From positions 496,001-560,000 of the forward strand of contig NZ_JAMTCJ010000003.1 in the NCBI RefSeq assembly GCF_024171815.1: a stretch of 64,000 nt of DNA, given 5' to 3'. A program made the position numbers and the translations under genes. Positions 1 to 64,000 of the stretch are shown here, piece by piece; position 1 is the stretch's first letter, and every line of letters begins with the position of its first letter. Origin of the DNA: Williamsia maris (GTDB lineage: Bacteria; Actinomycetota; Actinomycetes; Mycobacteriales; Mycobacteriaceae). A model generated the notes under the pieces. That model ran no database searches, was not told where the DNA came from, and saw only the letters and a program-made list of their open reading frames with translations.

Positions 1-1097
1 ATGCGCTCGTCGGTCGCGGTGAGTGCGAGTCGCACGTGCTTCGTCCCGGACGGTCCGTAGAACTCCCCCGGCGCGGCCAGGATCCCCTTGTGCGCCAGCC
101 ACTCGACGGTGTCGCGGCACGGTTCGTCACGCGTCGCCCACAGGTACAGGCCGGCCTCGGAATGGTCGATCCGGAACCCCGCGTGGCGCACTGCGGTGGA
201 CAGGACCACCCGCCGGTTGAGGTAGCGCTCTCGCTGTGCGTCGACGTGACGGTCATCGGTCAGCGCCGCGATCATCGCGGTCTGGACCGGATACGGCACG
301 ATCATGCCCGCGTGTTTGCGGACCGCGAGCAGTTCGCGGACCAGATCCGGATCACCGGCGAAAAACCCGGCCCGGTACCCGGCCAGGTTGGAGATCTTCG
401 ACAGCGAGTGCACCGCGAGCAGACCGGTGACGTCGCCGTCGCACACCCGGGGATCCAGGATCGAGATCGCCTCGGCGTCCCAGGCCAGGCCCAGATAACA
501 CTCGTCGGAGATGACGACGGTCCCACGCTCGCGCGCCCAGGCGACCACCTTGCGCAGATGCTCCACCCCGAGCACCTTGCCGGTCGGGTTCGACGGCGAG
601 TTGATGAAGATCGCACCCGGCCGCGTCGGGCCGAGGGCGAGCAGGGAGTCGGCGCGGACCGGACGCGCACCGGCCAGCAGCACCCCCACCTCGTAGGTCG
701 GATAGGCGACCTCGGGGATGACGATGTCGTCGCCGGGACCGAACCCCAGCATCGAGATGACCGAGGCGATGGCCTCCTTCGTCCCGATGACCGGCAGCAC
801 CGCCGACTCCTCGACCGACCCGATGCCGTACCGCCGCTTCAGGGCCGCGACCGCGGCCACCCGCAGATCGGTGGTCCCGGCAGTCGTCGGGTACCCGGGA
901 AACGACGCACCGTCATCGAGACCGCGCCGGATGATCGGATCGATCGTGTCGACCGGGGTGCCCACCGACAGGTCGACGATCCCCTCCGGGTGCGCGGCTG
1001 CGAGCGCCTTGGCGTCGGTCAGCGAGTCCCAGGGGAAATCGGGCAGGCCCGCACTGACCGCCCGCCGGGTGGCCCGGGGTGTCTGCTGCTCGGTCAC
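1..1097 (-). CDS. dapC: Succinyldiaminopimelate transaminase DapC (C-terminus cut by window start)
   Basis: This class I/II PLP-dependent aminotransferase is expected to transfer an amino group from glutamate to N-succinyl-2-amino-6-ketopimelate in the lysine/meso-diaminopimelate pathway, in the cytosol. The 365 residues visible from a GTG at 1097 resemble mycobacterial DapC (about 360 aa). Visible motifs are PGYPTTAGT near the N-terminus, NSPSNPTG in the cofactor domain and HSLSK with the Schiff-base lysine. The reading frame is open to base 1 and ends in ALTATDER, a segment close to the family C-terminus, so perhaps a dozen residues are missing. It begins 16 bp after the ferredoxin stop, which suggests an operon. 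No strong ribosome site precedes the GTG, so the exact start is uncertain. Confidence 0.9.
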   Translation of the reverse strand, partial: MTEQQTPRATRRAVSAGLPDFPWDSLTDAKALAAAHPEGIVDLSVGTPVDTIDPIIRRGLDDGASFPGYPTTAGTTDLRVAAVAALKRRYGIGSVEESAVLPVIGTKEAIASVISMLGFGPGDDIVIPEVAYPTYEVGVLLAGARPVRADSLLALGPTRPGAIFINSPSNPTGKVLGVEHLRKVVAWARERGTVVISDECYLGLAWDAEAISILDPRVCDGDVTGLLAVHSLSKISNLAGYRAGFFAGDPDLVRELLAVRKHAGMIVPYPVQTAMIAALTDDRHVDAQRERYLNRRVVLSTAVRHAGFRIDHSEAGLYLWATRDEPCRDTVEWLAHKGILAAPGEFYGPSGTKHVRLALTATDER

Positions 1098-1113
1098 TCG
1101 CCGGGCGTTTCCG

Positions 1114-1443
1114 TCAGTCTTCTTCGGTGTTCATCGGGGGCAGGCCCTTGATGAACGCGGGATCGTGCGACGTCTTGCCGACCTTGCTCGCGCCACCGGG
1201 CGAGCCCAGGTCGTCGAAGAAGTCCACGTTGGCGTTGACGTAGGGCTCCCACTCGTCGGGAACGTCATCCTCGTAGAAGATGGCCTCGACCGGGCAGACC
1301 GGTTCGCAGGCGCCGCAGTCGACGCATTCGTCGGGCTGGATGTACAGCATCCGGTCGCCCTCGTAGATGCAATCCACCGGGCACTCCTCGACGCAGGCCC
1401 TGTCCAGCAGGTCCACACACGGCTCGGCGATGATGTACGTCAA
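1114..1443 (-). CDS. fdxA: 7Fe ferredoxin (3Fe-4S/4Fe-4S), FdxA/FdxC type
   Basis: A 109-residue cytosolic electron carrier. Cysteines at 9, 17, 21, 25, 40, 43, 46 and 50 match the spacing of Azotobacter-type seven-iron ferredoxins: 9/17/50 would bind the 3Fe-4S cluster and 21/40/43/46 the 4Fe-4S cluster. An acidic C-terminal extension of about 50 residues is typical of actinobacterial members. The start chosen is a TTG at 1443, because the segment GAGGAGAG lies at ribosome-binding distance upstream and the family begins with TYIIAEPC; a longer frame to 1554 is unlikely. The ferredoxin-dapC order is the one known from mycobacteria (fdxC-dapC). Likely partners are cytochromes P450 or other oxidoreductases, but nothing here identifies one. 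Confidence 0.93.
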   Translation of the reverse strand: MTYIIAEPCVDLLDRACVEECPVDCIYEGDRMLYIQPDECVDCGACEPVCPVEAIFYEDDVPDEWEPYVNANVDFFDDLGSPGGASKVGKTSHDPAFIKGLPPMNTEED

Positions 1444-1787
1444 CTCGGTTCTCTCCTCACGTATCGCGCGTAGGGCAGTACGCGCCCGCAACGGAACCCT
1501 GGTGTAGGGCCACGTGTCCACCCACCAGTATCCGTCCGCCCCGGTCGTGGTCACAAACCGGGGGCACCCGCGCGGCCGTCCTCGCGCACGTCAGACGGCC
1601 GAGGTGAGACGAACAGCACCCGCGAGGCGGTGCCCGCCGCGGCCACCTTCGAATCAGGGTGCACCTAACCCTCGTCCCGACCGTCGTCTGCAGGCACTCT
1701 GACCTGGTGATCCACCACCCGACGTCCGGACGCTGTCGCAGCTGAGCACCCCGACCTGTCCACCTGCGACTCACGGAGTTCACGACG
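1444..1787. other. Divergent intergenic region between ferredoxin and cysteine dioxygenase genes
   Basis: These 344 bp must carry promoters for both directions. No convincing ORF, tRNA or riboswitch was found, and no cysteine-rich leader peptide precedes the dioxygenase. The only structured piece noticed is a small inverted repeat, AGGGT at 1656-1660 and ACCCT at 1668-1672, around GCACCTA. It overlaps the 8-bp palindrome GGTGCACC. It does not fit the DtxR/IdeR consensus well enough to be called an iron box. The dioxygenase has a weak ribosome site (CGGAG about nine bases before ATG). Confidence 0.4.
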
Positions 1788-2333
1788 ATGACCACGACCC
1801 TGGGACCGATCCCGAAGTTCGACCGCCCCACCTCCACTCTTCCGACGCGACTGCGTCCCGCCGATCTGTTGCGCCTGACCGACCAGACGGCCGCCGATGT
1901 GCTCGATGGACACTACGACCACGTGCTGCCCGACCGATGGGACGAGGTGTCACGCTGGTCGACCCGCCTGCACGCCGACGACGATCTCGACCTGTGGCTG
2001 ATCAGCTGGACCCCGAACGTCTCCACCGAGCTGCACGATCACGCCGGCTCGTTCGGCGCGTTGACGGTGTTGTCGGGGTCGCTCACCGAGTACCGCTGGA
2101 CCGGACGCGATCTGCGGGCACGCACCCTCGATGCCGGCGATCAGGCATCCTTCCCGCTCGGATGGGTGCACGATGTGATGCGTAATCCGGCCACGCCGAG
2201 CGGTGCCGAGCCGACGTTGAGTGTGCACGCCTACTCACCGCCGCTCACCGCGATGTCCTACTACGAGGTCACCCCGGCGCAGTCGATCCGACGTGTGCGC
2301 ACCGAGTTGACCGACGTGCCCGAAAAAGACTGA
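1788..2333 (+). CDS. Cysteine dioxygenase family protein
   Basis: A cupin-fold non-haem iron enzyme (181 aa) expected to oxidise cysteine, or a related thiol such as 3-mercaptopropionate, to the sulfinate using O2. The iron-binding histidines are visible: H83 and H85 in ELHDHAGSFGAL and H128 in GWVHDVMR. The SPP-containing stretch after HAYS and the following tyrosines fit the bacterial CDO active site. Gly rather than Cys appears at the usual Cys-Tyr crosslink position, as is common in bacteria. A rhodanese gene follows seven bases after the stop, so the pair probably works in cysteine/sulfane-sulfur disposal. The exact thiol substrate cannot be read from the sequence. Confidence 0.88.
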   Translation: MTTTLGPIPKFDRPTSTLPTRLRPADLLRLTDQTAADVLDGHYDHVLPDRWDEVSRWSTRLHADDDLDLWLISWTPNVSTELHDHAGSFGALTVLSGSLTEYRWTGRDLRARTLDAGDQASFPLGWVHDVMRNPATPSGAEPTLSVHAYSPPLTAMSYYEVTPAQSIRRVRTELTDVPEKD

Positions 2334-2340
2334 AGGACTG

Positions 2341-2709
2341 ATGACCACGATCGACGACCTGCTCCTGACCGCCCGCGACTCACTCGTGCGGTTGCCCGCC
2401 GAGAAGGTCCGCGACGAACTCGCCGCGGGCGCGATCCTCGTCGACATCCGTCCGGCCGCGCAGCGTGCCGCCGAGGGCGAGGCGCCCGACGCCCTGGTCA
2501 TCGAACGCAATGTCCTCGAGTGGCGGTGCGACCCCGCCAGTGACGCGAAGATCCCCGAGGCGACCGATCATGACGTCCGGTGGATCGTGTTGTGTCAGCA
2601 GGGGTACACCTCGAGCCTGGCGGCAGCGGCGTTGCAGCAGTTGGGATTACATCGCGCGACCGACGTGATCGGCGGCTACGAGGCGCTCGTCGAGGCCGGC
2701 GCCGTCTGA
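2341..2709 (+). CDS. Rhodanese-like domain protein
   Basis: A single rhodanese domain of 122 aa, proposed to move sulfane sulfur. The active-site loop is CQQGYTSS with Cys85, preceded by an ILVDIRP strand and followed by a GGYEALVEAG C-terminal helix, all typical of single-domain rhodaneses. A GAAGGA ribosome site spans the end of the upstream gene. Seven bases separate it from the cysteine dioxygenase gene, so co-transcription is very likely and sulfite, thiosulfate or persulfide handling after cysteine oxidation is the probable context. The substrate and acceptor are not determined. Confidence 0.88.
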   Translation: MTTIDDLLLTARDSLVRLPAEKVRDELAAGAILVDIRPAAQRAAEGEAPDALVIERNVLEWRCDPASDAKIPEATDHDVRWIVLCQQGYTSSLAAAALQQLGLHRATDVIGGYEALVEAGAV

Positions 2710-2800
2710 GGCATGGGCGCAACCGGGTCTTGCGTTCGTAGACCGCACGTGTCACCGTTGTCGCCATGACCACAGGAAAGGCGGATTCCGCCACCATCGC

Positions 2801-4043
2801 GTGAGCGCCGCACCGATTCGCACGGCCACCCGATCGCCGCGAATCCCAATCCCCACCCGCACCATTCCCGACTCCGGGCCGATACCTGATCTGCACGCGT
2901 ATCGCGACGCCTGGCTCACCTTCGGCACCCTCGCCCAACCCTCGGATCGCATCACGGCGGAATCTGCTGTTGCAGAACTTTATCGACGATCCGGGTGTAG
3001 CGAACCCGAGTTCGTCTGGACGACCTCACCCCCGGCGGCCCAGGAACTGATGTCCACGATGGGCCGGGCCGACGTGATGTCCATCAGCATCGACAGCCTC
3101 GAACGTGCACCTGCTCGTATCGCGGCCATGCTCTCCGCGTCCCGCGTCCCGCGCCCGCATGGACGCACGGATCGCGGGCGCCCATCGCACCGCCTGGGGC
3201 GAGCGACAGATGACGGCGAACCTGGGAGTTCCCTCGTGGCAGATCTCGGAGGACATAGCCAGGAGCACGTATCGCTTTGTGCGTGAATCAATCTGGGATT
3301 CTCTGCGTACCAGTCTGTGCGATGGCGTGGCCTCCGGGATACGAACCCTGATGCCGCCTTTCGTCGGGGCGGTGACCTGGTACGGGCAGCAGGAGGCCCA
3401 CCGCGTCGCGTACTACGACTACTACCGACGCACCGGCCTCGCAGAGTTCCGGCCCGAGGACGTCGACATTCTCGACGTGCTCGCCGGTCTCACCCGCGCA
3501 ACCGGATGGTGGTGGGCCTTCGATGACGTGTGCGTCATGGCGGAGCGACCGACCGCCCTGCACACCGAGCCCGCGCCGAACGGACAGTTCGACCAACAGC
3601 GTCTGCATCGCGACGACGAGCCGGCGATCGAGTTCGCCGACGGTCACGAGGTTTTCGCCCATCACGGGACGATCATCCCGGCATGGGTCGTGCGCGAGCC
3701 GACCGTCGAGCGCATCGCCCGCGAACGCAATGTCGAGGTCCGCCGATGCGCGATCGAACGCATCGGGTGGGACACCTACATCGACGCCGCCGGGCTGGAC
3801 CAGATCGACCAGACCGATGATCCCGGCAACGGCGGCAACCCGTTACGCCTCTACGCGACGCCCGACGGCTGGGGACGTCCCGAACGAATCCTACTGGTGG
3901 TCAACGGATCCGCAGAACGCGACGGGCAACGCCGACGGTACGGGCTGCGCGTGCCGCCGTGGATCAGGTCCGCGCTCGACGCGGCGGGCTGGACGTACGG
4001 CATCCGCGGCTCCGACTACGCCCAGCTGGCCCGCCGAACATGA
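2801..4043 (+). pseudogene. DUF6745-type protein, reading frame broken by a +1 shift
   Basis: Two overlapping frames together make one DUF6745-like protein. The 5' part from GTG 2801 encodes LHAYRDAWLTFGT and AVAELYRRSGC, the expected N-terminal region. The 3' part, in another frame from about 3150 to 4043, encodes WYGQQEAHR, GWWWAFDDV, ERNVEVRRCAIERIGW and VNGSAERDG, which match what I recall of the family C-terminal half. The frames meet in a run rich in CCC around 3141-3155; removing one C there restores a continuous protein of about 410 aa. This may be a genuine frameshift or an indel error in a GC-rich repeat. Function of the family is unknown to me. A small hypothetical gene follows closely. 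Confidence 0.7.
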
Positions 4044-4087
4044 CCACATCTCACGCCACTCCCGACCCGACAACCCAAGGTGCCCCC

Positions 4088-4543
4088 ATGAACGTCATGA
4101 CCCTGTCCACTCTCACCGACCTCACCGGACTCGAGGTCCTCGATCATCTCGACCGCTCGGTGTCCATCCCCGTGATCGACGGGCTCCAGGCCCAAGGCGA
4201 TCTCATCGTGGTCCCGCATCGACTCCTGCGCGAGGCGGTCACGACCGGTCGGTGGACTCGGACGTCCGCGGTGCCGCTGTCCGGAATCGAGTTGCTGCGC
4301 AGCGCAGCCGGTGGCAATCCGCACAGTCTCGTCGGCGACGCAGGGATCTGCACCTGGTCGACCCCCGTGCACGACACCCGCGGCCTCGCCCTGGGAATCC
4401 TCGACACCGAGGTCGTCGCGTATCTGATCCACCCCGAGCACGGGGCGACCGGAATCGCCCCGGGACGTTACGTGATCGGACGTCAACGCGAAGGCGGCAC
4501 CGAGGTCCATCTCGGATCGCGAGTCCAGCTGGTGGCCGACTGA
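4088..4543 (+). CDS. Hypothetical protein downstream of the DUF6745 gene
   Basis: A 151-residue soluble protein of no family I recognise. It has no signal peptide or membrane span and reads as a compact alpha/beta domain with several hydrophobic strands (for example LIVVPHRLL and AYLIHPEHG). An ATG at 4040 overlaps the DUF6745 stop as ATGA, but the ATG at 4088 is preferred because AAGG lies eight bases before it; the extra 16 residues of the longer form are low in conserved character. Its position suggests co-expression with the DUF6745 gene. The 3' side is followed by the first GTTGGGC array. Confidence 0.6.
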   Translation: MNVMTLSTLTDLTGLEVLDHLDRSVSIPVIDGLQAQGDLIVVPHRLLREAVTTGRWTRTSAVPLSGIELLRSAAGGNPHSLVGDAGICTWSTPVHDTRGLALGILDTEVVAYLIHPEHGATGIAPGRYVIGRQREGGTEVHLGSRVQLVAD

Positions 4544-4584
4544 CCCACGCCGGATACGCCTGTCGACGTCATGACCGTTCGTGT

Positions 4585-4668
4585 GTTGGGCCCTCGTTCT
4601 CGCGCGTTGGGCCGTCATGACGCAGTTCCCTGCGACAACGGCCCAACAGCGGCGAACGAGAGCCCAAC
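4585..4668. repeat. GTTGGGC array 1 (2 + 2 copies, 21-bp period, opposed arms)
   Basis: GTTGGGC occurs at 4585-4591 and 4606-4612, exactly 21 bp apart. The reverse complement GCCCAAC occurs at 4641-4647 and 4662-4668, again exactly 21 bp apart. Bases around the cores also pair (CTCGTTC near 4592 with GAACGAG near 4654), so the whole segment could fold as an imperfect long hairpin. It lies between the stop of the hypothetical gene at 4543 and the lipoprotein start at 4684. The same period and core recur near 42,809 and 51,002. Confidence 0.85.
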
Positions 4669-4683
4669 AGCGGAAATCGCGCG

Positions 4684-6240
4684 ATGATGGTTCGCATGAC
4701 CGTACGGATGAACACCGTCGCGCGGATGGTTGTCGCCGTGGTGACCGTCGCGGCGTGCATTGTCGGGTGTTCGACGTCGGACACCGCCGGCCCGTCGGAC
4801 CTCTCGATGTCGACGGTCCCGATGGAGTCCCTGGCGTCCACCGACGACGTGTCAGCGTCCACCACCGGTGCGACGCGTCTGCTCGGCGACCTCACCGGCC
4901 GTGAGATGTATCCGGCCGCCCTCTCGCCCGACGGCACCCGCGTCGCCGCCGTCGTGGAGTCACTCGCCGGACGGGTGGTCACGCCGATCGCCGGATACGG
5001 GACCGGTTCGGCCGTGACGCGCTACGGACCCACCGAGCTGTGGGTCTGGGACGCACGATCCGGCGCCCGCGTGCTGAGCGCCCCGATCCCGCGGCCCACG
5101 TCCATGGCGTTCACCCCCGACGGATCACGGGTCGTCACCGATGACCCGCATCAGCGCGGCGCGCTCCTGCGCGCGTGGGACATCGTCACGGGCCGCCTCG
5201 TCGCGACCTACACCCGACCCGGGGAGGGCAATCCGGACGGCACCGACGGCGGCGGCCCGAGCGGGAACACCCCCGCCACCCGCTCGATGTTCGCGGTCGG
5301 TCCTGACGGAGCGCAGATCACCACCTACGCGGGCAACGACTTCGCCGGGCCGCCGGGAGAGCCCTACGACGGCATCCGGCGGATCGTCCGCCTGTGGAAC
5401 ACAGGTACAGCCACCATCGACCACACCCTGGAATCCATCACCGGGGCTCGCATCGCGTTCCCACCGGCGTTGGCCTACACACCCGACGGCCAGACGATCG
5501 TCGCCGGTTTCACGTCCCCTCGACCCGGCGCGCAGAGCACGTCGACGACCTTCGCCGGTGTCACCACGTGGTCGGCGGCGACGGGCAGACTCCTCACGCG
5601 CACCGACATCGACAACGGCAGCGGCACCGCGCAATCCACGATCCGGGATGTCGCAGTACGAGAGGGGAAGCCGGTGGCGGTCGGGCAGACGGTCTCGCCA
5701 CCGGCGGGGCCTGGCCAACCGGCGGCCGGCACCGCCGTCTGGTTGTACGACACCTCGCGCGGGCGCCAGACGACGCTCGCCCGGTCGGGCGGCGCAGGCG
5801 ACGGTTTCGACACCGCCGTGAGTCCGGACGGCACGTCGATTGCGGTGCTCACGACCCAGAACGTCTCCACCACAGGGGATCAGGACCCCTACCGACGCCA
5901 GGTGCTGACGACTTTCGACGCCACGGCGCCCCGCCGATCCCACGACGTCGCGCTCCCCGACCCGCCGCAATGCACCACCGAGTTCTCGACGCCGGGGACC
6001 ACCGTCGAGTACAGCCCGGACGGGACGACATTCATGATCGCGGGATGCGGGCTCACGGTGTACGACAGCGCCGACCCGACCCACCGGCGAACCCTGCAGG
6101 CGGCCGGCGACGCGCAGCAGTGCGATCTCGGCACCACCGCGCAGTACTCCGGCGACGGGACCCGCATCGTGGGATCGGGTCCGTGCGGAATCCGCCTGTA
6201 CGACAGCGTGACCGGGCGAGTTGTTGCCGCCACCGGGTGA
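4684..6240 (+). CDS. Putative lipoprotein with WD40-like beta-propeller
   Basis: A 518-residue exported lipoprotein of unknown role. The N-terminus has a hydrophobic stretch ending in the lipobox IVGC, with the lipid-modified Cys at about 29, then a Ser/Thr-rich linker. From about residue 75 it carries repeated blade motifs such as LSPDGTRVA, FTPDGSRV, YTPDGQTIV, VSPDGTSIA and YSPDGTTF, each preceding a W/L-x-D/T-strand, giving a seven-bladed-type propeller. No catalytic residues are evident, so a scaffold or binding role outside the membrane is likely. Several ATGs lie near the start (4684, 4687, 4696, 4708); the first is used because GGAAA precedes it. The repeat array ends 15 bp upstream of it. 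Confidence 0.8.
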   Translation: MMVRMTVRMNTVARMVVAVVTVAACIVGCSTSDTAGPSDLSMSTVPMESLASTDDVSASTTGATRLLGDLTGREMYPAALSPDGTRVAAVVESLAGRVVTPIAGYGTGSAVTRYGPTELWVWDARSGARVLSAPIPRPTSMAFTPDGSRVVTDDPHQRGALLRAWDIVTGRLVATYTRPGEGNPDGTDGGGPSGNTPATRSMFAVGPDGAQITTYAGNDFAGPPGEPYDGIRRIVRLWNTGTATIDHTLESITGARIAFPPALAYTPDGQTIVAGFTSPRPGAQSTSTTFAGVTTWSAATGRLLTRTDIDNGSGTAQSTIRDVAVREGKPVAVGQTVSPPAGPGQPAAGTAVWLYDTSRGRQTTLARSGGAGDGFDTAVSPDGTSIAVLTTQNVSTTGDQDPYRRQVLTTFDATAPRRSHDVALPDPPQCTTEFSTPGTTVEYSPDGTTFMIAGCGLTVYDSADPTHRRTLQAAGDAQQCDLGTTAQYSGDGTRIVGSGPCGIRLYDSVTGRVVAATG

Positions 6241-6267
6241 CCGGCGCGCGATCAGCCACGAACGGGA

Positions 6268-7050
6268 TCAGACGCGTACCGGCGCTCGCAGACTGGCCAC
6301 GGCGGCCTCGGCCGCGCGGCGCAGGGCCGACCGCTCCCCCACGTAGTCGGCGACCGCACCCACCACCGGCAGCGCACTGAGCAATCGCCACGGCTGCTTC
6401 GGCGACGGCCGGTGCGACAGGACATCGGAGATCGACCGCAGCAACGCCACCGTCGCCCACACCGACTTCACGATGCCGGCCGGACTCAGCGACCGCTTGC
6501 GTTCACGCGCGGCGTCGACCGCCTTCTCGATGTCGGCGGAGGCGCTCGCCGAGTCGTCGGCCGGCTGCGACAACAACCGCCGGGAGTCGACGATCCGATC
6601 GCAGAGCACGGCGACGAGCTGGTCGGTCTGCTCGTTCCGGTCGTGGACACCGTGCACCCGCTGGACCGCGCAGATGACGAACGCCTGCTGCGCGAAGCCG
6701 AGCAGATCCTGCAGCGGCAGCCGATTCGAGATCGCCCCGAAGACACCGGGATAGGCCACCAACACCGTGCTGAGGCGACCGACCCGGCCGACCCACCACT
6801 CGGTGCGCTGCTCGACATTCCATTTGTCCCAGGTCGCGGTGCCGGGCAGACCGGTGTGGTCGGTGACCCAGCGCAGCGAGTCGGTGGCCTTGGCGATCAG
6901 GGAGTCGTCGTCGGCCGAGTCGGTGAACGTCAGACGTTTCACGCCGAGCACGTCGCAGCCCTCGAGGACGTCGAGCACCGGATTGATCACCCCGGTCGCG
7001 GTGTGGAGCACCCGTGCGATGTCGCGGTCGCTGATCGTGCGCTGCGCCAT
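6268..7050 (-). CDS. Conserved hypothetical protein coupled to fbiC
   Basis: A 260-residue protein with alternating hydrophobic helices (LSTVLVAYPGVFGAI, LLGFAQQAFVICAVQRVHG) and a C-terminal basic/Ala-rich end, but no clear signal peptide and no recognised domain. Its ATG shares a base with the fbiC stop (TGATG), so it is translationally coupled to the F420 biosynthesis gene. That linkage hints at a housekeeping role connected to the same transcript, but no function can be assigned. It converges with the propeller lipoprotein gene, 27 bp away. Confidence 0.65.
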   Translation of the reverse strand: MAQRTISDRDIARVLHTATGVINPVLDVLEGCDVLGVKRLTFTDSADDDSLIAKATDSLRWVTDHTGLPGTATWDKWNVEQRTEWWVGRVGRLSTVLVAYPGVFGAISNRLPLQDLLGFAQQAFVICAVQRVHGVHDRNEQTDQLVAVLCDRIVDSRRLLSQPADDSASASADIEKAVDAARERKRSLSPAGIVKSVWATVALLRSISDVLSHRPSPKQPWRLLSALPVVGAVADYVGERSALRRAAEAAVASLRAPVRV

Positions 7051-9701
7051 CAGGCCGCGGTCTCGCGGCGGGCGTGGACGGTGGTCCGCTCCCGCGCGGG
7101 GCGACCGATCTGTTCGGCGATCGACCGCAACTCGGCCACGGTCTTCTCCGACCCGTGCTGCGACCCGGCCATGCGCGAGATGGTCTCCTCCATCAACGTG
7201 CCGCCGAGGTCGTTGGCGCCGCCCTGCAGCATCACCTGGGTACCGGCGGTACCGAGCTTGACCCAGCTGGTCTGGATGTTGTGGATGCGCCCGTGCAGCA
7301 TCACGCGTGCGAGGGCGTGCACCGCACGGTTGTCGCGGTGGGTCGGGCCCGGACGCGACGCTCCCGCGAGGTAGAGCGGCGAACTCTGGTGCACGAACGG
7401 CAGCGGCACGAACTCGGTGAAACCGCCGGTGCGGTCCTGGATCCCGCGCAGGATGTTCAGATGCCCCACCCAGTGTTTCGGGGCATCGACGTGGCCGTAC
7501 ATCATCGTCGAGCTCGACCGCAGTCCCACCTCGTGCGCGGTGGTGACGACGTCGATCCAGGACGCGGTGGGCAGTTTGCCCTTGGTGAGCACCCAGCGGA
7601 CCTCGTCGTCGAGGATCTCCGCCGCGGTACCGGGGATGGTGTCGAGTCCGGCCTCACGCAGCTGGGTCAGCCACTCGCGCACGCTCTGTCCGCCGCGCGA
7701 CGCACCGTTGACGATCTCCATCGGCGAGAACGCATGGACGTGCATCGAGGGCACCCGGGCCTTCACCGCCCGCACCAGATCGGCGTAGCCGGTGACCGGC
7801 AGCTCCGGGTCGATGCCGCCCTGCATGCAGACCTCGGTGGCGCCGGCGACGTGCGCCTCCCACGCCCGGTCGGCGACCTCGTCGGCCGAGAGCGTGTACG
7901 CGTCGGCGTCACCCTTGCGCTGGGCGAACGCACAGAACCGGCATCCGGTGTAGCAGATGTTGGTGAAGTTGATGTTCCGGTTGACGACGTAGGTGACGTC
8001 GTCGCCGTTGACCTCCTTGCGCAGCGAGTCGGCGAGTGCCACAAGCGCTTCGAGTCCGTCACCGTCGGCCGTCGCGAGCGCGAGGTAGTCGGCGTCGCTG
8101 CAGGCGGCGGGGTCCTTCTCGGCGTTGCGCAGTGCGGTCAACACGTCGGCGTCGAGGCGGGCGGGCGCCGCCGCGGCGTCGGCCGAGAGGGCCAGCACCT
8201 GCTCGCGCACGGTGTCCCAGTCGCCGAATGCGCTGCCGAGATCGCTACGGGTCTCGGTGTTGCGGCCCTCGGAGTCGATGGCGGTGTGCAGGTCGACGCG
8301 TCCGGTGGACTGCCAGTCCTCGTCGGGCTCCTGCCAGGGCAGACCCACCGGGATGACGTCGGCGGCGAGACCGGTGACCGGATCGGACAGGGCGCGCACG
8401 TGTCCGGTGATCCGCGGATCGATCCAGGGCTGCCCGGCCAGGACGTACTGCGGCTGCGCCGCAACACGTTCGGTCAGCGTGTAGCCGGTGTCGGCGGTGA
8501 TCTGGGCGAGCGCGTCGAGGTTCGGCCACGGCCGCTCGGGGTTCACGTGATCCGGGGTCAGCGGCGAGACTCCACCCCAGTCGTCGACGCCGGCGGCGAT
8601 CAGTGCGGCGCACTCGTCGGCCGAGACCAGGTTCGGCGGCGCCTGGATCCGCATCGACGGTCCGAGCAGGACCCGGGCGACGGCGACCGCGGCGATGAAC
8701 TCGTCGATGTCGGCGTCGGGCACCGAGCGCATCGCCGTGTCCGACTTCGCCCGGAAGTTCTGGATGATCACCTCTTGGATGTGACCGAAAGCCTTGTGCG
8801 TCGAGCGGATCTCGAGAAGCGACTCCGCGCGTTCGTGCCGCGTCTCGCCGATCCCCACGAGGATCCCGGTGGTGAACGGCACCGACAGCCGGCCCGCGTC
8901 GACCAGGACGCGCTTGCGCACCTCGGGGTCCTTGTCGGGACTGCCGTTGTGGCACTCCCCCTTGTCGGTGAACAGGCGCCGCGAGGTGGTCTCGAGCATC
9001 ATGCCCATCGACGGGGCGACCGGCTTGAGGCGCGAGATCTCCTCCCACGTCATCACCCCGGGGTTGAGGTGCGGCAGCAGACCGGTCTCCTCGAGGACCC
9101 GGATCGACGCCGCGCGCACGTAGTCCAGGGTCGAGTCGTAACCACGCTCGTCGAGCCACTGGGCGGCCTCGGGCCACCGGTCCTCGGGGCGGTCGCCGAG
9201 GGTGAACAAGGCCTCTTTGCATCCCAGCTCGGCGCCGCGACGCGCGATGTCGAGGACCTCGTCCATCTCCAGGAACGCGCCGTGTCCCTCGCGGGCCAGC
9301 TTTCCGGGAACGGTGACGAAGGTGCAGTAGTGGCACTTGTCGCGACACAGTCGGGTCAGCGGGATGAACACCTTGCGGGAATAGGTGACCTGGTGGTCGC
9401 GGCCCTGCGCGGTCAGACCCGCATCGCGGACCCGTCCCGCCGACGTGGACAGGTCGGCTAGGTCGTCACCACGGGCGGCGAGCAGCACGGTCGCCTCGTC
9501 GACGTTGATCGTCGCGCCGTCACGAACGCGTCGCAACGCGCGCCGCATGGCCGACGGGGTCGGTGCGGGTTCGTCGGGCGACGGGGCCGCGGCAACGGTC
9601 ACGGGGTCGGTGTGCGCCGCTGTCGGGGAGCCGACGAAGGTGGGCGCGGGGAGATCGGTTGACTCACGGTGTTCGGATGTCACCCTCCGATCATGCGCCA
9701 T
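7050..9701 (-). CDS. fbiC: FO synthase (7,8-didemethyl-8-hydroxy-5-deazariboflavin synthase) FbiC
   Basis: An 883-residue fused radical-SAM enzyme that makes the deazaflavin chromophore FO of coenzyme F420 from tyrosine and a ribityl-aminouracil. It carries two CxxxCxxC clusters: C119/C123/C126 in the CofG-like half and C583/C587/C590 in the CofH-like half. Long segments such as [28 protein letters not shown] and [20 protein letters not shown] are those of mycobacterial FbiC. It is slightly longer than the M. tuberculosis protein (856 aa) because of the N-terminal leader. The ATG at 9701 has no clear ribosome site; a GTG at 9683 directly abuts GGAGG, so the true start is uncertain. Two F420-type oxidoreductases elsewhere in the window are potential users of the cofactor. 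Confidence 0.96.
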
Positions 9702-9739
9702 CGGAGCGGTGGGCGGTCATTCCCGCCCCCTGATCCGCC

Positions 9740-10111
9740 CTAGGAGGTGCCGCGCGGCTGCGGTAGACGTCCCGACCAGGACACCACCACCGGGATGCCG
9801 GCACCGAAGACGACCAGCAGCAACGTGCGCCAATCGGTGTACAACAGGGCGTCCCCACCGGGGCCGGCGAACAGTCCGAACCCCATTGCGATCACCCATC
9901 CGCCCAACGGGAGCATGCGCGCCGGGGTGCCGGTGTGTCCGGCGGCCAGCCACAGCAGGACGCCGTTGGCGAGGCCACCGATCAGGGCGGTCGCCGGAAC
10001 CGGGACGGAACCGACATAGACGTTGAGGAACGCCACGCTGAGCAGGCCGACGATGAACCCGTCGAGGGTGAGCACCCCGAGCAGCACGCGGTCGACCGGA
10101 CGCATCGTCAC
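9740..10111 (-). CDS. Small four-span membrane protein (Rv1171-like position)
   Basis: A 123-residue integral membrane protein with about four hydrophobic spans, starting LLGVLTLDGFIVGLLSVAFL and ending before a short basic tail. No domain is recognised. Its GTG start overlaps the mshB stop as GTGA, and an in-frame ATG lies two bases after that stop, so it is coupled to mshB either way. In M. tuberculosis a hypothetical gene (Rv1171) occupies the same place between mshB and the fbiC region; homology is inferred from position. It sits 38 bp upstream of fbiC. Confidence 0.75.
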   Translation of the reverse strand: MTMRPVDRVLLGVLTLDGFIVGLLSVAFLNVYVGSVPVPATALIGGLANGVLLWLAAGHTGTPARMLPLGGWVIAMGFGLFAGPGGDALLYTDWRTLLLVVFGAGIPVVVSWSGRLPQPRGTS

Positions 10112-11010
10112 GCGTCCACGGTCGACGGCCCGAACAGATCGGTCTCACGCTCGCCGGGGGCGGGCGGTTCGAGTTCACCCTCGACGAGGATGAAGTGCTC
10201 TTCGGGGTGGATGGGCTGGACGATGTTGTTCGACAGCGCGTACTCGGTGCGGCTCGGCGCCACCGTCACCTGGGTGGCGTGGGCGGCCAGGGCGTCGACC
10301 TTGCGCTCGAAGACGGCGCGGACGTCGATGCCGGTGGTGATGTCGGTGTCGGGGTAACGCGGCAGCTCGTCGGCCAGCGGCATCCGCCAGCCGTCGGGAA
10401 CCCGCGCGTCGACGCCGTCGAGTCCGCGCTCGAGCGCGGACGCCTCGGTGACCGACCAGTAGTGCTTGGCCACCGACCACCCGCGGGTGCGGGCCTCGTC
10501 GATCGCGGCGCCGCAGATGCGGTGGACCTCGACATGGTCGGGATGGCCGTAGGTCCCCGCGGGGTCATAGCCGACGAGCACCTGCGGGCGCAGCGCCACG
10601 ATGAGGTCGGCCAGCGCGGCGACGGGCTCGGCCGGCGCGGCGTTGGTGAACGCACGAGGGTGTTCGGCCGCGGGCGAACCGGCCATCCCGGAGTCACGCC
10701 ACCGACCGGCACCACCGAGGAAGGTGGGGACGAGAGAAGTGCCCGGCGCGGCGAGCGCGTCGAGCGCGCGGGTCAGTTCCAGCACGCGGTAGCCGCCGAG
10801 TTGGTCGGCACCCCCGTCGGCGGCGAGCCCGGCCCACCGATCGCCGATGACCTCGCCCTCCTCGCCCAGGGTGCAGGTGACGACGGTGACCTCGGCGCCC
10901 GCGGCCACATACCGGGCGATGATCCCGCCGGTCATGATCGATTCGTCATCGGGATGGGCGTGCACGACCATCAGTCGGCGCGATCCCGACCCGTGTGTTG
11001 TAGACGTCAT
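10108..11010 (-). CDS. mshB: N-acetyl-GlcN-Ins deacetylase MshB (mycothiol biosynthesis)
   Basis: A 300-residue zinc-dependent LmbE-family deacetylase that removes acetate from 1-O-(2-acetamido-2-deoxyglucosyl)-myo-inositol, the second step of mycothiol synthesis in the cytosol. The metal motif HPDD is at residues 19-22 and the second metal motif HPDH at 156-159. Mca amidases share these motifs, but the sequence ERKVDALAAHATQV and the typA-lpqW-mshB neighbourhood favour MshB. The ATG at 11010 overlaps the lpqW stop (ATGA), and the following membrane protein overlaps its stop (GTGA), so lpqW-mshB-membrane protein form a tightly coupled unit. Confidence 0.94.
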   Translation of the reverse strand: MTSTTHGSGSRRLMVVHAHPDDESIMTGGIIARYVAAGAEVTVVTCTLGEEGEVIGDRWAGLAADGGADQLGGYRVLELTRALDALAAPGTSLVPTFLGGAGRWRDSGMAGSPAAEHPRAFTNAAPAEPVAALADLIVALRPQVLVGYDPAGTYGHPDHVEVHRICGAAIDEARTRGWSVAKHYWSVTEASALERGLDGVDARVPDGWRMPLADELPRYPDTDITTGIDVRAVFERKVDALAAHATQVTVAPSRTEYALSNNIVQPIHPEEHFILVEGELEPPAPGERETDLFGPSTVDA

Positions 11011-12920
11011 CGCTGGGCGATCCCCCAGGTGCCGGAGTTGCCGAAGATGCCGGTGGCCACGGGACCGTCGAGGCGCACGTTCGTCGTCCCCGGGCCGACC
11101 GCGGTGAGCAGCGAGTCCTGATAGATCGGCAGGTAGACGTGCTGGGCGGCGACGGCGGTCTCCGCCTCACGGAGCGCGGCCGACGGGTCGGCGACGCTCA
11201 GGGCACGGTTGGCCAGGCTGCCCAGCGTGGGGTCGCAGAGTCCGGAGACGTTGCTGGCGTAGCGCTCGTCGTCCGTGGCCGACGACCGGTCGGGGGTGGT
11301 CGTCTGCGATGCGCTCGGCGCGACGGAGGTGGGGACGGCGCCACTCGGGGTCGGTGTCGCCGACGTGGTACCGGTGGCACCGGATCGCGGGACGTCGCAC
11401 TCGGTGCTCGACGCGAGCCGGGTGGCCGGCGAGACCCCCGCCGACTGCCACCCCACGACGATGTCGACGCCGGGATCGGTGAGTGCGGTGCCGTAGAGCT
11501 CGGGCGCGGGCAGCGCGCGCACCTCGGCGAGGATGCCCGCCCCACGCAGCTGATCGCTGAGGCTGTCGGCGACGGCGCGTGTGCGGACGTCACCGGCGAC
11601 GACACCGATGCGTACGGCCAGCGTCGTACCGCCGCGCTGCAGCGGCACGACGCCCTGCGGCAGGGTCGCGGTGGTCGACGACCCGCCGTCGGTGGTGGAC
11701 GTCGTGGTTGTCGGGGCCGCCGACTGGTCGGTGGCAGGTGCGCTCGCACCGCTCGACGACGGCGGTGTGGTCGACGCCGCGGCGGGGACCGGGAAATAAC
11801 CGCCCGTCGCGAAGTACCCGGCGACGGTCGCCGCGTCCGGGGCGGGGCGGTCGGTGGCGAAGTACCCCGGGTCCGACGGCTGGTAGACGGTGTTCGCGAA
11901 CGGCGTGACCGTGGCCTCGCCCGCACCGGCGTCGATGAGCACCTGCGGATCGACCACGCCGAGGATCCCCTGCCGCACGGCGACATCGGACATGATCGGA
12001 CTCCGCGTGTTCAGGGTGATGCCGAGCGATCGACCGACCGCGGTCCGTCCGGTGACGACGCCGGGGATGGCCCCGAGACTCCCGGCGAGGGCGGGCCCGC
12101 CGGCCAGGGCGACGACGCGGGTGTCGCTCGAACGGAGTGACTCGGCGAGCTGGGTGGACGTACCCACGCGGTGCAACACGATCTGGTCGACGACCGCGGG
12201 GGTGCGCCAGTACCGGTCGTTGCGCTGCAGGCGGATCTCGTCGCGGCTGGAGTCGATGCCGCTGATCGCGAACCGGCCTGCCGAGACGGGCATCCCGGTG
12301 TCCATTCCGGTCTGGAAACCGTTGGGGACGCCGCGCAGGGCGTGGGACGGCAGCAACGAGGTGAACAGCTCACGCCAGGCCGGGTAGGGGGCCCGGAACC
12401 GGACCACCGCCTCCTTGCCGCCTGCACGGGACGTGACGTCGTCGATGAGCCGGTAGCCGGCGGGTGCCACGGTGCCGGGCTGACGCGACATCTGTTCCCA
12501 GAGGTACGAGAAGTCCTCGCCGGTGACGGGCAGGCCGTCGGACCACTGGGCGTCCTGGGCGATCCGGTAGGTGACCGTGAACGGCGACTGCGACGTCACC
12601 TCTGCGCCGATGAGCACCGCGGGGTCGAGAAACCACGCCACCCCCGTCGGCGTGGCGACGGGAGTGAACGCGCTCGGCAGGGTCATCGCGGCGACCGCCG
12701 CGGTGACCGGACTCTGATCCGCCGACAGATGCGGGTTGAAACCCACCCCGATCGTGTCGGTGGCCACCGAGATCGTCTGTCCCTGCGGGACATCGGTCGG
12801 CGGCGGCGGGGCCTCCGACTGCTGCACCGGGGGCGGCGGGTCGGCGGTGCACGCCGCGGTCGCGACCGCGACGACGCACCAGAGCGCGAACATCACCCGC
12901 GCGGCACCCCGGCGGCTCAT
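11007..12920 (-). CDS. lpqW: LpqW-like lipoprotein, family 5 solute-binding fold
   Basis: A 637-residue exported lipoprotein. The N-terminus is basic then hydrophobic and ends TAAC, placing the lipidated Cys at 24, followed by a Pro-rich linker. The body resembles ABC family 5 (oligopeptide/nickel) binding proteins, with FNPHLSADQSP and WSDGLPVTGEDF segments. No transporter genes are adjacent; the position between typA and mshB is that of M. tuberculosis lpqW, whose product influences lipoarabinomannan versus PIM synthesis rather than peptide uptake. Two low-complexity Ser/Thr/Pro insertions (about residues 390-430 and 520-560) interrupt the domain. The start at 12920 is chosen because GAGGTG precedes it and upstream codons run into typA. 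Confidence 0.85.
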   Translation of the reverse strand: MSRRGAARVMFALWCVVAVATAACTADPPPPVQQSEAPPPPTDVPQGQTISVATDTIGVGFNPHLSADQSPVTAAVAAMTLPSAFTPVATPTGVAWFLDPAVLIGAEVTSQSPFTVTYRIAQDAQWSDGLPVTGEDFSYLWEQMSRQPGTVAPAGYRLIDDVTSRAGGKEAVVRFRAPYPAWRELFTSLLPSHALRGVPNGFQTGMDTGMPVSAGRFAISGIDSSRDEIRLQRNDRYWRTPAVVDQIVLHRVGTSTQLAESLRSSDTRVVALAGGPALAGSLGAIPGVVTGRTAVGRSLGITLNTRSPIMSDVAVRQGILGVVDPQVLIDAGAGEATVTPFANTVYQPSDPGYFATDRPAPDAATVAGYFATGGYFPVPAAASTTPPSSSGASAPATDQSAAPTTTTSTTDGGSSTTATLPQGVVPLQRGGTTLAVRIGVVAGDVRTRAVADSLSDQLRGAGILAEVRALPAPELYGTALTDPGVDIVVGWQSAGVSPATRLASSTECDVPRSGATGTTSATPTPSGAVPTSVAPSASQTTTPDRSSATDDERYASNVSGLCDPTLGSLANRALSVADPSAALREAETAVAAQHVYLPIYQDSLLTAVGPGTTNVRLDGPVATGIFGNSGTWGIAQR

Positions 12921-12957
12921 CGTCGCGAACACCTCAGCATTGTCGCCGATGCTCCGA

Positions 12958-14892
12958 TCAGACGTTCGCGTTACGTGCCTTGGCACGCGACCGCTCGCGG
13001 CCACGGGTGGTGGCGTCGAGGTCGACCTTGCGCACGCGGACGACCTCGGGGGTCACCTCGACGCACTCGTCATCGGTACAGAACTCCATCGCGGCCTCGA
13101 GCTCGAGCTTGATCGGCTTGGCGAGGGTCTCCATCACGTCGGCGGAGGACTGACGCATGTTGGTCAGCTTCTTCTCCTTGGTGACGTTGATGTCGAGGTC
13201 CTCCATGCGCGGGTTGATGCCCACGACCATGCCCTCGTAGGTGTCGGCACCCGGCTCCACGAAGAACGTGCCGCGATCGGCGAGCTGGATCATCGCGAAC
13301 GGGGTCACCGAGCCCGCGCGGTCGGAGACCAGCGAACCGGTGTGGCGGGCGCGGATCTCGCCGGCCCACGGCGCGTAACCGTCGAACACGGCGTTGGCGA
13401 TGCCGGTACCGCGGGTCTCGGTGAGGAAGTCGGTGCGGAATCCGATGAGTCCGCGCGACGGGACGATGAACTCCATGCGGACCCAGCCGCTGCCGTGGTT
13501 GGTCATGTCACCCATGCGACCCTTGCGGGCGGCCAGCAGCTGCGTGACGGCGCCCAGGTACTCCTCGGGGACGTCGATGGTCAGGTGCTCGAAGGGCTCG
13601 TGCAGCTTGCCGTCGACCTGCTTGGTGACCACCTGGGGCTTGCCCACGGTGAGCTCGAAGCCCTCACGACGCATCTGCTCGACGAGGATCGCGAGCGCGA
13701 GCTCACCACGGCCCTGGACCTCCCAGGCGTCCGGGCGGCCGATGTCGAGGACGCGCAGCGAGACGTTGCCGACCAGTTCGCTGTCGAGACGGTCCTTGAC
13801 CATGCGCGAGGTGAGCTTGTGGCCCTTGACCCGACCGACCAGCGGCGAGGTGTTGGTGCCGATGGTCACCGAGATCGCGGGCTCGTCGACGGTGATGCGG
13901 GGCAGGGCGATCGGGTTGTCCACGTCGGCGAGGGTGTCGCCGATCATGATCTCCGGCATACCGGCGACGGCGACGATGTCGCCGGCCACGGCGGTCTCAC
14001 CCGGGGTGCGTGCCACGCCGACGGTGACCAGGAGCTCGGTGATCTTCGCGCGCTCGGTGACGGGCTCGCCGTCGACCTCACGCATCCAGGCCACGGTCTG
14101 CCCCTTCTTCAGGGTGCCCGCGTACAGACGGACCAGCGCGAGGCGGCCGAGGAACGGCGACGCGTCGAGGTTGGTGACGTGGGCCTGCAGCGGCGCGTCG
14201 AGATCGCCCTTGGGCGCGGGCACGTAGGACAGCAGCATGTCGAACAGCGGATCGAGGTTCTCGCCCTCGGGGACGTTGCCGTTCTCGGGTGCGACGGTGC
14301 TGGCGATGCCTGCGCGGCCCGATGCGTAGAGGACCGGCAGGTCGAGTGCCAGCTCGGCGGCCTCGGCGGCCTCCTCGTCGACGTCGGAGGCCAGGTCGAG
14401 GATGAGGTCGTGGCTCTCGGAGACCACCTCGGCGATGCGGGCATCAGGGCGGTCGGTCTTGTTCACCAGCAGGATCACCGGCAGCGAGGCAGCGAGGGCC
14501 TTGCGCAGCACGAAGCGGGTCTGCGGGAGCGGGCCCTCGGAGGCGTCGACGAGGAGCACGACACCGTCGACCATGGACAGTCCGCGCTCGACCTCGCCAC
14601 CGAAGTCGGCGTGGCCGGGGGTGTCGATGACGTTGATGACGACCTCGGTGCCGTCGGGCTGACGACGGTGCACGGCGGTGTTCTTCGCGAGAATGGTGAT
14701 GCCCTTCTCGCGCTCGAGGTCACCGGAGTCCATCACCCGGTCGACGACCTCTTCCCGCTCGGTGAAGACACCGGACTGTCGAAGCATCGCGTCGACCAAC
14801 GTGGTCTTGCCGTGGTCGACGTGCGCCACGATCGCGACGTTACGGAAGTTCGGAGCAGCATTCACTGGGCGTGTCTTTCGGGTATTGGACAT
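12958..14892 (-). CDS. typA: Translational GTPase TypA/BipA
   Basis: A 644-residue ribosome-associated GTPase involved in 50S assembly and stress adaptation. The G1 motif AHVDHGKTT, DTPGHADFGGEVERGL (G3) and VNKTDRPDAR (G4) are intact, followed by EF-G-like domains and the TypA C-terminal domain with GSGWVRMEFIVPSRGLIGFR. An unusual basic C-terminal tail (RGRERSRAKARNANV) follows the usual end LDATTR. The ATG at 14892 gives a short leader; a GTG at 14862 just before NAAPNFRNVAIVAH is an alternative, and neither has a strong ribosome site. The upstream region is shared with the divergent 58-residue Cys-rich gene. Confidence 0.95.
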   Translation of the reverse strand: MSNTRKTRPVNAAPNFRNVAIVAHVDHGKTTLVDAMLRQSGVFTEREEVVDRVMDSGDLEREKGITILAKNTAVHRRQPDGTEVVINVIDTPGHADFGGEVERGLSMVDGVVLLVDASEGPLPQTRFVLRKALAASLPVILLVNKTDRPDARIAEVVSESHDLILDLASDVDEEAAEAAELALDLPVLYASGRAGIASTVAPENGNVPEGENLDPLFDMLLSYVPAPKGDLDAPLQAHVTNLDASPFLGRLALVRLYAGTLKKGQTVAWMREVDGEPVTERAKITELLVTVGVARTPGETAVAGDIVAVAGMPEIMIGDTLADVDNPIALPRITVDEPAISVTIGTNTSPLVGRVKGHKLTSRMVKDRLDSELVGNVSLRVLDIGRPDAWEVQGRGELALAILVEQMRREGFELTVGKPQVVTKQVDGKLHEPFEHLTIDVPEEYLGAVTQLLAARKGRMGDMTNHGSGWVRMEFIVPSRGLIGFRTDFLTETRGTGIANAVFDGYAPWAGEIRARHTGSLVSDRAGSVTPFAMIQLADRGTFFVEPGADTYEGMVVGINPRMEDLDINVTKEKKLTNMRQSSADVMETLAKPIKLELEAAMEFCTDDECVEVTPEVVRVRKVDLDATTRGRERSRAKARNANV

Positions 14893-15006
14893 ACGAAAAC
14901 GACCGGGCACGGCGCCTGACCGTTGTCCAGGGTATCGGTAGGGCCGTTGAGATGACCGTCACAGAGGCTCAGAAGGTCGATGAACGCTCTGCTAATGTCT
15001 GCCGAC

Positions 15007-15025
15007 ATAGGGTGTGCTTACCTAA
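15007..15025. promoter_or_regulatory. Iron-box-like site (DtxR/IdeR-type candidate)
   Basis: The sequence ATAGGGTGTGCTTACCTAA, read on the minus strand, matches 14 of 19 positions of the classical DtxR/IdeR consensus TTAGGTTAGSCTAACCTAA; the right half (CTTACCTAA) is nearly perfect and the left half is weak. It lies 48 bp before the Cys-rich small gene and 114 bp before typA. IdeR homologues occur throughout the order, but a one-sided match can arise by chance in such a region. Confidence 0.35.
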
Positions 15026-15073
15026 GTTCGACCCGGCAACGCAGTGATCCGACAGTGAGGTCTTCTCAGTTCC

Positions 15074-15250
15074 ATGGCAAAGGTGACGGCCGCGACCTTC
15101 ACGAAGGTGAAGCCCAAGAAGAAGTGCTGCCGCAAGTCGACGCGGTGTGCTGTGTGCCCCGTCGTACTGCACCGTCTGGGCAAGATGGATGCGCACGAGT
15201 TCTCGAACAAGCAGTTCACCAAGGCCCTGAAGAAGGCCCGCGCCGCCTGA
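15074..15250 (+). CDS. Small basic Cys-rich protein, 58 aa
   Basis: ATG at 15074 opens a 58-codon frame. The product is strongly basic, begins MAKVTAATFTKVKPKKK, then has CC-x5-C-x2-C (Cys 18, 19, 25 and 28) followed by PVVLHRLGK and a Lys/Ala-rich tail. This arrangement resembles small actinobacterial proteins of unknown function with a CCRKxxRCxxCPVV core; the four cysteines could bind zinc. A ribosome site is weak (GTGAGG about 15 bases before ATG). It is divergent from typA and the iron-box-like site lies between them. The evidence that it is real is the codon usage, the compact Cys motif and the resemblance to that family. Confidence 0.7.
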   Translation: MAKVTAATFTKVKPKKKCCRKSTRCAVCPVVLHRLGKMDAHEFSNKQFTKALKKARAA

Positions 15251-15385
15251 ATCCGACGTACCTCCCGAAAAGGGTCGACATCGAGTCGCTCACCAGTACG
15301 ATTCCCCGCAGTTGTTCATCGCCCCGACCGTCACCGACGCGTCACTCGGTCTTCTGACGAGAGCGGGCACGGGGAGGGGTCCTGG

Positions 15386-16642
15386 ATGAGGTTTCGTTCG
15401 ATTCTCGCTGTCGTCACCACCGCGAGCGTCACGCTCTCGGTCGCGGCCACCATCGGGGTCTCCGCGCCCGCCTCGGCGGCACCGTGCGGCAACCGCGGGA
15501 TCTTCGGGTCGAGCCTGGCCTTCGGCAGCAGCCTGGGCGGCCTTCTCGGTCGACGCAGCGACCAGAAGCCGCTGCCGCGGGTGCCGACCGGCAACACGCG
15601 GACCGTCGGGTGGGTCACCGGCGCGCTCTCGCAGAATCACACCGACACCCGCTTCGGGATCTCCGGCACCGACCTCGGCATCTCGTGGGACAACGGGTCC
15701 GGGCAGACCCTGATGGCGTTCGGCGACACCTATGGCGACTGCAACGCCCCCGGACAGCAGTGGCGACACAACACGATCCTGCGGACCTCCGACACCACCC
15801 CGGGCGACGGCGTGGGCATCCCGTCCGGCGTGCCCGGCAACGTCCGTTCGGGCGCGTCGGTGTCGTCGTCCACACCCCGCAGGGCGTCGGAAAGCGTTCC
15901 GTCCCCCGGCATCCCGGGTGTCGCGATCACGACGATCCCGACCGCGGGGATCGCCATCAACGGCATCCAGTTCATGAACTACATGTCGGTGCGGTCATGG
16001 GGCGACGCCGGACGATGGGTGACCAACTACTCGGCCGTGGCGGTCTCGCGCGACAACGGCCAGACCTGGACGACGGCGCAATCGACCGTGCGACCCAACC
16101 TGATCTCGCCGTCGGCGGGGGCGAAGGTCGTCGACGACAGCAACGGCAAGTTCCAGCAGAGCGCCTACCTGACGGGCCGCGACGGCTTCATCTACCAGTA
16201 CGGAACCCCGAACGGGCGTTTCGGCGCCGCGTTCGTCACACGCTTCCGCCCCGCCGACATCCTCGACCTGAAGAAGTACGAGTACTTCACCGGCGACAAG
16301 GCCAGGCCGTGGTCGCCCGATCAGACGAGGTCGAAGGCCATCGTCCGCGAACCCGTCGGCGAGATGTCGGTGGCGTGGAACGCCTATCTGGGGCGCTACC
16401 TCATGCTGGCGGGCAACAACGGCAACGGGTCGTTGGCGCTGCGCACCGCGACCGCCCCCGAGGGACCGTGGAGCGCCCCGACAACCCTGCTGAACTCGAG
16501 GCAGCTCAGCGGCGTCTACGCGCCGTACATCTACGCCGGCTCCCCCAAGGGCGGGCAGTACCTGTACTTCACGGCCTCGCGCTGGCAGGACTACAACGTG
16601 ATGATGCTGCGCACCGATCTCACCAGGATCCCCGTCCGCTGA
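15386..16642 (+). CDS. Secreted DUF4185 domain protein, copy 1
   Basis: A 418-residue exported protein. A Sec signal peptide ends ASA near residue 31, followed by Cys34 and a Gly/Ser-rich linker, then a DUF4185 domain that looks like a five-bladed propeller: GTDLGISWDNGSGQTLMAFGDT, SRDNGQTWTT, DDSNGKFQQSAY and LYFTASRWQDYNVMMLRTDL. The fold is related to glycoside-hydrolase propellers and to arabinan-degrading D-arabinofuranosidases in mycobacteria, so a cell-wall glycan substrate is possible, but catalytic residues were not assigned. Start is supported by GGGGAGGGG six bases upstream. The next gene is a paralogue. Confidence 0.88.
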   Translation: MRFRSILAVVTTASVTLSVAATIGVSAPASAAPCGNRGIFGSSLAFGSSLGGLLGRRSDQKPLPRVPTGNTRTVGWVTGALSQNHTDTRFGISGTDLGISWDNGSGQTLMAFGDTYGDCNAPGQQWRHNTILRTSDTTPGDGVGIPSGVPGNVRSGASVSSSTPRRASESVPSPGIPGVAITTIPTAGIAINGIQFMNYMSVRSWGDAGRWVTNYSAVAVSRDNGQTWTTAQSTVRPNLISPSAGAKVVDDSNGKFQQSAYLTGRDGFIYQYGTPNGRFGAAFVTRFRPADILDLKKYEYFTGDKARPWSPDQTRSKAIVREPVGEMSVAWNAYLGRYLMLAGNNGNGSLALRTATAPEGPWSAPTTLLNSRQLSGVYAPYIYAGSPKGGQYLYFTASRWQDYNVMMLRTDLTRIPVR

Positions 16643-16755
16643 CCTGCGGTACGTCGTAACGATCCGGCATCTGTTCGGTCGCAATCGATCTCTCGATACG
16701 GGCTCGGGCACAGCGGCCGGGGATCATCGTCGGGTAAATCCCACTAGCCCCATCA

Positions 16756-16780
16756 GTCACACGAGTCACAGAGATGTGAC
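16756..16780. promoter_or_regulatory. GTCACA direct repeats plus inverted copy (MtrA-like box candidate)
   Basis: GTCACA occurs at 16756-16761 and 16765-16770, nine bases apart, and TGTGAC at 16775-16780 forms a palindrome with the second copy. It lies 40 bp before the start of the second DUF4185 gene. A tandem six-base motif with a three-base gap resembles sites I recall for the actinobacterial regulator MtrA, which controls cell-wall genes; that identification is from memory. A similar pair lies at 24423-24437. Confidence 0.35.
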
Positions 16781-16819
16781 GGGGATCAGACGATGGCGGG
16801 CTCGGTACCGAGGAGTGTC

Positions 16820-18109
16820 ATGTCCGCCCTACGTCGCAGCGTCGTCCTGTTGACCACCGCGTGTACCGCCGCGGCCACCCTCGCCGGCGTCGGCCTCGCC
16901 GGGCCCGCGTCCGCCGCACCCTGCGGCAACGAGGGCCTGCTCGGCTCCTCTCCGCTGGGCCAGGCGCTCGGCAACGCATTCGGCAGCAGCGGCGCCGGCC
17001 CCCTGTTGGGCAGGAGCAGCGCCCAGGGGGCGCTCCCGGTCGTCGACTCCGGCAACACCCGTCCGGTCGCGTGGGTGACCGGCGGCAGGTCGCCGAACCG
17101 CACCGACACCCGCTTCGGGATCACCGGCACCGACCTCGGGATCTCCTGGGACAACGGTTCGGGGCAGACGCTGATGGCGTTCGGCGACACGTTCGGCGAC
17201 TGCAACGCCCCGCGGCAGCAGTGGCGGCACAACCTCATCCTGCGCACCACCGACACCGACCCCGCCGACGGTGTCACCATCGGCGACGGGGTGCCCGGTG
17301 ACGTCCGGTCCGGCGCCGTCGTCGCCTCGGCCACACCGCGATACGCGAGCGAGTCCATCCCCGCCCTGGAGGTGTCCGGCGTCGAGGTGACCACCATCCC
17401 GACCGCGGCGATCGCGATCGACGGCGTGCAGTACATGAACTTCATGTCGGTCCGTCAGTGGGGCGGGCCCGGTCGGTGGGTGACCAACTCCTCGGCCATC
17501 GCTGTCTCCCGCGACAACGGTCAGACGTGGGCCACCGACCCGAAGACGGTGCGGCTCAACCTCCCGGTGTCGATCCCCGGCGTCGAGCAGATCGACGACA
17601 GCAACGGCAAGTACCAGCAGAGCGCCTACCTCCGGGGACACGGCGAGGACCAGTACATCTACCAGTACAGCACCCCCAACGGTCGCTACGGCGCGGCCTT
17701 CTTGTGCCGGTTCCTGCCCGGCAACATCCTGGATCTGAGCAAGTACCAGTACTACACCGGCGACGCGGGCGATCCCTGGTCATCGGAGACCACGAAGTCG
17801 AAAGCCGTTGTCACCGAGCCGGTCAGCGAGCTGTCGGTGTCCTGGAACAAGCGTCTGCAGCGGTATCTGATGCTCTACGGCAACGAGGCGAACGGCACCA
17901 TCGCGATGCGCACCGCGACCCGGCCCGAGGGGCCGTTCAGCGCACCGGTCACGCTGCTCACGCGTCAGCAACTCGGCGGCGTCTACGCGCCGTACGTCTA
18001 CCCGTCCACCGGCGGCGACGACCGGTACCTGTACTTCACCGCCTCACGCTGGCTCGACTACAACGTGATGATGCTGCGCACCGACCTGTCCCAGATCGCC
18101 GTCGGCTGA
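16820..18109 (+). CDS. Secreted DUF4185 domain protein, copy 2
   Basis: A 429-residue paralogue of the preceding gene: signal peptide ending ASA before APCGN, then the same order of motifs (FGITGTDLGISWDNGSGQTL, SRDNGQTW, DDSNGKYQQSAY, SRWLDYNVMMLRTDL). Identity to copy 1 is high throughout, so a tandem duplication is likely. The ATG at 16820 is used because AGGAG lies four bases upstream; an earlier in-frame start at 16793 would put charged residues before the signal peptide. It ends seven bases before the convergent PASTA gene. Substrate is unknown; extracellular location is clear. Confidence 0.88.
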   Translation: MSALRRSVVLLTTACTAAATLAGVGLAGPASAAPCGNEGLLGSSPLGQALGNAFGSSGAGPLLGRSSAQGALPVVDSGNTRPVAWVTGGRSPNRTDTRFGITGTDLGISWDNGSGQTLMAFGDTFGDCNAPRQQWRHNLILRTTDTDPADGVTIGDGVPGDVRSGAVVASATPRYASESIPALEVSGVEVTTIPTAAIAIDGVQYMNFMSVRQWGGPGRWVTNSSAIAVSRDNGQTWATDPKTVRLNLPVSIPGVEQIDDSNGKYQQSAYLRGHGEDQYIYQYSTPNGRYGAAFLCRFLPGNILDLSKYQYYTGDAGDPWSSETTKSKAVVTEPVSELSVSWNKRLQRYLMLYGNEANGTIAMRTATRPEGPFSAPVTLLTRQQLGGVYAPYVYPSTGGDDRYLYFTASRWLDYNVMMLRTDLSQIAVG

Positions 18110-18116
18110 GCCGTTC

Positions 18117-18641
18117 TCAGCAGTCGTTGGGCTCGTCGGTCTTGACCACCGACAGCACCGCGTCACCCTCACCGATGCGCGAACCCGGTGCGGGCGACTG
18201 CGACACCACGATCCAGTTCCGGTCGAACAGCTGGGCCCGGCCCTTGCCGGTCGCGTCCTCGCTGCGGGAGTAGAAGACCCCGGTCTTCTGGATGCGATCT
18301 TGCGCCGCTTGCAGATTCATGCACACCACATCGGGCATGATGCCCGCTCCGTCGGCCGCCGACGCGGTGGGCCGCGGTGCGACCGAGCTGCTCGACGGGG
18401 TGGTCGGGGTCGGGGCCACCGTCCGTTCGACGGTGACGGTGCTCGCGACCGCGGGCGTCGCCGGGGTGTCGTCACCTCCCCCGCTCGCGACGACCACCGC
18501 GATCACGACGACGAGGAGCACCACCGCGGCCCCCAGGATGATCCATGCGGCCGCGTTGCGTCGCGGGGACGGGTGGTCCTGCTTGTCGAACGGGTCGGTC
18601 TCGTCCCCGTGATCGAAACGGCTGGTCGGCGGCAATGACAT
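18117..18641 (-). CDS. Single-span membrane protein with a PASTA domain
   Basis: A 174-residue protein: an acidic cytoplasmic N-terminus, one membrane span around residues 31-53, a Thr/Pro/Ser-rich linker and a PASTA-type domain from about 110 (MPDVVCMNLQAAQDRIQKTG, SQSPAPGSRIGEGD). PASTA domains bind muropeptides or beta-lactams in PknB and PBPs; here there is no kinase domain, so the role is unclear but periplasmic/cell-wall sensing is plausible. GAGGAG precedes the ATG at 18641. It starts five bases after the mutT stop and appears to be the last gene of the transporter operon. Confidence 0.82.
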   Translation of the reverse strand: MSLPPTSRFDHGDETDPFDKQDHPSPRRNAAAWIILGAAVVLLVVVIAVVVASGGGDDTPATPAVASTVTVERTVAPTPTTPSSSSVAPRPTASAADGAGIMPDVVCMNLQAAQDRIQKTGVFYSRSEDATGKGRAQLFDRNWIVVSQSPAPGSRIGEGDAVLSVVKTDEPNDC

Positions 18642-18646
18642 GAGAC

Positions 18647-19048
18647 CTATTCTCCTCGTAACAGCGCATCGAGATCGGGCAGCCACGCGGTGTCGGCGGG
18701 AACGACGACACCCCGCGCACACAGCGCGGCGAGCTCGTCGGCGTCGACCCACGCGATCGCGAGATGCTCTCGCGGCTGCGGTGTACCGGTGACGAGTTCG
18801 GCGCGCAGCGCGACGAGGTCGACCCCGGCGGCGACCTCGACCGGTGCGCCGATCGCTTCGCCCACCGTGACCTCGACGCCCAGTTCCTCGTCGAGTTCAC
18901 GACGCAGCGCCTCGGCGGTGGTCTCCCCCGGCTCGACTTTCCCGCCGGGCAGCTCCCACAGACCCGCGAGATGTTCCGGACGTGCGCGCTGCGCCAACAG
19001 GAGTCGGCCGGCGTCGATGACCGCACCCGCGACGACGATCCGACTCAT
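18647..19048 (-). CDS. mutT2: MutT2-like NUDIX pyrophosphohydrolase
   Basis: A 133-residue NUDIX enzyme with the box [21 protein letters not shown] starting at residue 35. Proposed substrates are oxidised dCTP/dGTP, as for mycobacterial MutT2 (Rv1160), which it resembles in IVVAGAV, ELPGGKV and the C-terminal W-x-DLDALL. Gene order supports this: Rv1160 lies between the phhB region and typA in M. tuberculosis, as it does here. The ATG at 19048 overlaps the ABC ATPase stop (ATGA), so it is expressed with the transporter genes. The chosen start removes a long antisense-like N-terminal frame extension. Confidence 0.87.
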
Positions 19049-20067
19049 CCGATCACCGCGATGCGGTCCGGGTCGAGGGTGACCGCGACCTCGTCGCCCA
19101 CCGACACCGCCCGGTCCGACACCGCCGCGTACTGCGCGCCGGACGACAGACGGATCTGCAACAGGTACTCCTCGGGCAATGCCGCGACCGATTCCACCCG
19201 CGCGAGCACCTCCGACGTCGACGTGACGACCAACGACCGGGGTCGCAACCCCAACTGTCGTTCGGCCCCGGTCTCGGCCGCTCCGCGCTCCGGCAGCGAG
19301 ACGCGCCCGACCGCGGTGACCGCGACGTCGCCGTCCATCTGCGCGGTCACGACGCTGGTGCAGCCGACGAACCGTGCGACCCACTCGCTGATCGGGGTGC
19401 GCCAGACGACGTCCGGTGTGCCCGACTGCACGATGGACCCCTCGGACATGATCGCGATCCGATCGGCCAGCACCGCGGCCTCCTGATGGTCGTGCGTCAC
19501 CAGGATCGTGGGTGTGCCTGCCGCCCGGAGGATCTCGGCGATGTCGACGGCGAGACGTTCCCGCAGGCGGCGATCCAGCGAGGAGAGCGGCTCGTCGAGC
19601 AGGAGGAGTCGCGGACGTGGCGCCAGGGCGCGCGCGAGGGCGACGCGCTGCGCCTGACCACCGGAGAGCTCGGAGACCGGCCGGTCCTCGAGACCGGGAA
19701 GGCCCACCAGGTCGAGCAGTTCACCGACCCGCTCGGTCGTCGCCGACCGGGACCATCTGCGCGCGCGCAGACCGTAGGCGATGTTGGCCGACACCGTTCT
19801 GCCCGGCAGGAGTTGACCGTCCTGGAACACGACGCCGAAGTCGCGGCGATGGGTGGGCACGTCGGCGAGATCGACGCCGTCGAAGCTGATCACGCCGGAC
19901 GTGGGGCGTTCGATGCCGGTGATGGCGCGGATCAGCGTCGACTTGCCGCACCCGGACGGGCCGAGCAGCGCGGTGACCACCGACCCGTCGGTGCCGATGG
20001 ACAGGTCGAGGCCGTCGAGGACGATCTGATCGCGGTAGGCGACCCGGAGCGATCGGATGTCGAGCAT
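19045..20067 (-). CDS. ABC transporter ATP-binding protein (ThiQ/FbpC-like)
   Basis: A 340-residue ATPase that would drive the adjacent permease. It has Walker [11 protein letters not shown]-loop [11 protein letters not shown], signature [15 protein letters not shown] and Walker [13 protein letters not shown] with H-loop VTHDHQEA, then a TOBE-like C-terminal domain. The family includes thiamine, iron and polyamine importers; the linked binding protein points to thiamine or a related ligand. It begins directly after the permease stop (stop at 20068-20070, ATG at 20067), and mutT2 overlaps its 3' end. Confidence 0.9.
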
Positions 20068-21771
20068 CTAGAACTCACTGCCTTCCACGCCGCGCAGGGA
20101 CTCCATGATCACCACGACGACGGCCGTCGCCGCGATCAACAGCATCGAGCACGCCATCGCGGTCGCGAGGCTGTCGGCGCCGGGTCGGTTCAACGCGGAT
20201 CCGATGAGCACCGGCAGCGTGGTGGTGCCCGGCCGGGCCACGAAACCCGTCGCCCCGAACTCGCCGAGCGCGATGATGAACGCGAACGCTGTTGCCACGC
20301 CGAGGGATCGCCAGATCAGCGGTAGATCGACCGTGCGCCAGACCCGCCAGGGCGAGGCGCCGAGACTGGCCGCCGCGTGCCGCAGCGATGTCGGGACCGC
20401 CGCGAGGGCCGGAGCGATGATCCGGATGACGATCGGCGCCGCGATGAGCGCCTGGACCGCGGGGACCACCCCGGGCCACGCGGCGACCTCGGCGGGCAGC
20501 GACGCCAGCACGACGAGGTAGCCGAATCCCACGGTCACCGCGCTCACCCCCAATGGCAGCAGGGCCAGGCCGGCGCCGACGGTCGCGACGGCGCCGCGCG
20601 ACCGCTGCAGCGCGAGGGCTCCGAGCAGTCCGACGATCATCGCGAGCACGGTCGCCCACAATGCACTGATCGCGCTGTACTGCAGGGTCTGCAGTGGCGT
20701 CTCGCCGTTGACCGACTCGGTCAGCGATCGATACCCGGACAAGGTCCACGAGTCGGGATCGGTCACCGACCCGCCGGAGGTGGGGCGGACCGAGCGCAGC
20801 GCCACCACCGCGAGGGGACCGACGAGCAGGATGACCGCCCACACCGTCGCGCCCGCGGCCGACACCGCACGCAGGCCGGCCAACGGCGTCGGGGCGGCGG
20901 CCCTCGCCGCGACCGCCTCGGTGCGGGGTGTGAGCACACGGGCCGCACCGACGACGATGACGACCAGGACGATCTGCACCATCGAGAGCGCGACCGCCGC
21001 GGGTATGTCGAAGTAACCGATGGCCTGGGTGTAGATCGCCGTCTCCAACGTCTGCCATCTGCCGTTGCCCAGGATGAGGACCACGCCGAAGCTGCTGGCG
21101 CAGAACAGGAACACCAGCGCTGACGAGGCGAGGACGGGGACGGCCAGCCGCGGGAGGACCACGGTGCGAAAGGCACGCCAGGGCGACGCGCCCAGGGTGC
21201 GCGCGGCCTGCTCGGCGCGCGGATCCATCGTGCGCCACACCGACCCCACGACCCGGACGATCACCGCGACGTTGAGAAAGGCGTGGGCGGCGAGGATCGA
21301 CCACACCGATCCGTCCCATCCCAGCCCGGCCAGCGGGCCACCGCGGCCGAGCAACGCGCGAAAGGCCATGCCGACCACCACGGTGGGCAGCACGAACGGC
21401 ACCGTCACCAGGACCATCAGGGCCGTCGACCAGCGCGGCGCCGCCACCGCGACCAGCCAGACGATCGGGGCGGCGACGATCAGGGCGACCACGGTCGACC
21501 CGGCGGCCTGCGCGAGGGTGAAACCGAGCAGTCCCCACGCGTCGGTCCGCGCGAGCAGCGTCCCGAGTCCGGCACCGTCGGACACGTCGAACGCACGCCG
21601 GATCAGGGCGCCGACCGGCCACACGAAGAACACACCGAGGAACAGCAGGGGGACGACCACGATCGCGCCCACCCCGACCGAACGGAGTCGCCCGGACGCG
21701 CCCGACGTCAGTTGACCAGCGAGAATGTCAGCGCCCCATGATGGTTCGCCACTGCTGCTGCCAGCTCTCAC
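20068..21771 (-). CDS. ABC transporter permease, two fused BPD domains (ThiP-like)
   Basis: An integral membrane permease with two homologous halves of about six spans each. Each half has an EAA loop for the ATPase: EQAARTLGASPWRAFRTVVLP and RHAAASLGASPWRVWRTVDLP. Fused two-domain permeases of about 540 aa are typical of ThiP and FbpB. The start is uncertain: GTG at 21771 overlaps the binding-protein gene by 44 bp and gives 567 aa, while a CTG near 21711 or a GTG at 21672 would give shorter forms; none has a good ribosome site. Only the region after about 21,700 is certain to be translated. Confidence 0.85.
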   Translation of the reverse strand: MRAGSSSGEPSWGADILAGQLTSGASGRLRSVGVGAIVVVPLLFLGVFFVWPVGALIRRAFDVSDGAGLGTLLARTDAWGLLGFTLAQAAGSTVVALIVAAPIVWLVAVAAPRWSTALMVLVTVPFVLPTVVVGMAFRALLGRGGPLAGLGWDGSVWSILAAHAFLNVAVIVRVVGSVWRTMDPRAEQAARTLGASPWRAFRTVVLPRLAVPVLASSALVFLFCASSFGVVLILGNGRWQTLETAIYTQAIGYFDIPAAVALSMVQIVLVVIVVGAARVLTPRTEAVAARAAAPTPLAGLRAVSAAGATVWAVILLVGPLAVVALRSVRPTSGGSVTDPDSWTLSGYRSLTESVNGETPLQTLQYSAISALWATVLAMIVGLLGALALQRSRGAVATVGAGLALLPLGVSAVTVGFGYLVVLASLPAEVAAWPGVVPAVQALIAAPIVIRIIAPALAAVPTSLRHAAASLGASPWRVWRTVDLPLIWRSLGVATAFAFIIALGEFGATGFVARPGTTTLPVLIGSALNRPGADSLATAMACSMLLIAATAVVVVIMESLRGVEGSEF

Positions 21772-22783
21772 GGTTCTTGGCGATGGACGCCGCCGACAGG
21801 TCGACCGTCGACTCCGGCAGTGGCGCGTTCTTGGCCCACGACTCGGGCAGCGGGGTGTTGTCGCGCACCGGGTAGACGTACATGGAGTCGGGCAGGGCGG
21901 CCTGCACCTGCTCGCCGAGCATGAAGTCGACGAGCTTCTTCGCGCCCTCGGTGTTCGCGGCGCCGCGCAGGACACCGATGTACTCGACCTGTCGGAAACA
22001 GCTGTCGAGCAGTGCCTTGGTGGCCGGGTTCGCGGCCGGTGACGACGCGTAGGAGACGACGATGGGCTTGGGACCCTTGCCCTCTCCGCCGGAGAACTGC
22101 TGGTTGTACCCGGTGTCCCAGCCGGCCTCGACCGAGACGTCGTTGGTGCGCATCGCGCGCCAGTAGTTCTGCCAGTCCGCGGGGAACTGCGCGATGGTCG
22201 CGAGCAGGAAGCCCATGCCCGGCGACGACGTCGCCGGGTCCATCACGACGGTGTCGCCGGAGTAGCGCGGGTCGGTCAGGTCGTTCACCGATGTCGGCGC
22301 GGGGATGTTGCGTTGGGCGAACCAGGCCGTGTCGACGTTGATGCACACGTCACCGCGGTCGACCGGGGTGAGCTGGTCCTTCGCTGCGCCGGTCAGCGAG
22401 TACTCCTGCGCACCGCCGGTCAGAGCGGGTGATCGGTACGCCTCGAGCGCGTTCGCCGACACCGGTCGCGAGGCGAAGGTGTTGTCGATGCCGTAGACCG
22501 CGTCGACCTTGGGCCGGCCGGGGGTGAGTGAGATCGTCGACGCGAGCTGCCCGGCGTCGCCGGATTTGGCGATCTTGAGGGTGAGGCCGGACTGCTTCTC
22601 GAAGTCGGCGATCACGTTGTCGGGGAGGGCGAACGAGTCGTGGGTCAGCAACGTGACCTCGTCGGAGGTGTCCGAACTGCCGCACGCCGAGGCGAGTGAC
22701 GCGACCAGTACCGCCCCGAGGGCGATCGCGACCGCATTTCGACCCCACCGCTGTTCCCGCTGTTGCCGACCCCACCGCTGCAC
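21728..22783 (-). CDS. ThiB-like thiamine-family substrate-binding lipoprotein
   Basis: A 351-residue lipoprotein: basic N-terminus, hydrophobic core, lipidated Cys at 34 (ASAC), then a type II periplasmic-binding fold. The segments LTHDSFALPDNVIADFEKQSG, KSGDAGQLAS and VYGIDNTFASR are those I associate with ThiB, the binding protein for thiamine and its phosphates. Start GTG 22783 is backed by AGGAGGT seven bases upstream. No TPP-riboswitch core is visible in the 90 bp upstream, so thiamine control is not supported from the sequence and related ligands (sulfate, spermidine) remain possible. Confidence 0.83.
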   Translation of the reverse strand: MQRWGRQQREQRWGRNAVAIALGAVLVASLASACGSSDTSDEVTLLTHDSFALPDNVIADFEKQSGLTLKIAKSGDAGQLASTISLTPGRPKVDAVYGIDNTFASRPVSANALEAYRSPALTGGAQEYSLTGAAKDQLTPVDRGDVCINVDTAWFAQRNIPAPTSVNDLTDPRYSGDTVVMDPATSSPGMGFLLATIAQFPADWQNYWRAMRTNDVSVEAGWDTGYNQQFSGGEGKGPKPIVVSYASSPAANPATKALLDSCFRQVEYIGVLRGAANTEGAKKLVDFMLGEQVQAALPDSMYVYPVRDNTPLPESWAKNAPLPESTVDLSAASIAKNRESWQQQWRTIMGR

Positions 22784-22872
22784 CCGATTGACCTCCTGCT
22801 CGACACTGCGCTACCCAACGATCTAACCAGCCGCCGGCGAACGCGGCGTGTCGGCGGTGTCACGGTGCCACC

Positions 22873-23214
22873 ATGGGTTTCATGACTGCTTCACACGACA
22901 AGTCCGGCGACGAGCTCCTGAGCGCCGACCGCATCTCCGCGGTGGCGGCCGTACTGCCGGAGTGGGAATTCGGCGACCGCGTCATCCGACGGGATTTCTC
23001 GGCACCCACCTTCCTCGACGGCATCGCCTTCGTCGGTCGGATCGCCACCGAGGCCGAGAACCGCGACCACCACCCCGACATCGACATCCGCTGGCGAACG
23101 GTGACGATCGCGCTGAGCACGCACTCGGCAGGTGGGCTGACCGAGCTCGACGTCGCACTCGCCGGCGCGATCGACGACCTGTTCCACGAGATGTTCGACG
23201 CCGTCGAGGACTGA
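22873..23214 (+). CDS. phhB: Pterin-4a-carbinolamine dehydratase
   Basis: A 113-residue cytosolic enzyme that dehydrates 4a-hydroxy-tetrahydropterin, the by-product of aromatic amino-acid hydroxylases, and can also act in molybdopterin-related recycling. The signature HHPDIDIRWRTV...THSAGGLTELD is complete. In M. tuberculosis the same gene (Rv1159A) lies beside mutT2, matching this location. Start could be ATG 22873 or ATG 22882; neither has a recognisable ribosome site. It diverges from the ThiB-like gene, 89 bp away. Confidence 0.88.
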   Translation: MGFMTASHDKSGDELLSADRISAVAAVLPEWEFGDRVIRRDFSAPTFLDGIAFVGRIATEAENRDHHPDIDIRWRTVTIALSTHSAGGLTELDVALAGAIDDLFHEMFDAVED

Positions 23215-23338
23215 CCGGTCGGGGTGTCGATCGGGTGTGGACCGAGTAACAATCGGATCAACAGTCTCAACTGTCACTCCTGTACCAGGCTAGGGTCCCT
23301 GGACGGCCGCGGACACGCGGTCACCACCTACACTGACG

Positions 23339-23357
23339 CCCGACGCTCTGCGTCGGG
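23339..23357. terminator. GC-rich hairpin after the phhB gene
   Basis: CCCGACGC at 23339-23346 pairs perfectly with GCGTCGGG at 23350-23357 across a TCT loop. It lies 125 bp after the phhB stop and 86 bp before the next start, so it may terminate phhB or be part of the secreted gene leader. No T-tract follows. Confidence 0.35.
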
Positions 23358-23443
23358 GGAAGTGACAACGACAAACGGTCTGCGCCCACGGGGCGACCAC
23401 GGTTCGCCGTCAGCGCGGACCGAACACACGATGGGATGTAATT

Positions 23444-24247
23444 GTGCGTTTTGGTGACGTGCGTCCGGGGTCCTGGACCCGCCGGGCCGTCTGCGTAACC
23501 GCTCTGGCCGCCGCGACCGCTCTGTCGGCCCCGGCCGTCGCGTCCGGCGCTCCGGCACCCGCCGTGCCCAAGGTCGACCAGCAGACGCTGAGCTCGCTCG
23601 GCGCCTTCGTGCCCGCGATCGTCGGCTCGGTCGCCACCGCAGGACCCGACGGCAAGGTCAACGCCGACATCGCCTCGCAGGCGAAGGCACTCGCCTCGGT
23701 CCCGGGCATGCCACCGGCCGTCGGCGAGATCTGGAACACCGTGGTCGGGTTCCTCGACAACACCGCGAAGCCGTCCCAGGTCGCGAAGGTCGCCGCCAAG
23801 AACGACCCGATCATCCCGACCGGTCCGAACGCCCCGCGCATCCAGCAGTTCCTGTACCCGACCATCGGTATCGGCTGCCTGCCCGACGGCAACTCCGTCG
23901 GCACCGCACTGGTGACCGCGGGCCCGCAGAAGGCCCCGACCCCCGGCCCCGGCCGCGGCCAGGCCGGCTTGGTCTACACGAGCCTCGGCACCGGTCCCGC
24001 GGTCGACAACAACCGCGCCCCGCTGATCGCGATCTGGATCAACATCGACACCGGTCGGACCGGCCAGATCAACCTCAAGCGCAACGAGAAGATCAACGCC
24101 GTCAACGGTCCCGGTACGTTCACCGCGATCGCGAACACCGGTAAAGGCCGCGTGCTGTCGGCGATCTACGGCAACGTCACCACCAAGATCAAGGGCAAGA
24201 ACGTCGGGTGCACGATCGTGCCGACGGTGGGTCTCGCCTACATCTGA
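23444..24247 (+). CDS. Secreted protein, Rv1157c-like position, copy 1
   Basis: A 267-residue exported protein with a signal peptide ending near VASGAPA. The mature part is Ala/Pro-rich with a short conserved C-terminal core, TGKGRVLSAIYGNV...CTIVPTVGLAY, in which one Cys precedes the last strand and another lies at GIGCLPD. The neighbouring gene at 24486 ends in a related core, so the two are paralogues. The genomic position corresponds to Rv1157c in M. tuberculosis, a conserved secreted protein of unknown role. Start is a GTG; the eight-codon frame 23431-23457 overlaps it in a different frame. Confidence 0.75.
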   Translation: MRFGDVRPGSWTRRAVCVTALAAATALSAPAVASGAPAPAVPKVDQQTLSSLGAFVPAIVGSVATAGPDGKVNADIASQAKALASVPGMPPAVGEIWNTVVGFLDNTAKPSQVAKVAAKNDPIIPTGPNAPRIQQFLYPTIGIGCLPDGNSVGTALVTAGPQKAPTPGPGRGQAGLVYTSLGTGPAVDNNRAPLIAIWINIDTGRTGQINLKRNEKINAVNGPGTFTAIANTGKGRVLSAIYGNVTTKIKGKNVGCTIVPTVGLAYI

Positions 24248-24272
24248 TCTCGCAGAACTGATCTCCACGACG

Positions 24273-24304
24273 CCGGGCGTCTCCGCAACCGCGGGGGCGC
24301 CCGG
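24273..24304 (+). terminator. Hairpin terminator after the first secreted protein
   Basis: A 14-bp stem with two mismatches (CCGGGCGTCTCCGC with GCGGGGGCGCCCGG) and an AACC loop, 26 bp after the stop. It is followed by TTCTCGTCGG rather than a long T-run, as is common in high-GC actinobacteria. Confidence 0.6.
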
Positions 24305-24422
24305 TTCTCGTCGGCCTCCCCGGTGACGCTGCTCCCGGTTCGATAGCGGTTGCGTCTCATAACGGAAACGCGCCTTGTCACCGGTCTCGACGCCGTGCGA
24401 CCGTTGCTCTCAAACACCATCC

Positions 24423-24437
24423 GTCACATCAGTAACA
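24423..24437. promoter_or_regulatory. GTCACA/GTAACA direct repeat upstream of second secreted gene
   Basis: GTCACA at 24423-24428 and GTAACA at 24432-24437, nine bases apart, 49 bp before the start at 24486. The layout repeats the pair at 16756-16770 upstream of another secreted protein and resembles a tandem MtrA-type site. Identification rests on memory of that regulator motif. Confidence 0.3.
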
Positions 24438-24485
24438 GGACTGTCTCGCCATTCTCGCGCGACGGGCCGCCCGCAGAGGAGCACC

Positions 24486-25244
24486 ATGTCCGCGTCTCGT
24501 CCGTCGTCCGTCCGCCGCGCACTCGCGGCCGCCGCCATCTGTGCCGCAGGTCTGTCGATCACCACCGGCGTCGGTCCCGCCTCGGCGGACCCCGCGGTGA
24601 GCGCCGCCGATGCGGCCACCATCGCGCAGACCCTGTCCGGGGCGACGCCGTCGGCGGCGTCGGGTGCCGACGTCCTCACCCTGCTCTCCGAGGCCAACGC
24701 CGCCCTGCGCAAGCTCGGGATCCAGCCGTTCCTGAACCCCTCGGTGGCGTTCAACTGCGTCGCCCCCACCGCCTCGAACCCGCTCGGGATCGCACCGGCC
24801 GCCGGCGGGGCCATCGCCGGACCCTGGGCGGCACCGGGGATCGCACTGCCGAAGATCCCGTTCGTCGACATCGACCCGAACGTGGTCAAGGACGGGCAGA
24901 CGCTCTACGGCTTCGTCCCCGCCGGCGTCACCAGCGACCCGACCGCCACCGGCATGCAGGTCGCCTGGTTCAACGCCAACACGGGCAAGTACGGCCTCGC
25001 CGGTATGGGCAAAGCCGGGCAGACGCTGACCGATCAGTGGCTCGCGAACATCCCCGCCGGTCCGGTGAAGACCGGTGCCACCATGGTCCTGGGCAACCTC
25101 GTCAACGCGCTGGCCCCCGCGGGCAGCCGCCTCGCCCCGGTCGACACCGGCAAGGGCACGGTCCTCTCGGCGGTCTTCGGCACCGTGAACAACGGTGCCC
25201 GCAGTTGCTTCTTCCTCCCGATGGTGGGTATCACCAACGCCTGA
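24486..25244 (+). CDS. Secreted protein, Rv1157c-like, copy 2
   Basis: A 252-residue exported protein with signal peptide ending ASA (residues about 29-31). The mature region contains FNCVAPTASNPLG, VDIDPNVVKDGQTL, WFNANTGKYGLAGMGKAG and the C-terminal core TGKGTVLSAVFGTVNN...CFFLPMVGITNA, which parallels the C-terminus of the preceding gene. Two cysteines probably form a disulfide. AGAGGAG precedes the ATG at 24486 by four bases; the longer frame upstream is rejected. Function unknown. Confidence 0.8.
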   Translation: MSASRPSSVRRALAAAAICAAGLSITTGVGPASADPAVSAADAATIAQTLSGATPSAASGADVLTLLSEANAALRKLGIQPFLNPSVAFNCVAPTASNPLGIAPAAGGAIAGPWAAPGIALPKIPFVDIDPNVVKDGQTLYGFVPAGVTSDPTATGMQVAWFNANTGKYGLAGMGKAGQTLTDQWLANIPAGPVKTGATMVLGNLVNALAPAGSRLAPVDTGKGTVLSAVFGTVNNGARSCFFLPMVGITNA

Positions 25245-25253
25245 GCGCGGCCT

Positions 25254-25294
25254 CCACCGAGGTCTCCGGGAGCAGGTTCAGGAGACCTCGGTGG
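25254..25294. terminator. Perfect 14-bp inverted repeat, bidirectional terminator overlapping the MFS stop
   Basis: CCACCGAGGTCTCC (25254-25267) and its exact reverse complement (25281-25294) flank a 13-base loop. The right arm lies within the last codons of the MFS gene and the MFS stop codon is inside the loop; the left arm is 10 bp after the stop of the secreted gene. One element would thus end transcription from both convergent genes. Confidence 0.75.
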
Positions 25295-26726
25295 GGATCG
25301 TCTTGCCGCTGCGCAGATCCCCCATGGACTCGAGTTCCATGCCGTTGGTCTCGGGCACCTTGAACTGCACGTAGAAGTACGAGATCAGGGCGCACAGCGC
25401 GAAGAACCCGTAGACGTAGGCAAGTCCGAGGGACTCGCTGACCTGCGGGAAGAGCAGCGAGATGGCGAAGTTCGCGATCCAGTTCATGGCCGTACAGACG
25501 CCGAGCGCGACGCCGCGGATCCGGTTCGGGAACATCTCGCCGAGCATCACCCACATGACCGGACCCCAGGTGGCCGCGAACGCGACGACGAACAGGTTGG
25601 CGCCGATCAGGGCGAGGGTGCCGTAGGTGTCCGGGAGTGTGACGCTATCGCCGGAGCCCTGCTGCTGGGTGAACGCGATACACGCCAACACGAGTCCGAT
25701 GAACATGCCGACCGAACCGATCTTCAAGAGTCGGCGACGGCCGATGCGATCGACGAACAGGATCGCACCGAAGGTCATCACCACGTTGATGACGCCGGTG
25801 ATGACCGAGGTCTTGAACGACTCGCTCTCGGAGAAACCCACGGACTGCCACAGGGTCGTCGAGTAGTAGAAGATCGCGTTGATACCGACGAACTGCTGCA
25901 GGACGGCGATCCAGATACCGACCCACACCAGCGGGTGCAACCCGAACGACGGGCCGCGGATGTCCTTGAGCGAGACGGTGGACTCGCGCTTGAGCGTCAG
26001 CCGGATCTCCTTGACGCGGTTGAGCGGATCCTTCTCGCCGGTGATGTCACGCAGGATCCGGGCGGCTTCCTCGTCGAGGTTGTTGCCGACCAGGTAACGC
26101 GGGGACTCCGGGATCATCAGCGCCAGGACGCCGTACACGATGGCGGGGATGACGCCGACAAAGAACATCCAGCGCCAGGCCTCGATGCCGAACCACAGGT
26201 CGTTCGACGCACCACCCGCACTGTCCTGCAGGAGCGAGTCCGACAGCAGCGCGATGAAGATGCCGATCGTGATCGCCAGCTGCTGCATCGACCCGAGCGC
26301 ACCGCGGAACTTCGCGGGTGCGATCTCGGCGATGTAGGCGGGTGCGATGACCGACGCGATGCCGATGCCGAGGCCACCCAGCACGCGCCAGACGATGAGA
26401 TCGGGGACGCTCCAGGCGAATCCGGTTCCGATCGACGAGATGAGGAACAGGAACGAGCCGACCAGCATGACCGGCTTGCGGCCCCACTTGTCGGCGAGGC
26501 GGCCTGCGAACCAGGCGCCGAGAGCGCAGCCGAGCAGCGCGACGGCAACGGCGAAGCCCTTGAAGAACTCGCTCAACTCAAAGTGTGAACCGATCGAGTC
26601 GACGGCGCCGTTGACGACGGAGCTGTCGAAGCCGAACAGGAAGCCGCCCACGGCGGCGGCGACCGTGACGCCGATGACCTTCGCGACGTGTTGGTCCTTG
26701 GTGGTGGCCGGGCTCGTGGTGCTCAT
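25278..26726 (-). CDS. Sugar-porter family MFS transporter
   Basis: A 482-residue, 12-span MFS protein for sugar or polyol uptake by proton symport. The family signatures are visible: GFDSSVVNGA in span 1, ADKWGRKPVML, PESPRYL after span 6, QQFVGINAIFYYS in span 7, DRIGRRRLL and PETNGMELE at the C-terminus. These QQxxGINAxxYY and PETKG-type motifs are those of XylE/GLUT-like porters. The ATG at 26726 is used because the extra N-terminal residues of the longer frame are not membrane-protein-like. The specific sugar cannot be read from the sequence. Confidence 0.9.
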   Translation of the reverse strand: MSTTSPATTKDQHVAKVIGVTVAAAVGGFLFGFDSSVVNGAVDSIGSHFELSEFFKGFAVAVALLGCALGAWFAGRLADKWGRKPVMLVGSFLFLISSIGTGFAWSVPDLIVWRVLGGLGIGIASVIAPAYIAEIAPAKFRGALGSMQQLAITIGIFIALLSDSLLQDSAGGASNDLWFGIEAWRWMFFVGVIPAIVYGVLALMIPESPRYLVGNNLDEEAARILRDITGEKDPLNRVKEIRLTLKRESTVSLKDIRGPSFGLHPLVWVGIWIAVLQQFVGINAIFYYSTTLWQSVGFSESESFKTSVITGVINVVMTFGAILFVDRIGRRRLLKIGSVGMFIGLVLACIAFTQQQGSGDSVTLPDTYGTLALIGANLFVVAFAATWGPVMWVMLGEMFPNRIRGVALGVCTAMNWIANFAISLLFPQVSESLGLAYVYGFFALCALISYFYVQFKVPETNGMELESMGDLRSGKTIPTEVS

Positions 26727-26896
26727 CTGGCTGCCCCGATCTGCGCAGTAGGTATGTGTCGGGCACGCACGACCGCGATCTGCGTAGGTCGGCATACGTG
26801 CCGCGCAAAACGCTACTCCGCACGCAAACTCGATGGACACGCAATCGCCCCACGACTCGCGGTCGAGTTCTTTTCCCGCGGTTTAGGATCTCCTGC

Positions 26897-27466
26897 ATGG
26901 TCACGCTGCAGATCGCCCAGGACCCCGCCGCCGACGAACTCCTCTCGAACGATCCGTTCGCCCTGTTGGCGGGCATGTTGCTCGATCAGCAGTTCCCGAT
27001 GGAACGGGCGTTCGCCGGGCCCGCCACGGTCCTCGACCGTTTCGGCACGCTGGACCCCGAGAAGATCGCGCTGGCCGACCCCGAGGGGTTCGCCGATCTC
27101 TGCGCCACTCCCCCGGCGATCCACCGCTACGGGCGGTCGATGGCCAAGCGTCTGCAGGACCTGGCGAACGTGATCGTCGCCGAGTACGACGGCGACACCA
27201 CCCGCATCTGGACCGAGGCGACCAGCGGAGCCGATCTGGTGGCGCGCATCAACGCGCTCCCGGGCTTCGGCGAGCAGAAGGCCAAGATCTTCACCGCGCT
27301 GCTGGCCAAGCAACTCGATGTCAAGCCCAAGGGGTGGACGACCGCGGTCGGCGACTACGGCAAGAAGGGGTTCCGGTCGGTGGCCGACGTGGTCGACGAG
27401 GAGTCGTTGAACAAGGTGCGTGCGTTCAAGAAGGCGGCGAAGGCGAAGGCCAAGGCCGGCGCCTGA
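26897..27466 (+). CDS. HhH-GPD-type base-excision repair family protein
   Basis: A 189-residue protein of the actinobacterial HhH-GPD DNA repair family, shorter than classical MutY or Nth. The hairpin-helix-hairpin region reads LPGFGEQKAKIFTALLAK, and the N-terminal part has FALLAGMLLDQQFPMERAFAGP. No 4Fe-4S cluster cysteines are present. A Lys/Ala-rich C-terminal tail (KKAAKAKAKAGA) could assist DNA binding. The ATG at 26897 starts the conserved region; no strong ribosome site is visible. The lesion it acts on is unknown. Confidence 0.82.
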   Translation: MVTLQIAQDPAADELLSNDPFALLAGMLLDQQFPMERAFAGPATVLDRFGTLDPEKIALADPEGFADLCATPPAIHRYGRSMAKRLQDLANVIVAEYDGDTTRIWTEATSGADLVARINALPGFGEQKAKIFTALLAKQLDVKPKGWTTAVGDYGKKGFRSVADVVDEESLNKVRAFKKAAKAKAKAGA

Positions 27467-27511
27467 TCGACCCGCGACGTGTCCGGTTCGCTAGCATCAC
27501 GCCACGTGACG

Positions 27512-27994
27512 ATGCGAACACTCGCTGTGGCGATGACACTCTCCGCGCTCGCGGCTCTGACCGCCTGCGGCAGCGACGACGACGGTGGTTCGAGCAACCG
27601 TGGGTCGGGAACCGAGACCGATCCCATCTCGGTGGAGAACGTGTTCGTCGTCCCGGCGGCCGTTCCCGGGAACTGCACCGTCCAGATCGGCGGCACGGCG
27701 GCCCTGAGGTACGTCGTGTCGAACTCCTCGTCGACCACGCCCGACCGCCTGGTCTCGATCTCGACCGCGCAGGCCGAGCGGGTCGAGACCGCGCCCGCGC
27801 TACCGGTCGACATCCCGGTGAACACCACGACCGGCTCCGGACAGCCCGCGCGCGGGGCCGACGCGTTGACCACCCGGCTCGTCGGGTTGCGCGACGCGGC
27901 TGCGCCCGGCGTGTCCTTCGACGTCAGGTTCACGTTCGCCACCGCGGGCGAGATCACGGTTCGTGTGCCGGTGGAGGCCTGCCCGGTCCGGTGA
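27512..27994 (+). CDS. LpqE-like lipoprotein
   Basis: A 160-residue exported lipoprotein: hydrophobic N-terminus ending LTAC with lipidated Cys19, an acidic/Ser-rich linker, and a domain with VENVFVV, VVSNSSSTTPDRLVSIST and FTFATAGEITVRVPVEAC. This pattern resembles mycobacterial LpqE and, more distantly, the PCu(A)C-type copper chaperone fold, but the Met/His copper ligands are not evident. GTG 27506 is an alternative start. Cysteines near GNCTV and EAC may form a disulfide. Confidence 0.65.
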   Translation: MRTLAVAMTLSALAALTACGSDDDGGSSNRGSGTETDPISVENVFVVPAAVPGNCTVQIGGTAALRYVVSNSSSTTPDRLVSISTAQAERVETAPALPVDIPVNTTTGSGQPARGADALTTRLVGLRDAAAPGVSFDVRFTFATAGEITVRVPVEACPVR

Positions 27995-28055
27995 CGAGTC
28001 AGCCGAACCGACTGATGTTCGCTGGGTCACACCGCTATGGCATAGCCTGTCATCC

Positions 28056-28916
28056 ATGGATGTAAAGCTCGCCGTGGAGCTCCCGTTCAAGGTCGGCTTC
28101 GCCATCACCAGCGTGGCGTTGGCCGCTGTCGAGTCGAGCGTGACCATCGCCCGCCTGACCTTCGAGAACGTGGCGCACGAGGTCAACGGTGTCCTCGGGG
28201 TCGAGGACGAGAACTTCTCCGCGCGGACACCGTTGGCACTCATCAGCCAGGTCGCCGAGATGCTCGGTCCGGACCGGCCGATCGGCAGGATCCTCTCCGC
28301 CGACGGTGCGCTGGATCGTCTCCTGGCCCCCGGTGGGGTCGTCGACCGCCTCACCGCGCGTGACGGCTCACTGGAGAAACTCACCGCCACCGGCGGTCTG
28401 CTCGACCAGATGGCCGAGGACAACGGGATCCTGATCCGGCTCACATCGAAGGACGGTCCGCTCGACCGGTTGAGCCGCAAGGGCGGCGTGATCGATCAGT
28501 TCACCGAGAACGAGGGCATCCTCGAACGCCTCACCAGCGAGGGCGGGATCATCGACAAGCTGACCGCCGAAGAGGGTCTGCTGAACAAGATGACCGCCGA
28601 GGGCGGCATCATCGACCGTCTCGTGGTCGAGGGCGGTCTGCTCGACCAGTTGGTCGGCGAGGGCGGGGCCGTCGAACGGGCGATCGCGCCCAACGGTCCC
28701 CTCGACCGCATCACCGAGCTCACCGACACCATCGGCCAGCTCGCCCCCAGCATCATGGCGATCCAGGAGACGGTTCACGAGCTGCGTGACGCGGTGGACG
28801 TCCTCAACCACGCGGTCACCCCGCTCGGCGATCTCGCGGGTCGCCTGCCCAAGCGGCTGGTCCGCGGCGGCAACAAGCAGCACGAACTCAACGGGCACGA
28901 CCACCACCACGACTGA
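28056..28916 (+). CDS. Protein built from fourteen tandem decapeptide repeats
   Basis: A 286-residue protein. After a hydrophobic N-terminal region (about 1-75), residues from about 87 to 230 consist of a strict ten-residue repeat of the form G-[hydrophobic]2-[D/E/N]-[R/K/Q]-[hydrophobic]-[T]-x-x-[G/x], for example GVVDRLTARD, GIIDKLTAEE, GLLNKMTAEG and GIIDRLVVEG, without insertions for some fourteen units. The C-terminal part has amphipathic helices and ends in a His-rich tail (DHHHD). The repeat would form a regular helical or solenoid rod with one hydrophobic face; a structural or lipid/inclusion-surface role is possible but speculative. No signal peptide is clear. I do not recognise a named family. 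Confidence 0.8.
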   Translation: MDVKLAVELPFKVGFAITSVALAAVESSVTIARLTFENVAHEVNGVLGVEDENFSARTPLALISQVAEMLGPDRPIGRILSADGALDRLLAPGGVVDRLTARDGSLEKLTATGGLLDQMAEDNGILIRLTSKDGPLDRLSRKGGVIDQFTENEGILERLTSEGGIIDKLTAEEGLLNKMTAEGGIIDRLVVEGGLLDQLVGEGGAVERAIAPNGPLDRITELTDTIGQLAPSIMAIQETVHELRDAVDVLNHAVTPLGDLAGRLPKRLVRGGNKQHELNGHDHHHD

Positions 28917-28968
28917 CCGTCACGGTCGGGGTTGACCTCAACCTCACTTGAAGTCGGATCCTGGTCGT

Positions 28969-29664
28969 ATGACGACGACCACCCATCATCCGACCCTCGA
29001 CCACCGGGATCTGCCACACCTCCTCTCGCGCATGACCGGCGACGAGAAGCACGATCCCGCTTCGCAATCCACCCTCGACGTCGTGTGGGTGCTCTACCAC
29101 GACGTCCTCTCGCTCACGCCGGACCGCGTCGACGATCCCGACCGGGACCGGTTCTACCTGTCCAAGGGACACGGCCCGATGGCGTTCTACGCGACGCTGG
29201 CGGCACACGGATTCTTCCCGGCGGAATGGCTCGACGGCGCGATGGCGTTCGACTCCCCACTCGGCGCCCACCCGGACCGCACGCTGATACCGGGGTGCGA
29301 GATCTCCGCCGGTTCGTTGGGGCACGGTCTGCCGTTGGCGGTCGGGACGGCGCTCGGTCTGCGTGCCCGCGGCAGTGACGCACGCGTCTACGTCCTGGTC
29401 GGCGACGCCGAACTCGACGAGGGCTCCAACGACGAGGCCATCGCGTTCGCCGGCGCCATCGGACTCGACAACCTCACCGTCGTCGCCGTCGACAACTCGT
29501 CGTCGACCCACAACCGGCCGCATCGCCTCGCGCGGCGCTTCGACGTCGAACAGTGGTCGACCACCGAGATCGACGGGCACGACCACGACGCCATCCGATC
29601 CGCACTCACCCGCTCCGCGGGCCGCCCCGCGTTCATCGCCGCACTGGTCGAGAGGAAGTCATGA
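28969..29664 (+). CDS. Transketolase-like protein, N-terminal (TPP-binding) subunit
   Basis: A 231-residue half-transketolase carrying the pyrophosphate-binding part of the ThDP fold. It shows YLSKGHGPMAFYATLAAHGFF, GSLGHGLPLAVGTALG and the metal/pyrophosphate motif GDAELDEGSNDEA...VVAVDNSSS. The C-terminal pyrimidine domain is the next gene, overlapping as ATGA. Such split transketolases (TktN/TktC) act in pentose-phosphate or specialised ketosugar metabolism; the substrate here is unknown. The ATG at 28969 gives the family-like N-terminus. Confidence 0.87.
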   Translation: MTTTTHHPTLDHRDLPHLLSRMTGDEKHDPASQSTLDVVWVLYHDVLSLTPDRVDDPDRDRFYLSKGHGPMAFYATLAAHGFFPAEWLDGAMAFDSPLGAHPDRTLIPGCEISAGSLGHGLPLAVGTALGLRARGSDARVYVLVGDAELDEGSNDEAIAFAGAIGLDNLTVVAVDNSSSTHNRPHRLARRFDVEQWSTTEIDGHDHDAIRSALTRSAGRPAFIAALVERKS

Positions 29665-30569
29665 ACGACCCCCGCGAACAATTCGCCGCCACCGCAGTAG
29701 ATCTCGTCGACACGCACGCCGACACCGCCATCGTCTACGCGGAGATCGCCGGGCAGTACCTGGGCGCCGCGCAGCGTCGCCATCCCGACCGCGTCATCAA
29801 CGTCGGCATCCGCGAACAGCTGATGGTCAACGTGGGTGCGGGGCTGTCGCTCGCCGGTGTCTTCCCGATCGTCCACACGTTCGCGCCGTTCCTCGTCGAA
29901 CGCGCCTACGAACAGATCAAGTTGGGCTTCGCCCATCAGGACACCGACGGGATGCTCGTGTCCACCGGCGGCTCGGTGGACATGGCGGCCGTCGGTCGCA
30001 CGCATCAGACCAGCGCCGACGTCGCGCTGATGGGTGCGGTCCCGGGATTCACGGTGCACGTTCCCGGCACCGCGGCGGAGGTCGACCAGGTGATGCGGCG
30101 CGGACACGTCACCCGCGGTCGGAGCTACGTGCGCGTGACCGCGCAACAGAATTCGCGTTCGTTCGACGTCGGCGACGGCCGCCTGCACCGCGTGCGGAAC
30201 GGATCGAACGGTCTCGTGGTGATCGCGGTGGGTCCCGTGCTCGACGCGGTCCTCGCCGCGACCGAGGGACTCGACGCCACCGTCTGTTACACGGCGACGG
30301 TCCGTCCGTTCGACGGCGCCGGCGTGCGCGCCGCGCTCGGCGACGCGGTGCCCGACGTGGTTCTCGTCGAGCCCTACATGGCCGGGACCTCGGCCCATCA
30401 GGTGGGCTCGGCGCTCGCGCACCGGCCACACCGACTGCTGTCGCTGGGATTCGGTGTCGACGAACTGCGCAACTACGGGACTGCCGCGCAACATCTTTCC
30501 GCCGCCGGGTTGGATGCGGCCGGGTTGGCCGACTCGATCCGCTCGTGGCGGACGCCGGTTGCCGTGTGA
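29661..30569 (+). CDS. Transketolase-like protein, C-terminal (pyrimidine-binding) subunit
   Basis: A 302-residue partner of the preceding gene, with the pyrimidine domain (VINVGIREQLMVNVGAGLSLAG; the Glu of IREQ would activate the thiamine ring), FAPFLVERAYEQIKLGFAHQ and the C-terminal transketolase domain. The start codon overlaps the TktN stop by four bases, so equal expression is expected and a heterotetramer is probable. It lies upstream of a small Pro-rich ORF and a convergent acyltransferase gene. Confidence 0.87.
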   Translation: MNDPREQFAATAVDLVDTHADTAIVYAEIAGQYLGAAQRRHPDRVINVGIREQLMVNVGAGLSLAGVFPIVHTFAPFLVERAYEQIKLGFAHQDTDGMLVSTGGSVDMAAVGRTHQTSADVALMGAVPGFTVHVPGTAAEVDQVMRRGHVTRGRSYVRVTAQQNSRSFDVGDGRLHRVRNGSNGLVVIAVGPVLDAVLAATEGLDATVCYTATVRPFDGAGVRAALGDAVPDVVLVEPYMAGTSAHQVGSALAHRPHRLLSLGFGVDELRNYGTAAQHLSAAGLDAAGLADSIRSWRTPVAV

Positions 30570-30619
30570 GGGGGGCGGGCCTACGGTGGGTGACACCGGA
30601 ACGAATGGGAGAACCCGTC

Positions 30620-30799
30620 ATGGGACAACCGATACCCGCGCCACCGCCGCCCGAGCCGGAACCGGCACCCGAGCCCTTCTCACCTCCGGTCCCGGAACCG
30701 TCACCCGTGCCCGCGCCGACGCCGGAGCCGACGGTTCCGTCACCGGAACCGGGACCGGGCCCCACGCCGCCGGATCCGCAACGACCCGTCACGATCTGA
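30620..30799 (+). CDS. Small Pro/Glu-rich hypothetical protein
   Basis: A 59-codon frame giving MGQPIPAPPPPEPEPAPEPF and then more PEP/PSP repeats. GGGAG lies eight bases before ATG 30620, and the frame stops exactly where the convergent acyltransferase stop begins. Low-complexity proline-rich sequence can arise by chance in GC-rich DNA, so the gene is uncertain; if real it would be an unstructured protein of unknown role. Confidence 0.4.
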   Translation: MGQPIPAPPPPEPEPAPEPFSPPVPEPSPVPAPTPEPTVPSPEPGPGPTPPDPQRPVTI

Positions 30800-32110
30800 T
30801 CAGCCGAGTGCGTCGACGACCCGGTCGCGGTATCCGTCGAGGTCGGTGACCACGTCGGGCGACGCGGTGATCGAGATCGCCACGGTGTCACCGATCCCGT
30901 GGACGCCGTGGGTGAGCGACTGCACCGGCGAGAGCGCCGGGAACCCGGCCGTGAAGCGGACCGTCCCCCCGCCGAGGGTCAGATCGGCCGCGCCTCGGTC
31001 AACGCTGGACACCACGGTGTGGCCGGTGACCAGTTCGGGCACCACAGTGGTGTCGAAGGACCGTGCCCCCCAGTGCAGCAGTGCCGCGGGGACCGATCCC
31101 ATCGCCGCGGACTCCGCCTCGGTGAGGTGATGATCCGTGCGGCGCCGTGCGGCGTCGAGGTCGGCGCGAATCGCCCGCGCCCGGCGGGTCGGATCGGTCT
31201 CGTCGACGTGTAGACCGACCCCGGCGTTGCGAAAGTGGTTGCGCGCGCGGGCCGGTCCGGGTTTGGCGATGGTCACCTCGGCCCGCAGCTCGGTGTCCTT
31301 TCGCACGGACAGGTGGCGATCGAGTGCCCGACCGATCACGACGAGTGCACCGACGGTCACGCTCCCGCCGATCTCTCGGAGCCGATGCGTCGAGGTGAGC
31401 ACCACCCGCACGTCACGCCGCTGGCCCGGGGCGGCGTTGATCGGTGACCTCGGACCGCCGGGCTGCGGCGCCGCGCGGACGCCCGCGGCGATGTCCCGCT
31501 CGAGGTCGCGATGGGCGAGATGGGCACGCCGACCCCGACGCATCAGCGAGACGAGTTGCAGCGGCAGGCGAGCGATCCCGAGCCCGGCCAGGACCGTCGA
31601 TCCCACGCCGTACCCGGTGGTGGACGAGGCGGGGTCCGCCGAGCCGATCGGGCGACTGTCGAACAACTCCCGGGCGATGCGCGTGGCCCGGGAGCCGTCG
31701 GCGAGGGCATGCGCGATCTGCAGGACGGCGACGACCATGGTGTCCCCGTCCACACCGGGTGCACCCGGCACGGCGTCGTAGAGATGGACCCGCCAGCCCT
31801 GCGTGGTGGCGTCGAGTTGAGTGGCCATCCGTCCGGCGAGGTCGGCCAGACACGCGTCCCACCCGGACACCCTGCGGTGGATCCGGATCTGATCGGCGGT
31901 CACCGGCGCCGACACCCAGTACGGATGATCGAGCGTGGCGGGCACCTCACGAACTCGGATCCGCAGATCGGCGATGGCCGACGCCCGCCCCTCGAGGTCG
32001 GCCGCGATCCGTTCGATCGGCGCGTACACCCCGACGAAACCGAACAGCAGGAACTGATCGTTGGGGATCTTGGCCGACATCCAGTGGGTCTGGGCGTCGG
32101 TGGCCGTCAT
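30800..32110 (-). CDS. WS/DGAT-type wax ester synthase/diacylglycerol O-acyltransferase
   Basis: A 436-residue acyl-CoA-dependent acyltransferase for wax-ester or triacylglycerol storage lipid. The N-terminus DAQTHWMSAKIPNDQFLL is that of the family, and the condensation-type motif is HALADG, a variant of HHxxxDG in which the first His is Ala-shifted; a single His remains. A DUF1298-like C-terminal half follows (NVPGP-type region replaced by VVSSVDRG). Members with a degenerate motif may have low or different activity. The ATG at 32110 matches the usual start. Gene is convergent with the Pro-rich ORF. Confidence 0.85.
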   Translation of the reverse strand: MTATDAQTHWMSAKIPNDQFLLFGFVGVYAPIERIAADLEGRASAIADLRIRVREVPATLDHPYWVSAPVTADQIRIHRRVSGWDACLADLAGRMATQLDATTQGWRVHLYDAVPGAPGVDGDTMVVAVLQIAHALADGSRATRIARELFDSRPIGSADPASSTTGYGVGSTVLAGLGIARLPLQLVSLMRRGRRAHLAHRDLERDIAAGVRAAPQPGGPRSPINAAPGQRRDVRVVLTSTHRLREIGGSVTVGALVVIGRALDRHLSVRKDTELRAEVTIAKPGPARARNHFRNAGVGLHVDETDPTRRARAIRADLDAARRRTDHHLTEAESAAMGSVPAALLHWGARSFDTTVVPELVTGHTVVSSVDRGAADLTLGGGTVRFTAGFPALSPVQSLTHGVHGIGDTVAISITASPDVVTDLDGYRDRVVDALG

Positions 32111-32160
32111 GCGCTCCACGCCACGCACGCTAACACCGCGATCCCGTGCGCGGCCCGTGG

Positions 32161-33378
32161 TTACGAGGTGCGGCTACCCGCGCTCCACGCGTACGGCAGT
32201 TCGTCGTCGTTGAGCACGTGCGCGCCGATCGACTGCAGCTTGTAGATCAGCGGGTTGTGCACCGAGATGGTGCGGGCGTTGCGCCAGTGCCGGTCGAGAC
32301 GGAGTCGCTCGGAGACGATCGACGCCCCACCCACCTCGAAGAGCTGGCTGGTGGCCGCGAGGACCTGCTCGATCACGGTGGCCTGCGCGCGCGCCGACGC
32401 CAGTTCGGCGGCGTCGAGCTGGGCGTCGTCGAACGCGCCGGTCTGCGCCGCGTGGTCCAGGGCCACGTCGAGGGTGTCGGCGACGGCGAGGACGGTGACG
32501 CGCGCCGAGTAGGCGGCGGCCGAGAGACGGCCGATGACCTGCTGGACCAACGGATCGTGTCGGGGCAGATCGGCGGTGGCGTGGGTGTAGCTGCGGGTCC
32601 GGGCGCGCACCCACGCGGCGGCGTCGTCGGTGGCCCGCTGCGCGATGCCGGCGAGCACGGCGAGCTGGACCAGCTGTAGGTAGGACGTGCCGTACGTGCG
32701 GCCCGCGGCCCCGTAACCGGCGCCGAGCAGTCGGTCCTCGGATACACGGACGTCGACGAACTCGGTTGTGCCACTGGCGGTGAGCCGCTGGCCGAAGCCG
32801 TCCCAGTCGTCGTGCTGGGTGACGCCGTCGGCGTCCCCGTCGACCAGCACCGAGACCCGCTCACCGTCGAGGTCGGCGGCGACGAGGATGTGGTCGGCGT
32901 AGAGGCTGCCCGTGCTGTAGTACTTCGTGCCGTTGAGAACCAGTCCGTCGGCGTCGCGTGTCACGGCAGTCCGGTAACGGTCCACCGCCCCGACGCCGGG
33001 CTCGGTGATCGCGTTGCCCACCAACCGGCCGTCGGCGACGGCACGCAGCCAGCGCTCACGGGCCTCGGCGTCGGTCGACAGCCGCTGGTCCTCGACGAAG
33101 CTCCAGTGCACCCGAAGCGCCTGCGGCAGGTTGGATTCCGCCGACGCGAGGTCGATGAGCAGGTCGAACACCTGACGCACGGTGGCGCCGAACCCCCCGA
33201 ACTCGACCGGGACGCGCAGAGCGCCGAACCCGGCCTCGCGCAGCCATCCGGCCTCGTCGTAGGCAAGGCGGCGATCGATCTCGCGCTCGACCGCCCCTTC
33301 GGCGATGCGGGCGAAGATCGGGTCGAACCTGGCGTGCAGGTCGGCGTCGGATGTGGTGGCGGCGATGGAGATGGTCAC
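32161..33378 (-). CDS. Acyl-CoA dehydrogenase-fold flavin monooxygenase (DszC/SfnC-like)
   Basis: A 405-residue enzyme of the acyl-CoA dehydrogenase fold. Features are REAGFGALRVPVEFGGFGAT, NAITEPGVGAVDRY, LNGTKYYSTGSLYADHI and RHWRNARTISVHNPLIYK. The KYYSTG...ADHI and RNART(I)S motifs are typical of FMNH2-dependent monooxygenases such as DszC and SfnC that oxidise sulfur compounds, rather than of beta-oxidation enzymes (no catalytic Glu context recognised). A reductase partner is not adjacent. GTG 33378 is the chosen start; ATG 33420 is possible. It is divergent from an LLM oxidoreductase gene, 103 bp apart. Confidence 0.78.
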   Translation of the reverse strand: MTISIAATTSDADLHARFDPIFARIAEGAVEREIDRRLAYDEAGWLREAGFGALRVPVEFGGFGATVRQVFDLLIDLASAESNLPQALRVHWSFVEDQRLSTDAEARERWLRAVADGRLVGNAITEPGVGAVDRYRTAVTRDADGLVLNGTKYYSTGSLYADHILVAADLDGERVSVLVDGDADGVTQHDDWDGFGQRLTASGTTEFVDVRVSEDRLLGAGYGAAGRTYGTSYLQLVQLAVLAGIAQRATDDAAAWVRARTRSYTHATADLPRHDPLVQQVIGRLSAAAYSARVTVLAVADTLDVALDHAAQTGAFDDAQLDAAELASARAQATVIEQVLAATSQLFEVGGASIVSERLRLDRHWRNARTISVHNPLIYKLQSIGAHVLNDDELPYAWSAGSRTS

Positions 33379-33481
33379 GACCGCAAAGTATCGCCGCCGC
33401 CGGCGGGACAGGACAGACATGCGATCACGGTGAACGAAACGCCGTACCGACGCGCGTCCGACGGCGCCGTATTCTCGCGGC

Positions 33482-34345
33482 ATGCGCCACGGAATCGCGA
33501 TCCTTCCCGAGTACCGCTGGACCGACGCCCGTCCCCTGTGGGAGCGGGCCGAGGAACTCGGCTTCGACCACGCGTGGACCTACGACCACGTGGTGTGGGG
33601 TGGGCTGCCCGAGTCGGAGTGGTTCGGCGCGATCCCCACGCTGACCGCGGCCGCCACGGTCACCTCCCGGATCTCGCTCGGGATCTTCGTCGCCTCACCG
33701 AATTTCCGTCATCCTGCCCCCTTCGCGCGTGAACTCCAGACCGTCGCCGACGTGTCCGGCGACCGCCTGCTGGTCGGCCTCGGAGCGGGCGGGGACCCCG
33801 ACTCCACCATCCAGGGCGGGGAGGCGCTGTCGGCGAGACACCGCGTCGACCGCCTCCAGGAGTTCACCGAACTGCTCGACCAGGTGCTGAGCGCCGACCA
33901 CGTGACGTCAGAGGGACGGTGGTTCTCCACCACCGACATGCGGCTGCGCGGCACGCCGATCCGGCCGCGGAATCCGTTGCTGCTGGCGGGCAACGGCCCC
34001 CGATCGGTCGACTATGCGGCGCGCACCGGGGACGGATGGATCACCACGGGTCCGCGGGCCGATGACCTCGACGCGTGGTTCGACGCGGTGGCGGTCAGCT
34101 CCGCGAAGCTCGACGACTCGTTGGACCGCGCGGGCCGCGCCCGGGCCGATTTCCCGACCTACCTGAGCCTCGACTCGTCACCGGTGGCGTCACTGTCGAG
34201 TCTCTCGCTCTACGGCGACATGACCGGCCGGGCTGCCGAACTCGGTTTCAGCGACGTCATCTGTCACTGGCCGCGCGACACCGACCCCTACCGCGCGTCG
34301 GTCGAGGTGCTCGACGAGGTCGCCGAGCAGTTCCTGCGACGCTGA
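33482..34345 (+). CDS. LLM-class flavin/F420-dependent oxidoreductase
   Basis: A 287-residue TIM-barrel oxidoreductase of the luciferase-like family. The N-terminus ERAEELGFDHAWTYDHV and the segments LVGLGAGGDP and PLLLAGNGPRSVDYAARTGDGWITTG are typical of the F420-using branch, which fits the presence of fbiC. Its divergent partner is a flavin monooxygenase, so the two could act on the same xenobiotic or sulfur substrate, but there is no direct evidence. The cofactor (F420 versus FMN) is inferred from family. Confidence 0.8.
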   Translation: MRHGIAILPEYRWTDARPLWERAEELGFDHAWTYDHVVWGGLPESEWFGAIPTLTAAATVTSRISLGIFVASPNFRHPAPFARELQTVADVSGDRLLVGLGAGGDPDSTIQGGEALSARHRVDRLQEFTELLDQVLSADHVTSEGRWFSTTDMRLRGTPIRPRNPLLLAGNGPRSVDYAARTGDGWITTGPRADDLDAWFDAVAVSSAKLDDSLDRAGRARADFPTYLSLDSSPVASLSSLSLYGDMTGRAAELGFSDVICHWPRDTDPYRASVEVLDEVAEQFLRR

Positions 34346-34515
34346 GCCGTCCATCCATCCGACATGTCGCGGCCGGTGGGTTGACAGTTCTCACCCGGCC
34401 CTGTTGACTGGTCCTCGGTTCAAGTTTTTGTGTTCGATTGTCGCTCGCAAGAATTTACACAAGAGCGCGTCGGGACATTCTAAAAAATTCCTTTCGCACC
34501 CGTTGTGGTAGTACC

Positions 34516-34542
34516 CGATGTCTCACACGAGGTGAGACGTCG
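34516..34542 (+). promoter_or_regulatory. Stem-loop in the leader of cspA
   Basis: CGATGTCTCAC (34516-34526) pairs with GTGAGACGTCG (34532-34542) around an ACGAG loop; ten Watson-Crick pairs and one G-T wobble. It lies 27 bp before the cspA start in an unusually AT-rich 224-bp intergenic region (for example TCTAAAAAATT near 34480). Cold-shock mRNAs often have structured leaders that alter translation with temperature; that role is inferred. Confidence 0.5.
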
Positions 34543-34569
34543 ATCTTACGGAAACAAAGGAAACATCCC

Positions 34570-34773
34570 ATGACTCAGGGAACTGTCAAGTGGTTCAACG
34601 CCGACAAGGGCTTCGGCTTCATCACCCCGGATGACGGCGGCAAGGACGTCTTCGTCCATTACTCCGAGATCCAGGGTGGCGGATTCCGCAGCCTGAACGA
34701 GAACGATCGCGTGAGCTTCGAGACCGAGCAGGGCAACAAGGGCCCGCAGGCCGTCGGCGTCACCGCCGTCTGA
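34570..34773 (+). CDS. cspA: Cold-shock protein CspA family
   Basis: A 67-residue OB-fold nucleic-acid-binding protein. RNP1 KGFGFITP and RNP2 DVFVHYSEI are intact, within [18 protein letters not shown]. It acts as an RNA chaperone and is usually abundant. The ATG at 34570 follows AAAGGA eight bases upstream. The long AT-rich leader with a stem-loop and a strong terminator after the stop make it a monocistronic unit. Confidence 0.95.
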
Positions 34774-34788
34774 CCCTCGCTTTCTCCG

Positions 34789-34832
34789 ATCAACCCCGTT
34801 CGCAGCCGATTTCGGCAGCGGGCGGGGTTGAT
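34789..34832 (+). terminator. Strong hairpin terminator after cspA
   Basis: ATCAACCCCGTTCGC pairs with GCGGGCGGGGTTGAT (34818-34832): 13 of 15 positions pair, 15 bp after the cspA stop. It may also protect against read-through from the convergent ROK gene. Confidence 0.75.
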
Positions 34833-34864
34833 TGCTGTTCTGGGTCGACCGTCGCGCGCGGCGG

Positions 34865-35803
34865 TCACCGCGCCGGCGGCATCAGATCCGCACGGTGGAC
34901 GAACGCCGCCGCCCCGACCAGCGGGGCGGTGTCGCCGAGGCCGGCAGGCACGACCCGCACCCGCGCCACGTACTCCAGCGGGTGTTGCGCGACCCGCGCG
35001 CCGATGAGCTCGACGAGGTCGGGCGCGACGCGGGCGAACCCGCCCCCGACCACCACCAGGTCGATGTCGAGGAGCGCAGCGGCACTCGAGATGCCCTGCC
35101 CCACAGCGTCCGCCAGCCGCGCGACCGCTCGGTCCGCCACCTCGTCGCCGGCGGCCCGGTCGCGAGCCAGATCTTCACCCGTCGCCCCGGTCCACCCCTG
35201 CGTACGGGCCCACTCGACGAGGTGCGGACCCGACGCCACCGACTCCAGCGTCGTACGGCGTCCCAGGCTGAGCTCGCCGGTGAACTCCGAGACCTCGATC
35301 TGACCGATGTGTCCGGCGTTGCCGCCGATGACCCGGCCGCCGAGGATCATCCCGCCACCGATGCCCGTGGAGATCACCATGCCCAGCATGTTCGCCACCC
35401 CACGGCCCGCGCCCACCCAGTGCTCGGCGAGCGCGATCGCCACGCCGTCCCGGGCGAACGCCACCGGAACATCCGGTGAACGTCGAGCAACGAAGTCCGA
35501 CACCACATCTCGCAACGGGTGTCGGCGCCAGGCCGTCAGGTTGATCGGACTGACGGTGCCGTCACGTTCGTCGACCGGCCCGGCGCAGGAGACGCCGACG
35601 CCGATGAGGCGTTCGACACCCCGCTGATCGAGAACCCGATCGAGCACCTCGGTCACCGCTGCGTCGAGTTCGTCGGCGGTGCGGGTCGGGCCGGTCGGCG
35701 CGCGGAAGCGGGACCCGTCGATCACAGATCCGGTCGAGTCCACAAGCGCAGCCTCGGCTTTGGTTCCGCCGACATCGACGGCGAGGACAACGGGGCCGGT
35801 CAC
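34865..35803 (-). CDS. ROK family kinase-like protein lacking the zinc cysteines
   Basis: A 312-residue ROK-type sugar kinase or regulator. The phosphate motif DVGGTK is at 10-15, STGIGGGMILGG at 145-156, and the ROK histidine motif is GNAGHIGQIEV with H165. The zinc motif CxCGxxGCxE expected just after is replaced by LSLGRRTTLES (about residues 179-188), so all three cysteines are missing, and the NDxN segment reads RDGVA, keeping Asp119 but not Asn. It may be a kinase with altered specificity. GTG 35803 is the start; it is divergent from the helicase gene. Confidence 0.78.
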   Translation of the reverse strand: MTGPVVLAVDVGGTKAEAALVDSTGSVIDGSRFRAPTGPTRTADELDAAVTEVLDRVLDQRGVERLIGVGVSCAGPVDERDGTVSPINLTAWRRHPLRDVVSDFVARRSPDVPVAFARDGVAIALAEHWVGAGRGVANMLGMVISTGIGGGMILGGRVIGGNAGHIGQIEVSEFTGELSLGRRTTLESVASGPHLVEWARTQGWTGATGEDLARDRAAGDEVADRAVARLADAVGQGISSAAALLDIDLVVVGGGFARVAPDLVELIGARVAQHPLEYVARVRVVPAGLGDTAPLVGAAAFVHRADLMPPAR

Positions 35804-35878
35804 AGGGCCAGTCTAGGCGAGCGGCCGGCACCACCGACCGCGATCGAGGTGTCGGCGAAGGGCGGTAACGTGCGAACG

Positions 35879-37984
35879 ATGACATCGGCAACGCACGACC
35901 CCGCACTCTGGACGCAGGAGCGGGCACAGACCGCGGCCACCGTCATCGCCGCCCTCGCCGGTCCCGACGCCGCACTCCGCGAGGACCAGCTCACAGCCGT
36001 GGCCGCGCTCACCGAACCCGGCGCCCGTGTCCTGGTCGTCCAGGCCACCGGGTGGGGCAAGTCCGCCGTGTACTGGGCGGCCACCGCGATCCTGCGGTCC
36101 GAGGGCGCGGGTCCGACGCTGATCGTGTCGCCGTTGCTGTCGCTGATGCGTGATCAGGTCGCCGCCGCGCAGCGCGCCGGACTGACGGCGGCTACGGTCA
36201 ACTCGTCCAACGTCGGGGACTGGAACGCGATCGAGGAGGATCTGCGGTCGGGCAGCCTCGACGTCCTGCTCGTCTCCCCCGAACGGCTGGCCAACCCGGG
36301 CTTCGGCCGGCGGGTACTCGACGCGGTCTCGGACACGCTGGGCCTGCTGGTCATCGACGAGGCGCACGCCATCTCCGACTGGGGTCACGACTTCCGGCCC
36401 GACTACCGCCGCGTCGCCGACGTGCTCGCGAGCGTCAACACGACCATGCCGGTCCTGGCCACCACCGCCACCGCCAACGAGCGTGTGACCGCCGACGTCG
36501 CACGTCAGCTCGGCCCGGCGACCCTCGTTCTGCGGGGACCGCTCGCCCGGACATCGTTGCAACTCAACGTCATCGACTCGATGAGTCCCATCGAGCGCTA
36601 CGGCTGGGTGGTCGACCACATCGCACGCCTGCCCGGCTCGGGAATCGTCTACGTCCTGACCGTCGCCGACGCCCAGCGGCTCGTGGACGCGGTACACGCC
36701 GTCCACGGCGACGAGATCCCGATCGCCGCCTACACCGGCCAGCTCGACGCCGACACCCGCCACCGCCTCGAGGACGGTCTGCGCGCCAACGAGCTGAAGG
36801 CGCTCGTCGCCACCTCCGCTCTCGGGATGGGCTACGACAAGCCCGATCTCGGGTTCGTCGTGCACGTCGGCTCGCCACCGTCGCCGGTGTCGTACTACCA
36901 GCAGGTCGGCCGTGCGGGACGCGCCATCGACCACGCCGTGGTCGCGCTGTTGCCGTCGCCATCGGACACCGGCATCTGGGACCACTTCGCCACCGCGACC
37001 ATCCCCGACCCCGAACAGATGACGAAGGTGCTCGCAGAACTGGACGCGTCCGACGAGCCGCCGTCGGCGATCGCCATCGAGGCGTCCACCGGCATCCGAC
37101 GCACCAAGGTCGAGCTCATGCTCAAACAACTCGCGGTCGACGGCGCGGTCGACCGCGTCGAGGGAGGGTGGCGGTCGACCGGCACACCCTGGACTTACGA
37201 CGCCGAGCACTACGACGGCATCATCGCCACCCGACGCCGCGAGGCCGACATCATGCGCGCCTACACCCGCGGCGAACGGTGTCTGATGGCGTTGCTGGTG
37301 GAGTCACTCGACGACCCCGAGGTACAGGCGTGTGGCCGGTGCTCGGTCTGCCGGGGCGCGCTGTCGGAAGGGCTGCAGGGCCGCCCCGCCGACGAGACCG
37401 TCCGCGCCGTGTCGTCGACCCTGCGCACCGGCGCGCACGAGATGGAGCCCCGCAAGATGTGGCCCGGCGGCGCGTTCGGCGCCAAGGGCCGGATCCCGGC
37501 ACAGTTGGGCGCCGAGACGGGCCGCGTCCTCGTCCACGCCGACGCCCCGGAGTGGACCGACACCCTCGAGGGTGCGCGCCGCGGGGACACCGCCGCCGTC
37601 GCCGACGTGGCCGCCGCGGCGGTGTCGGCCCTGTCGGCATGGCGATCGAGTTGGGTGTCGCGACCGGACACCGCGATCTCGCTGAGCCTGACCTCGTCGG
37701 CGCTGTGCGCGACGATCGCCGACCATCTGGCGCAGGTGGGAAAACTGGACCGTGACGTGTTGCCGATCGAGTCGTCGGACACCCCCGGCCGGGATGCGTC
37801 CGGCGCCGACGAGGCCGCGTTCTGGCGCACCGCGCTGGGATCACCGCCCGACGTCGTCGACAAATCGGTTCTGCTGGTGGTCGATTCGACACGGACCGGA
37901 TGGCCGGTCACCGTCGCGGCCGCCAAGCTCCGCGAGGCCGGCGCCACCGCGGTGTTGCCCCTCGTCATCCACCGCCCGGCGTGA
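35879..37984 (+). CDS. RecQ-family ATP-dependent DNA helicase with C-terminal PRTase-like segment
   Basis: A 701-residue superfamily 2 helicase. Walker A is ATGWGKS (56-62), DEAH is at 160-163 within LLVIDEAHAISDWGHDFRPDYRRV, and motif VI is QQVGRAGRA. A Cys cluster typical of RecQ zinc domains appears as CLMAL...ACGRCSVCRG near residue 470-500. The C-terminus, VLLVVDSTRTGWPVTVAAAKLREAGATAVLPL, resembles the last part of phosphoribosyltransferase-like domains seen in some actinobacterial RecQ-like proteins. ATG 35879 is used; GTG 35870 is possible. It would unwind recombination or repair intermediates. The divergent neighbour is the ROK gene. Confidence 0.88.
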   Translation: MTSATHDPALWTQERAQTAATVIAALAGPDAALREDQLTAVAALTEPGARVLVVQATGWGKSAVYWAATAILRSEGAGPTLIVSPLLSLMRDQVAAAQRAGLTAATVNSSNVGDWNAIEEDLRSGSLDVLLVSPERLANPGFGRRVLDAVSDTLGLLVIDEAHAISDWGHDFRPDYRRVADVLASVNTTMPVLATTATANERVTADVARQLGPATLVLRGPLARTSLQLNVIDSMSPIERYGWVVDHIARLPGSGIVYVLTVADAQRLVDAVHAVHGDEIPIAAYTGQLDADTRHRLEDGLRANELKALVATSALGMGYDKPDLGFVVHVGSPPSPVSYYQQVGRAGRAIDHAVVALLPSPSDTGIWDHFATATIPDPEQMTKVLAELDASDEPPSAIAIEASTGIRRTKVELMLKQLAVDGAVDRVEGGWRSTGTPWTYDAEHYDGIIATRRREADIMRAYTRGERCLMALLVESLDDPEVQACGRCSVCRGALSEGLQGRPADETVRAVSSTLRTGAHEMEPRKMWPGGAFGAKGRIPAQLGAETGRVLVHADAPEWTDTLEGARRGDTAAVADVAAAAVSALSAWRSSWVSRPDTAISLSLTSSALCATIADHLAQVGKLDRDVLPIESSDTPGRDASGADEAAFWRTALGSPPDVVDKSVLLVVDSTRTGWPVTVAAAKLREAGATAVLPLVIHRPA

Positions 37985-38030
37985 CCACCGACTCCCCACA
38001 CGGACCGACCCGACAGAGTAGGACCACACG

Positions 38031-38831
38031 ATGACCGACGCACTGCTGACCGAACGCACCGATCAGGTGGTCACCTGGACGCTGAACCTGCCCGAGAGTC
38101 GTAACCCCATCTCCGACGACGAGATCATCGACGCGCTGGTCGACGCGGTCGAGGCCGCCAACGCCGACGACGACGTCCGCGTCGCCATCCTCACCGGCGC
38201 GGGCAGCGCCTTCTCCTCCGGCGGCAACGTCAAGCACATGCGTGACGGTGTCGGCATGTTCGGTGGTACCGCCGCCGAGCTCCGCCAAGGGTACCGGCGC
38301 GGGATCCAGCGCATCCCGAAGGCGCTGTACCACTGCGAGATCCCGACCATCGCCGCGGTGAACGGTCCCGCCATCGGCGCCGGCTGCGATCTGGCGCTGA
38401 TGTGCGACATGCGGCTCGCGTCGACGACCGCGGTGTTCGCCGAGAGCTTCGCCAAGGTCGGCATCATCCCCGGGGACGGCGGGGCGTGGCTGCTGCCGCG
38501 CGCGATCGGACTCGCCCGGGCAAGCGAGATGGCGTTCACCGGGGACCCCATCGACGCGACCACCGCGCTCGACTGGGGCCTGGTGTCGCGGGTGTGTGAA
38601 CCCGACGAGCTCCTCGCCCAGGCCCACGCCCTCGCGGCCCGGGTGGCGTCGAACCCGCCGCACGTCCTGCGGATGACGAAGCGACTCCTACGGGAGGGAC
38701 AACAGCAGAGCCTGGAAAGTCTGTTGGAACTGTCGGCCGCCATGCAGGCGATCGCCCATCAGACCGACGACCACCACGAGGCGGTCGACGCGATGCTCGA
38801 ACGTCGCCCGCCCCGCTTCACCGGCCGCTGA
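38031..38831 (+). CDS. Enoyl-CoA hydratase/isomerase family protein
   Basis: A 266-residue crotonase. The oxyanion-hole segments SAFSSGGNVKHM and NGPAIGAGCDLALMCD are present, followed by FAKVGIIPGDGGAWLLPRAIG. The position usually occupied by the second catalytic Glu is GD in this sequence, so it may be a hydratase with altered chemistry or an isomerase. It acts on an acyl-CoA, substrate unknown. It starts 47 bp after the helicase stop and converges with the Old Yellow Enzyme gene. Confidence 0.85.
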   Translation: MTDALLTERTDQVVTWTLNLPESRNPISDDEIIDALVDAVEAANADDDVRVAILTGAGSAFSSGGNVKHMRDGVGMFGGTAAELRQGYRRGIQRIPKALYHCEIPTIAAVNGPAIGAGCDLALMCDMRLASTTAVFAESFAKVGIIPGDGGAWLLPRAIGLARASEMAFTGDPIDATTALDWGLVSRVCEPDELLAQAHALAARVASNPPHVLRMTKRLLREGQQQSLESLLELSAAMQAIAHQTDDHHEAVDAMLERRPPRFTGR

Positions 38832-38852
38832 CCGACTCCGGGCAGGCCCTCG

Positions 38853-39935
38853 TCAGTCCCGCCACGCCCCACGCGCGTACTGCGGGCGGTACGGCGCCTC
38901 GTGATGTGTGAGCCCCAGGTCGTGGGCAGCTCGCAGCGGCCACGCGGGATCGCGCAGCGCCGCACGGGCGAGGAAGACCGCATCCGCCTGCCCCGTGGCG
39001 ACAATGGTCTCGGCCTGCTCTGGATCGGTGATCATGCCGACCGCGGCGGTGGCGATGCCGGCCTTGTCGCGGACCTGCGCGGCGAACTGCACCTGGTAGC
39101 CCGGACCCACCGGGATGTCGGCGAGCACGTTGCCGCCGGTGGATGCGTCGACGAGATCGACGCCTCGGTCACGCAGGATCTGCGCGAGCGCGACGGAGTC
39201 GTCGCCGGACCAGCCGCCCTCGGTCCAGTCGGTGGCCGAGATGCGGACGAACAGCGGCTTGCTCCAGACGGCGCGGACCGCGTCCACGACCTCGAGCAGT
39301 GCCTTGGTACGCCCCTCGAAGTCGCCACCGTAGGCGTCGTCGCGCGTGTTCGACAGCGGCGACAGGAACTCGTGCAGCAGGTATCCGTGCGCGGCGTGGA
39401 TCTCGACGACGTCGAATCCGGCGTCGTCGGCGCGGCGTGCGGCATCGGTGAACGCCGTTGTGATGTCGCCGATCTCGTCGATGGTCAGTGCACGCGGGGT
39501 CGCGTAGCCCTCGAAGGCGACGGCCGACGGGGCGACCGTCGGCCAGCCACCGTCGGACTCGGGCACCGATCCCTCCGCCTCGGCGAAGGGCGAGTAGGTG
39601 GAGGCCTTGCGGCCGGCGTGGGCGAGCTGCGTGCCGATCAGCGAGCCCTGGCCGTGGACGAAGTCGACGACGCGCTTCCACGCGGCGCCTTGCTCGTCGT
39701 TCCAGATGCCCGCGTCCTCCGGGCTGATCCGACCGTCGGCGGTCACCGCGGCCGCCTCGGTCACGATCAGACCGAACCCGCCGATGGCGTGCGAGCCGAG
39801 ATGCACGAGATGCCAGTCGGTGGGCACGCCGTCACGGTCGAAGCAGCTGTACTGGCACATCGGTGAGAGCCAGACGCGGTTGGAGATCGTGAGATCGCGG
39901 ACTGTGATCGGGGTGAACAAGGTGGGTGAGGTCAC
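38853..39935 (-). CDS. Old Yellow Enzyme family NADPH dehydrogenase (YqjM/NamA type)
   Basis: A 360-residue FMN-containing TIM-barrel ene-reductase. SPMCQYSC carries the Cys that modulates flavin in YqjM-type enzymes; HLVHLGSHAIGGFGLI, HAGRKAS and EIHAAHGYLLHEFLSPLSNTR with the substrate-binding HAAHGY are present. It reduces activated C=C bonds of enones or nitro-compounds with NADPH. Start is uncertain: TTG 39947 opens the frame, but GTG 39935 just before TSPTLFTP is preferred because GGA lies upstream. Confidence 0.9.
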   Translation of the reverse strand: MTSPTLFTPITVRDLTISNRVWLSPMCQYSCFDRDGVPTDWHLVHLGSHAIGGFGLIVTEAAAVTADGRISPEDAGIWNDEQGAAWKRVVDFVHGQGSLIGTQLAHAGRKASTYSPFAEAEGSVPESDGGWPTVAPSAVAFEGYATPRALTIDEIGDITTAFTDAARRADDAGFDVVEIHAAHGYLLHEFLSPLSNTRDDAYGGDFEGRTKALLEVVDAVRAVWSKPLFVRISATDWTEGGWSGDDSVALAQILRDRGVDLVDASTGGNVLADIPVGPGYQVQFAAQVRDKAGIATAAVGMITDPEQAETIVATGQADAVFLARAALRDPAWPLRAAHDLGLTHHEAPYRPQYARGAWRD

Positions 39936-40004
39936 GATCGAGTCCAACAGGATCTGACTGCCGCATCATTCCCGGCTGTGGCGTTGCTCACCCGGGGGAC
40001 GGCG

Positions 40005-40385
40005 TCAGTCCCGCCGGAAGGGCACGTCGACGCCTTCGGCGAGGACGACGTAGACCCGTCGCCACGGCGCCGAGTCGTCCAGGGTCCAGGTGTGGCCCGA
40101 TCCGGTGGTGTCCTCGGCGAGCAGTACGTCGCCGGGTGTCAAGGTGAAGTTCTCTCCGTCGCGGGTCGCGAAGTGCAGGACACCGCTCAGGGTGATGACG
40201 AACTGCCTCCTCGGTGCGGGATGCCAACTGAACTCATGACCGGCGGTGGTCTCCTGGAACTTCACCGACGTCGCCGGGATCGCTCCGGTCATCAGAGCGC
40301 CGGGGTCGTCCCCCAGGTCGATGACCCCGTGCTCGACGTGCGAGTCACCGTCGTCTCCGGTCCACAGTCTCCAGCACTCGATCAC
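40005..40385 (-). CDS. Cupin-domain small protein
   Basis: A 126-residue beta-barrel protein, VIECWRLWTG to the C-terminus FRRD, with SWHPAPRRQFVITLSGVLHF and LTPGDVLLAEDTTGSGH resembling the two cupin motifs. The metal-ligand positions are only partly conserved, so enzymatic activity is doubtful. A GAGAGGA ribosome site supports GTG 40385. It lies 35 bp downstream of the flavin monooxygenase and is probably in its transcript, so a role in the same catabolic step is likely. Confidence 0.72.
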   Translation of the reverse strand: MIECWRLWTGDDGDSHVEHGVIDLGDDPGALMTGAIPATSVKFQETTAGHEFSWHPAPRRQFVITLSGVLHFATRDGENFTLTPGDVLLAEDTTGSGHTWTLDDSAPWRRVYVVLAEGVDVPFRRD

Positions 40386-40420
40386 GGGTCGTCCTCTCGC
40401 GGGTGTCGTCACGGGCGAGG

Positions 40421-41545
40421 TCAACGGTAGGCGAGTTCGGAGATCTCCATCGCGATCCGGTGTCGGACCGGCGGCAGGCTCAGCCCGGCGCGGATGAGGG
40501 TGTTGCGGACGAACCGGGCGCCCCCGAGATCGACGGTGGCCGCACGGGTCATACGGTCGGTGAGCCGCAGCACCCGCCGGGCGACGGGGCGACGGAGGCG
40601 TTCGTAGGAGTCCGGGTCGCCGCCGTCGGCGAGGATACCGACGAGCGCGATCGCGTCCTGGATCCCGGTGTTCATGCCCTGACCGCCGGCCGGGGAGTGC
40701 ACGTGCGCGGCGTCGCCGACGAGGAACACCGCACCGCGACGATAGGTCTCGGCGAGTCGGTGGTGGATCCGAAAGCGCCCGCTCCACGCGACATCGCTGA
40801 CGTGGGCGCGGCCCGCGCGACGCCTCAGCAGTGACCCGATGTAGTCGGCATCGGGCTCGGTGGGCGGATCGTCGGCGGTGGCGACCACCCGGAACCGGTT
40901 GTCGGGCAACGGCGCGACCACCGCGAGTCCCTCGGGCGCGAAGGTCAACGAGACGGTGTCGCGGGGCACCGGCCACTCCATCGCGACGTCGGCGAGCACG
41001 AACGACTGCTCGTACCCGGTTCCGGGGAACCCGATCCCGACCGCATCGCGCACCGCGCTGTGCATGCCGTCGGCGCCGATGACGACGTCGGATCGGACCG
41101 TGCTGCGGCGCCCGGACGTGGTCACCACCTCCGCCCGACCGTCGGCGTCGAGACCCTCGAGTCGGGTCTTCCACTCGACGCCAACGCCCAGCTCGCCGAG
41201 ACGCTCGCGCAGGATCGTCTCGGTGTCGGCCTGCGAGATCATGGCGGTGAACGGGTAGTCGGTCGTCAGGCTCGAGAAGTCTAACTGTGCAATGGATCTG
41301 GATCCGTCGCGGATGTCGAACCTGGGGACGCGTACGGCGCGATCGAGGATCCGAGACGTCACCTCGATGTCCTCGAGCACCTCCAGGGTGCGCGGGTGCA
41401 CCACCGCCGCACGCGAGGTGTTGGCACCCTGCGCCGCCGCGTCGATCACCCGGACGTCGATGCCGCGCGAGGCGAGGGCCGCCGCGGCGGTCAGACCGGT
41501 CGGTCCCCCGCCGACCACCAGAACCGAGCTCGTCGAAGTCAACAT
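40421..41545 (-). CDS. FAD-dependent monooxygenase (PHBH/UbiH-type)
   Basis: A 374-residue aromatic-ring hydroxylase-type flavoprotein. The Rossmann GGGPTGL, the DG motif VIGADGMHSAVR and the GD motif FLVGDAAHVHSPAGGQGMN are all intact, giving a class A flavoprotein that uses NAD(P)H and O2. Its promoter is shared with a divergent TetR gene, and one of two perfect palindromic operators overlaps its start codon, so substrate-induced derepression is expected. The hydroxylated compound is unknown. Confidence 0.9.
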   Translation of the reverse strand: MLTSTSSVLVVGGGPTGLTAAAALASRGIDVRVIDAAAQGANTSRAAVVHPRTLEVLEDIEVTSRILDRAVRVPRFDIRDGSRSIAQLDFSSLTTDYPFTAMISQADTETILRERLGELGVGVEWKTRLEGLDADGRAEVVTTSGRRSTVRSDVVIGADGMHSAVRDAVGIGFPGTGYEQSFVLADVAMEWPVPRDTVSLTFAPEGLAVVAPLPDNRFRVVATADDPPTEPDADYIGSLLRRRAGRAHVSDVAWSGRFRIHHRLAETYRRGAVFLVGDAAHVHSPAGGQGMNTGIQDAIALVGILADGGDPDSYERLRRPVARRVLRLTDRMTRAATVDLGGARFVRNTLIRAGLSLPPVRHRIAMEISELAYR

Positions 41546-41553
41546 GCGTTGAC
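41538..41553. promoter_or_regulatory. TetR-family operator 1 (GTCAAC-N4-GTTGAC)
   Basis: The 16-bp sequence GTCAACATGCGTTGAC is a perfect palindrome in its two hexamer arms. It overlaps the start codon of the FAD monooxygenase (41545). The identical arms recur in operator 2. Confidence 0.85.
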
Positions 41554-41575
41554 TTTAACCCCGCCCGGTCGAGAG

Positions 41576-41591
41576 GTCAACGCTTGTTGAC
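41576..41591. promoter_or_regulatory. TetR-family operator 2 (GTCAAC-N4-GTTGAC)
   Basis: GTCAACGCTTGTTGAC, same arms as operator 1, centre 38 bp away. It ends two bases before the first TetR start codon (41594), so the regulator probably also represses itself. Confidence 0.85.
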
Positions 41592-41593
41592 AT

Positions 41594-42178
41594 ATGCTGA
41601 CCGGCATGACCGATCCCCTGCCCGGCGCCGATCCCGCGCGCAACGCGCCCCGCACGCGCGCGGCACTCGTGTCCGCGGCGCGGAAGCGTTTCGCCGACGA
41701 CGGTTTCGCGGCGACCACCGTGCGGGCCGTCGCCGCCGACGCGGGCGTGGACGCCGCCCTCGTGATGCGGTACTTCGGCAGCAAGCGCGGACTGTACGAG
41801 GCGGCGACCGAGGTCGACCTGCATCTGCCCGACTTCACCGCGGTCCCGCGGCGTCGGCTGGGTGCGGTGATCGTCGAGACCTTCCTGAACCGATGGGAGG
41901 GTCCGGAAGGGGAACCGCTGCGCGTCCTGCTCGCCTCCGCGGCCACCGAACCCACTGCGGCCGAGCAGATGCGGGCCATCTTCGCCGGGCAGGTACGCCC
42001 GGCGGTGACCGCCGCCGGCGCCGATCCGGACGTCCACATCGAGGTGATCGCTTCCACCCTCATCGGCATGGCGATGATGCGGTACGTCCTGCGCGTCCCC
42101 GATGTCGTCGCGCTCGGCCCGGCCGAGATCGTCGAGCGATTCGGCCCGGCCCTGCAGCGACAGCTGGTCCGGCGCTGA
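41594..42178 (+). CDS. TetR-family transcriptional regulator
   Basis: A 194-residue repressor with a TetR N-terminal helix-turn-helix, DDGFAATTVRAVAADAGVDAALVMRYFGSKRGLY, and a variable ligand-binding C-terminal domain containing FLNRWEG and TLIGMAMMRYVLR. Divergent to the FAD monooxygenase with two matching operators between, it is most probably its local, autoregulated repressor. Starts at 41594 or 41606 are possible; operator 2 would lie just before either. The C-terminal stop abuts the convergent hypothetical gene. Confidence 0.9.
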   Translation: MLTGMTDPLPGADPARNAPRTRAALVSAARKRFADDGFAATTVRAVAADAGVDAALVMRYFGSKRGLYEAATEVDLHLPDFTAVPRRRLGAVIVETFLNRWEGPEGEPLRVLLASAATEPTAAEQMRAIFAGQVRPAVTAAGADPDVHIEVIASTLIGMAMMRYVLRVPDVVALGPAEIVERFGPALQRQLVRR

Positions 42179-42730
42179 CTACAGCTCGGGACCGTCGGCT
42201 CGCAGGGAGTCGACCTCGTTCATGGCCTCGCGCAGCTTGCCCAACCACTCGTCGGTGTGGGTTCCCACCAGCTTGACCGACCACACCAGCGCGTCGGCAC
42301 GCGATCGGGCGACGCCGGCGTCGACGAGGGTGTCGAGGACCTGACGTTCAGGCTGGCGAAGACGCGTCATCACCGGGACGGCGATGTGCGTGAACAGGAT
42401 TCGTTCGACACCCACCTGCACTCCCCACGACACCTTGCGGGCGTACCGGGTCTGCGCCTCGTCGGCGATGATCATGCGCTGATCGCGGGTGTCCTCCCGG
42501 AATCGTGAGGCACGCCCCTGCGCCGCCGCACTGCCACCGTCGCCGGACGGCTCGGCGAGCGTCCCGATCACGGTGATCTCGTCACGGTCGACGATCACCT
42601 CGGGCTTGCCGTCGAACCATCCGTCGGGTAGGCGACCGACGAACCACGCCGAGGCATCGCCCGCGTCGGGCAGCTCGGCCTGCTGCCAGCCGCCGCGGCG
42701 TCCTCCACCGCGATTGTTCTCCTTCATCAT
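42179..42730 (-). CDS. Conserved actinobacterial protein with RHH-like segment
   Basis: A 183-residue protein found, as I recall, in many actinobacteria: WFVGRLPDGWFDGKPEVIVDRDEI, FREDTRDQRMIIADEAQ and a C-terminal VMTRLRQPERQVLDTLVDAGVARSRADALVW segment resembling a ribbon-helix-helix DNA-binding pattern. The N-terminal region is basic and Gly-rich. AAGGAG lies five bases before ATG 42730. Function unknown; the RHH resemblance suggests a possible regulator. Its upstream region holds the second GTTGGGC array. Confidence 0.68.
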   Translation of the reverse strand: MMKENNRGGGRRGGWQQAELPDAGDASAWFVGRLPDGWFDGKPEVIVDRDEITVIGTLAEPSGDGGSAAAQGRASRFREDTRDQRMIIADEAQTRYARKVSWGVQVGVERILFTHIAVPVMTRLRQPERQVLDTLVDAGVARSRADALVWSVKLVGTHTDEWLGKLREAMNEVDSLRADGPEL

Positions 42731-42808
42731 GCTCACTCCTTTGTCGGTGATTACATGATTACACGCTTACACAATGCAGCGGACGGACTTCGCTGACAGC
42801 AGACGCCA

Positions 42809-42923
42809 GTTGGGCACGTACTCGCATCGGTTGGGCACCGCTGACCGCTCGCTGCCCAACTGATGGTGTTAGGTGCCCAACTGGCGTGTTTACGTGCCCA
42901 ATTGGCGGTGTCACGTGCCCAAC
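42809..42923. repeat. GTTGGGC array 2 (2 inverted + 4 direct copies, 21-bp period)
   Basis: GTTGGGC lies at 42809-42815 and 42830-42836 (21 bp apart). GCCCAAC or GCCCAAT lies at 42854, 42875, 42896 and 42917, each 21 bp from the next. The last three copies are embedded in near-identical 16-bp units such as ACGTGCCCAACTGGCG (42913-42928), and the first inverted copy (42804-42819) is the exact reverse complement of that unit. The array fills most of the space between the hypothetical gene (start 42730) and the NUDIX gene (42982). Confidence 0.9.
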
Positions 42924-42981
42924 TGGCGGGGTGGACGACACAGGATCGGCGAGTGGGCAGCAGCCGAATACAGTCGGGCGC

Positions 42982-43449
42982 ATGCCCACACCTGACTTCA
43001 TCCTGGAACTTCGCGAGCACATCGGGCACGCGCCGCTGTGGTTGTCCGGGGTCACCGCGGTGGTCATCCGGGACGACGAGGTCCTGCTGGTACGCCGTTC
43101 CGACAACGGCGCGTGGACGCCGGTGACCGGCATCATCGACCCCGGCGAGGAGCCCGCCGTGGCGGCGACGCGGGAGGTCGCCGAGGAGGCCGGGTGCGTG
43201 GTGACGCCGCAGCGCCTGGTGTCGGTGCACGTCACACCGCCGGTCACCTACCCGAACGGCGATGTGTCGCAGTACCTCGACCTGACGTTCCGGATGACCT
43301 GGGTGTCGGGCGAACCCACGGTCAGCGACGACGAGAACAGCGAGTGCGGATGGTTCCCGCTCGACGATCTACCCGCGATGTCCGACGAGATGACCTATCG
43401 GATCGGCACGGCCGTCGACAACGAGCCGGAGGCTCGCTTCCGGACCTGA
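42982..43449 (+). CDS. NUDIX hydrolase
   Basis: A 155-residue NUDIX enzyme with the box GIIDPGEEPAVAATREVAEEAG at residues 50-71, preceded by LVRRSDNGAWTPV and followed by a strand-rich end. Substrates could be a nucleoside diphosphate derivative; the family is broad (ADP-ribose, NADH, dNTPs). ATG 42982 is used because upstream codons fall inside the repeat array. Its stop is four bases from the convergent mycolyltransferase stop. Confidence 0.87.
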   Translation: MPTPDFILELREHIGHAPLWLSGVTAVVIRDDEVLLVRRSDNGAWTPVTGIIDPGEEPAVAATREVAEEAGCVVTPQRLVSVHVTPPVTYPNGDVSQYLDLTFRMTWVSGEPTVSDDENSECGWFPLDDLPAMSDEMTYRIGTAVDNEPEARFRT

Positions 43450-43453
43450 CCGA

Positions 43454-44893
43454 TCAGGGAACCGGGACGCAGGTCGCGACCGCGGTCGGACCCGGCGCCG
43501 CGGCGGCCGTCGCGCACGGGACCGTCGAGCTTCCGGTGGCGGTGTCGGGCACCGCTGCCGCGCTCGGGGCCACCGACGCCGATGACGGCACCGACGGAGC
43601 GGTGGTCGATGCGGAGACGTCGGTGCTCGCGCCCGGTGTCGACGACGGCGTCGACTCGCTCGAACTCGACGGTGTCGAACTCGATGCGGCCGAACTCGAC
43701 GCGGCTGAGCTCGAGGGTGCGCCGGATTCGGTCGACGAGGTCGGCGTGGGCGATGCGCTCGACGACGACTCGGTCGTACCGATCTTGTTCGCGGCGAGCA
43801 CCACGGTCTTCGCGGTGACCGGCGGGGTCGCCTTCAGCGAGTCCAGCATGTTCTGTTTGCCCGCGGCGAGCGCGCGACCCCAGTTCTCCCAGGTGTGGCC
43901 GCCGTAGTTCGGGATGGTGACGACCGAGACGCCGGCCTGCGCGGCCTGCAGCTGAAGGAGCACCGTGGACACCGCGGACAGGGCCTCGAGCAGGATCGCG
44001 CTGATCTGGTCGGCCGGCTTGAGCTTGGCCATCTCCTGCGGGGAGAGGAACGCGTTGCCCGACGAGATGATCAGGACCTGACCGTTCTCCTTGAGCTTCG
44101 CGAGGTTCTGCGACGCATCGTTCTGCTGCCACTGCGCGCTGCCGGGAGCGCCCCACATGTTGATGATTCCGTTGGTGTAGTTCGAGACCATCGACTGCGT
44201 CGCGAAGACGCCGAGCGCGCCGAGCGGGTTGTTGGTCTGGTAGTACCCGGACATCGCCTGGACGACTTTGAACTGCTCGGGGTGCTTCTCGGCCAACGTC
44301 ACCGCGGGTCCGGCGGACATCGACAGCCCCACGATCGCGTTGCCGGACTTGGCGACACCGAAGTTCTGCTGCAGGAAGTCGGGCAGCTCCGAGGTGAGGA
44401 AGGTTTCCTGCTTGAAGTTGGTGTTCGCGCCGGCCGGGCCGTTCCAGTCGGTGTAGAACGACGACGCGCCGCCCACGGGCATGACCAGGGTGGTGTCGGA
44501 CTTGCCGTCGTAGACCTTCGCGGCCTGCACGTCGGTGGTCCAGGCGGAGCGGTCCTCGCGCGCACGCATGCCGTCGAGGAGGTAGACGCCCTGGGTGCTG
44601 CCGCTCGACGCACGGATCTGGACGATGATCGTCTTCCCCGAGGCCTTTGAGTAGACCTTGCAGTTCTGGACGTAGTTGCCCGACGAGTCCCAGGTGCAGC
44701 CCTTGCGGAGAACCTCGGGGTGCCCGGTCAGCGCCTGCGCCTTGTTGTCGGTGGTCAGCAGCGCGGTCAGCGCGAAGATGACGACGCTCACCGCGATGAT
44801 GATCGCCGCGGGTCGCACCACCGCGGGACGGAGCACCGCGGCGCTCCATCCGGTCGCCGGTGATCGGTTCTCGTCAACAACGGTCCAGCCCAT
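43454..44893 (-). CDS. Ag85-type mycolyltransferase with long Ser/Thr tail
   Basis: A 479-residue exported esterase-D/Ag85-family enzyme expected to transfer mycolates between trehalose monomycolate and arabinogalactan or trehalose. It has one N-terminal hydrophobic span (about 29-46, probable anchor), GVYLLDG, DWNGPAGA, the nucleophile motif GLSMSAG with Ser191, and GGHTWENW with His333. Residues about 372-450 are an extreme Ser/Ala/Thr/Pro-rich stretch ending in a Cys-containing tail, not usual in Ag85 and likely a cell-wall linker. Ag85 proteins are specific to mycolata, which fits the organism. The 40-bp repeat element lies upstream of it. Confidence 0.88.
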   Translation of the reverse strand: MGWTVVDENRSPATGWSAAVLRPAVVRPAAIIIAVSVVIFALTALLTTDNKAQALTGHPEVLRKGCTWDSSGNYVQNCKVYSKASGKTIIVQIRASSGSTQGVYLLDGMRAREDRSAWTTDVQAAKVYDGKSDTTLVMPVGGASSFYTDWNGPAGANTNFKQETFLTSELPDFLQQNFGVAKSGNAIVGLSMSAGPAVTLAEKHPEQFKVVQAMSGYYQTNNPLGALGVFATQSMVSNYTNGIINMWGAPGSAQWQQNDASQNLAKLKENGQVLIISSGNAFLSPQEMAKLKPADQISAILLEALSAVSTVLLQLQAAQAGVSVVTIPNYGGHTWENWGRALAAGKQNMLDSLKATPPVTAKTVVLAANKIGTTESSSSASPTPTSSTESGAPSSSAASSSAASSSTPSSSSESTPSSTPGASTDVSASTTAPSVPSSASVAPSAAAVPDTATGSSTVPCATAAAAPGPTAVATCVPVP

Positions 44894-44981
44894 ACAAAGT
44901 GCCCCTCGTGATCCCGACGTGCCTACACACCGGAGTCGTCACGAGATCGCAAAACGTTACCGACCCGATTGCGCGGCCCGG

Positions 44982-45045
44982 TCCGCTCCACTTTTGTCCA
45001 GACGCTCCGGTTGCAACCGGAGCGTTTCCACACAAGCGGAGCGGA
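44982..45045. repeat. Large inverted repeat with related copy at 52768 (element A)
   Basis: A 64-bp imperfect palindrome centred at 45013/45014. The inner 22 bases, 45003-45024, are perfectly palindromic (11-bp arms), and the outer arms match with few mismatches. It lies between the end of the hydrolase gene (45071, leftward) and the mycolyltransferase start, so it could end leftward transcription. Bases 44985-45024 match 52768-52807 at 31 of 40 positions in the same orientation. Confidence 0.8.
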
Positions 45046-45070
45046 TCGAGCTGGTGCCCGGTTGAGGGCA

Positions 45071-45718
45071 TCAGCCCGTCATCATCCGGATGGCCTCGTC
45101 GGTGTCGACGACGTCGGCGTACTTGGCGGCGAGGTCGGTCAGGTTCGCCGCCTGGATGGCCGGCGTCCGGTCGCCGCACGCGTCGGCGACGACGATCGGT
45201 CGGAACCCGAGTTGCAGCGCGTCGGTGGCGGTGGCCCGGACGCAGCCGCTGGTCGACAGCCCGCAGATGACCACGGTGTCGATCCCCCGCGCGGTCAGCG
45301 TCGCCGCGAGCGATGTCCCGCTGAACGCGCTCGCGTACTGCTTGGTGACCACCACCTCGGCGCCGCGAGGTCGCGGATCGTCGACGAAGTCCGCCAACGG
45401 CGACCCCTCGGCGAACACTCGCAACGACGGGATCTTCGCGACGAACAACCCGCCGTCGACGATCGCGCCGGTCTCCGGGTCGAGCCGGTAGCTCACCCGC
45501 GTGAAGATCACCGGCACCGACAACCCGCGCGCGGCGGCGACGAGCCGGGCCGAGGCCGCCACCGCCGACTCGACCGGCGCACGCAGCGGCGAGGAGTCGT
45601 CCACGTAGGCGCGGGCGAGGTCGATGGCCAACACCGCCGGCCGCTCCCCGAACCCCACCGATCCCGCGAAACCGGACCGGCGGTAGTCGTCGAGCGGGTC
45701 GGGCACCCCGTCGGTCAT
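45071..45718 (-). CDS. N-carbamoylsarcosine amidase-like cysteine hydrolase
   Basis: A 215-residue isochorismatase-fold hydrolase with the catalytic triad Asp33 (AIDLARAY), Lys126 (VTKQYASAFSG) and Cys159 (GLSTSGCVRATATDA). The STSGCVRA motif is that of N-carbamoylsarcosine and related carbamoyl amidases, which follow ATP-dependent N-methylhydantoinase in creatinine breakdown. The gene starts four bases inside the HyuB stop (ATGA) and closes the leftward operon, supporting a step after hydantoin opening. Substrate specificity is inferred. Confidence 0.83.
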   Translation of the reverse strand: MTDGVPDPLDDYRRSGFAGSVGFGERPAVLAIDLARAYVDDSSPLRAPVESAVAASARLVAAARGLSVPVIFTRVSYRLDPETGAIVDGGLFVAKIPSLRVFAEGSPLADFVDDPRPRGAEVVVTKQYASAFSGTSLAATLTARGIDTVVICGLSTSGCVRATATDALQLGFRPIVVADACGDRTPAIQAANLTDLAAKYADVVDTDEAIRMMTG

Positions 45719-47604
45719 CGAGCCGCGGACCGGGCCACGCTGACCGGCGGCTTCGGGGCAGGCAATCCGGTCTCCTCCTCGCAGCGTTCGAGGATCTCGG
45801 CGATCGACGGTCCCATGTCGAAGGTCTGCAGTTCGCCTCGTCCGGACCGGATCTCCTGCCGACGGGTCTCCGTGGCCGCGGTGTCGACGACCCCCTGGTC
45901 GTCGCAGACCACGCCGTATCCGCCCGTCGCACCCTCGACGGTGACGAGCCCGCGCCGCACCTCGAGTGCGACCAGTTCGGGGTCGCGGGTCAGCGGATCG
46001 CCCCATCCCCCGCCACCCCAGGTGACGAAGTGCAGGACGTCACCCGGGTAGACCGGCGCGTCATGGATCTTGCTGGGCAGGATGTCGATCTCGCCGTTCT
46101 TCCGCACGATCCACTTGCGTCCGCGGGCGCCGGGCTTGCCGCCGTTGACACCCCAGGGATAGGTCAGCCAGCGGTCGTCATGGATCGCGATCGTGCCCGG
46201 CTGCTCGAAGTAGTAGGCGACGTCGACGCCGTTGCCACCACGGTGAACCCCCGCACCGCCGGTGTCGGGCAGGGTCTCCCACCGCTCGACCCGCAACGGG
46301 TAGTACGACTCGAGGTACTCGCACGGGATGTTGACGAACGACGGCCACAGCGAGTGCCCGTCCGGCCCGTCGCCGATCGGCCGCCCGGGGATGCCCCCGA
46401 ATCCGATCGAGTACAGCTGGAACCACTCGCCGTCGCGCGGACCGCCGTCGTAGTGACCGGAGTACATGAAGTGCGGCGACGACGAGAACCCGGCGGCGTT
46501 GAGGATCTCCGGATTGTTCTGTCCCAGAAGCCCACCGAACAGGTCGAACACGCGACCGATGCCGTGGTTGCGACCGTTGAGCGCCGCCGGGTAGGCCGGT
46601 TTCCAGAACGAGTTGTCCGGGATGGTCACGTCGATGAGCGGATAGAAGCCGTCGTTCCACAGGATCTGCGGGTCGGCGATGGTGATCACGTAGATGCCGA
46701 AGAACATCCGGACGAGGTTCTCGTTGATGAAGTAGTTGATCGGCCCGACGGCCTGCGGTGCGTGTTCGGAGAAGTCGAGGTGGATCTTCTCGCCGTGGCG
46801 GGTCAGCTTGATGGTGAGTTCGTAGGGGCCGTAACCACACCCGTCATCGCAGATGTAGTCGCTGAACTCGATGGTCTCGCCGTCGACGAACAGCGTCGCC
46901 AGCAGCACCTTCATGGCCTGGTAGTTGCGGTCGAGCAGCGCGTCGAGCGCCGACAGGTACACCTCGACGCCGAACCGGTCGCACAGTTCGACGATCCGCC
47001 GCGACGCGGTGGTACACGCCGCGACCAGACCGTTGAGGTCGGCGCGGTTCCAGTCGGGCATGCGCACCTGGTTGAGGATGATGTCGAGGGCGGTCTCGTT
47101 GAGCGTGCCCTGGTCGTAGAGCTTGAACGGCGGGATGACCACGCCCTCTTCGAAGATGGTGCGCGCGTCGGCGGGCATCGACGACGGCGTCTTGCCGCCC
47201 ACGTCGGACATGTGGCCGAACATCGACGACCACCCGACGACCCGCCCGCTGTGGAAGATCGGCAGCACGATGAGCCAGTCGTTGGCGTGGCTGATCGCTG
47301 CGCCGCACGCGTAGGGGTCGGAGGTCAGCAGGATGTCGCCGTCACCGACGGTGCCGTTGAAGTTGTCGAGGAAGTCGGGGACGGAGAGCCCGAACTGACC
47401 CACGACCATCTTGCCGCTCGGATCGGCGATCAGCGGGAACTCGTCGTGCTGTTCCCGGATGCCGGGCGACAACGCGGTGCGGAACAGCACCTCGTCCATC
47501 TCGTAGCGGGCGTTGCGCAGTGCGTTCTCGATGATGTCGAGGGTGACCGGGTCGACGGAGGTCTTCGCGACCGGGTCGGTGGCGGTTTCGATGATGGTGG
47601 CCAT
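45715..47604 (-). CDS. hyuB: Hydantoinase B/oxoprolinase family protein
   Basis: A 629-residue subunit of an ATP-dependent hydantoinase/oxoprolinase-type enzyme that opens five-membered cyclic amides. It has DPVTLDIIENALRNARYEMDEVLFRTALSPGIREQHDEF near the start and the GGNGVD and WGGGGWGDPL motifs near the C-terminus, all standard for HyuB. AGGAG precedes ATG 47604 and HyuA lies 48 bp upstream. A terminal extension after WGGGGWGDP is longer than in the minimal family. Together with HyuA it would form the active complex; substrate could be hydantoin, N-methylhydantoin or 5-oxoproline. Confidence 0.9.
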   Translation of the reverse strand: MATIIETATDPVAKTSVDPVTLDIIENALRNARYEMDEVLFRTALSPGIREQHDEFPLIADPSGKMVVGQFGLSVPDFLDNFNGTVGDGDILLTSDPYACGAAISHANDWLIVLPIFHSGRVVGWSSMFGHMSDVGGKTPSSMPADARTIFEEGVVIPPFKLYDQGTLNETALDIILNQVRMPDWNRADLNGLVAACTTASRRIVELCDRFGVEVYLSALDALLDRNYQAMKVLLATLFVDGETIEFSDYICDDGCGYGPYELTIKLTRHGEKIHLDFSEHAPQAVGPINYFINENLVRMFFGIYVITIADPQILWNDGFYPLIDVTIPDNSFWKPAYPAALNGRNHGIGRVFDLFGGLLGQNNPEILNAAGFSSSPHFMYSGHYDGGPRDGEWFQLYSIGFGGIPGRPIGDGPDGHSLWPSFVNIPCEYLESYYPLRVERWETLPDTGGAGVHRGGNGVDVAYYFEQPGTIAIHDDRWLTYPWGVNGGKPGARGRKWIVRKNGEIDILPSKIHDAPVYPGDVLHFVTWGGGGWGDPLTRDPELVALEVRRGLVTVEGATGGYGVVCDDQGVVDTAATETRRQEIRSGRGELQTFDMGPSIAEILERCEEETGLPAPKPPVSVARSAAR

Positions 47605-47652
47605 CGTGGTTCTCCTGTGCTGGGAGGGAGGGTGTGTCGGGGCTCGGTCTGC

Positions 47653-49710
47653 TCAGACCGGTCGGATGATGAGGCTGCCGCTGGGGTCGACGGTGGCGGC
47701 GTGGCCGGAGAGCACGAGCGTCGTGGAGTCCATCTCGGTGACGATGGCCGGTCCGGTGACGACGTTGCCCGCCAACAGCTTCTCGCGGTCGTAGATGCCT
47801 GCGGTCGTGTGGGCGCCGTCCATCCACACCTGAGATTCGTTGAGCAGCGCCGCCGACGGATCCTCCGAGCCCTGCGCCAGTTCGGTCCAGGCGACCTCGG
47901 GTCGCGGCCCGCTCACGGTGACGCGCAGGTTGATGACCTCACGCTCGTTCTTGAGCAGGAAGGAGAACAGTCGCTTGTGTTCGGTGTCGAAGGCGCTGCC
48001 CAACTCCGTCAACAGGTCTCCGGTGCCGGTGAGCACGTCGGGGTCGAGGTCGACGGGGATCTCGAATCCCTGGCCGTGATAGCGCAGGTCCACCTGGTAG
48101 GTCGCGGTCTGCTCGGCCCGCGGCACACCTTCGGTCTCGAGGCGTTCGGTGGCCACCTCGGCGAGATCGGCGATGACCGAACGCAACTCGTCGCTGGTGA
48201 GGTCGACGAAGGCACGGATGAGGGTGCGGGCGCTCTCCGCGCGCAGGCAGGTCGTGGCATCGCCGTACGCGCAGAGGACTCCGGGCGACGGCGGGATGAT
48301 GACCGGCCAGGCACCGGTGAGCCGGCCGAGCGCGTTCGCGTGCAACGGCCCGGCGCCTCCGAACGACACCAGGGCGAAATCGCGGGGGTCGTAGCCCTGC
48401 TGGACGCTCACCAGGCGCAGTGCGCCGAACATGTTCTCGTTGACGATGTCGACCACCCCGGACGCCGCGGCCTCGGGGGACGCGAGTCCCATGGCGTCGG
48501 AGATCGTCGCGACCGCTGTGCGGGCGGCGTCGACGTCGAGCTTCACCTCACCACCGGCGAGGTCGCTGGGCAGGTAGCCCAGGACGACGTTGGCGTCGGT
48601 GACGGTCGGTTCGGTGCCGCCGTTGCCGTAGGCGGCCGGGCCGGGATCGGCGCCCGCCGACTGCGGTCCGACCCGCAGCGCCTTGGTCAGCTCGGGGACG
48701 TGCGCGATGGAACCGCCACCGGCGCCGACGGTTCGGACGTCGACACTGGTCGCGCGGACCGCGAGGTCACCGACCTTGGTCTCGCGGCCGATGCGCGGTT
48801 GACCGTCGAGGACGAGCGCGACGTCGGTGGACGTGCCGCCCATGTCGAAGGTGAGGAAGTCGGAATACCCGGCCTGCTGGGCGAACCACACCGCACCGGT
48901 CACACCGCCGGCCGGCCCCGACAGCAGCAGCGACACCGGGTCCTCGGCGGCCTTGCTCGCCTGGACCAGGCCGCCGTCACTGCGCAGGATCGACAGCGGC
49001 GCCGTGATCCCCTTCTCCTTGAGCGACGAGTCGAGGTTCTTGACGTATCGCGAGACCTCCGGCTGCACATAGCTGTTGGCGACCGTGGTCAGGGTGCGCT
49101 CGTATTCGCGCATCTCCGGCAGGACGTGCGACGACAGCGAGATCGGGATGTCGGGTAGCTCCTCGGCCACCCATCGTCCGACCTGTTCCTCGTGGTCGCT
49201 GTTCGCATAGGAGTTGATCAGCGACACCGTGATCGCCTCGACGTCCGCGCCGGCGAGCTTGCGCAGTTCGCCGCGGGTCTGCTCCTCGTCGAGCGGGGTG
49301 ATCTCACCGCCGTCGGCGCCGATCCGGCCGATCACCTGCACAGTGTGCTCGAGCTTGGCCAGCGGTTCGGGTTTCGGCCAGATGATCCACCCGGCGAGTC
49401 CGCCGGGTACGAACGACCGCGCGATCTGCAGGACCTGACGGAACCCGTCGGTGGTCACCAGACCCACACGGGCACCGCGACCCTGGAGGATCGCGTTGGT
49501 CGCGACGGTGGTCCCGTGCAGTACCTGCTCGATCTGTTCGGGGTCGATGCCCGCGTCGGTGCACACCTTGGTCACGCCGTTGAGCACACCGATGGATTGA
49601 TCCGCCGGGGTCGAGGGGGTCTTCGCGCGGTAGGTGCTGCCCGAGGTCTCCTCCAGCAGCAGCACATCGGTGAACGTCCCGCCGACGTCCACTCCGAGTC
49701 GGTATCGCAT
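47653..49710 (-). CDS. hyuA: Hydantoinase/oxoprolinase A family protein
   Basis: A 685-residue ATP-binding subunit with the actin-like fold. DVGGTFTDVLL at residues 8-18, GTTVATNA, LSGPAGGVTGA, TFDMGGTSTDV and SFGGAGPLHA are the classic HyuA motifs. The partner HyuB follows 48 bp later; AGGAG lies before ATG 49710. The same pair occurs in 5-oxoprolinase, N-methylhydantoinase and acetophenone/acetone carboxylases, so the reaction is not fixed by homology alone; the linked amidase favours the N-methylhydantoin branch. Confidence 0.9.
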   Translation of the reverse strand: MRYRLGVDVGGTFTDVLLLEETSGSTYRAKTPSTPADQSIGVLNGVTKVCTDAGIDPEQIEQVLHGTTVATNAILQGRGARVGLVTTDGFRQVLQIARSFVPGGLAGWIIWPKPEPLAKLEHTVQVIGRIGADGGEITPLDEEQTRGELRKLAGADVEAITVSLINSYANSDHEEQVGRWVAEELPDIPISLSSHVLPEMREYERTLTTVANSYVQPEVSRYVKNLDSSLKEKGITAPLSILRSDGGLVQASKAAEDPVSLLLSGPAGGVTGAVWFAQQAGYSDFLTFDMGGTSTDVALVLDGQPRIGRETKVGDLAVRATSVDVRTVGAGGGSIAHVPELTKALRVGPQSAGADPGPAAYGNGGTEPTVTDANVVLGYLPSDLAGGEVKLDVDAARTAVATISDAMGLASPEAAASGVVDIVNENMFGALRLVSVQQGYDPRDFALVSFGGAGPLHANALGRLTGAWPVIIPPSPGVLCAYGDATTCLRAESARTLIRAFVDLTSDELRSVIADLAEVATERLETEGVPRAEQTATYQVDLRYHGQGFEIPVDLDPDVLTGTGDLLTELGSAFDTEHKRLFSFLLKNEREVINLRVTVSGPRPEVAWTELAQGSEDPSAALLNESQVWMDGAHTTAGIYDREKLLAGNVVTGPAIVTEMDSTTLVLSGHAATVDPSGSLIIRPV

Positions 49711-49752
49711 TGCAGATCTCCTAGTTGTTTCGACGCCGGTGGGCGGTGGGGG

Positions 49753-50979
49753 TCAGATGATGCTGCGGCGCGCGAGGTCAGCACGTCGGTCGTCGGACAG
49801 GTCGAGCAGGTGTCGGTAGATCTCGTCGTTGTGTTCGCCGAGTTCGGGACCGAGATGCCGGACGGCACCGGGGGTGTCCCCGAGCTTCGGGAAGACGTTG
49901 TGCGTGGGGAACTCGCCGAAGTCGCGGTGCGCCAGCCGCACGATCGCGTCGCGGGCGGCGAAGTGCGGGTCGTCGAACATGTCGCGCGCCGTGAAGATTC
50001 GACCGGCGGGCACACCACCGCCGTGCAGGGTCTGCAGCAGCTCCTCGGTGTCGAGGTCGGCCGTCCAGGCGGCGATGATGCCGTCGAGTTCCTCCATGTT
50101 CTCCCCGCGGGCCGCGTGGTCGGCGAACCGCGGTACCGACACCAGGTCCTCGCGCCCCATCACCGCGGCGAGACGCGCGAAGACGGTGTCCTGGTTCGCG
50201 GCGATGAGGATCATCTCGCCACCCCGGGTGGGATAGACGTTGCTGGGCGAGACGTTCGGCAGCACCGAGCCGGTGCGCTCCCGTTGGTATCCGGCCACCG
50301 CCCACTCCGGCAGCATCGACTCCATCATCGCCAGGACCGACTCGTAGATCGCCGCGTCGACGAGCTGCCCGCGGCCGGTGACCGATCGGCTGTGCAGGGC
50401 GGTGAGCACGCCGATGGTGGCGAACACCGCGGCCAGCGAGTCGCCGAGGGAGATCCCTGCACGCGACGGGGCGTTGTCGGGATCACCGGTGACGTAACGG
50501 ATCCCGCCCATCGCCTCGCCGATCGATCCGTAGCCGGCACGCGAGGAGTACGGACCGGTCTGTCCGTAGCCGCTGACGCGCGCCATGATGAGCCCGGGGT
50601 TGTCGGCGCGGAGTTCGTCGAATCCCAGGTTCCAGCGTTCGAGGGTGCCGGGCCGAAAGTTCTCCACGACGATGTCCGAGCGGCCGATGATGTCGCGCGC
50701 GAGTTCCTGCCCCTCGGGCGTGCGCATGTTGCAGGTGACCGACTTCTTGTTGCGCGCCACCACCGGCCACCACAGCGATTTGCCGTACGGCTTCTCGCGA
50801 CCCCACTGCCGCATCGGATCTCCGACACCCGGCGCCTCGAGCTTGATGACCTCGGCGCCGAAGTCGGCCAGGAGTTGTCCGCAGAACGGACCGGCGAGCA
50901 ACTGGCCCATCTCGACCACCCGGAGGTCGGCCAGCGGGCCGGTCGCGGTGGGGGGTGGGGTGTCGTGTGCCGTGGTCAT
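49753..50979 (-). CDS. Class III (CaiB/BaiF) CoA-transferase
   Basis: A 408-residue enzyme that moves CoA between carboxylic acids. LRVVEMGQLLAGPFCGQLLADFGAEVIKLE, GDPMRQWG, NRGKR-type NKKSV..., and ISLGDSLAAVFATIGV with the candidate catalytic Asp are visible. The ATG at 50979 overlaps the regulator stop (ATGA); the upstream frame extension is not family-like. Placed at the head of the hydantoinase operon, it may activate an acid formed from the ring-opening steps before cleavage by the HMG-CoA-lyase-like enzyme. Confidence 0.9.
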   Translation of the reverse strand: MTTAHDTPPPTATGPLADLRVVEMGQLLAGPFCGQLLADFGAEVIKLEAPGVGDPMRQWGREKPYGKSLWWPVVARNKKSVTCNMRTPEGQELARDIIGRSDIVVENFRPGTLERWNLGFDELRADNPGLIMARVSGYGQTGPYSSRAGYGSIGEAMGGIRYVTGDPDNAPSRAGISLGDSLAAVFATIGVLTALHSRSVTGRGQLVDAAIYESVLAMMESMLPEWAVAGYQRERTGSVLPNVSPSNVYPTRGGEMILIAANQDTVFARLAAVMGREDLVSVPRFADHAARGENMEELDGIIAAWTADLDTEELLQTLHGGGVPAGRIFTARDMFDDPHFAARDAIVRLAHRDFGEFPTHNVFPKLGDTPGAVRHLGPELGEHNDEIYRHLLDLSDDRRADLARRSII

Positions 50980-51704
50980 GAGAAGACTCCGCTCTGAGCC
51001 GGTTGGGCCGTCGTATGCCCGGGTTGGGCCGTTGTTTCCGTCGGTTGGGCCGTTGTCGTCTGCTCTTCGTCGGCCCGGACCGACGCGAGCAGTACTGCCT
51101 TGGCCGCACGGACGTGCGACCGCATCACCGCGTCGGCCCACACCTCGTCACGAGCGCGCAGGGCGGCGATGAGTTCACGATGGTGTCCGGCGCTGCGGTG
51201 CAGGTCCTCGGGTGCGTACCGATGGAAGGTCCGCATCATCAACGGCAGCTGGATCACGGCGCTGAGCATCGAGGTGAGACGGGTGCTCGCCGAGGCGGCG
51301 CGAACGATCGCGTGGAACTCCATGTTGGCCGTGGCCACGAGTTCGAGGTCGTCGTCGCGGGCGGCGGCTTCCATGTGGTCGCAGAGATCGGTCATCTGAT
51401 CGAGCTGCTCGGTGGTGATCCGTGGGGCGGCGCGGCCGGCCGCCAGTGCCTCCAACGTCATGCGGAGGTCGTAGATCTCCTCGAGGTCGTCGGAGGTGAA
51501 CTGGTAGACGCGGGCACCGCGATGCGGCAGCACCTCGACGAGGCCTTCGACCTCCAGTTGCCGCAACGCCTCTCGCACCGGGGTGCGGCTGGCCTGGGCG
51601 ACCTCCGCGAGTTCCGACTCACCCAGCCGCGATCCCGGCGCATACCGACCGTCGAGAATGGCGGCTCGGATGTGGGAGTACACCCGGTCGACTGCACGTT
51701 CCAC
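50976..51704 (-). CDS. GntR-family (FadR/FCD) regulator with TTAQPxx repeat tail
   Basis: A 242-residue regulator: N-terminal wHTH (GSRLGESELAEVAQASRTPVREALRQLEVEGLVEV) and a C-terminal FCD ligand domain (EIYDLRMTLEALAAGRA, HHRELIAAL, MRSHV). The last ~30 residues consist of TTAQP separated by two residues, three times, encoded by the third GTTGGGC array. GTG 51704 is used because ACGGGG lies upstream; a TTG at 51734 would overlap the operator. It is the first gene of the leftward operon and is divergent from the HMGL gene with two operator copies between, so it most likely controls both. Confidence 0.88.
   Translation of the reverse strand: MERAVDRVYSHIRAAILDGRYAPGSRLGESELAEVAQASRTPVREALRQLEVEGLVEVLPHRGARVYQFTSDDLEEIYDLRMTLEALAAGRAAPRITTEQLDQMTDLCDHMEAAARDDDLELVATANMEFHAIVRAASASTRLTSMLSAVIQLPLMMRTFHRYAPEDLHRSAGHHRELIAALRARDEVWADAVMRSHVRAAKAVLLASVRADEEQTTTAQPTETTAQPGHTTAQPAQSGVFS
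51002..51050. repeat. GTTGGGC array 3 (three copies, 21-bp period, inside the GntR gene)
   Basis: GTTGGGC at 51002-51008, 51023-51029 and 51044-51050, each 21 bp apart, within the 3' end of the regulator gene, where each 21-bp unit encodes one TTAQPxx heptapeptide. No opposed copies are seen nearby. Core extension GTTGGGCCGT is shared with array 1. Confidence 0.9.
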
Positions 51705-51724
51705 TACGACCCCGTTTCGCTGGT

Positions 51725-51734
51725 TTGTATGCAA
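51725..51734. promoter_or_regulatory. FadR-type operator candidate 1 (TTGTATGCAA)
   Basis: The ten-base pseudo-palindrome TTGTATGCAA lies 21 bp before the GTG start of the GntR gene. FadR-subfamily sites often have a TTGTATACAA-like core. The identical sequence recurs at 51798-51807. Confidence 0.65.
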
Positions 51735-51797
51735 CGTAGGCGGCTGTAGGCGTCCTGTCTCGATAAACCGCAGATTTAACCGCGAATCAACACGTCC

Positions 51798-51807
51798 TTG
51801 TATGCAA
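51798..51807. promoter_or_regulatory. FadR-type operator candidate 2 (TTGTATGCAA)
   Basis: An exact second copy, 73 bp from the first, 26 bp before the HMGL-family start codon at 51833. Both copies are in the same orientation in the divergent promoter region. Confidence 0.65.
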
Positions 51808-51832
51808 TACCTGGTGGGGTGACAATGGGCGC

Positions 51833-52741
51833 ATGACGAACACGACCCATGCCGGAACCCATGTGGTGGAAGTCGGACCGCGCGACGGCCTGCAGAACGA
51901 ACGAACCGCCCTGTCGGTGGACACCAAGGTCGACTTCATCACCCGCGCCGTCGACGCCGGGATGCGGCGGATCGAGGCCGTCAGCTTCGTCAATCCCAAG
52001 CGCGTGCCCCAGATGGCCGGTGCCGAAGAGGTGATGGCGGCACTCCCCCGTCGCGACGACGTCGACTACATCGGCCTGGTGCTCAACGAGCGCGGACTCG
52101 AACGCGCGCTCGCCGCGGACGTCGACGAGGTGAACGTCGTCGTCGTCTGTTCCGACGAGTTCAGTCAGCGCAACCAGGGCTGCGACGTCGAGGAAGGCCT
52201 GGCGCGCTGGAAGCGGATCGCCGCCGAGTCACGCGCCGCAGGCATGTTCACGACGGTCACTTTCGCGGTCTCGTTCGGATGCCCGTTCAGCGGCGAGATG
52301 CCCGCCGAGCGCGTCATCGACCTGATGGCCCGGGTCGCGGAATCGGGACCCGACGAGATCGCCATCGCCGACACCATCGGGGTCGGCGTGCCCGCCCAGG
52401 TTCGCGCCCTGCACGCGGGAGCGCGGCGGGTCGCACCCGACGTCGCGCTGCGGTGGCACTTCCACAACACCCGCAACACCGGTTATGCCAACGCGCTGAC
52501 CGCATTCGATCTCGGCGACTGCGCGTTGGACGCCAGCATCGGCGGGTTCGGCGGATGTCCGTTCGCCCCCAACGCGACCGGCAACATCGCCACCGAAGAC
52601 CTGAACTACGCGTTGCAGCGGTCGGGCGTCGACACCGGTATCGACGGTGCCGCCATCGCCGACGCGGCAACATGGATCGGTGCGCAGCTGGACTCACCCG
52701 TCCCCGCATTGTTCGGAAGAGCAGGTCCGTTCCCGAGCTGA
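51833..52741 (+). CDS. HMG-CoA lyase family protein
   Basis: A 302-residue TIM-barrel lyase. VGPRDGLQNE with the catalytic Arg/Asp, GCPFSGEMP, ADTIGVG, HFHNTRNTGYAN with metal-binding His, and GGCPFAPNATGNIATEDL near the C-terminus are present. The usual GGCPYAxGASGN motif is changed to GGCPFAPNATGN, so the substrate may be a 3-hydroxyacyl-CoA other than HMG-CoA. It is divergent from the regulator and operon above and probably completes the pathway by C-C cleavage. Start ATG 51833 is the first after the operator. Confidence 0.87.
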   Translation: MTNTTHAGTHVVEVGPRDGLQNERTALSVDTKVDFITRAVDAGMRRIEAVSFVNPKRVPQMAGAEEVMAALPRRDDVDYIGLVLNERGLERALAADVDEVNVVVVCSDEFSQRNQGCDVEEGLARWKRIAAESRAAGMFTTVTFAVSFGCPFSGEMPAERVIDLMARVAESGPDEIAIADTIGVGVPAQVRALHAGARRVAPDVALRWHFHNTRNTGYANALTAFDLGDCALDASIGGFGGCPFAPNATGNIATEDLNYALQRSGVDTGIDGAAIADAATWIGAQLDSPVPALFGRAGPFPS

Positions 52742-52764
52742 GCGACACTGAGGTCTCCGCGTTT

Positions 52765-52828
52765 CGCGCTCCACTTCTGCTGAGACGCTCCACATGCAAG
52801 CGGATCGCGACTGGACAACCGGAGCGCG
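52765..52828. repeat. Inverted-repeat element with related copy at 44985 (element B)
   Basis: CGCGCTCC at 52765-52772 and GGAGCGCG at 52821-52828 frame a segment whose first 40 bases (52768-52807) match 44985-45024 at 31 of 40 positions. It lies just after the HMGL stop and could terminate that rightward transcript. It is the right-hand member of the pair that brackets the catabolic island. Confidence 0.7.
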
Positions 52829-52882
52829 AACGTCAACGGCGGGTGAGTCGCCCGCGGTTCAGACTGCCGACACCGCACAATC

Positions 52883-53419
52883 ATGGTCATGACGAGGACG
52901 AAGGTGTGGCTCATCAGCGGGGTCACTCAGCAGATCGCGTGGTGGACGTTCCTGGTGTCGTCCCTGTTCGCGGGCGGGGTGACCTGGCTGGGTGGACGGG
53001 CCGGTCAGCCACTCGTCCCCGAGGACGAGTTCACCGTCTACCACGGGTCGTATCAGCCGCTGAACGGCGCCACGGTGTCCAAGGCGTACGAGACGTCGCT
53101 CGAGATCAACACGGACATCGGTTCCCCGACAGCGGATGTGGTGCGCACGGTCTCATTGTCGAGCTTCGTGATCCTGCTCATCGCGTCGGTGGTCCTGGCC
53201 GCACTTCTCCGCCGTCCCGTGCCGTCAGCCGGAGCCGTCGTCGTACCGCTCGTCGCGGCCACGATCGTCGCCGTCGCCTTGCCGGGTGGCAGATGGGGTG
53301 CGGGCCTGGACAACACCTGGTCGATGGTCGTGGTGCTGGCAGCGGTCGCACTACATCTGCTGTGGACGCACATACTGCGCACCCGATTTCAGCAGGCGAC
53401 CGCGACCGCGACCACGTGA
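52883..53419 (+). CDS. Four-span membrane protein of unknown function
   Basis: A 178-residue protein with hydrophobic spans near 15-33, 90-108, 117-133 and 145-162; a polar loop between spans 1 and 2 (VPEDEFTVYHGSYQPLNGATV) would face outside. No domain is recognised. Starts ATG 52883 or ATG 52889 are close together. It ends 5 bp before a strong hairpin terminator. Confidence 0.7.
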   Translation: MVMTRTKVWLISGVTQQIAWWTFLVSSLFAGGVTWLGGRAGQPLVPEDEFTVYHGSYQPLNGATVSKAYETSLEINTDIGSPTADVVRTVSLSSFVILLIASVVLAALLRRPVPSAGAVVVPLVAATIVAVALPGGRWGAGLDNTWSMVVVLAAVALHLLWTHILRTRFQQATATATT

Positions 53420-53424
53420 CGCCA

Positions 53425-53458
53425 ACGGCGGGTGAGTCCAGGAGGACCCACCCGCCGT
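53425..53458. terminator. Bidirectional hairpin terminator
   Basis: ACGGCGGGTGAGTCC (53425-53439) pairs with GGACCCACCCGCCGT (53444-53458), 15 bp with one mismatch and a four-base loop, between convergent genes ending at 53419 and 53489. Confidence 0.75.
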
Positions 53459-53488
53459 GTGCGGTGTTCTAGGAACTGCGCCTAGCGA

Positions 53489-54211
53489 TCAGTTGACGAA
53501 TTTCGCGCGGGCCGCCGCCTGGTCACCGATGACGAACTCGGGGTTGGTCACGTGCACATCGAGGGTGTTGTTCGGGCCCGCGATGATGGCGTTGAGCACG
53601 CCGGCGAACGGTCCGCAGTTCTGGAACGGCGGGATCGTGTAGGTGCCCTTGATGTGGGCGTCGGCCTGCGGCACGTCTCCGCCGAGAAGCTTGGTGGCGT
53701 CGAGCGATCCGGTCAGCTTGGCGGTGGTGGGTGCGGTGACACAGCTTCCGTTGGCCGGCACCAGGTTCAGGCTGGCCGAGCCGCTGTCGATGTTGAGCGG
53801 CTGCACCGAGTCGATCCGGATCTGGAAGGTCTGCGACACGTTCAGGTCCAGAGCAGGCGCGGTCTCCGTGCCACCCTGCGTGATGGTTCCGGTGACCTGC
53901 GACGGGTTGATGACCGAGATCTTGAAATTGGCCAGAGTGAACGGACCGAGCTTGAGCTTGGCGGCGGCCTGCGGGAGGTTGAGCGTTCCCTCCAGGTTGG
54001 TCAGGTCAGTACGCGTCACCAGCTTGGTCTTGGGGAACACGACGGGCTGCTGGGTCTTGGAGATGATGGTGGTTGTGTCCGCGTCGAAGTTGATGCCGAG
54101 GCTGTTGGACGGGTCCAGCGCGGCCTGCGCCTGGGTGGCCGACACCGTTCCCAGCGCCGCGGCGGCCATCACGGCCACGGACAGGGCGACCAGCCGATTA
54201 CGAATCTTCAT
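53489..54211 (-). CDS. Secreted beta-rich protein of unknown function
   Basis: A 240-residue exported protein with a signal peptide ending SATQAQA near residue 30. The mature domain is strand-rich (LPQAAAKLKLGPFTLANFKISV, SQTFQIRIDSVQPL, NAIIAGPNNTLDVHV) and has two cysteines (NGSC and QNCG), probably disulfide-linked. It resembles actinobacterial secreted proteins of the mycolata envelope, but no named family is assigned. GGGAG lies seven bases before ATG 54211. The upstream region is long and AT-richer than its surroundings. Confidence 0.68.
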   Translation of the reverse strand: MKIRNRLVALSVAVMAAAALGTVSATQAQAALDPSNSLGINFDADTTTIISKTQQPVVFPKTKLVTRTDLTNLEGTLNLPQAAAKLKLGPFTLANFKISVINPSQVTGTITQGGTETAPALDLNVSQTFQIRIDSVQPLNIDSGSASLNLVPANGSCVTAPTTAKLTGSLDATKLLGGDVPQADAHIKGTYTIPPFQNCGPFAGVLNAIIAGPNNTLDVHVTNPEFVIGDQAAARAKFVN

Positions 54212-54579
54212 TCACTTGCTCCCGCTATTCCTGGGGCACCTCGTTAGTGCCGACGAAACGGACACTAGTGATCACAGTTAAGACACAGTTCAATATCAGA
54301 GAAGGTTGGTTTAACTCACTACTGAGCGGTCTCGCGGTCGTATGAATGTCCAGTCGGTGCGGACGCACACATCTCGAAGTGGTCGAGCACGGGTCAGACC
54401 CGTTCCTGCGTAGCCAGATTCACGAATCGAACCGAACGATCGATCGCTCCCGCCGCCAATCCGCACAACCTTGTCGGCCGCCTGTCATCGGCGCACGGAA
54501 CGACGCGCCCACTTGTACTCTTCGTTCGTACGTACGGGGAGACGTGCGATCGATTGACGCTGCGGAACGAGGAACGACC
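54212..54579. other. Divergent intergenic region, 368 bp
   Basis: Upstream of both the secreted protein (leftward) and the LppU-like gene (rightward). The left part is AT-rich (TTAACTCACTACTGAG near 54310) and carries two CACAGTT copies 11 bp apart (54273-54279 and 54284-54290) beside a CACTAGTG palindrome (54263-54270), a likely promoter/operator area. The right part contains CGTTCGTACGTACGG near 54525. No RNA gene or ORF is supported; a long frame through this region has no ribosome site and no family match. Confidence 0.4.
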
Positions 54580-55266
54580 GTGAACCCTGATCCGCCGCTG
54601 TTCGGTCAGACACCACCCCATCAGTGGGATCAGCCGGGCCAGTGGCCCGGACCGCCACCACCACCGCCACCCCGCCGCAGTGACCGCGCGAAGTTGCTCA
54701 TCGCAGCAGCCGTTGTTGTGGTCATCGTGCTGATCGGGGCATTGGCGATGACCCTGTCGACCGGAGGCAGCAGACCGTCGACCACGGCGGAGTCGACATT
54801 CCAGAAGGCACCCGGCGTGGGCGACTGCGTCGAGTTCTCGACCTTGCCCTCGGGGACCGAGACGACCACCGTGCGGTCGTGCTCCGCGGTCGAGGCGACG
54901 CTGCAGGTGACCCAGACATTCCCGCCCGCCGACGGCGAGACAACCGGGACCTGCCCGAAATCCGAGTTCTCGATCACCAGCCCGACCTACACACGAGGGG
55001 CAGCAAGACGGAGCACCGGCGACTTCATCACCTGCTACCAGCCGAACTTTCGTGAGGGCCAGTGCTATTTGCTGGATGCAGGCCAGGAACAGGAGTCGTC
55101 GTTCGCAAATCTCCGCAGCGTCTCCTGCGCCACGGGGTCGCTCCGGGTCATCCGGCGAGTCGACGGCGACGCGACGGACGCCGCCTGTCGGGGACTGCAG
55201 GGGAAGTACACAATCCAGAACTTCACGCGTCCGGCGCGAACGTTTTGCTACGCCGAGAACAAGTGA
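54580..55266 (+). CDS. LppU-like Pro-rich membrane protein
   Basis: A 228-residue protein with a Pro-rich cytoplasmic leader (PPLFGQTPPHQWDQPGQWPGP then PPPPPPP), one membrane span near 38-58, and an outer domain with six cysteines (DCVEF, SCSAV, TCPKS, TCYQP, QCYLL, SCATG, ACRG, FCYAE). This composition resembles LppU/DUF-type mycobacterial membrane proteins of unknown function. GTG 54580 is chosen because AGGAACGACC precedes it. A role at the cell surface is plausible. Confidence 0.68.
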   Translation: MNPDPPLFGQTPPHQWDQPGQWPGPPPPPPPRRSDRAKLLIAAAVVVVIVLIGALAMTLSTGGSRPSTTAESTFQKAPGVGDCVEFSTLPSGTETTTVRSCSAVEATLQVTQTFPPADGETTGTCPKSEFSITSPTYTRGAARRSTGDFITCYQPNFREGQCYLLDAGQEQESSFANLRSVSCATGSLRVIRRVDGDATDAACRGLQGKYTIQNFTRPARTFCYAENK

Positions 55267-55307
55267 CCGACCTCCGCCACGCTGTCCCAGGCGGTTAGCG
55301 TGACGCC

Positions 55308-55817
55308 ATGACCTCGTCCCGCGCTCTGCGCGTGGTGCTCACCTCCGACACCCATCTCCCCAAACGCGCGAAGGTACTTCCCGATGAGTTGCTCGTCGCG
55401 ATCGACGACGCGGACGTGGTGATCCACGCCGGCGACTGGGTGGACCTCGCGACGTTCGAGCTGCTCGACGCGCGGTCGGAACGGCTCATCGCCTGCTGGG
55501 GGAACAACGACGGACCGGAACTGCGGGCGCAGATGCCCGAGCGCGCCGATGTCACCATCGACGGTCTGCGAATCACGGTCACCCATGAGACCGGCGTCTC
55601 GACCGGCCGCGACCACCGGATGTCGCTGGCGTACCCCGACACCGACATCCTCGTGTTCGGCCACAGCCACATCCCATGGGACACCACCACCGACACCGGA
55701 CTGCGTCTGCTGAACCCGGGCTCCCCCACCGATCGACGACGCCAACCACACTGCACCTACATGACGACCACCATCGCCGACGGCGTCCTCGGCGACGTGC
55801 GCCTCCACGAGCTGTAG
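55308..55817 (+). CDS. Metallophosphoesterase (YfcE/MJ0936-type)
   Basis: A 169-residue calcineurin-like phosphodiesterase. The metal motifs are TSDTHLP, HAGDWVD, GNNDG, THE and FGHSHIP, all spaced as in YfcE. It hydrolyses phosphodiesters; the physiological substrate is unknown. It begins 41 bp after the preceding stop and the SDR gene follows 44 bp later. Confidence 0.9.
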   Translation: MTSSRALRVVLTSDTHLPKRAKVLPDELLVAIDDADVVIHAGDWVDLATFELLDARSERLIACWGNNDGPELRAQMPERADVTIDGLRITVTHETGVSTGRDHRMSLAYPDTDILVFGHSHIPWDTTTDTGLRLLNPGSPTDRRRQPHCTYMTTTIADGVLGDVRLHEL

Positions 55818-55861
55818 CCGGACACGACGCGGTCGATACGCTGGGCCACGGAGGCCCACAC

Positions 55862-56824
55862 ATGAACCCGCTCACCACAGCCGTCGACGTCCTGCTCGAT
55901 CGGACGGTCATCCCCGGTTACTCGCGCATCGGATCGTCGGTGCGCAGTCGTTTCTGGGCACCCGACCCGGAACCCTTCGACAGTCCCGTCGACATCGTCG
56001 TGACCGGCGGCAGTTCCGGCCTGGGGGCTGCGGCCGCCACCGAGCTTGCCCGACTCGGCGCGCGCGTGCACCTCGTCGGCCGCACCGCCGAGCGGCTCGG
56101 GTCGTCGGCGCAGAAAGTCCGGCGCCAGGTCCCCGACGCGGAGGTGACGATCCACGAGTACGACATCAGCGACCTCGACGCGGTGTCACGGCTGGTCGCG
56201 GCACTCACCACCGACCTCACGCGCGTCCACGCCGTGATCCACAGTGCCGGGGTGATGCCGCCCGAGCGGACGCTCTCGGCGCAGGGACACGAGTCGGCGT
56301 TCGCGACCCATGTGCTCGGCCCGGTCGCGCTGACCGTCGGTCTGCGTCCGTTGTTCGACGCGACGTCGCGGGCCGTGTTCGTCTCCAGCGGTGGGATGTA
56401 TCCCGTGCCGCTGCAGACCACGGACTTCGAGTTCACCGAGGGCACCTACTCCGGACTCACCGCCTACGCGCGCACCAAACGCATGCAGGTGGTGGTCACC
56501 GAACAACTGGCGCAACGGTTCTCGGGGCCAGATGACGCCGTCGTGCACAGCATGCACCCCGGATGGGCGGCGACACCCGGTGTCACCGACTCGATCCCGG
56601 GATTCGGCAGCGTCATGAAGCCGATCCTGCGCACCGCGCAGGCCGGCGCCGACACCATCGTGTGGCTGGCGGCCTCCCCCGAGGCCGTACAGACCACCGG
56701 CAAGTTCTGGCACGACCGCGCCGTACGCCCCACGCACTACCCGTCCTGGCGCAAGGACTCGCCGAGCGCGCGAGAAGCGTTGTGGCAGGCGGTCGTGGAC
56801 GCAACCGGCATCGAACAGGCGTAG
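55862..56824 (+). CDS. Short-chain dehydrogenase/reductase
   Basis: A 320-residue NAD(P)H-dependent oxidoreductase. The dinucleotide motif TGGSSGLG is near residue 47-54, HSAGVM replaces NNAG, and the active site is SSGG...YARTKRMQ (YxxxK). An N-terminal region of about 40 residues precedes the Rossmann fold, and the C-terminus WRKDSPSAREALWQAVVDATG resembles the group that includes retinol/DHRS12-type reductases. Substrate unknown. The ATG at 55862 is used; the longer frame runs into the phosphodiesterase gene. Confidence 0.85.
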   Translation: MNPLTTAVDVLLDRTVIPGYSRIGSSVRSRFWAPDPEPFDSPVDIVVTGGSSGLGAAAATELARLGARVHLVGRTAERLGSSAQKVRRQVPDAEVTIHEYDISDLDAVSRLVAALTTDLTRVHAVIHSAGVMPPERTLSAQGHESAFATHVLGPVALTVGLRPLFDATSRAVFVSSGGMYPVPLQTTDFEFTEGTYSGLTAYARTKRMQVVVTEQLAQRFSGPDDAVVHSMHPGWAATPGVTDSIPGFGSVMKPILRTAQAGADTIVWLAASPEAVQTTGKFWHDRAVRPTHYPSWRKDSPSAREALWQAVVDATGIEQA

Positions 56825-56853
56825 CCACACGTCCCGGTGAGCGGCCCTTTCCG

Positions 56854-57297
56854 CTACCGATTCAACTGGCGCGCGTGGGTCAGATCGAGGACGAACAGCG
56901 CGGCACCCTGTACGACGACCGCTGCCCCGTGTCCGCGAGCCTGCTCGGCGGTGATGCGGCCGCGGAAGCTCGGTGTGTGTGCGATGAGATGGGCTCCGCC
57001 CGTGACGTACCCGACGTCGAGACCGGTGTTGATCAGCAGCAGTCGGCGCAGCTTAGGTGTGGTGGGCGGGGTCGACTGCAGGGTGGACACGGCTGCGATC
57101 GCGACATCGATCGCACCCCACATCGCGTTCTGGAGTCCGAATGCGCGGCTGCGCTCCGAGCCTCCCAGCAACGCCAACGCCCCGCCACCGACGACGGACG
57201 CACCGCCCCACAGCGTCAGGCGGCGGGTCAGGCGGCGTGAGACATCGGGCGCGAGATCGTCTGGAGTCGCGCCGTTGTCCGCCATGCCTCTGATCAT
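56854..57297 (-). CDS. Four-span membrane protein of unknown function
   Basis: A 147-residue protein with hydrophobic spans (for example LWGGASVVGGGALALLGG, AIDVAIAAVSTL, RRLLLINTGLDVGYVTGGAHLI and HGAAVVVQGAALFVLDLTH). No domain is recognised. ATG 57297 or ATG 57285 may start it; the shorter form has AGAGG only one base before its ATG. It is followed by another small membrane gene on the same strand. Confidence 0.62.
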   Translation of the reverse strand: MIRGMADNGATPDDLAPDVSRRLTRRLTLWGGASVVGGGALALLGGSERSRAFGLQNAMWGAIDVAIAAVSTLQSTPPTTPKLRRLLLINTGLDVGYVTGGAHLIAHTPSFRGRITAEQARGHGAAVVVQGAALFVLDLTHARQLNR

Positions 57298-57317
57298 GCC
57301 AAGTCTCACATGTCCGG

Positions 57318-57620
57318 TCAGCGGGGTCGGCGCCATCGCGCGACGGCGCCGACGACCACGACGGCAATCGAGATGGGCCAGACGACGGCTGCGAACAACG
57401 CCGCCAACGCCAACTGCACCGCGCGGGAGAATCCGTCCTCTCCCCGGGAGCGCGCGACAACAACGATCACGGCGACGAGGCCACAGATCGCACCGAGCGC
57501 GACTCCCTGGAGGTACCAGAGGGGTAGAGAAGGACCGACATCGCCGCCGCCTAACGACAGCTCGCACGTCGTGGTTGCCGGTCCGTTCACCGGGCCCATG
57601 ATGCACCCGGACGACGTCAT
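57318..57620 (-). CDS. Small two-span membrane protein
   Basis: A 100-residue protein with a short outer N-terminus containing two cysteines, two hydrophobic spans (LQGVALGAICGLVAVIVVVARS and AVQLALAALFAAVVWPISIAVVVVGAVARW) and a basic tail. No family recognised. It ends 20 bp before the next membrane gene start and begins 19 bp after the alkyltransferase-like gene, suggesting one transcript. Confidence 0.6.
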   Translation of the reverse strand: MTSSGCIMGPVNGPATTTCELSLGGGDVGPSLPLWYLQGVALGAICGLVAVIVVVARSRGEDGFSRAVQLALAALFAAVVWPISIAVVVVGAVARWRRPR

Positions 57621-57639
57621 TCATGCGTCGACGGCGCGG

Positions 57640-57960
57640 TCACGCGGAGCCCCCGGCGGTCTCGTCGGGCCACCAGCGCGCGCGTCCGACGTCGACGATC
57701 CCGCGCCGCAGTGGCGTGCCCTCGCTGTGCCACTGCGTCTGCGCCTCGACCATCAGATGGGCGGGCAGGGTTCCGGTGGCGCGCACGACCCGCCACCACG
57801 TGACCGACGGTCCGTACCGCGCCATGACACCACCGACGCCGCGCGGTCCGCCGCGCTGCAGATGTTCGGCGATGTCGCCAAAGGTCATCACACGACCACT
57901 CGGAATGCGGTCGACGACATCGAGCACCTCGATGGCGAAGTCGTCCCGGGCATCGCTCAT
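57640..57960 (-). CDS. Alkyltransferase-like (ATL) protein without catalytic Cys
   Basis: A 106-residue relative of the O6-alkylguanine-DNA alkyltransferase DNA-binding domain. IPSGRVMTFGDIAEHL and RGVGGVMARYGPSVTWWRVVRATG are typical; the usual PCHR active site is replaced by a Trp-containing TWWRV, as in ATL proteins that flag O6-alkylguanine for nucleotide-excision repair without repairing it. No N-terminal domain. The start codon is 19 bp after an unrelated stop. Confidence 0.83.
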   Translation of the reverse strand: MSDARDDFAIEVLDVVDRIPSGRVMTFGDIAEHLQRGGPRGVGGVMARYGPSVTWWRVVRATGTLPAHLMVEAQTQWHSEGTPLRRGIVDVGRARWWPDETAGGSA

Positions 57961-58018
57961 CGGACTCCCCTCCTCGCGTCGGTTGCAGGTTCGCCGGCGG
58001 CGTCGAACGCCCCGGCCA

Positions 58019-58492
58019 TCACCGAGGAGTTCGGATCACCGTCACCTCGCCTTCGTCGGAGGTGGGGGCCTCGAAAGCCGAGCGATACGCCTCCATCGTG
58101 CCCTCGTCGACCACGACATCATCAGGGTGCGATCCCCGACGCCGGGTCAGCCGGTCGCGTACCAGTGACGCATCGGTGTCAAGAAAGACGACCTCGACCT
58201 CCGCCCGATGCGTTCGCCCCAGCTCCCGATACTCGTCGCGCATCGCGCGTGACGGGAACGCGTAGTCGACGACGACATCAGCACCTGCACCGAGGGCGTC
58301 CGAGATGGCCACACGCTGACCCGCGCGAATGTCGGCGGCGACCTCGGGCGGCACCGCCGAAGACCCCGTGAAACCCCTGCCCCACGCCTCGGCATCGATC
58401 GAGAAGCGGACCCAACCACGATCCTCCAGAGTTCGCGCATAGGTGGACTTGCCGGCGCCCGCCATTCCGCACATCAGGATCAGACGACTCAT
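58019..58492 (-). CDS. Small P-loop kinase (AAA_33/gluconokinase-like)
   Basis: A 157-residue ATP-binding protein. The P-loop GMAGAGKST is at residues 9-17, and the lid/Arg region LVRDRLTRRRGSHPDD and VVVDYAFPSRAMRDEY suggest a nucleoside/gluconate or RNA-end kinase-type fold of the AAA_33 family. Substrate unknown. The chosen start avoids an upstream frame through the hairpin region. It lies just downstream of the long hairpin after ychF. Confidence 0.8.
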   Translation of the reverse strand: MSRLILMCGMAGAGKSTYARTLEDRGWVRFSIDAEAWGRGFTGSSAVPPEVAADIRAGQRVAISDALGAGADVVVDYAFPSRAMRDEYRELGRTHRAEVEVVFLDTDASLVRDRLTRRRGSHPDDVVVDEGTMEAYRSAFEAPTSDEGEVTVIRTPR

Positions 58493-58545
58493 CCTCGGCT
58501 CTTCCTCAACTCCTGGACAAACATGACGATGATGCCCCATGCATC

Positions 58546-58590
58546 ATCCGTAGCAGTTCGTGTCGCCCAGCGATACGAACTGCTACGGAT
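58546..58590 (-). terminator. Very long near-perfect hairpin after ychF
   Basis: ATCCGTAGCAGTTCGTGTCG and its near-perfect complement form a 21-bp stem with one G-T wobble and a CCA loop. It lies 18 bp after the ychF stop and 54 bp before the kinase start, so it separates two leftward genes. A stem this long is exceptional for a simple terminator. Confidence 0.7.
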
Positions 58591-58608
58591 TCGACCAGGA
58601 CGGAGTCG

Positions 58609-59688
58609 TCAGACGTTGAAGCGGAACTCGACCACGTCGCCATCGGACATGACGTAGTCCTTGCCCTCCATGCGCACCTTGCCTGCGGCCTTGGCCGCGG
58701 CCATGGTCCCGTTGGCGTCGAGGTCGTCGAACGACACGATCTCGGCCTTGATGAAGCCCTTCTCGAAGTCGGTGTGGATCACGCCGGCCGCCTTGGGGGC
58801 GGTGTCGCCCTTGTGGATCGTCCACGCGCGCGACTCCTTCGGCCCCGCGGTGAGGTAGGTCTGCAGCCCGAGGGTGTGGAATCCGGCGCGGGCCAACGAG
58901 TGCAGGCCGGGCTCGGTCTGACCGATAGAGTCCAGCAACTCCTGTGCGTCCTCGGCGTCGAGTTCGAGCAGCTCGCTCTCGACCTTCGCGTCGAGGAACA
59001 CCGCGTCGGCGGGGGCGACCGCGGCGCGCAGCTCGTCCTTGCGCGCGTCGTCGGTGAGCACCGACTCGTCGGCGTTGAAGACGTAGAGGAAAGGCTTGGT
59101 GGTCATCAGGTGCAGATCCCGCAGCGACGCGAGGTCGATCGAATCCTGCTGCGAGAACAGCGTCTTGCCGCTGTTGAGCAGCTCCTGCGCCTTCTGGGCC
59201 GCGGCCAGCGAATCGGCCAGGCTCTTGTCCTTGCGCGCGTCCTTCTCCAGACGCGGGATGGCCTTGTCCAGCGTCTGCATGTCGGCCAGGATCAGCTCGG
59301 TCTCGATGACCTCGATGTCGGCGAGCGGATCGACCCGGCCGTCGACGTGCACCACGTCGTCGTCGGCGAAGACCCGGACGACCTGACAGATGGCCTCGGC
59401 CTCGCGGATGTTGGCCAGGAACTGGTTGCCCATCCCCTCGCCCTCCGAGGCACCCTTCACGATCCCCGCGATGTCGACGAACGACACCGTCGCGGGCAGG
59501 ATCTTCTCGCTGGAGTGGATCTCCGCGAGACGGGCCAGGCGGGAATCGGGCAGTTCCACCATTCCCACGTTCGGCTCGATGGTGGCGAACGGGTAGTTCG
59601 CAGCCAGCACATCGTTGCGGGTCAGGGCGTTGAACAGGGTTGACTTGCCGACGTTGGGCAGTCCGACGATTCCAAGGGTGAGGCTCAC
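58609..59688 (-). CDS. ychF: GTPase/ATPase YchF (Obg-family OLA1)
   Basis: A 359-residue P-loop protein of the OLA1/YchF group that prefers ATP and binds the ribosome; it represses catalase and other stress responses in other bacteria. GLPNVGKST (8-16), ANYPFATIEPN and DIAGIVKGAS...G are present, plus the C-terminal TGS domain with GDVVEFRFNV. Position next to a membrane transporter gene is unremarkable. The start at 59688 is the first in-frame ATG before MSLTLGIVGLP. Confidence 0.95.
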   Translation of the reverse strand: MSLTLGIVGLPNVGKSTLFNALTRNDVLAANYPFATIEPNVGMVELPDSRLARLAEIHSSEKILPATVSFVDIAGIVKGASEGEGMGNQFLANIREAEAICQVVRVFADDDVVHVDGRVDPLADIEVIETELILADMQTLDKAIPRLEKDARKDKSLADSLAAAQKAQELLNSGKTLFSQQDSIDLASLRDLHLMTTKPFLYVFNADESVLTDDARKDELRAAVAPADAVFLDAKVESELLELDAEDAQELLDSIGQTEPGLHSLARAGFHTLGLQTYLTAGPKESRAWTIHKGDTAPKAAGVIHTDFEKGFIKAEIVSFDDLDANGTMAAAKAAGKVRMEGKDYVMSDGDVVEFRFNV

Positions 59689-59736
59689 GAGGTACCAGTC
59701 TAGTTTTCGCGACCGGCCCAGCTCGCACCCGTGGCC

Positions 59737-60951
59737 TCAGGTGGCCGGTGCGGGGTCCCCGTCGGACGTGTCGGTGGTCGTTTCGGCACGTTCGACGGGT
59801 TGTTTCGGCCCGCTCGGCGGAGCGGCGCCCTTCTCCTCGGCGTCCTCTGCATCGGAGTCACCGTCACCGACCGCGACGTCCTCGCCCGTCCGCTTCGACA
59901 CCTGCTCGCCGTAGTAGCGCAGGACGACGGCCAGCGACGCCGCGACCGGCACGGCGAGGAACGCACCGATGATGCCGAACGCGGTACCGCCCAACGTGAC
60001 CGCCAGCAGGACGATGACCGCGTGCAAATTCATCGACTTCGACTGCAGCCAGGGCTGGAGGATGTTCCCCTCGAGCTGCTGCACCGCCAGGATGATGGCC
60101 AACACGATCAGCGCGGTGACCACGCCGTTCGACACGAGTGCGATCAGCACCGCCAGACCGCCGGCGACGAACGCACCGACGATCGGGATGAAGCCACCGA
60201 TGAACGTGATGATCGCCAACGCATACGCCAGCGGCACACCGAGAATCACCAAACCGATACCGATCAACACCGCGTCAACGAGGCTGACCAGGGCCTGGGT
60301 CCGGATGAAACCGCCCAGCGTCGCCCACACCCGGCTGAGCACCTCGGCGAGATGCGGGGCGGCGGGCATGCCGACGGTACGACGCAGCCACGGGATGAAC
60401 CGCGGCCCGTCCTTGAGGAAGAAGAACGTCGCGACGACCGCGCTGAACAAGGTCACGAGCGCCGACGTGGCCGCACTGACGCCGGTGAACAGACCGGACG
60501 CGATCTGCGAACTACTCGACTGCAGTCGGTCGGTGATGGCGGCGACCGCGGAGTCCAGCTGGTCGTCGCTGACGTTGAGGGGCGGTCCGTGCAGCCAGTC
60601 CTGCACCTGGACCACGCCCTGTGACGCGCGGTCGGCCAACTCGGTGGACTGGTCGACGATCCCCGGCGCGACCGCCGCGATCACGCCGGCCACGACGCCG
60701 ACCGCGATGAGCAACACGATCAGGACCGCGAGAGCCGGCGGCAGTCCCTTGCGGCGCAACCATTTCACCGGCGGCCACAGGACCGTGCACACGATGATCG
60801 ACAGCACGACCGGCAGGATGATCACCCATCCCTTGCCGATGAGCCATCCGACGATCCACAGTGCCGCCGCGACGGCGACGAACTGGACGGCGATCAACGA
60901 ACTCGATCGGAGATGCGTCGCGAAGATCGATCCCCGAGTCGGAGGTGTCAT
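59737..60951 (-). CDS. AI-2E family transporter/permease
   Basis: A 404-residue membrane protein with about eight spans. VILPVVLSIIVCTVLWPPVKWLRRKGLPPALAVL, FFFLKDG, GIGLVILGVPLAYALAIITFIGGFIPIVGAFVAG and the QQLEGNILQPWLQSKSMNLHAV signature identify the AI-2E/UPF0118 family. Members export various small molecules, including AI-2 or Na+; the true substrate here is unknown. A C-terminal acidic/Thr tail of about 45 residues is extra. GGAGG lies just before ATG 60951. Confidence 0.88.
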   Translation of the reverse strand: MTPPTRGSIFATHLRSSSLIAVQFVAVAAALWIVGWLIGKGWVIILPVVLSIIVCTVLWPPVKWLRRKGLPPALAVLIVLLIAVGVVAGVIAAVAPGIVDQSTELADRASQGVVQVQDWLHGPPLNVSDDQLDSAVAAITDRLQSSSSQIASGLFTGVSAATSALVTLFSAVVATFFFLKDGPRFIPWLRRTVGMPAAPHLAEVLSRVWATLGGFIRTQALVSLVDAVLIGIGLVILGVPLAYALAIITFIGGFIPIVGAFVAGGLAVLIALVSNGVVTALIVLAIILAVQQLEGNILQPWLQSKSMNLHAVIVLLAVTLGGTAFGIIGAFLAVPVAASLAVVLRYYGEQVSKRTGEDVAVGDGDSDAEDAEEKGAAPPSGPKQPVERAETTTDTSDGDPAPAT

Positions 60952-60972
60952 GGACCAATCGTCACACATCGG

Positions 60973-61941
60973 TCAGTTCGCGAGCGACCGGACTTTCTCG
61001 ATCAGATCGGACTCGCAGACGGCGAGGAACCCGTCGACGTCGGGGCCGGCGTTCAGCAGGGACAGGTGGTCGAAACCCGCGTCGACGAACTCCTTCGCGC
61101 CCTGCACGTGCGCGTCGAGGTCGGGACCGCAGGACATTCCGTCGGCGATGTCGGAGTGCCGCACCAGTGCGGTCGCGGCCTCGAAGTTGATCGGATTGGG
61201 CAGTTCCGCCTGCACCTTCCACCCGGTGAGTCCGAACCGGAACTTCTCGTGTGCCGACGCCACCGCGGTGTCGACGTCGGTGGCCCAGGCCATCGGCACC
61301 TCGGTGTAGCGCGGACCGGAGCCGCCGCCCTCGCCGTAGGCCGAGATCAGATCCGCCTTCGGCTCGGTGGTGAACAGCCCGTCGCCGATCTCCCCCGCGA
61401 GCGCCGCGGACTCCTTGCCGCCCGCCGCCACCACGATCGGCGGCAGCGTGTCCGGGATGTCGAAGACCCGGGCGTCGTCGAGGGTGATGTGCTGCCCGCG
61501 ATACGAGTGGTAGCCGTCGGTCCACAGCAGGCGCATCACCTCGATCGACTCGCGCAGCATCTCCTGACGGATGTGCGCGCTCGGCCACGGGGCGCCGGTG
61601 ATGTGCTCGTTGAGTCGTTCGCCCGTTCCGAGACCCAAGGTGAAGCGCCCGTCGGCCAGGATCTGCGTCGTCGCCGCGGCCTGCGCGATGATCGCCGGGT
61701 GATACCGGATGAACGGACAGGTGACGCCGGTCGCGAGCTCGAGTCGGTCGGTCTGCACCGCGATCGCGGCGAGCATCGACCAGGCGAACCCGGAGTGCTT
61801 GTGGCTGTAGAGCCACGGATGGAAGTGGTCACTGATCTCGACGAAGTCGAAACCCGCGCGTTCGGCCGCGACCGCCTGACGGACGATCTCCTTCGGGTCG
61901 AAGGTCTCGGCCATCAGCTTGAACCCGACTTTCAACGGCAT
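60973..61941 (-). CDS. F420-dependent LLM oxidoreductase (FGD-like)
   Basis: A 322-residue TIM-barrel oxidoreductase close to F420-dependent glucose-6-phosphate dehydrogenase in layout: VGFKLMAETFDPKEIVRQAVAAERAGFDFVEISDHFHPW, RFTLGLGTGERLNE and PIVVAAGGKESAALAGEIGDGLFTT. The SDHFHPW...GSGERLNE pattern is of F420 users, consistent with fbiC. It may reduce F420 with a sugar phosphate or another substrate. It is followed by a PfpI-like gene, 3 bp apart. Confidence 0.85.
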   Translation of the reverse strand: MPLKVGFKLMAETFDPKEIVRQAVAAERAGFDFVEISDHFHPWLYSHKHSGFAWSMLAAIAVQTDRLELATGVTCPFIRYHPAIIAQAAATTQILADGRFTLGLGTGERLNEHITGAPWPSAHIRQEMLRESIEVMRLLWTDGYHSYRGQHITLDDARVFDIPDTLPPIVVAAGGKESAALAGEIGDGLFTTEPKADLISAYGEGGGSGPRYTEVPMAWATDVDTAVASAHEKFRFGLTGWKVQAELPNPINFEAATALVRHSDIADGMSCGPDLDAHVQGAKEFVDAGFDHLSLLNAGPDVDGFLAVCESDLIEKVRSLAN

Positions 61942-61944
61942 GGG

Positions 61945-62502
61945 TCAGCTCGCCGCGAAAACCGAGGTCAGCTTCGCGCAGAACGCGGGCAGGTCATCCG
62001 GGTTCCGGCTGGAGACCAGCGTGTTCGGCCCTGCGGTGCACTCGACGACCTCCTCGTCGACCCAGGTGCCACCCGCGTTGCGGATGTCGGTCTGCAGGCT
62101 CGGCCACGAGGTGATGGTGCGGCCGGCGAGGACCCCGCCCTCGATCAGCGTCCAGGGTGCGTGGCAGATCGCCGCCACCGGCTTGCCCTCGTCGAAGAAG
62201 CTGCGGGCGAACGCGACCGCGGTGTCCTGGGTGCGTAGGTAGTCGGGGTTGGCGACGCCACCGGGCAACACGAGACCGTCGAAATCACCGACCGAGACCG
62301 ACTCGACGGTGTCGTCCACCGGGAAGGTGTCGGCGGCGTCGAGATGGTTGAAGGCCTGCACGGTGCCCGAGACGGTGGACACCAGCCGAGGCGTCCCACC
62401 GGCCTGCTTCACGGCCTCCCAGGGCTCGGTGAGCTCCACCTGCTCGATTCCCTCGGGGGCAACGAGGAATGCAATGGTCTTGCCGTTCAGATCGTCGGTC
62501 AT
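61945..62502 (-). CDS. DJ-1/PfpI family protein (protease/deglycase type)
   Basis: A 185-residue class I glutamine amidotransferase-like protein. The nucleophile elbow AICHAPWTL has Cys113 and His114, with TVESVSVGDFDGLVLPGG and Glu22-type residue (VAPEGIEQVEL) completing the triad. Family members act as stress chaperone/deglycases or intracellular proteases. It stops three bases before the F420 oxidoreductase gene start in the leftward direction, so the two are likely co-transcribed. Confidence 0.87.
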   Translation of the reverse strand: MTDDLNGKTIAFLVAPEGIEQVELTEPWEAVKQAGGTPRLVSTVSGTVQAFNHLDAADTFPVDDTVESVSVGDFDGLVLPGGVANPDYLRTQDTAVAFARSFFDEGKPVAAICHAPWTLIEGGVLAGRTITSWPSLQTDIRNAGGTWVDEEVVECTAGPNTLVSSRNPDDLPAFCAKLTSVFAAS

Positions 62503-62551
62503 CGACTGTTCCTTACTTCTCGACCGCGTGGGCGTACGCCAGCGGTGGGTG

Positions 62552-62830
62552 TCAGTGGTCGCGGAGCAGATCGACGAGGTCGGACTTGTTCATGTCCGAG
62601 TACCCATGCAGATCAAGCTCTTTCGCGCGGGATTTGAGTTCGTCGACGGTCCATTCCTCGTACGACGGCGACGTCCCGCCGGAATGTCCGACGTCGGATC
62701 GCCCACGGTTCGCCGCGGCGTTGGAGATGCGGGCCGACTTCTCCTTGGAGTTGCCGTCGTCCCGCAACTTCTCGTACAGATCCGGGTCCTTCAGCTGAGG
62801 CTGAGACTCCGCCGATTCCTTCTCGGGCAT
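62552..62830 (-). CDS. Small Rho_N-domain protein
   Basis: A 92-residue acidic/basic protein. Residues about 57-92 (YEEWTVDELKSRAKELDLHGYSDMNKSDLVDLLRDH) match the Rho termination factor N-terminal (SAP-like) domain, a nucleic-acid-binding helix-extended-helix. The N-terminal half is charged and probably disordered. AGGAGG lies before ATG 62830. Such small proteins are widespread and of unknown role in actinobacteria. Confidence 0.82.
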   Translation of the reverse strand: MPEKESAESQPQLKDPDLYEKLRDDGNSKEKSARISNAAANRGRSDVGHSGGTSPSYEEWTVDELKSRAKELDLHGYSDMNKSDLVDLLRDH

Positions 62831-63049
62831 CTGTTGTCCTCCTACGAGTCCGAACACCGACCGCGACGCCACCCGGCGCCGAATCGTGTGAGGTCTGGAG
62901 CGAGATCTCGTGCCGCCGCCGACGGCCATGCGCGACACGGGCTTACGCGAAACAGGTGTTCAGCAGCGTTCTCGGCTGACCTTTCGACGCTACACGACAA
63001 GGTCAGGAAAGGCAGCGGCCTCGAGTGCACGTGTACTTTCGAGGGGGTG

Positions 63050-64000
63050 ATGCGATTCCCGACAATCCCGGCAGGCGGCGGCCGCGCGGCGGTCGCGACG
63101 GCCACCACCGCGGCGTTCCTCCTGGTCGCGGCCTGCGGCAACGGCTCGAGTGACACCTCCCCGACCTCGGCCTCCCCCGGGGCGTCCGGCTCAGCAGGCA
63201 GCGCGACCCCCACATCCGGCGAGGCCCGGGTCACCGATGTGATGACCGGCCTCGATCACCCGTGGGATGTCGCGATCGACGGTGACGGGAACATCGTGAC
63301 CGGCGAACGATCCGGCCGGATCATGATGCGGCACAACGATGGCCGCGTCGCCCAGGTCCAGGCCGACACCTCCGGCGTCGACGCCAAGGGCGAAGCCGGG
63401 TTCATGGGTCTGGCGCTCGCCGACGACTTCGCGCAGAGCCGATCGGTCTACACGTGTTTCGCCAGCACCGCCGGTGACGTCCGCGTGGTCCGGTGGACGG
63501 CGGCAGCAGACTGGTCGTCGATGCGTCAGGTCGCCGACGTGGTCACCGGGATCCCGCTCGGGTCGTCCGGACGGCACAGCGGATGTCGGATCCTGCCGGC
63601 TGCCGACGGCACACTGTTCGTGTCCACCGGCGACACCGCGAACCCAACCGCGCCCCAGGATCTGAAGAACCTGGGCGGCAAGGTCCTTCACGTCAACGCC
63701 GACGGCACCCCGGCCGCGGGCACGTTCGAGGGCAGCATCGTCTACGACTACGGTCACCGCAATCCGCAGGGACTCGCCTTCGCCCCCGGAACCGATCGCC
63801 TGTACGTGACCGAACACGGGCCCGACATCGACGACGAACTCAACCAGGTTCTGCCGCAGGCGAACTACGGATGGGATCCGAACACCGGGTCCGGTTCCTA
63901 CGACGAGTCGGTGCCGATGACCGACACCGACCGGCACCCCGGCTCGACACCGGCCATCTGGTCCTCGGGCGACCCGACGCTGGCGATCTCCGACGTGGAC
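63050..64000 (+). CDS. PQQ-dependent sugar/aldose dehydrogenase-like lipoprotein (C-terminus cut by window end)
   Basis: At least 317 residues of an exported lipoprotein with lipidated Cys29 (VAAC), a Ser/Thr linker and a six-bladed propeller of the glucose/sorbosone dehydrogenase family. GLDHPWDVAIDGDG, GEAGFMGLALADDF, RHSGCRILPAADGTLFVSTGD, GGKVLHVNADG, GHRNPQGLAFAPGTD and TEHGPDIDDELN are blade and PQQ/Ca-binding motifs. In M. tuberculosis LppZ has this architecture. The reading frame is open at the last base, so the C-terminal blades lie outside. GGGGG lies two bases before ATG 63050. Confidence 0.85.
   Translation, partial: MRFPTIPAGGGRAAVATATTAAFLLVAACGNGSSDTSPTSASPGASGSAGSATPTSGEARVTDVMTGLDHPWDVAIDGDGNIVTGERSGRIMMRHNDGRVAQVQADTSGVDAKGEAGFMGLALADDFAQSRSVYTCFASTAGDVRVVRWTAAADWSSMRQVADVVTGIPLGSSGRHSGCRILPAADGTLFVSTGDTANPTAPQDLKNLGGKVLHVNADGTPAAGTFEGSIVYDYGHRNPQGLAFAPGTDRLYVTEHGPDIDDELNQVLPQANYGWDPNTGSGSYDESVPMTDTDRHPGSTPAIWSSGDPTLAISDVD

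Follow-up and report, generated by a model that had tools for sequence, protein, structure and literature searches.

The array described here lies in a 64,000-nucleotide stretch of the Williamsia maris genome (hereafter the window), which a first-pass annotation had placed in Gordonia. It occupies positions 42809-42923, between a gene for a conserved hypothetical protein and a NUDIX gene, both of which read away from it with divergent start codons. The window holds three arrays, this one (family A), one that the first pass had called array 1 (family B type), and a third at 50999-51056 (family B). Their parts and the adjoining genes are given below, with weight-matrix (PWM) scores for the units of the window array.

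4585-4670, no strand: array 1, family B type, cores 4591-, 4612-, 4641+ and 4662+; orthologous to G001 array L157
42179-42736, minus strand: left neighbour, conserved hypothetical protein; start codon faces the array; no Pfam family
42803-42816, minus strand: array unit 1, outermost left arm, TGCCCAACTGGCGT; PWM score 29.9
42824-42837, minus strand: array unit 2, inner left arm, TGCCCAACCGATGC, degenerate; PWM score 9.7
42838-42852, no strand: central segment between the arms, 15 bp; sequence absent from other loci, spacing in phase
42853-42866, plus strand: array unit 3, inner right arm, TGCCCAACTGATGG; PWM score 18.6
42874-42887, plus strand: array unit 4, TGCCCAACTGGCGT; PWM score 28.7
42895-42908, plus strand: array unit 5, TGCCCAATTGGCGG; PWM score 27.1
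42916-42929, plus strand: array unit 6, outermost right arm, TGCCCAACTGGCGG; PWM score 27.5
42947-42960, minus strand: likely relic unit of family C (GCCCACTCG-CG), common to it and the G001/G005 family-C array in a four-genome alignment
42982-43449, plus strand: right neighbour, NUDIX protein; start codon faces the array; PF00293, E 6.8e-20
50999-51056, minus strand: third window array, family B, three units; orthologous to G001 array L156

The six cores were found where the first-pass annotation had put them, with GTTGGGC at 42809 and 42830, GCCCAAC at 42854, 42875 and 42917, and GCCCAAT at 42896. Its 16-bp units were likewise borne out, positions 42804-42819 being the exact reverse complement of 42913-42928. 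The 21-bp period, which it had carried through both orientations, is kept within each arm and breaks across the centre, where an inverted core start is followed by a direct one after 24 bp, with a G-to-G gap of 18 between the facing cores. Allowing one mismatch, 11 core matches were counted against 3.26 expected, and none of 100 shuffles reached 11; no more than 2 cores shared such a span in any of 200 first-order Markov sequences of 64 kb, compared with six within 115 bp here. The window array of two inverted and four direct cores is real and far beyond chance. A search of 42700-43000 found no intrinsic terminators (GC-rich hairpin plus T run) and no sigma-70 promoters, and an Rfam scan of 41500-44500 gave no match.

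On the 5' side of the hypothetical gene, positions 42741-42785 carry repeated attaca words (gtgattacatgattacacgcttaca), near-identical in the window genome (G000) and in the relatives G001, G004 and G005. This stretch is perhaps a promoter or operator of that gene.

Motif families across the genus and the same site in relatives

The core pair of the window array was matched 111 times in its own 4.93-Mb genome with up to three mismatches, compared with 5 matches for the reversed pattern; those matches listed (100 of the 111) group into about 28 loci. With one mismatch, the pair was found in four of eight genomes of the genus versus none of 53 others. GTDB stretches with the paired core numbered 38, of which 30 are from Williamsia (W. 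herbipolensis ARP1, our G004, and a Williamsia MAG, our G005) and the remaining 8 are single matches in 8 unrelated records. A weight matrix gave TTACGTGCCCAACTGGCGG as the family-A unit. Units span 21 bp, with about 14-18 bp conserved, and the remainder varies and is often common within a locus.

Pairs of the TGCCCAAC core spaced 21 apart numbered 84, 61, 74, 24, 42, 12, 2 and 1 in the eight genus genomes. Outside the genus, 1-2 pairs were present in five of 293 other genomes of the family, and the reversed control was matched in four of 301. The 2 pairs in G007 and the 1 in G003 are thus at chance level for that core, the counts referring to TGCCCAAC and not to those genomes' own motifs; both genomes carry 21- or 22-bp arrays beside nuclease genes, mostly with other motifs. 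Families A, B and D differ in the tails of their units. Family B (GGCCCAAC) provided 38, 23, 22 and 1 pairs in G000, G001, G005 and G004, respectively, and family D (GCCCAACGAACGGYTCC) occurs in G002 and G006, with 97 and 48 TGCCCAAC pairs at one mismatch. Array 1, of which the first pass had regarded the window array as a longer and better-preserved version, does belong to the same class of arrays but to another motif family, with GCCCAAC after G or A.

Two further observations concern individual arrays. The array at 50999-51056 falls within the 3'-terminal part of a called ORF, whose translation would include it, and it is kept in G001 (L156:3091-3175). One motif family has a period of 22 bp instead of 21 bp (L213, L246 and L247).

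The hypothetical protein to the left of the window array was matched in seven of the eight genus genomes, its own counted, G003 being without a match. In G002, G006 and G007 its gene stands next to a different neighbour, with no array there. All three relatives that keep this gene pair carry an array at the site: neither a repeat-free version of the region nor an empty site bearing a target duplication was seen among them. As the first pass had anticipated for this intergenic region, the 21-bp period is kept and the copy number differs among relatives. G004 has four inverted and five direct units of family A, and G001 and G005 have three family-C units at 21 bp. In the four-genome alignment, the first two family-C positions of G001 and G005 line up in phase with the two units of the G000 left arm. 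The sequences suggest that a family-C array at this locus probably became the family-A array of G000 and G004.

A subfamily of nuclease-like genes flanked by arrays

In some arm pairs a distance of about 400-1300 bp separates the arms, and most of these intervals contain a gene. Ten enclosed genes were scanned first, and five of these encode MTES_1575/DUF559 proteins (L045, L101, L139, L177 and L131; 232-296 residues as called), the other five being DUF308, DUF11/CARDB, oxidoreductase, flavin reductase and YqeY genes. L158 holds a sixth enclosed MTES_1575/DUF559 gene. The six lie at family-A loci of G000, G001 and G004, family-B loci of G000 and G001, and a family-D locus of G002, each adjoining arrays of its own motif. 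Scores for MTES_1575 of about 26-38 bits are near or below the 38.2 cut-off, and DUF559 is above its own cut-off in two. Through these families the proteins have sequence homology to Vsr-like PD-(D/E)XK nucleases. They are also homologous to AbiEi: all 11 members of the subfamily profile match PADLOC AbiEi models (best E 1.1e-18), and the PF09407 match is weak in some enclosed proteins. The putative catalytic residues D221, K228, D234 and H239 are invariant across the 11 proteins. An AlphaFold model of the protein from two sequences had a pLDDT of 34, and a search of solved structures by sequence returned a single chance match (E 0.56).

A genus-wide Pfam search revealed 21- or 22-bp arrays, detected de novo by self-identity, beside members of this subfamily, some of them without the GCCCAAC core; other DUF559 paralogues in the genus had no array, except that L185 gave a 22-bp signal on one flank. 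The subfamily profile, built from 11 proteins chosen for their arrays, has relatives in 103 of 151 genomes of the family (E up to 1e-25). Arrays were present at all 20 fetched loci scoring at least 257 bits, and ten lower-scoring fetched loci (230-249 bits) had no array of 20-23 bp, the 257-bit cut-off being one seen after the fact and not predicted. In a flank test applied under one criterion, which covered 30 of the 33 genes listed as exceeding the cut-off, an array was found beside 30 of 30 subfamily genes, 26 of them on both sides. Under the same criterion 1 of 30 other DUF559/MTES_1575 genes was positive, on one side, and the background was 10 positives in 500 random window pieces. For subfamily genes outside the profile, 19 of 19 had arrays on both sides. 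In a protein tree, the Williamsia motif classes A, B, D and F form one group each, and C and E fall in two places.

The association extends to two further genera, where the units are GGCMCGGTCRRCGG and variants with the same outward sense. Using a pair motif picked from gene-adjacent arrays in those genera, we counted 96, 122, 49, 66 and 41 dispersed pairs (one mismatch) in five gene-bearing genomes in which the arrays beside the gene carry that motif. Three genomes without a high-scoring gene had 5, 0 and 0 pairs, the absence of the gene being uncertain because its presence was scored on 15 first-look candidates in most genomes; the reversed control gave 0 in all eight. Across 20 regions from three of these genomes, all eight adjacent arm pairs ran minus-plus and 23 of 29 arms faced a stop codon.

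Elsewhere, L161 (G280, genus g9) is another array of the same kind. In genus g11, a few arrays occur in genomes for which the search gave no high-scoring subfamily gene (L159 and L160 in G144, and G070), and these are possibly relics.

We consider it probable that the window array is one of many binding-site arrays of an AbiEi-/Vsr-like protein, in a system that resembles REP/RAYT and is made of unrelated parts.

Orientation, phasing and competing explanations

Layout was tabulated over the array regions and flanks of G000, G004, part of G001 and part of G002, at loci chosen for having arrays, with approximate gene calls from a purpose-built codon model. Adjacent arms ran minus-then-plus, and hence divergently, in 65 of 68 pairs (115 clusters). 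Inward arms, plus then minus, were seen at three loci, L168 and L171 in G002 and L159 in G144. The outer neighbouring gene ends towards the array at 158 of 183 arms, starts there at 22 and is missing at 3. Among the stop-facing arms, 120 of 158 are within 40 nt of the stop codon; the median distance from the core is 19 nt and the commonest 14 nt, at which the family-A unit sits right at the stop codon. With orthologous loci merged by hand and three loci from other genera set aside, convergent genes flank 37 of 47 two-armed sets; for one-armed arrays that separate tandem genes, the count is 12 sets turned towards the stop and 1 towards the start (p 0.003). The window array is an atypical member of its class, as its arms face two start codons; together with its G004 orthologue, it is the sole two-armed set with both arms towards start codons. 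Its position before a NUDIX gene, which the first pass had pointed out, is incidental, the majority of arms in the class facing stop codons.

This gene-end bias supports the main rival explanation, according to which the arrays are host 3'-end devices, acting when bound as polar roadblocks or insulators that halt transcription, or as absorbers of supercoiling, between convergent genes, with the nuclease secondary; selection for that function would determine where arrays lie and maintain them. The persistence of array positions among relatives, with the motif differing in place, would also suit such devices, as would the lack of an intrinsic terminator at the window array. They accord poorly, however, with the two start codons faced by the window array and its G004 orthologue, and with an array that forms an in-frame part of an ABC-transporter ORF in two genomes. 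Moreover, a similar gene-end bias is described for REPs in passages of PMC3733652, and loss of arms near promoters could produce the orientation bias. We regard host devices as an unlikely explanation of the arrays as a whole. A strict terminator reading was demoted by the ABC-transporter array and by the two start codons at the window array.

The in-frame array is of family A/C and lies at L044:3010-3160 in G000 and L119:2975-3075 in G001. It encodes a membrane-ATPase domain linker with peptide repeats such as PPVGHVH.

Facing inner-core gaps cluster at 8, 18, 28-29, 39-40 and 49. At 10.5 bp, the Rayleigh R was 0.88 (n = 52), or 0.86 when each locus set contributes a single value (n = 38); the gap p-values are not to be taken at face value because most gaps fall into two classes modulo 21 (8 and 18). 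The phasing is not fully independent evidence, since loss of a unit adds 21. Descent from two ancestral centres gives no easy account of these classes, as the centre sequences are unrelated. For the same reason, we rejected the idea that the arrays multiplied by copying a single central dyad. The first pass had also suggested that the opposed halves frame a protected central segment, an idea that the unrelated centres do not sustain; the recurrent feature is the helical spacing of the arms.

Its other suggestion, a cruciform, is right in that the window array can fold (133 nt as DNA, -40.2 kcal/mol, z -5.1 versus shuffles), but cruciform formation cannot be the general point, because 45 of 112 Williamsia clusters are one-armed. 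The same folding energy would favour an RNA-level element, in which the arms form a long hairpin that terminates or stabilises the transcript. That explanation is improbable given the one-armed clusters, the distance of about 400 to 1300 bp between some facing arms and the absence of an Rfam match at 41500-44500, and the 21-bp period and 10.5-bp phasing suit double-stranded DNA.

Ordinary mobile-element ends or tandem-repeat slippage, with no dedicated protein, would be compatible with orthologues that differ in copy number and with spacer sequence that is often common to the units of one locus. We find this highly improbable, however, as the arrays are tied to one protein subfamily with matching genome counts and show the same layout in other genera. 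In addition, the window array had no match in viral contigs, phages or plasmids, where the nuclease has weak DUF559 relatives in five plasmid records (26-34% identity) and one phage record (31%), and none in viral contigs. A local operator, at which an ordinary transcription factor would control the hypothetical gene or the NUDIX gene, would fit the divergent start codons and the position kept in G004, yet can scarcely be credited when the family-A unit recurs at about 28 loci (among the matches listed), mostly at stop codons, and G001 and G005 carry a different motif at the site.

Layering, proposed mechanism and known systems

The arrays, which we prefer to read as binding sites of the AbiEi-/Vsr-like protein, also have an internal order. 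Family-A units match their consensus at 11.6 of 14 positions when inner and 12.9 when outer (84 arms, Wilcoxon p 5e-9). Crude unit labelling identified 22 mixed-family arms in G000, G001 and G004. Going outward, the transition from C to A was seen 15 times versus 5 for A to C (four genomes, with crude labels that are unreliable for D/A in G002), and B to A 4 times versus 2 for A to B, with one array read twice (the L055 minus arm is L141); these counts are not independent because several loci are orthologous. A switch from B (inner) to A (outer) was seen in L042, L117 and L055, with 19-20 bp between the last B and the first A core. G000 and G001 have three subfamily genes each, with A, B and E arrays, and G003, G006 and G007 have one each, with C-type arrays; the inner units therefore resemble the remains of a lost family, and the outer units a living one. 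At some orthologous loci (sets 1, 27 and 28), the array is of family B in G000 or G001 and of family A in G004. Judged from these patterns, inner units look older and outer units younger, and so the arms seem to grow outward.

Units of 21-22 bp, facing pairs and ten-bp steps fit an AbiEi-type binder, and the protein likely binds the arrays. In the mechanism we propose, protein molecules would sit next to each other along one face of the helix, each on a unit that spans two helical turns, and a facing inner pair of sites would act as the seed. Growth would proceed at the outer ends, unit by unit, and end where coding sequence or selection halts it; such outward growth of the arms is supported by the layering. 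The Vsr-like domain might nick or cut at the last bound unit, followed by repair that slips by one unit; cutting by this domain is a guess. Upon a change of the resident family, old arrays would be overgrown or converted. That the whole forms a self-extending element, whose nuclease writes copies of its own site outward to leave extinct families inside and living ones outside, is a tentative proposal that we are inclined to doubt; if true, it would make the arrays a readable record of successive enzymes. A host gene-end function, as roadblock or insulator, may exist on top of the system. The combination of layered arrays with known enzyme families makes directional repeat growth, motif-protein co-evolution and any gene-end function testable.

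Among known systems, CRISPR arrays consist of near-identical repeats with unique spacers, which the present arrays do not match. For the TAACTGA sets of Beggiatoaceae, we know of no enclosed nuclease. Like the arrays here, these are short intergenic direct-repeat sets that are many per genome, with a different repeat, and a regulatory network and alternative RNA polymerase subunits are proposed for them in extracts of PMC4679880. Vsr-like DUF559 endonucleases such as VsrA belong to the same nuclease superfamily; extracts of the VsrA account link it to a cytosine methyltransferase and mismatch repair, and speak of no repeat arrays (PMC12907096).

AbiEi antitoxins, a related group of DNA-binding proteins, are described in part of PMC7319586 as binding inverted repeats of 23 bp, whose separation is 3 bp in Streptococcus agalactiae and 13 bp in the case of Rv2827c; these gaps resemble the 8, 18 and 28 seen here. 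Those operators are, in the same extracts, promoter sites of toxin-antitoxin genes (PMC7319586), whereas here there are many arrays and an added nuclease domain. Compared with the type IV toxin-antitoxin AbiE, the AbiEi-like protein is present but the AbiEii toxin is not: the 10 scanned neighbours of the six enclosed genes are transporters, metabolic enzymes and similar, and no toxin partner, DUF1814 (AbiEii) included, was found among them.

The closest parallel is REP/RAYT (REPtron, REPIN, BIME). As here, its repeats are dispersed between genes, at gene ends, in several families per genome, and a chromosomal enzyme gene is flanked by its own repeats, which are also dispersed elsewhere. Passages of PMC3733652 locate most REPs where convergent or tandem genes end, often no more than 20 bp from an ORF; they also describe RAYT genes that have GTAG repeats or long terminal inverted repeats on their flanks, and CGTC-type REPs that have no dedicated enzyme. 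The units of REP/RAYT are palindromes tagged with GTAG or CGTC, whereas here direct repeats with a period of 21 or 22 bp make up two arms that point in opposite directions. Inspection of the family-A unit TTACGTGCCCAACTGGCGG showed no GTAG/CGTC palindrome tag; some units of other genera contain CGTC on one strand, not as a palindrome tag, and folding of six unit consensuses yielded nothing stronger than short hairpins (0 to -4.4 kcal/mol). The enzyme of REP/RAYT is a tyrosine (HUH) transposase, and the one here an AbiEi-like and Vsr-like nuclease with MTES_1575/DUF559 matches. The arrays and their gene thus follow the logic of REP/RAYT and depart from it in two defining features. A search of open-licence PubMed Central papers found no account of such an array-nuclease system among the ranked matches listed, and the repeat arrays with their nuclease-like gene look like an undescribed kind of bacterial repeat-and-enzyme system. 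If our reading is true, it gives a role to one AbiEi/DUF559 protein subfamily and places a second, unrelated repeat-plus-enzyme system beside REP/RAYT.
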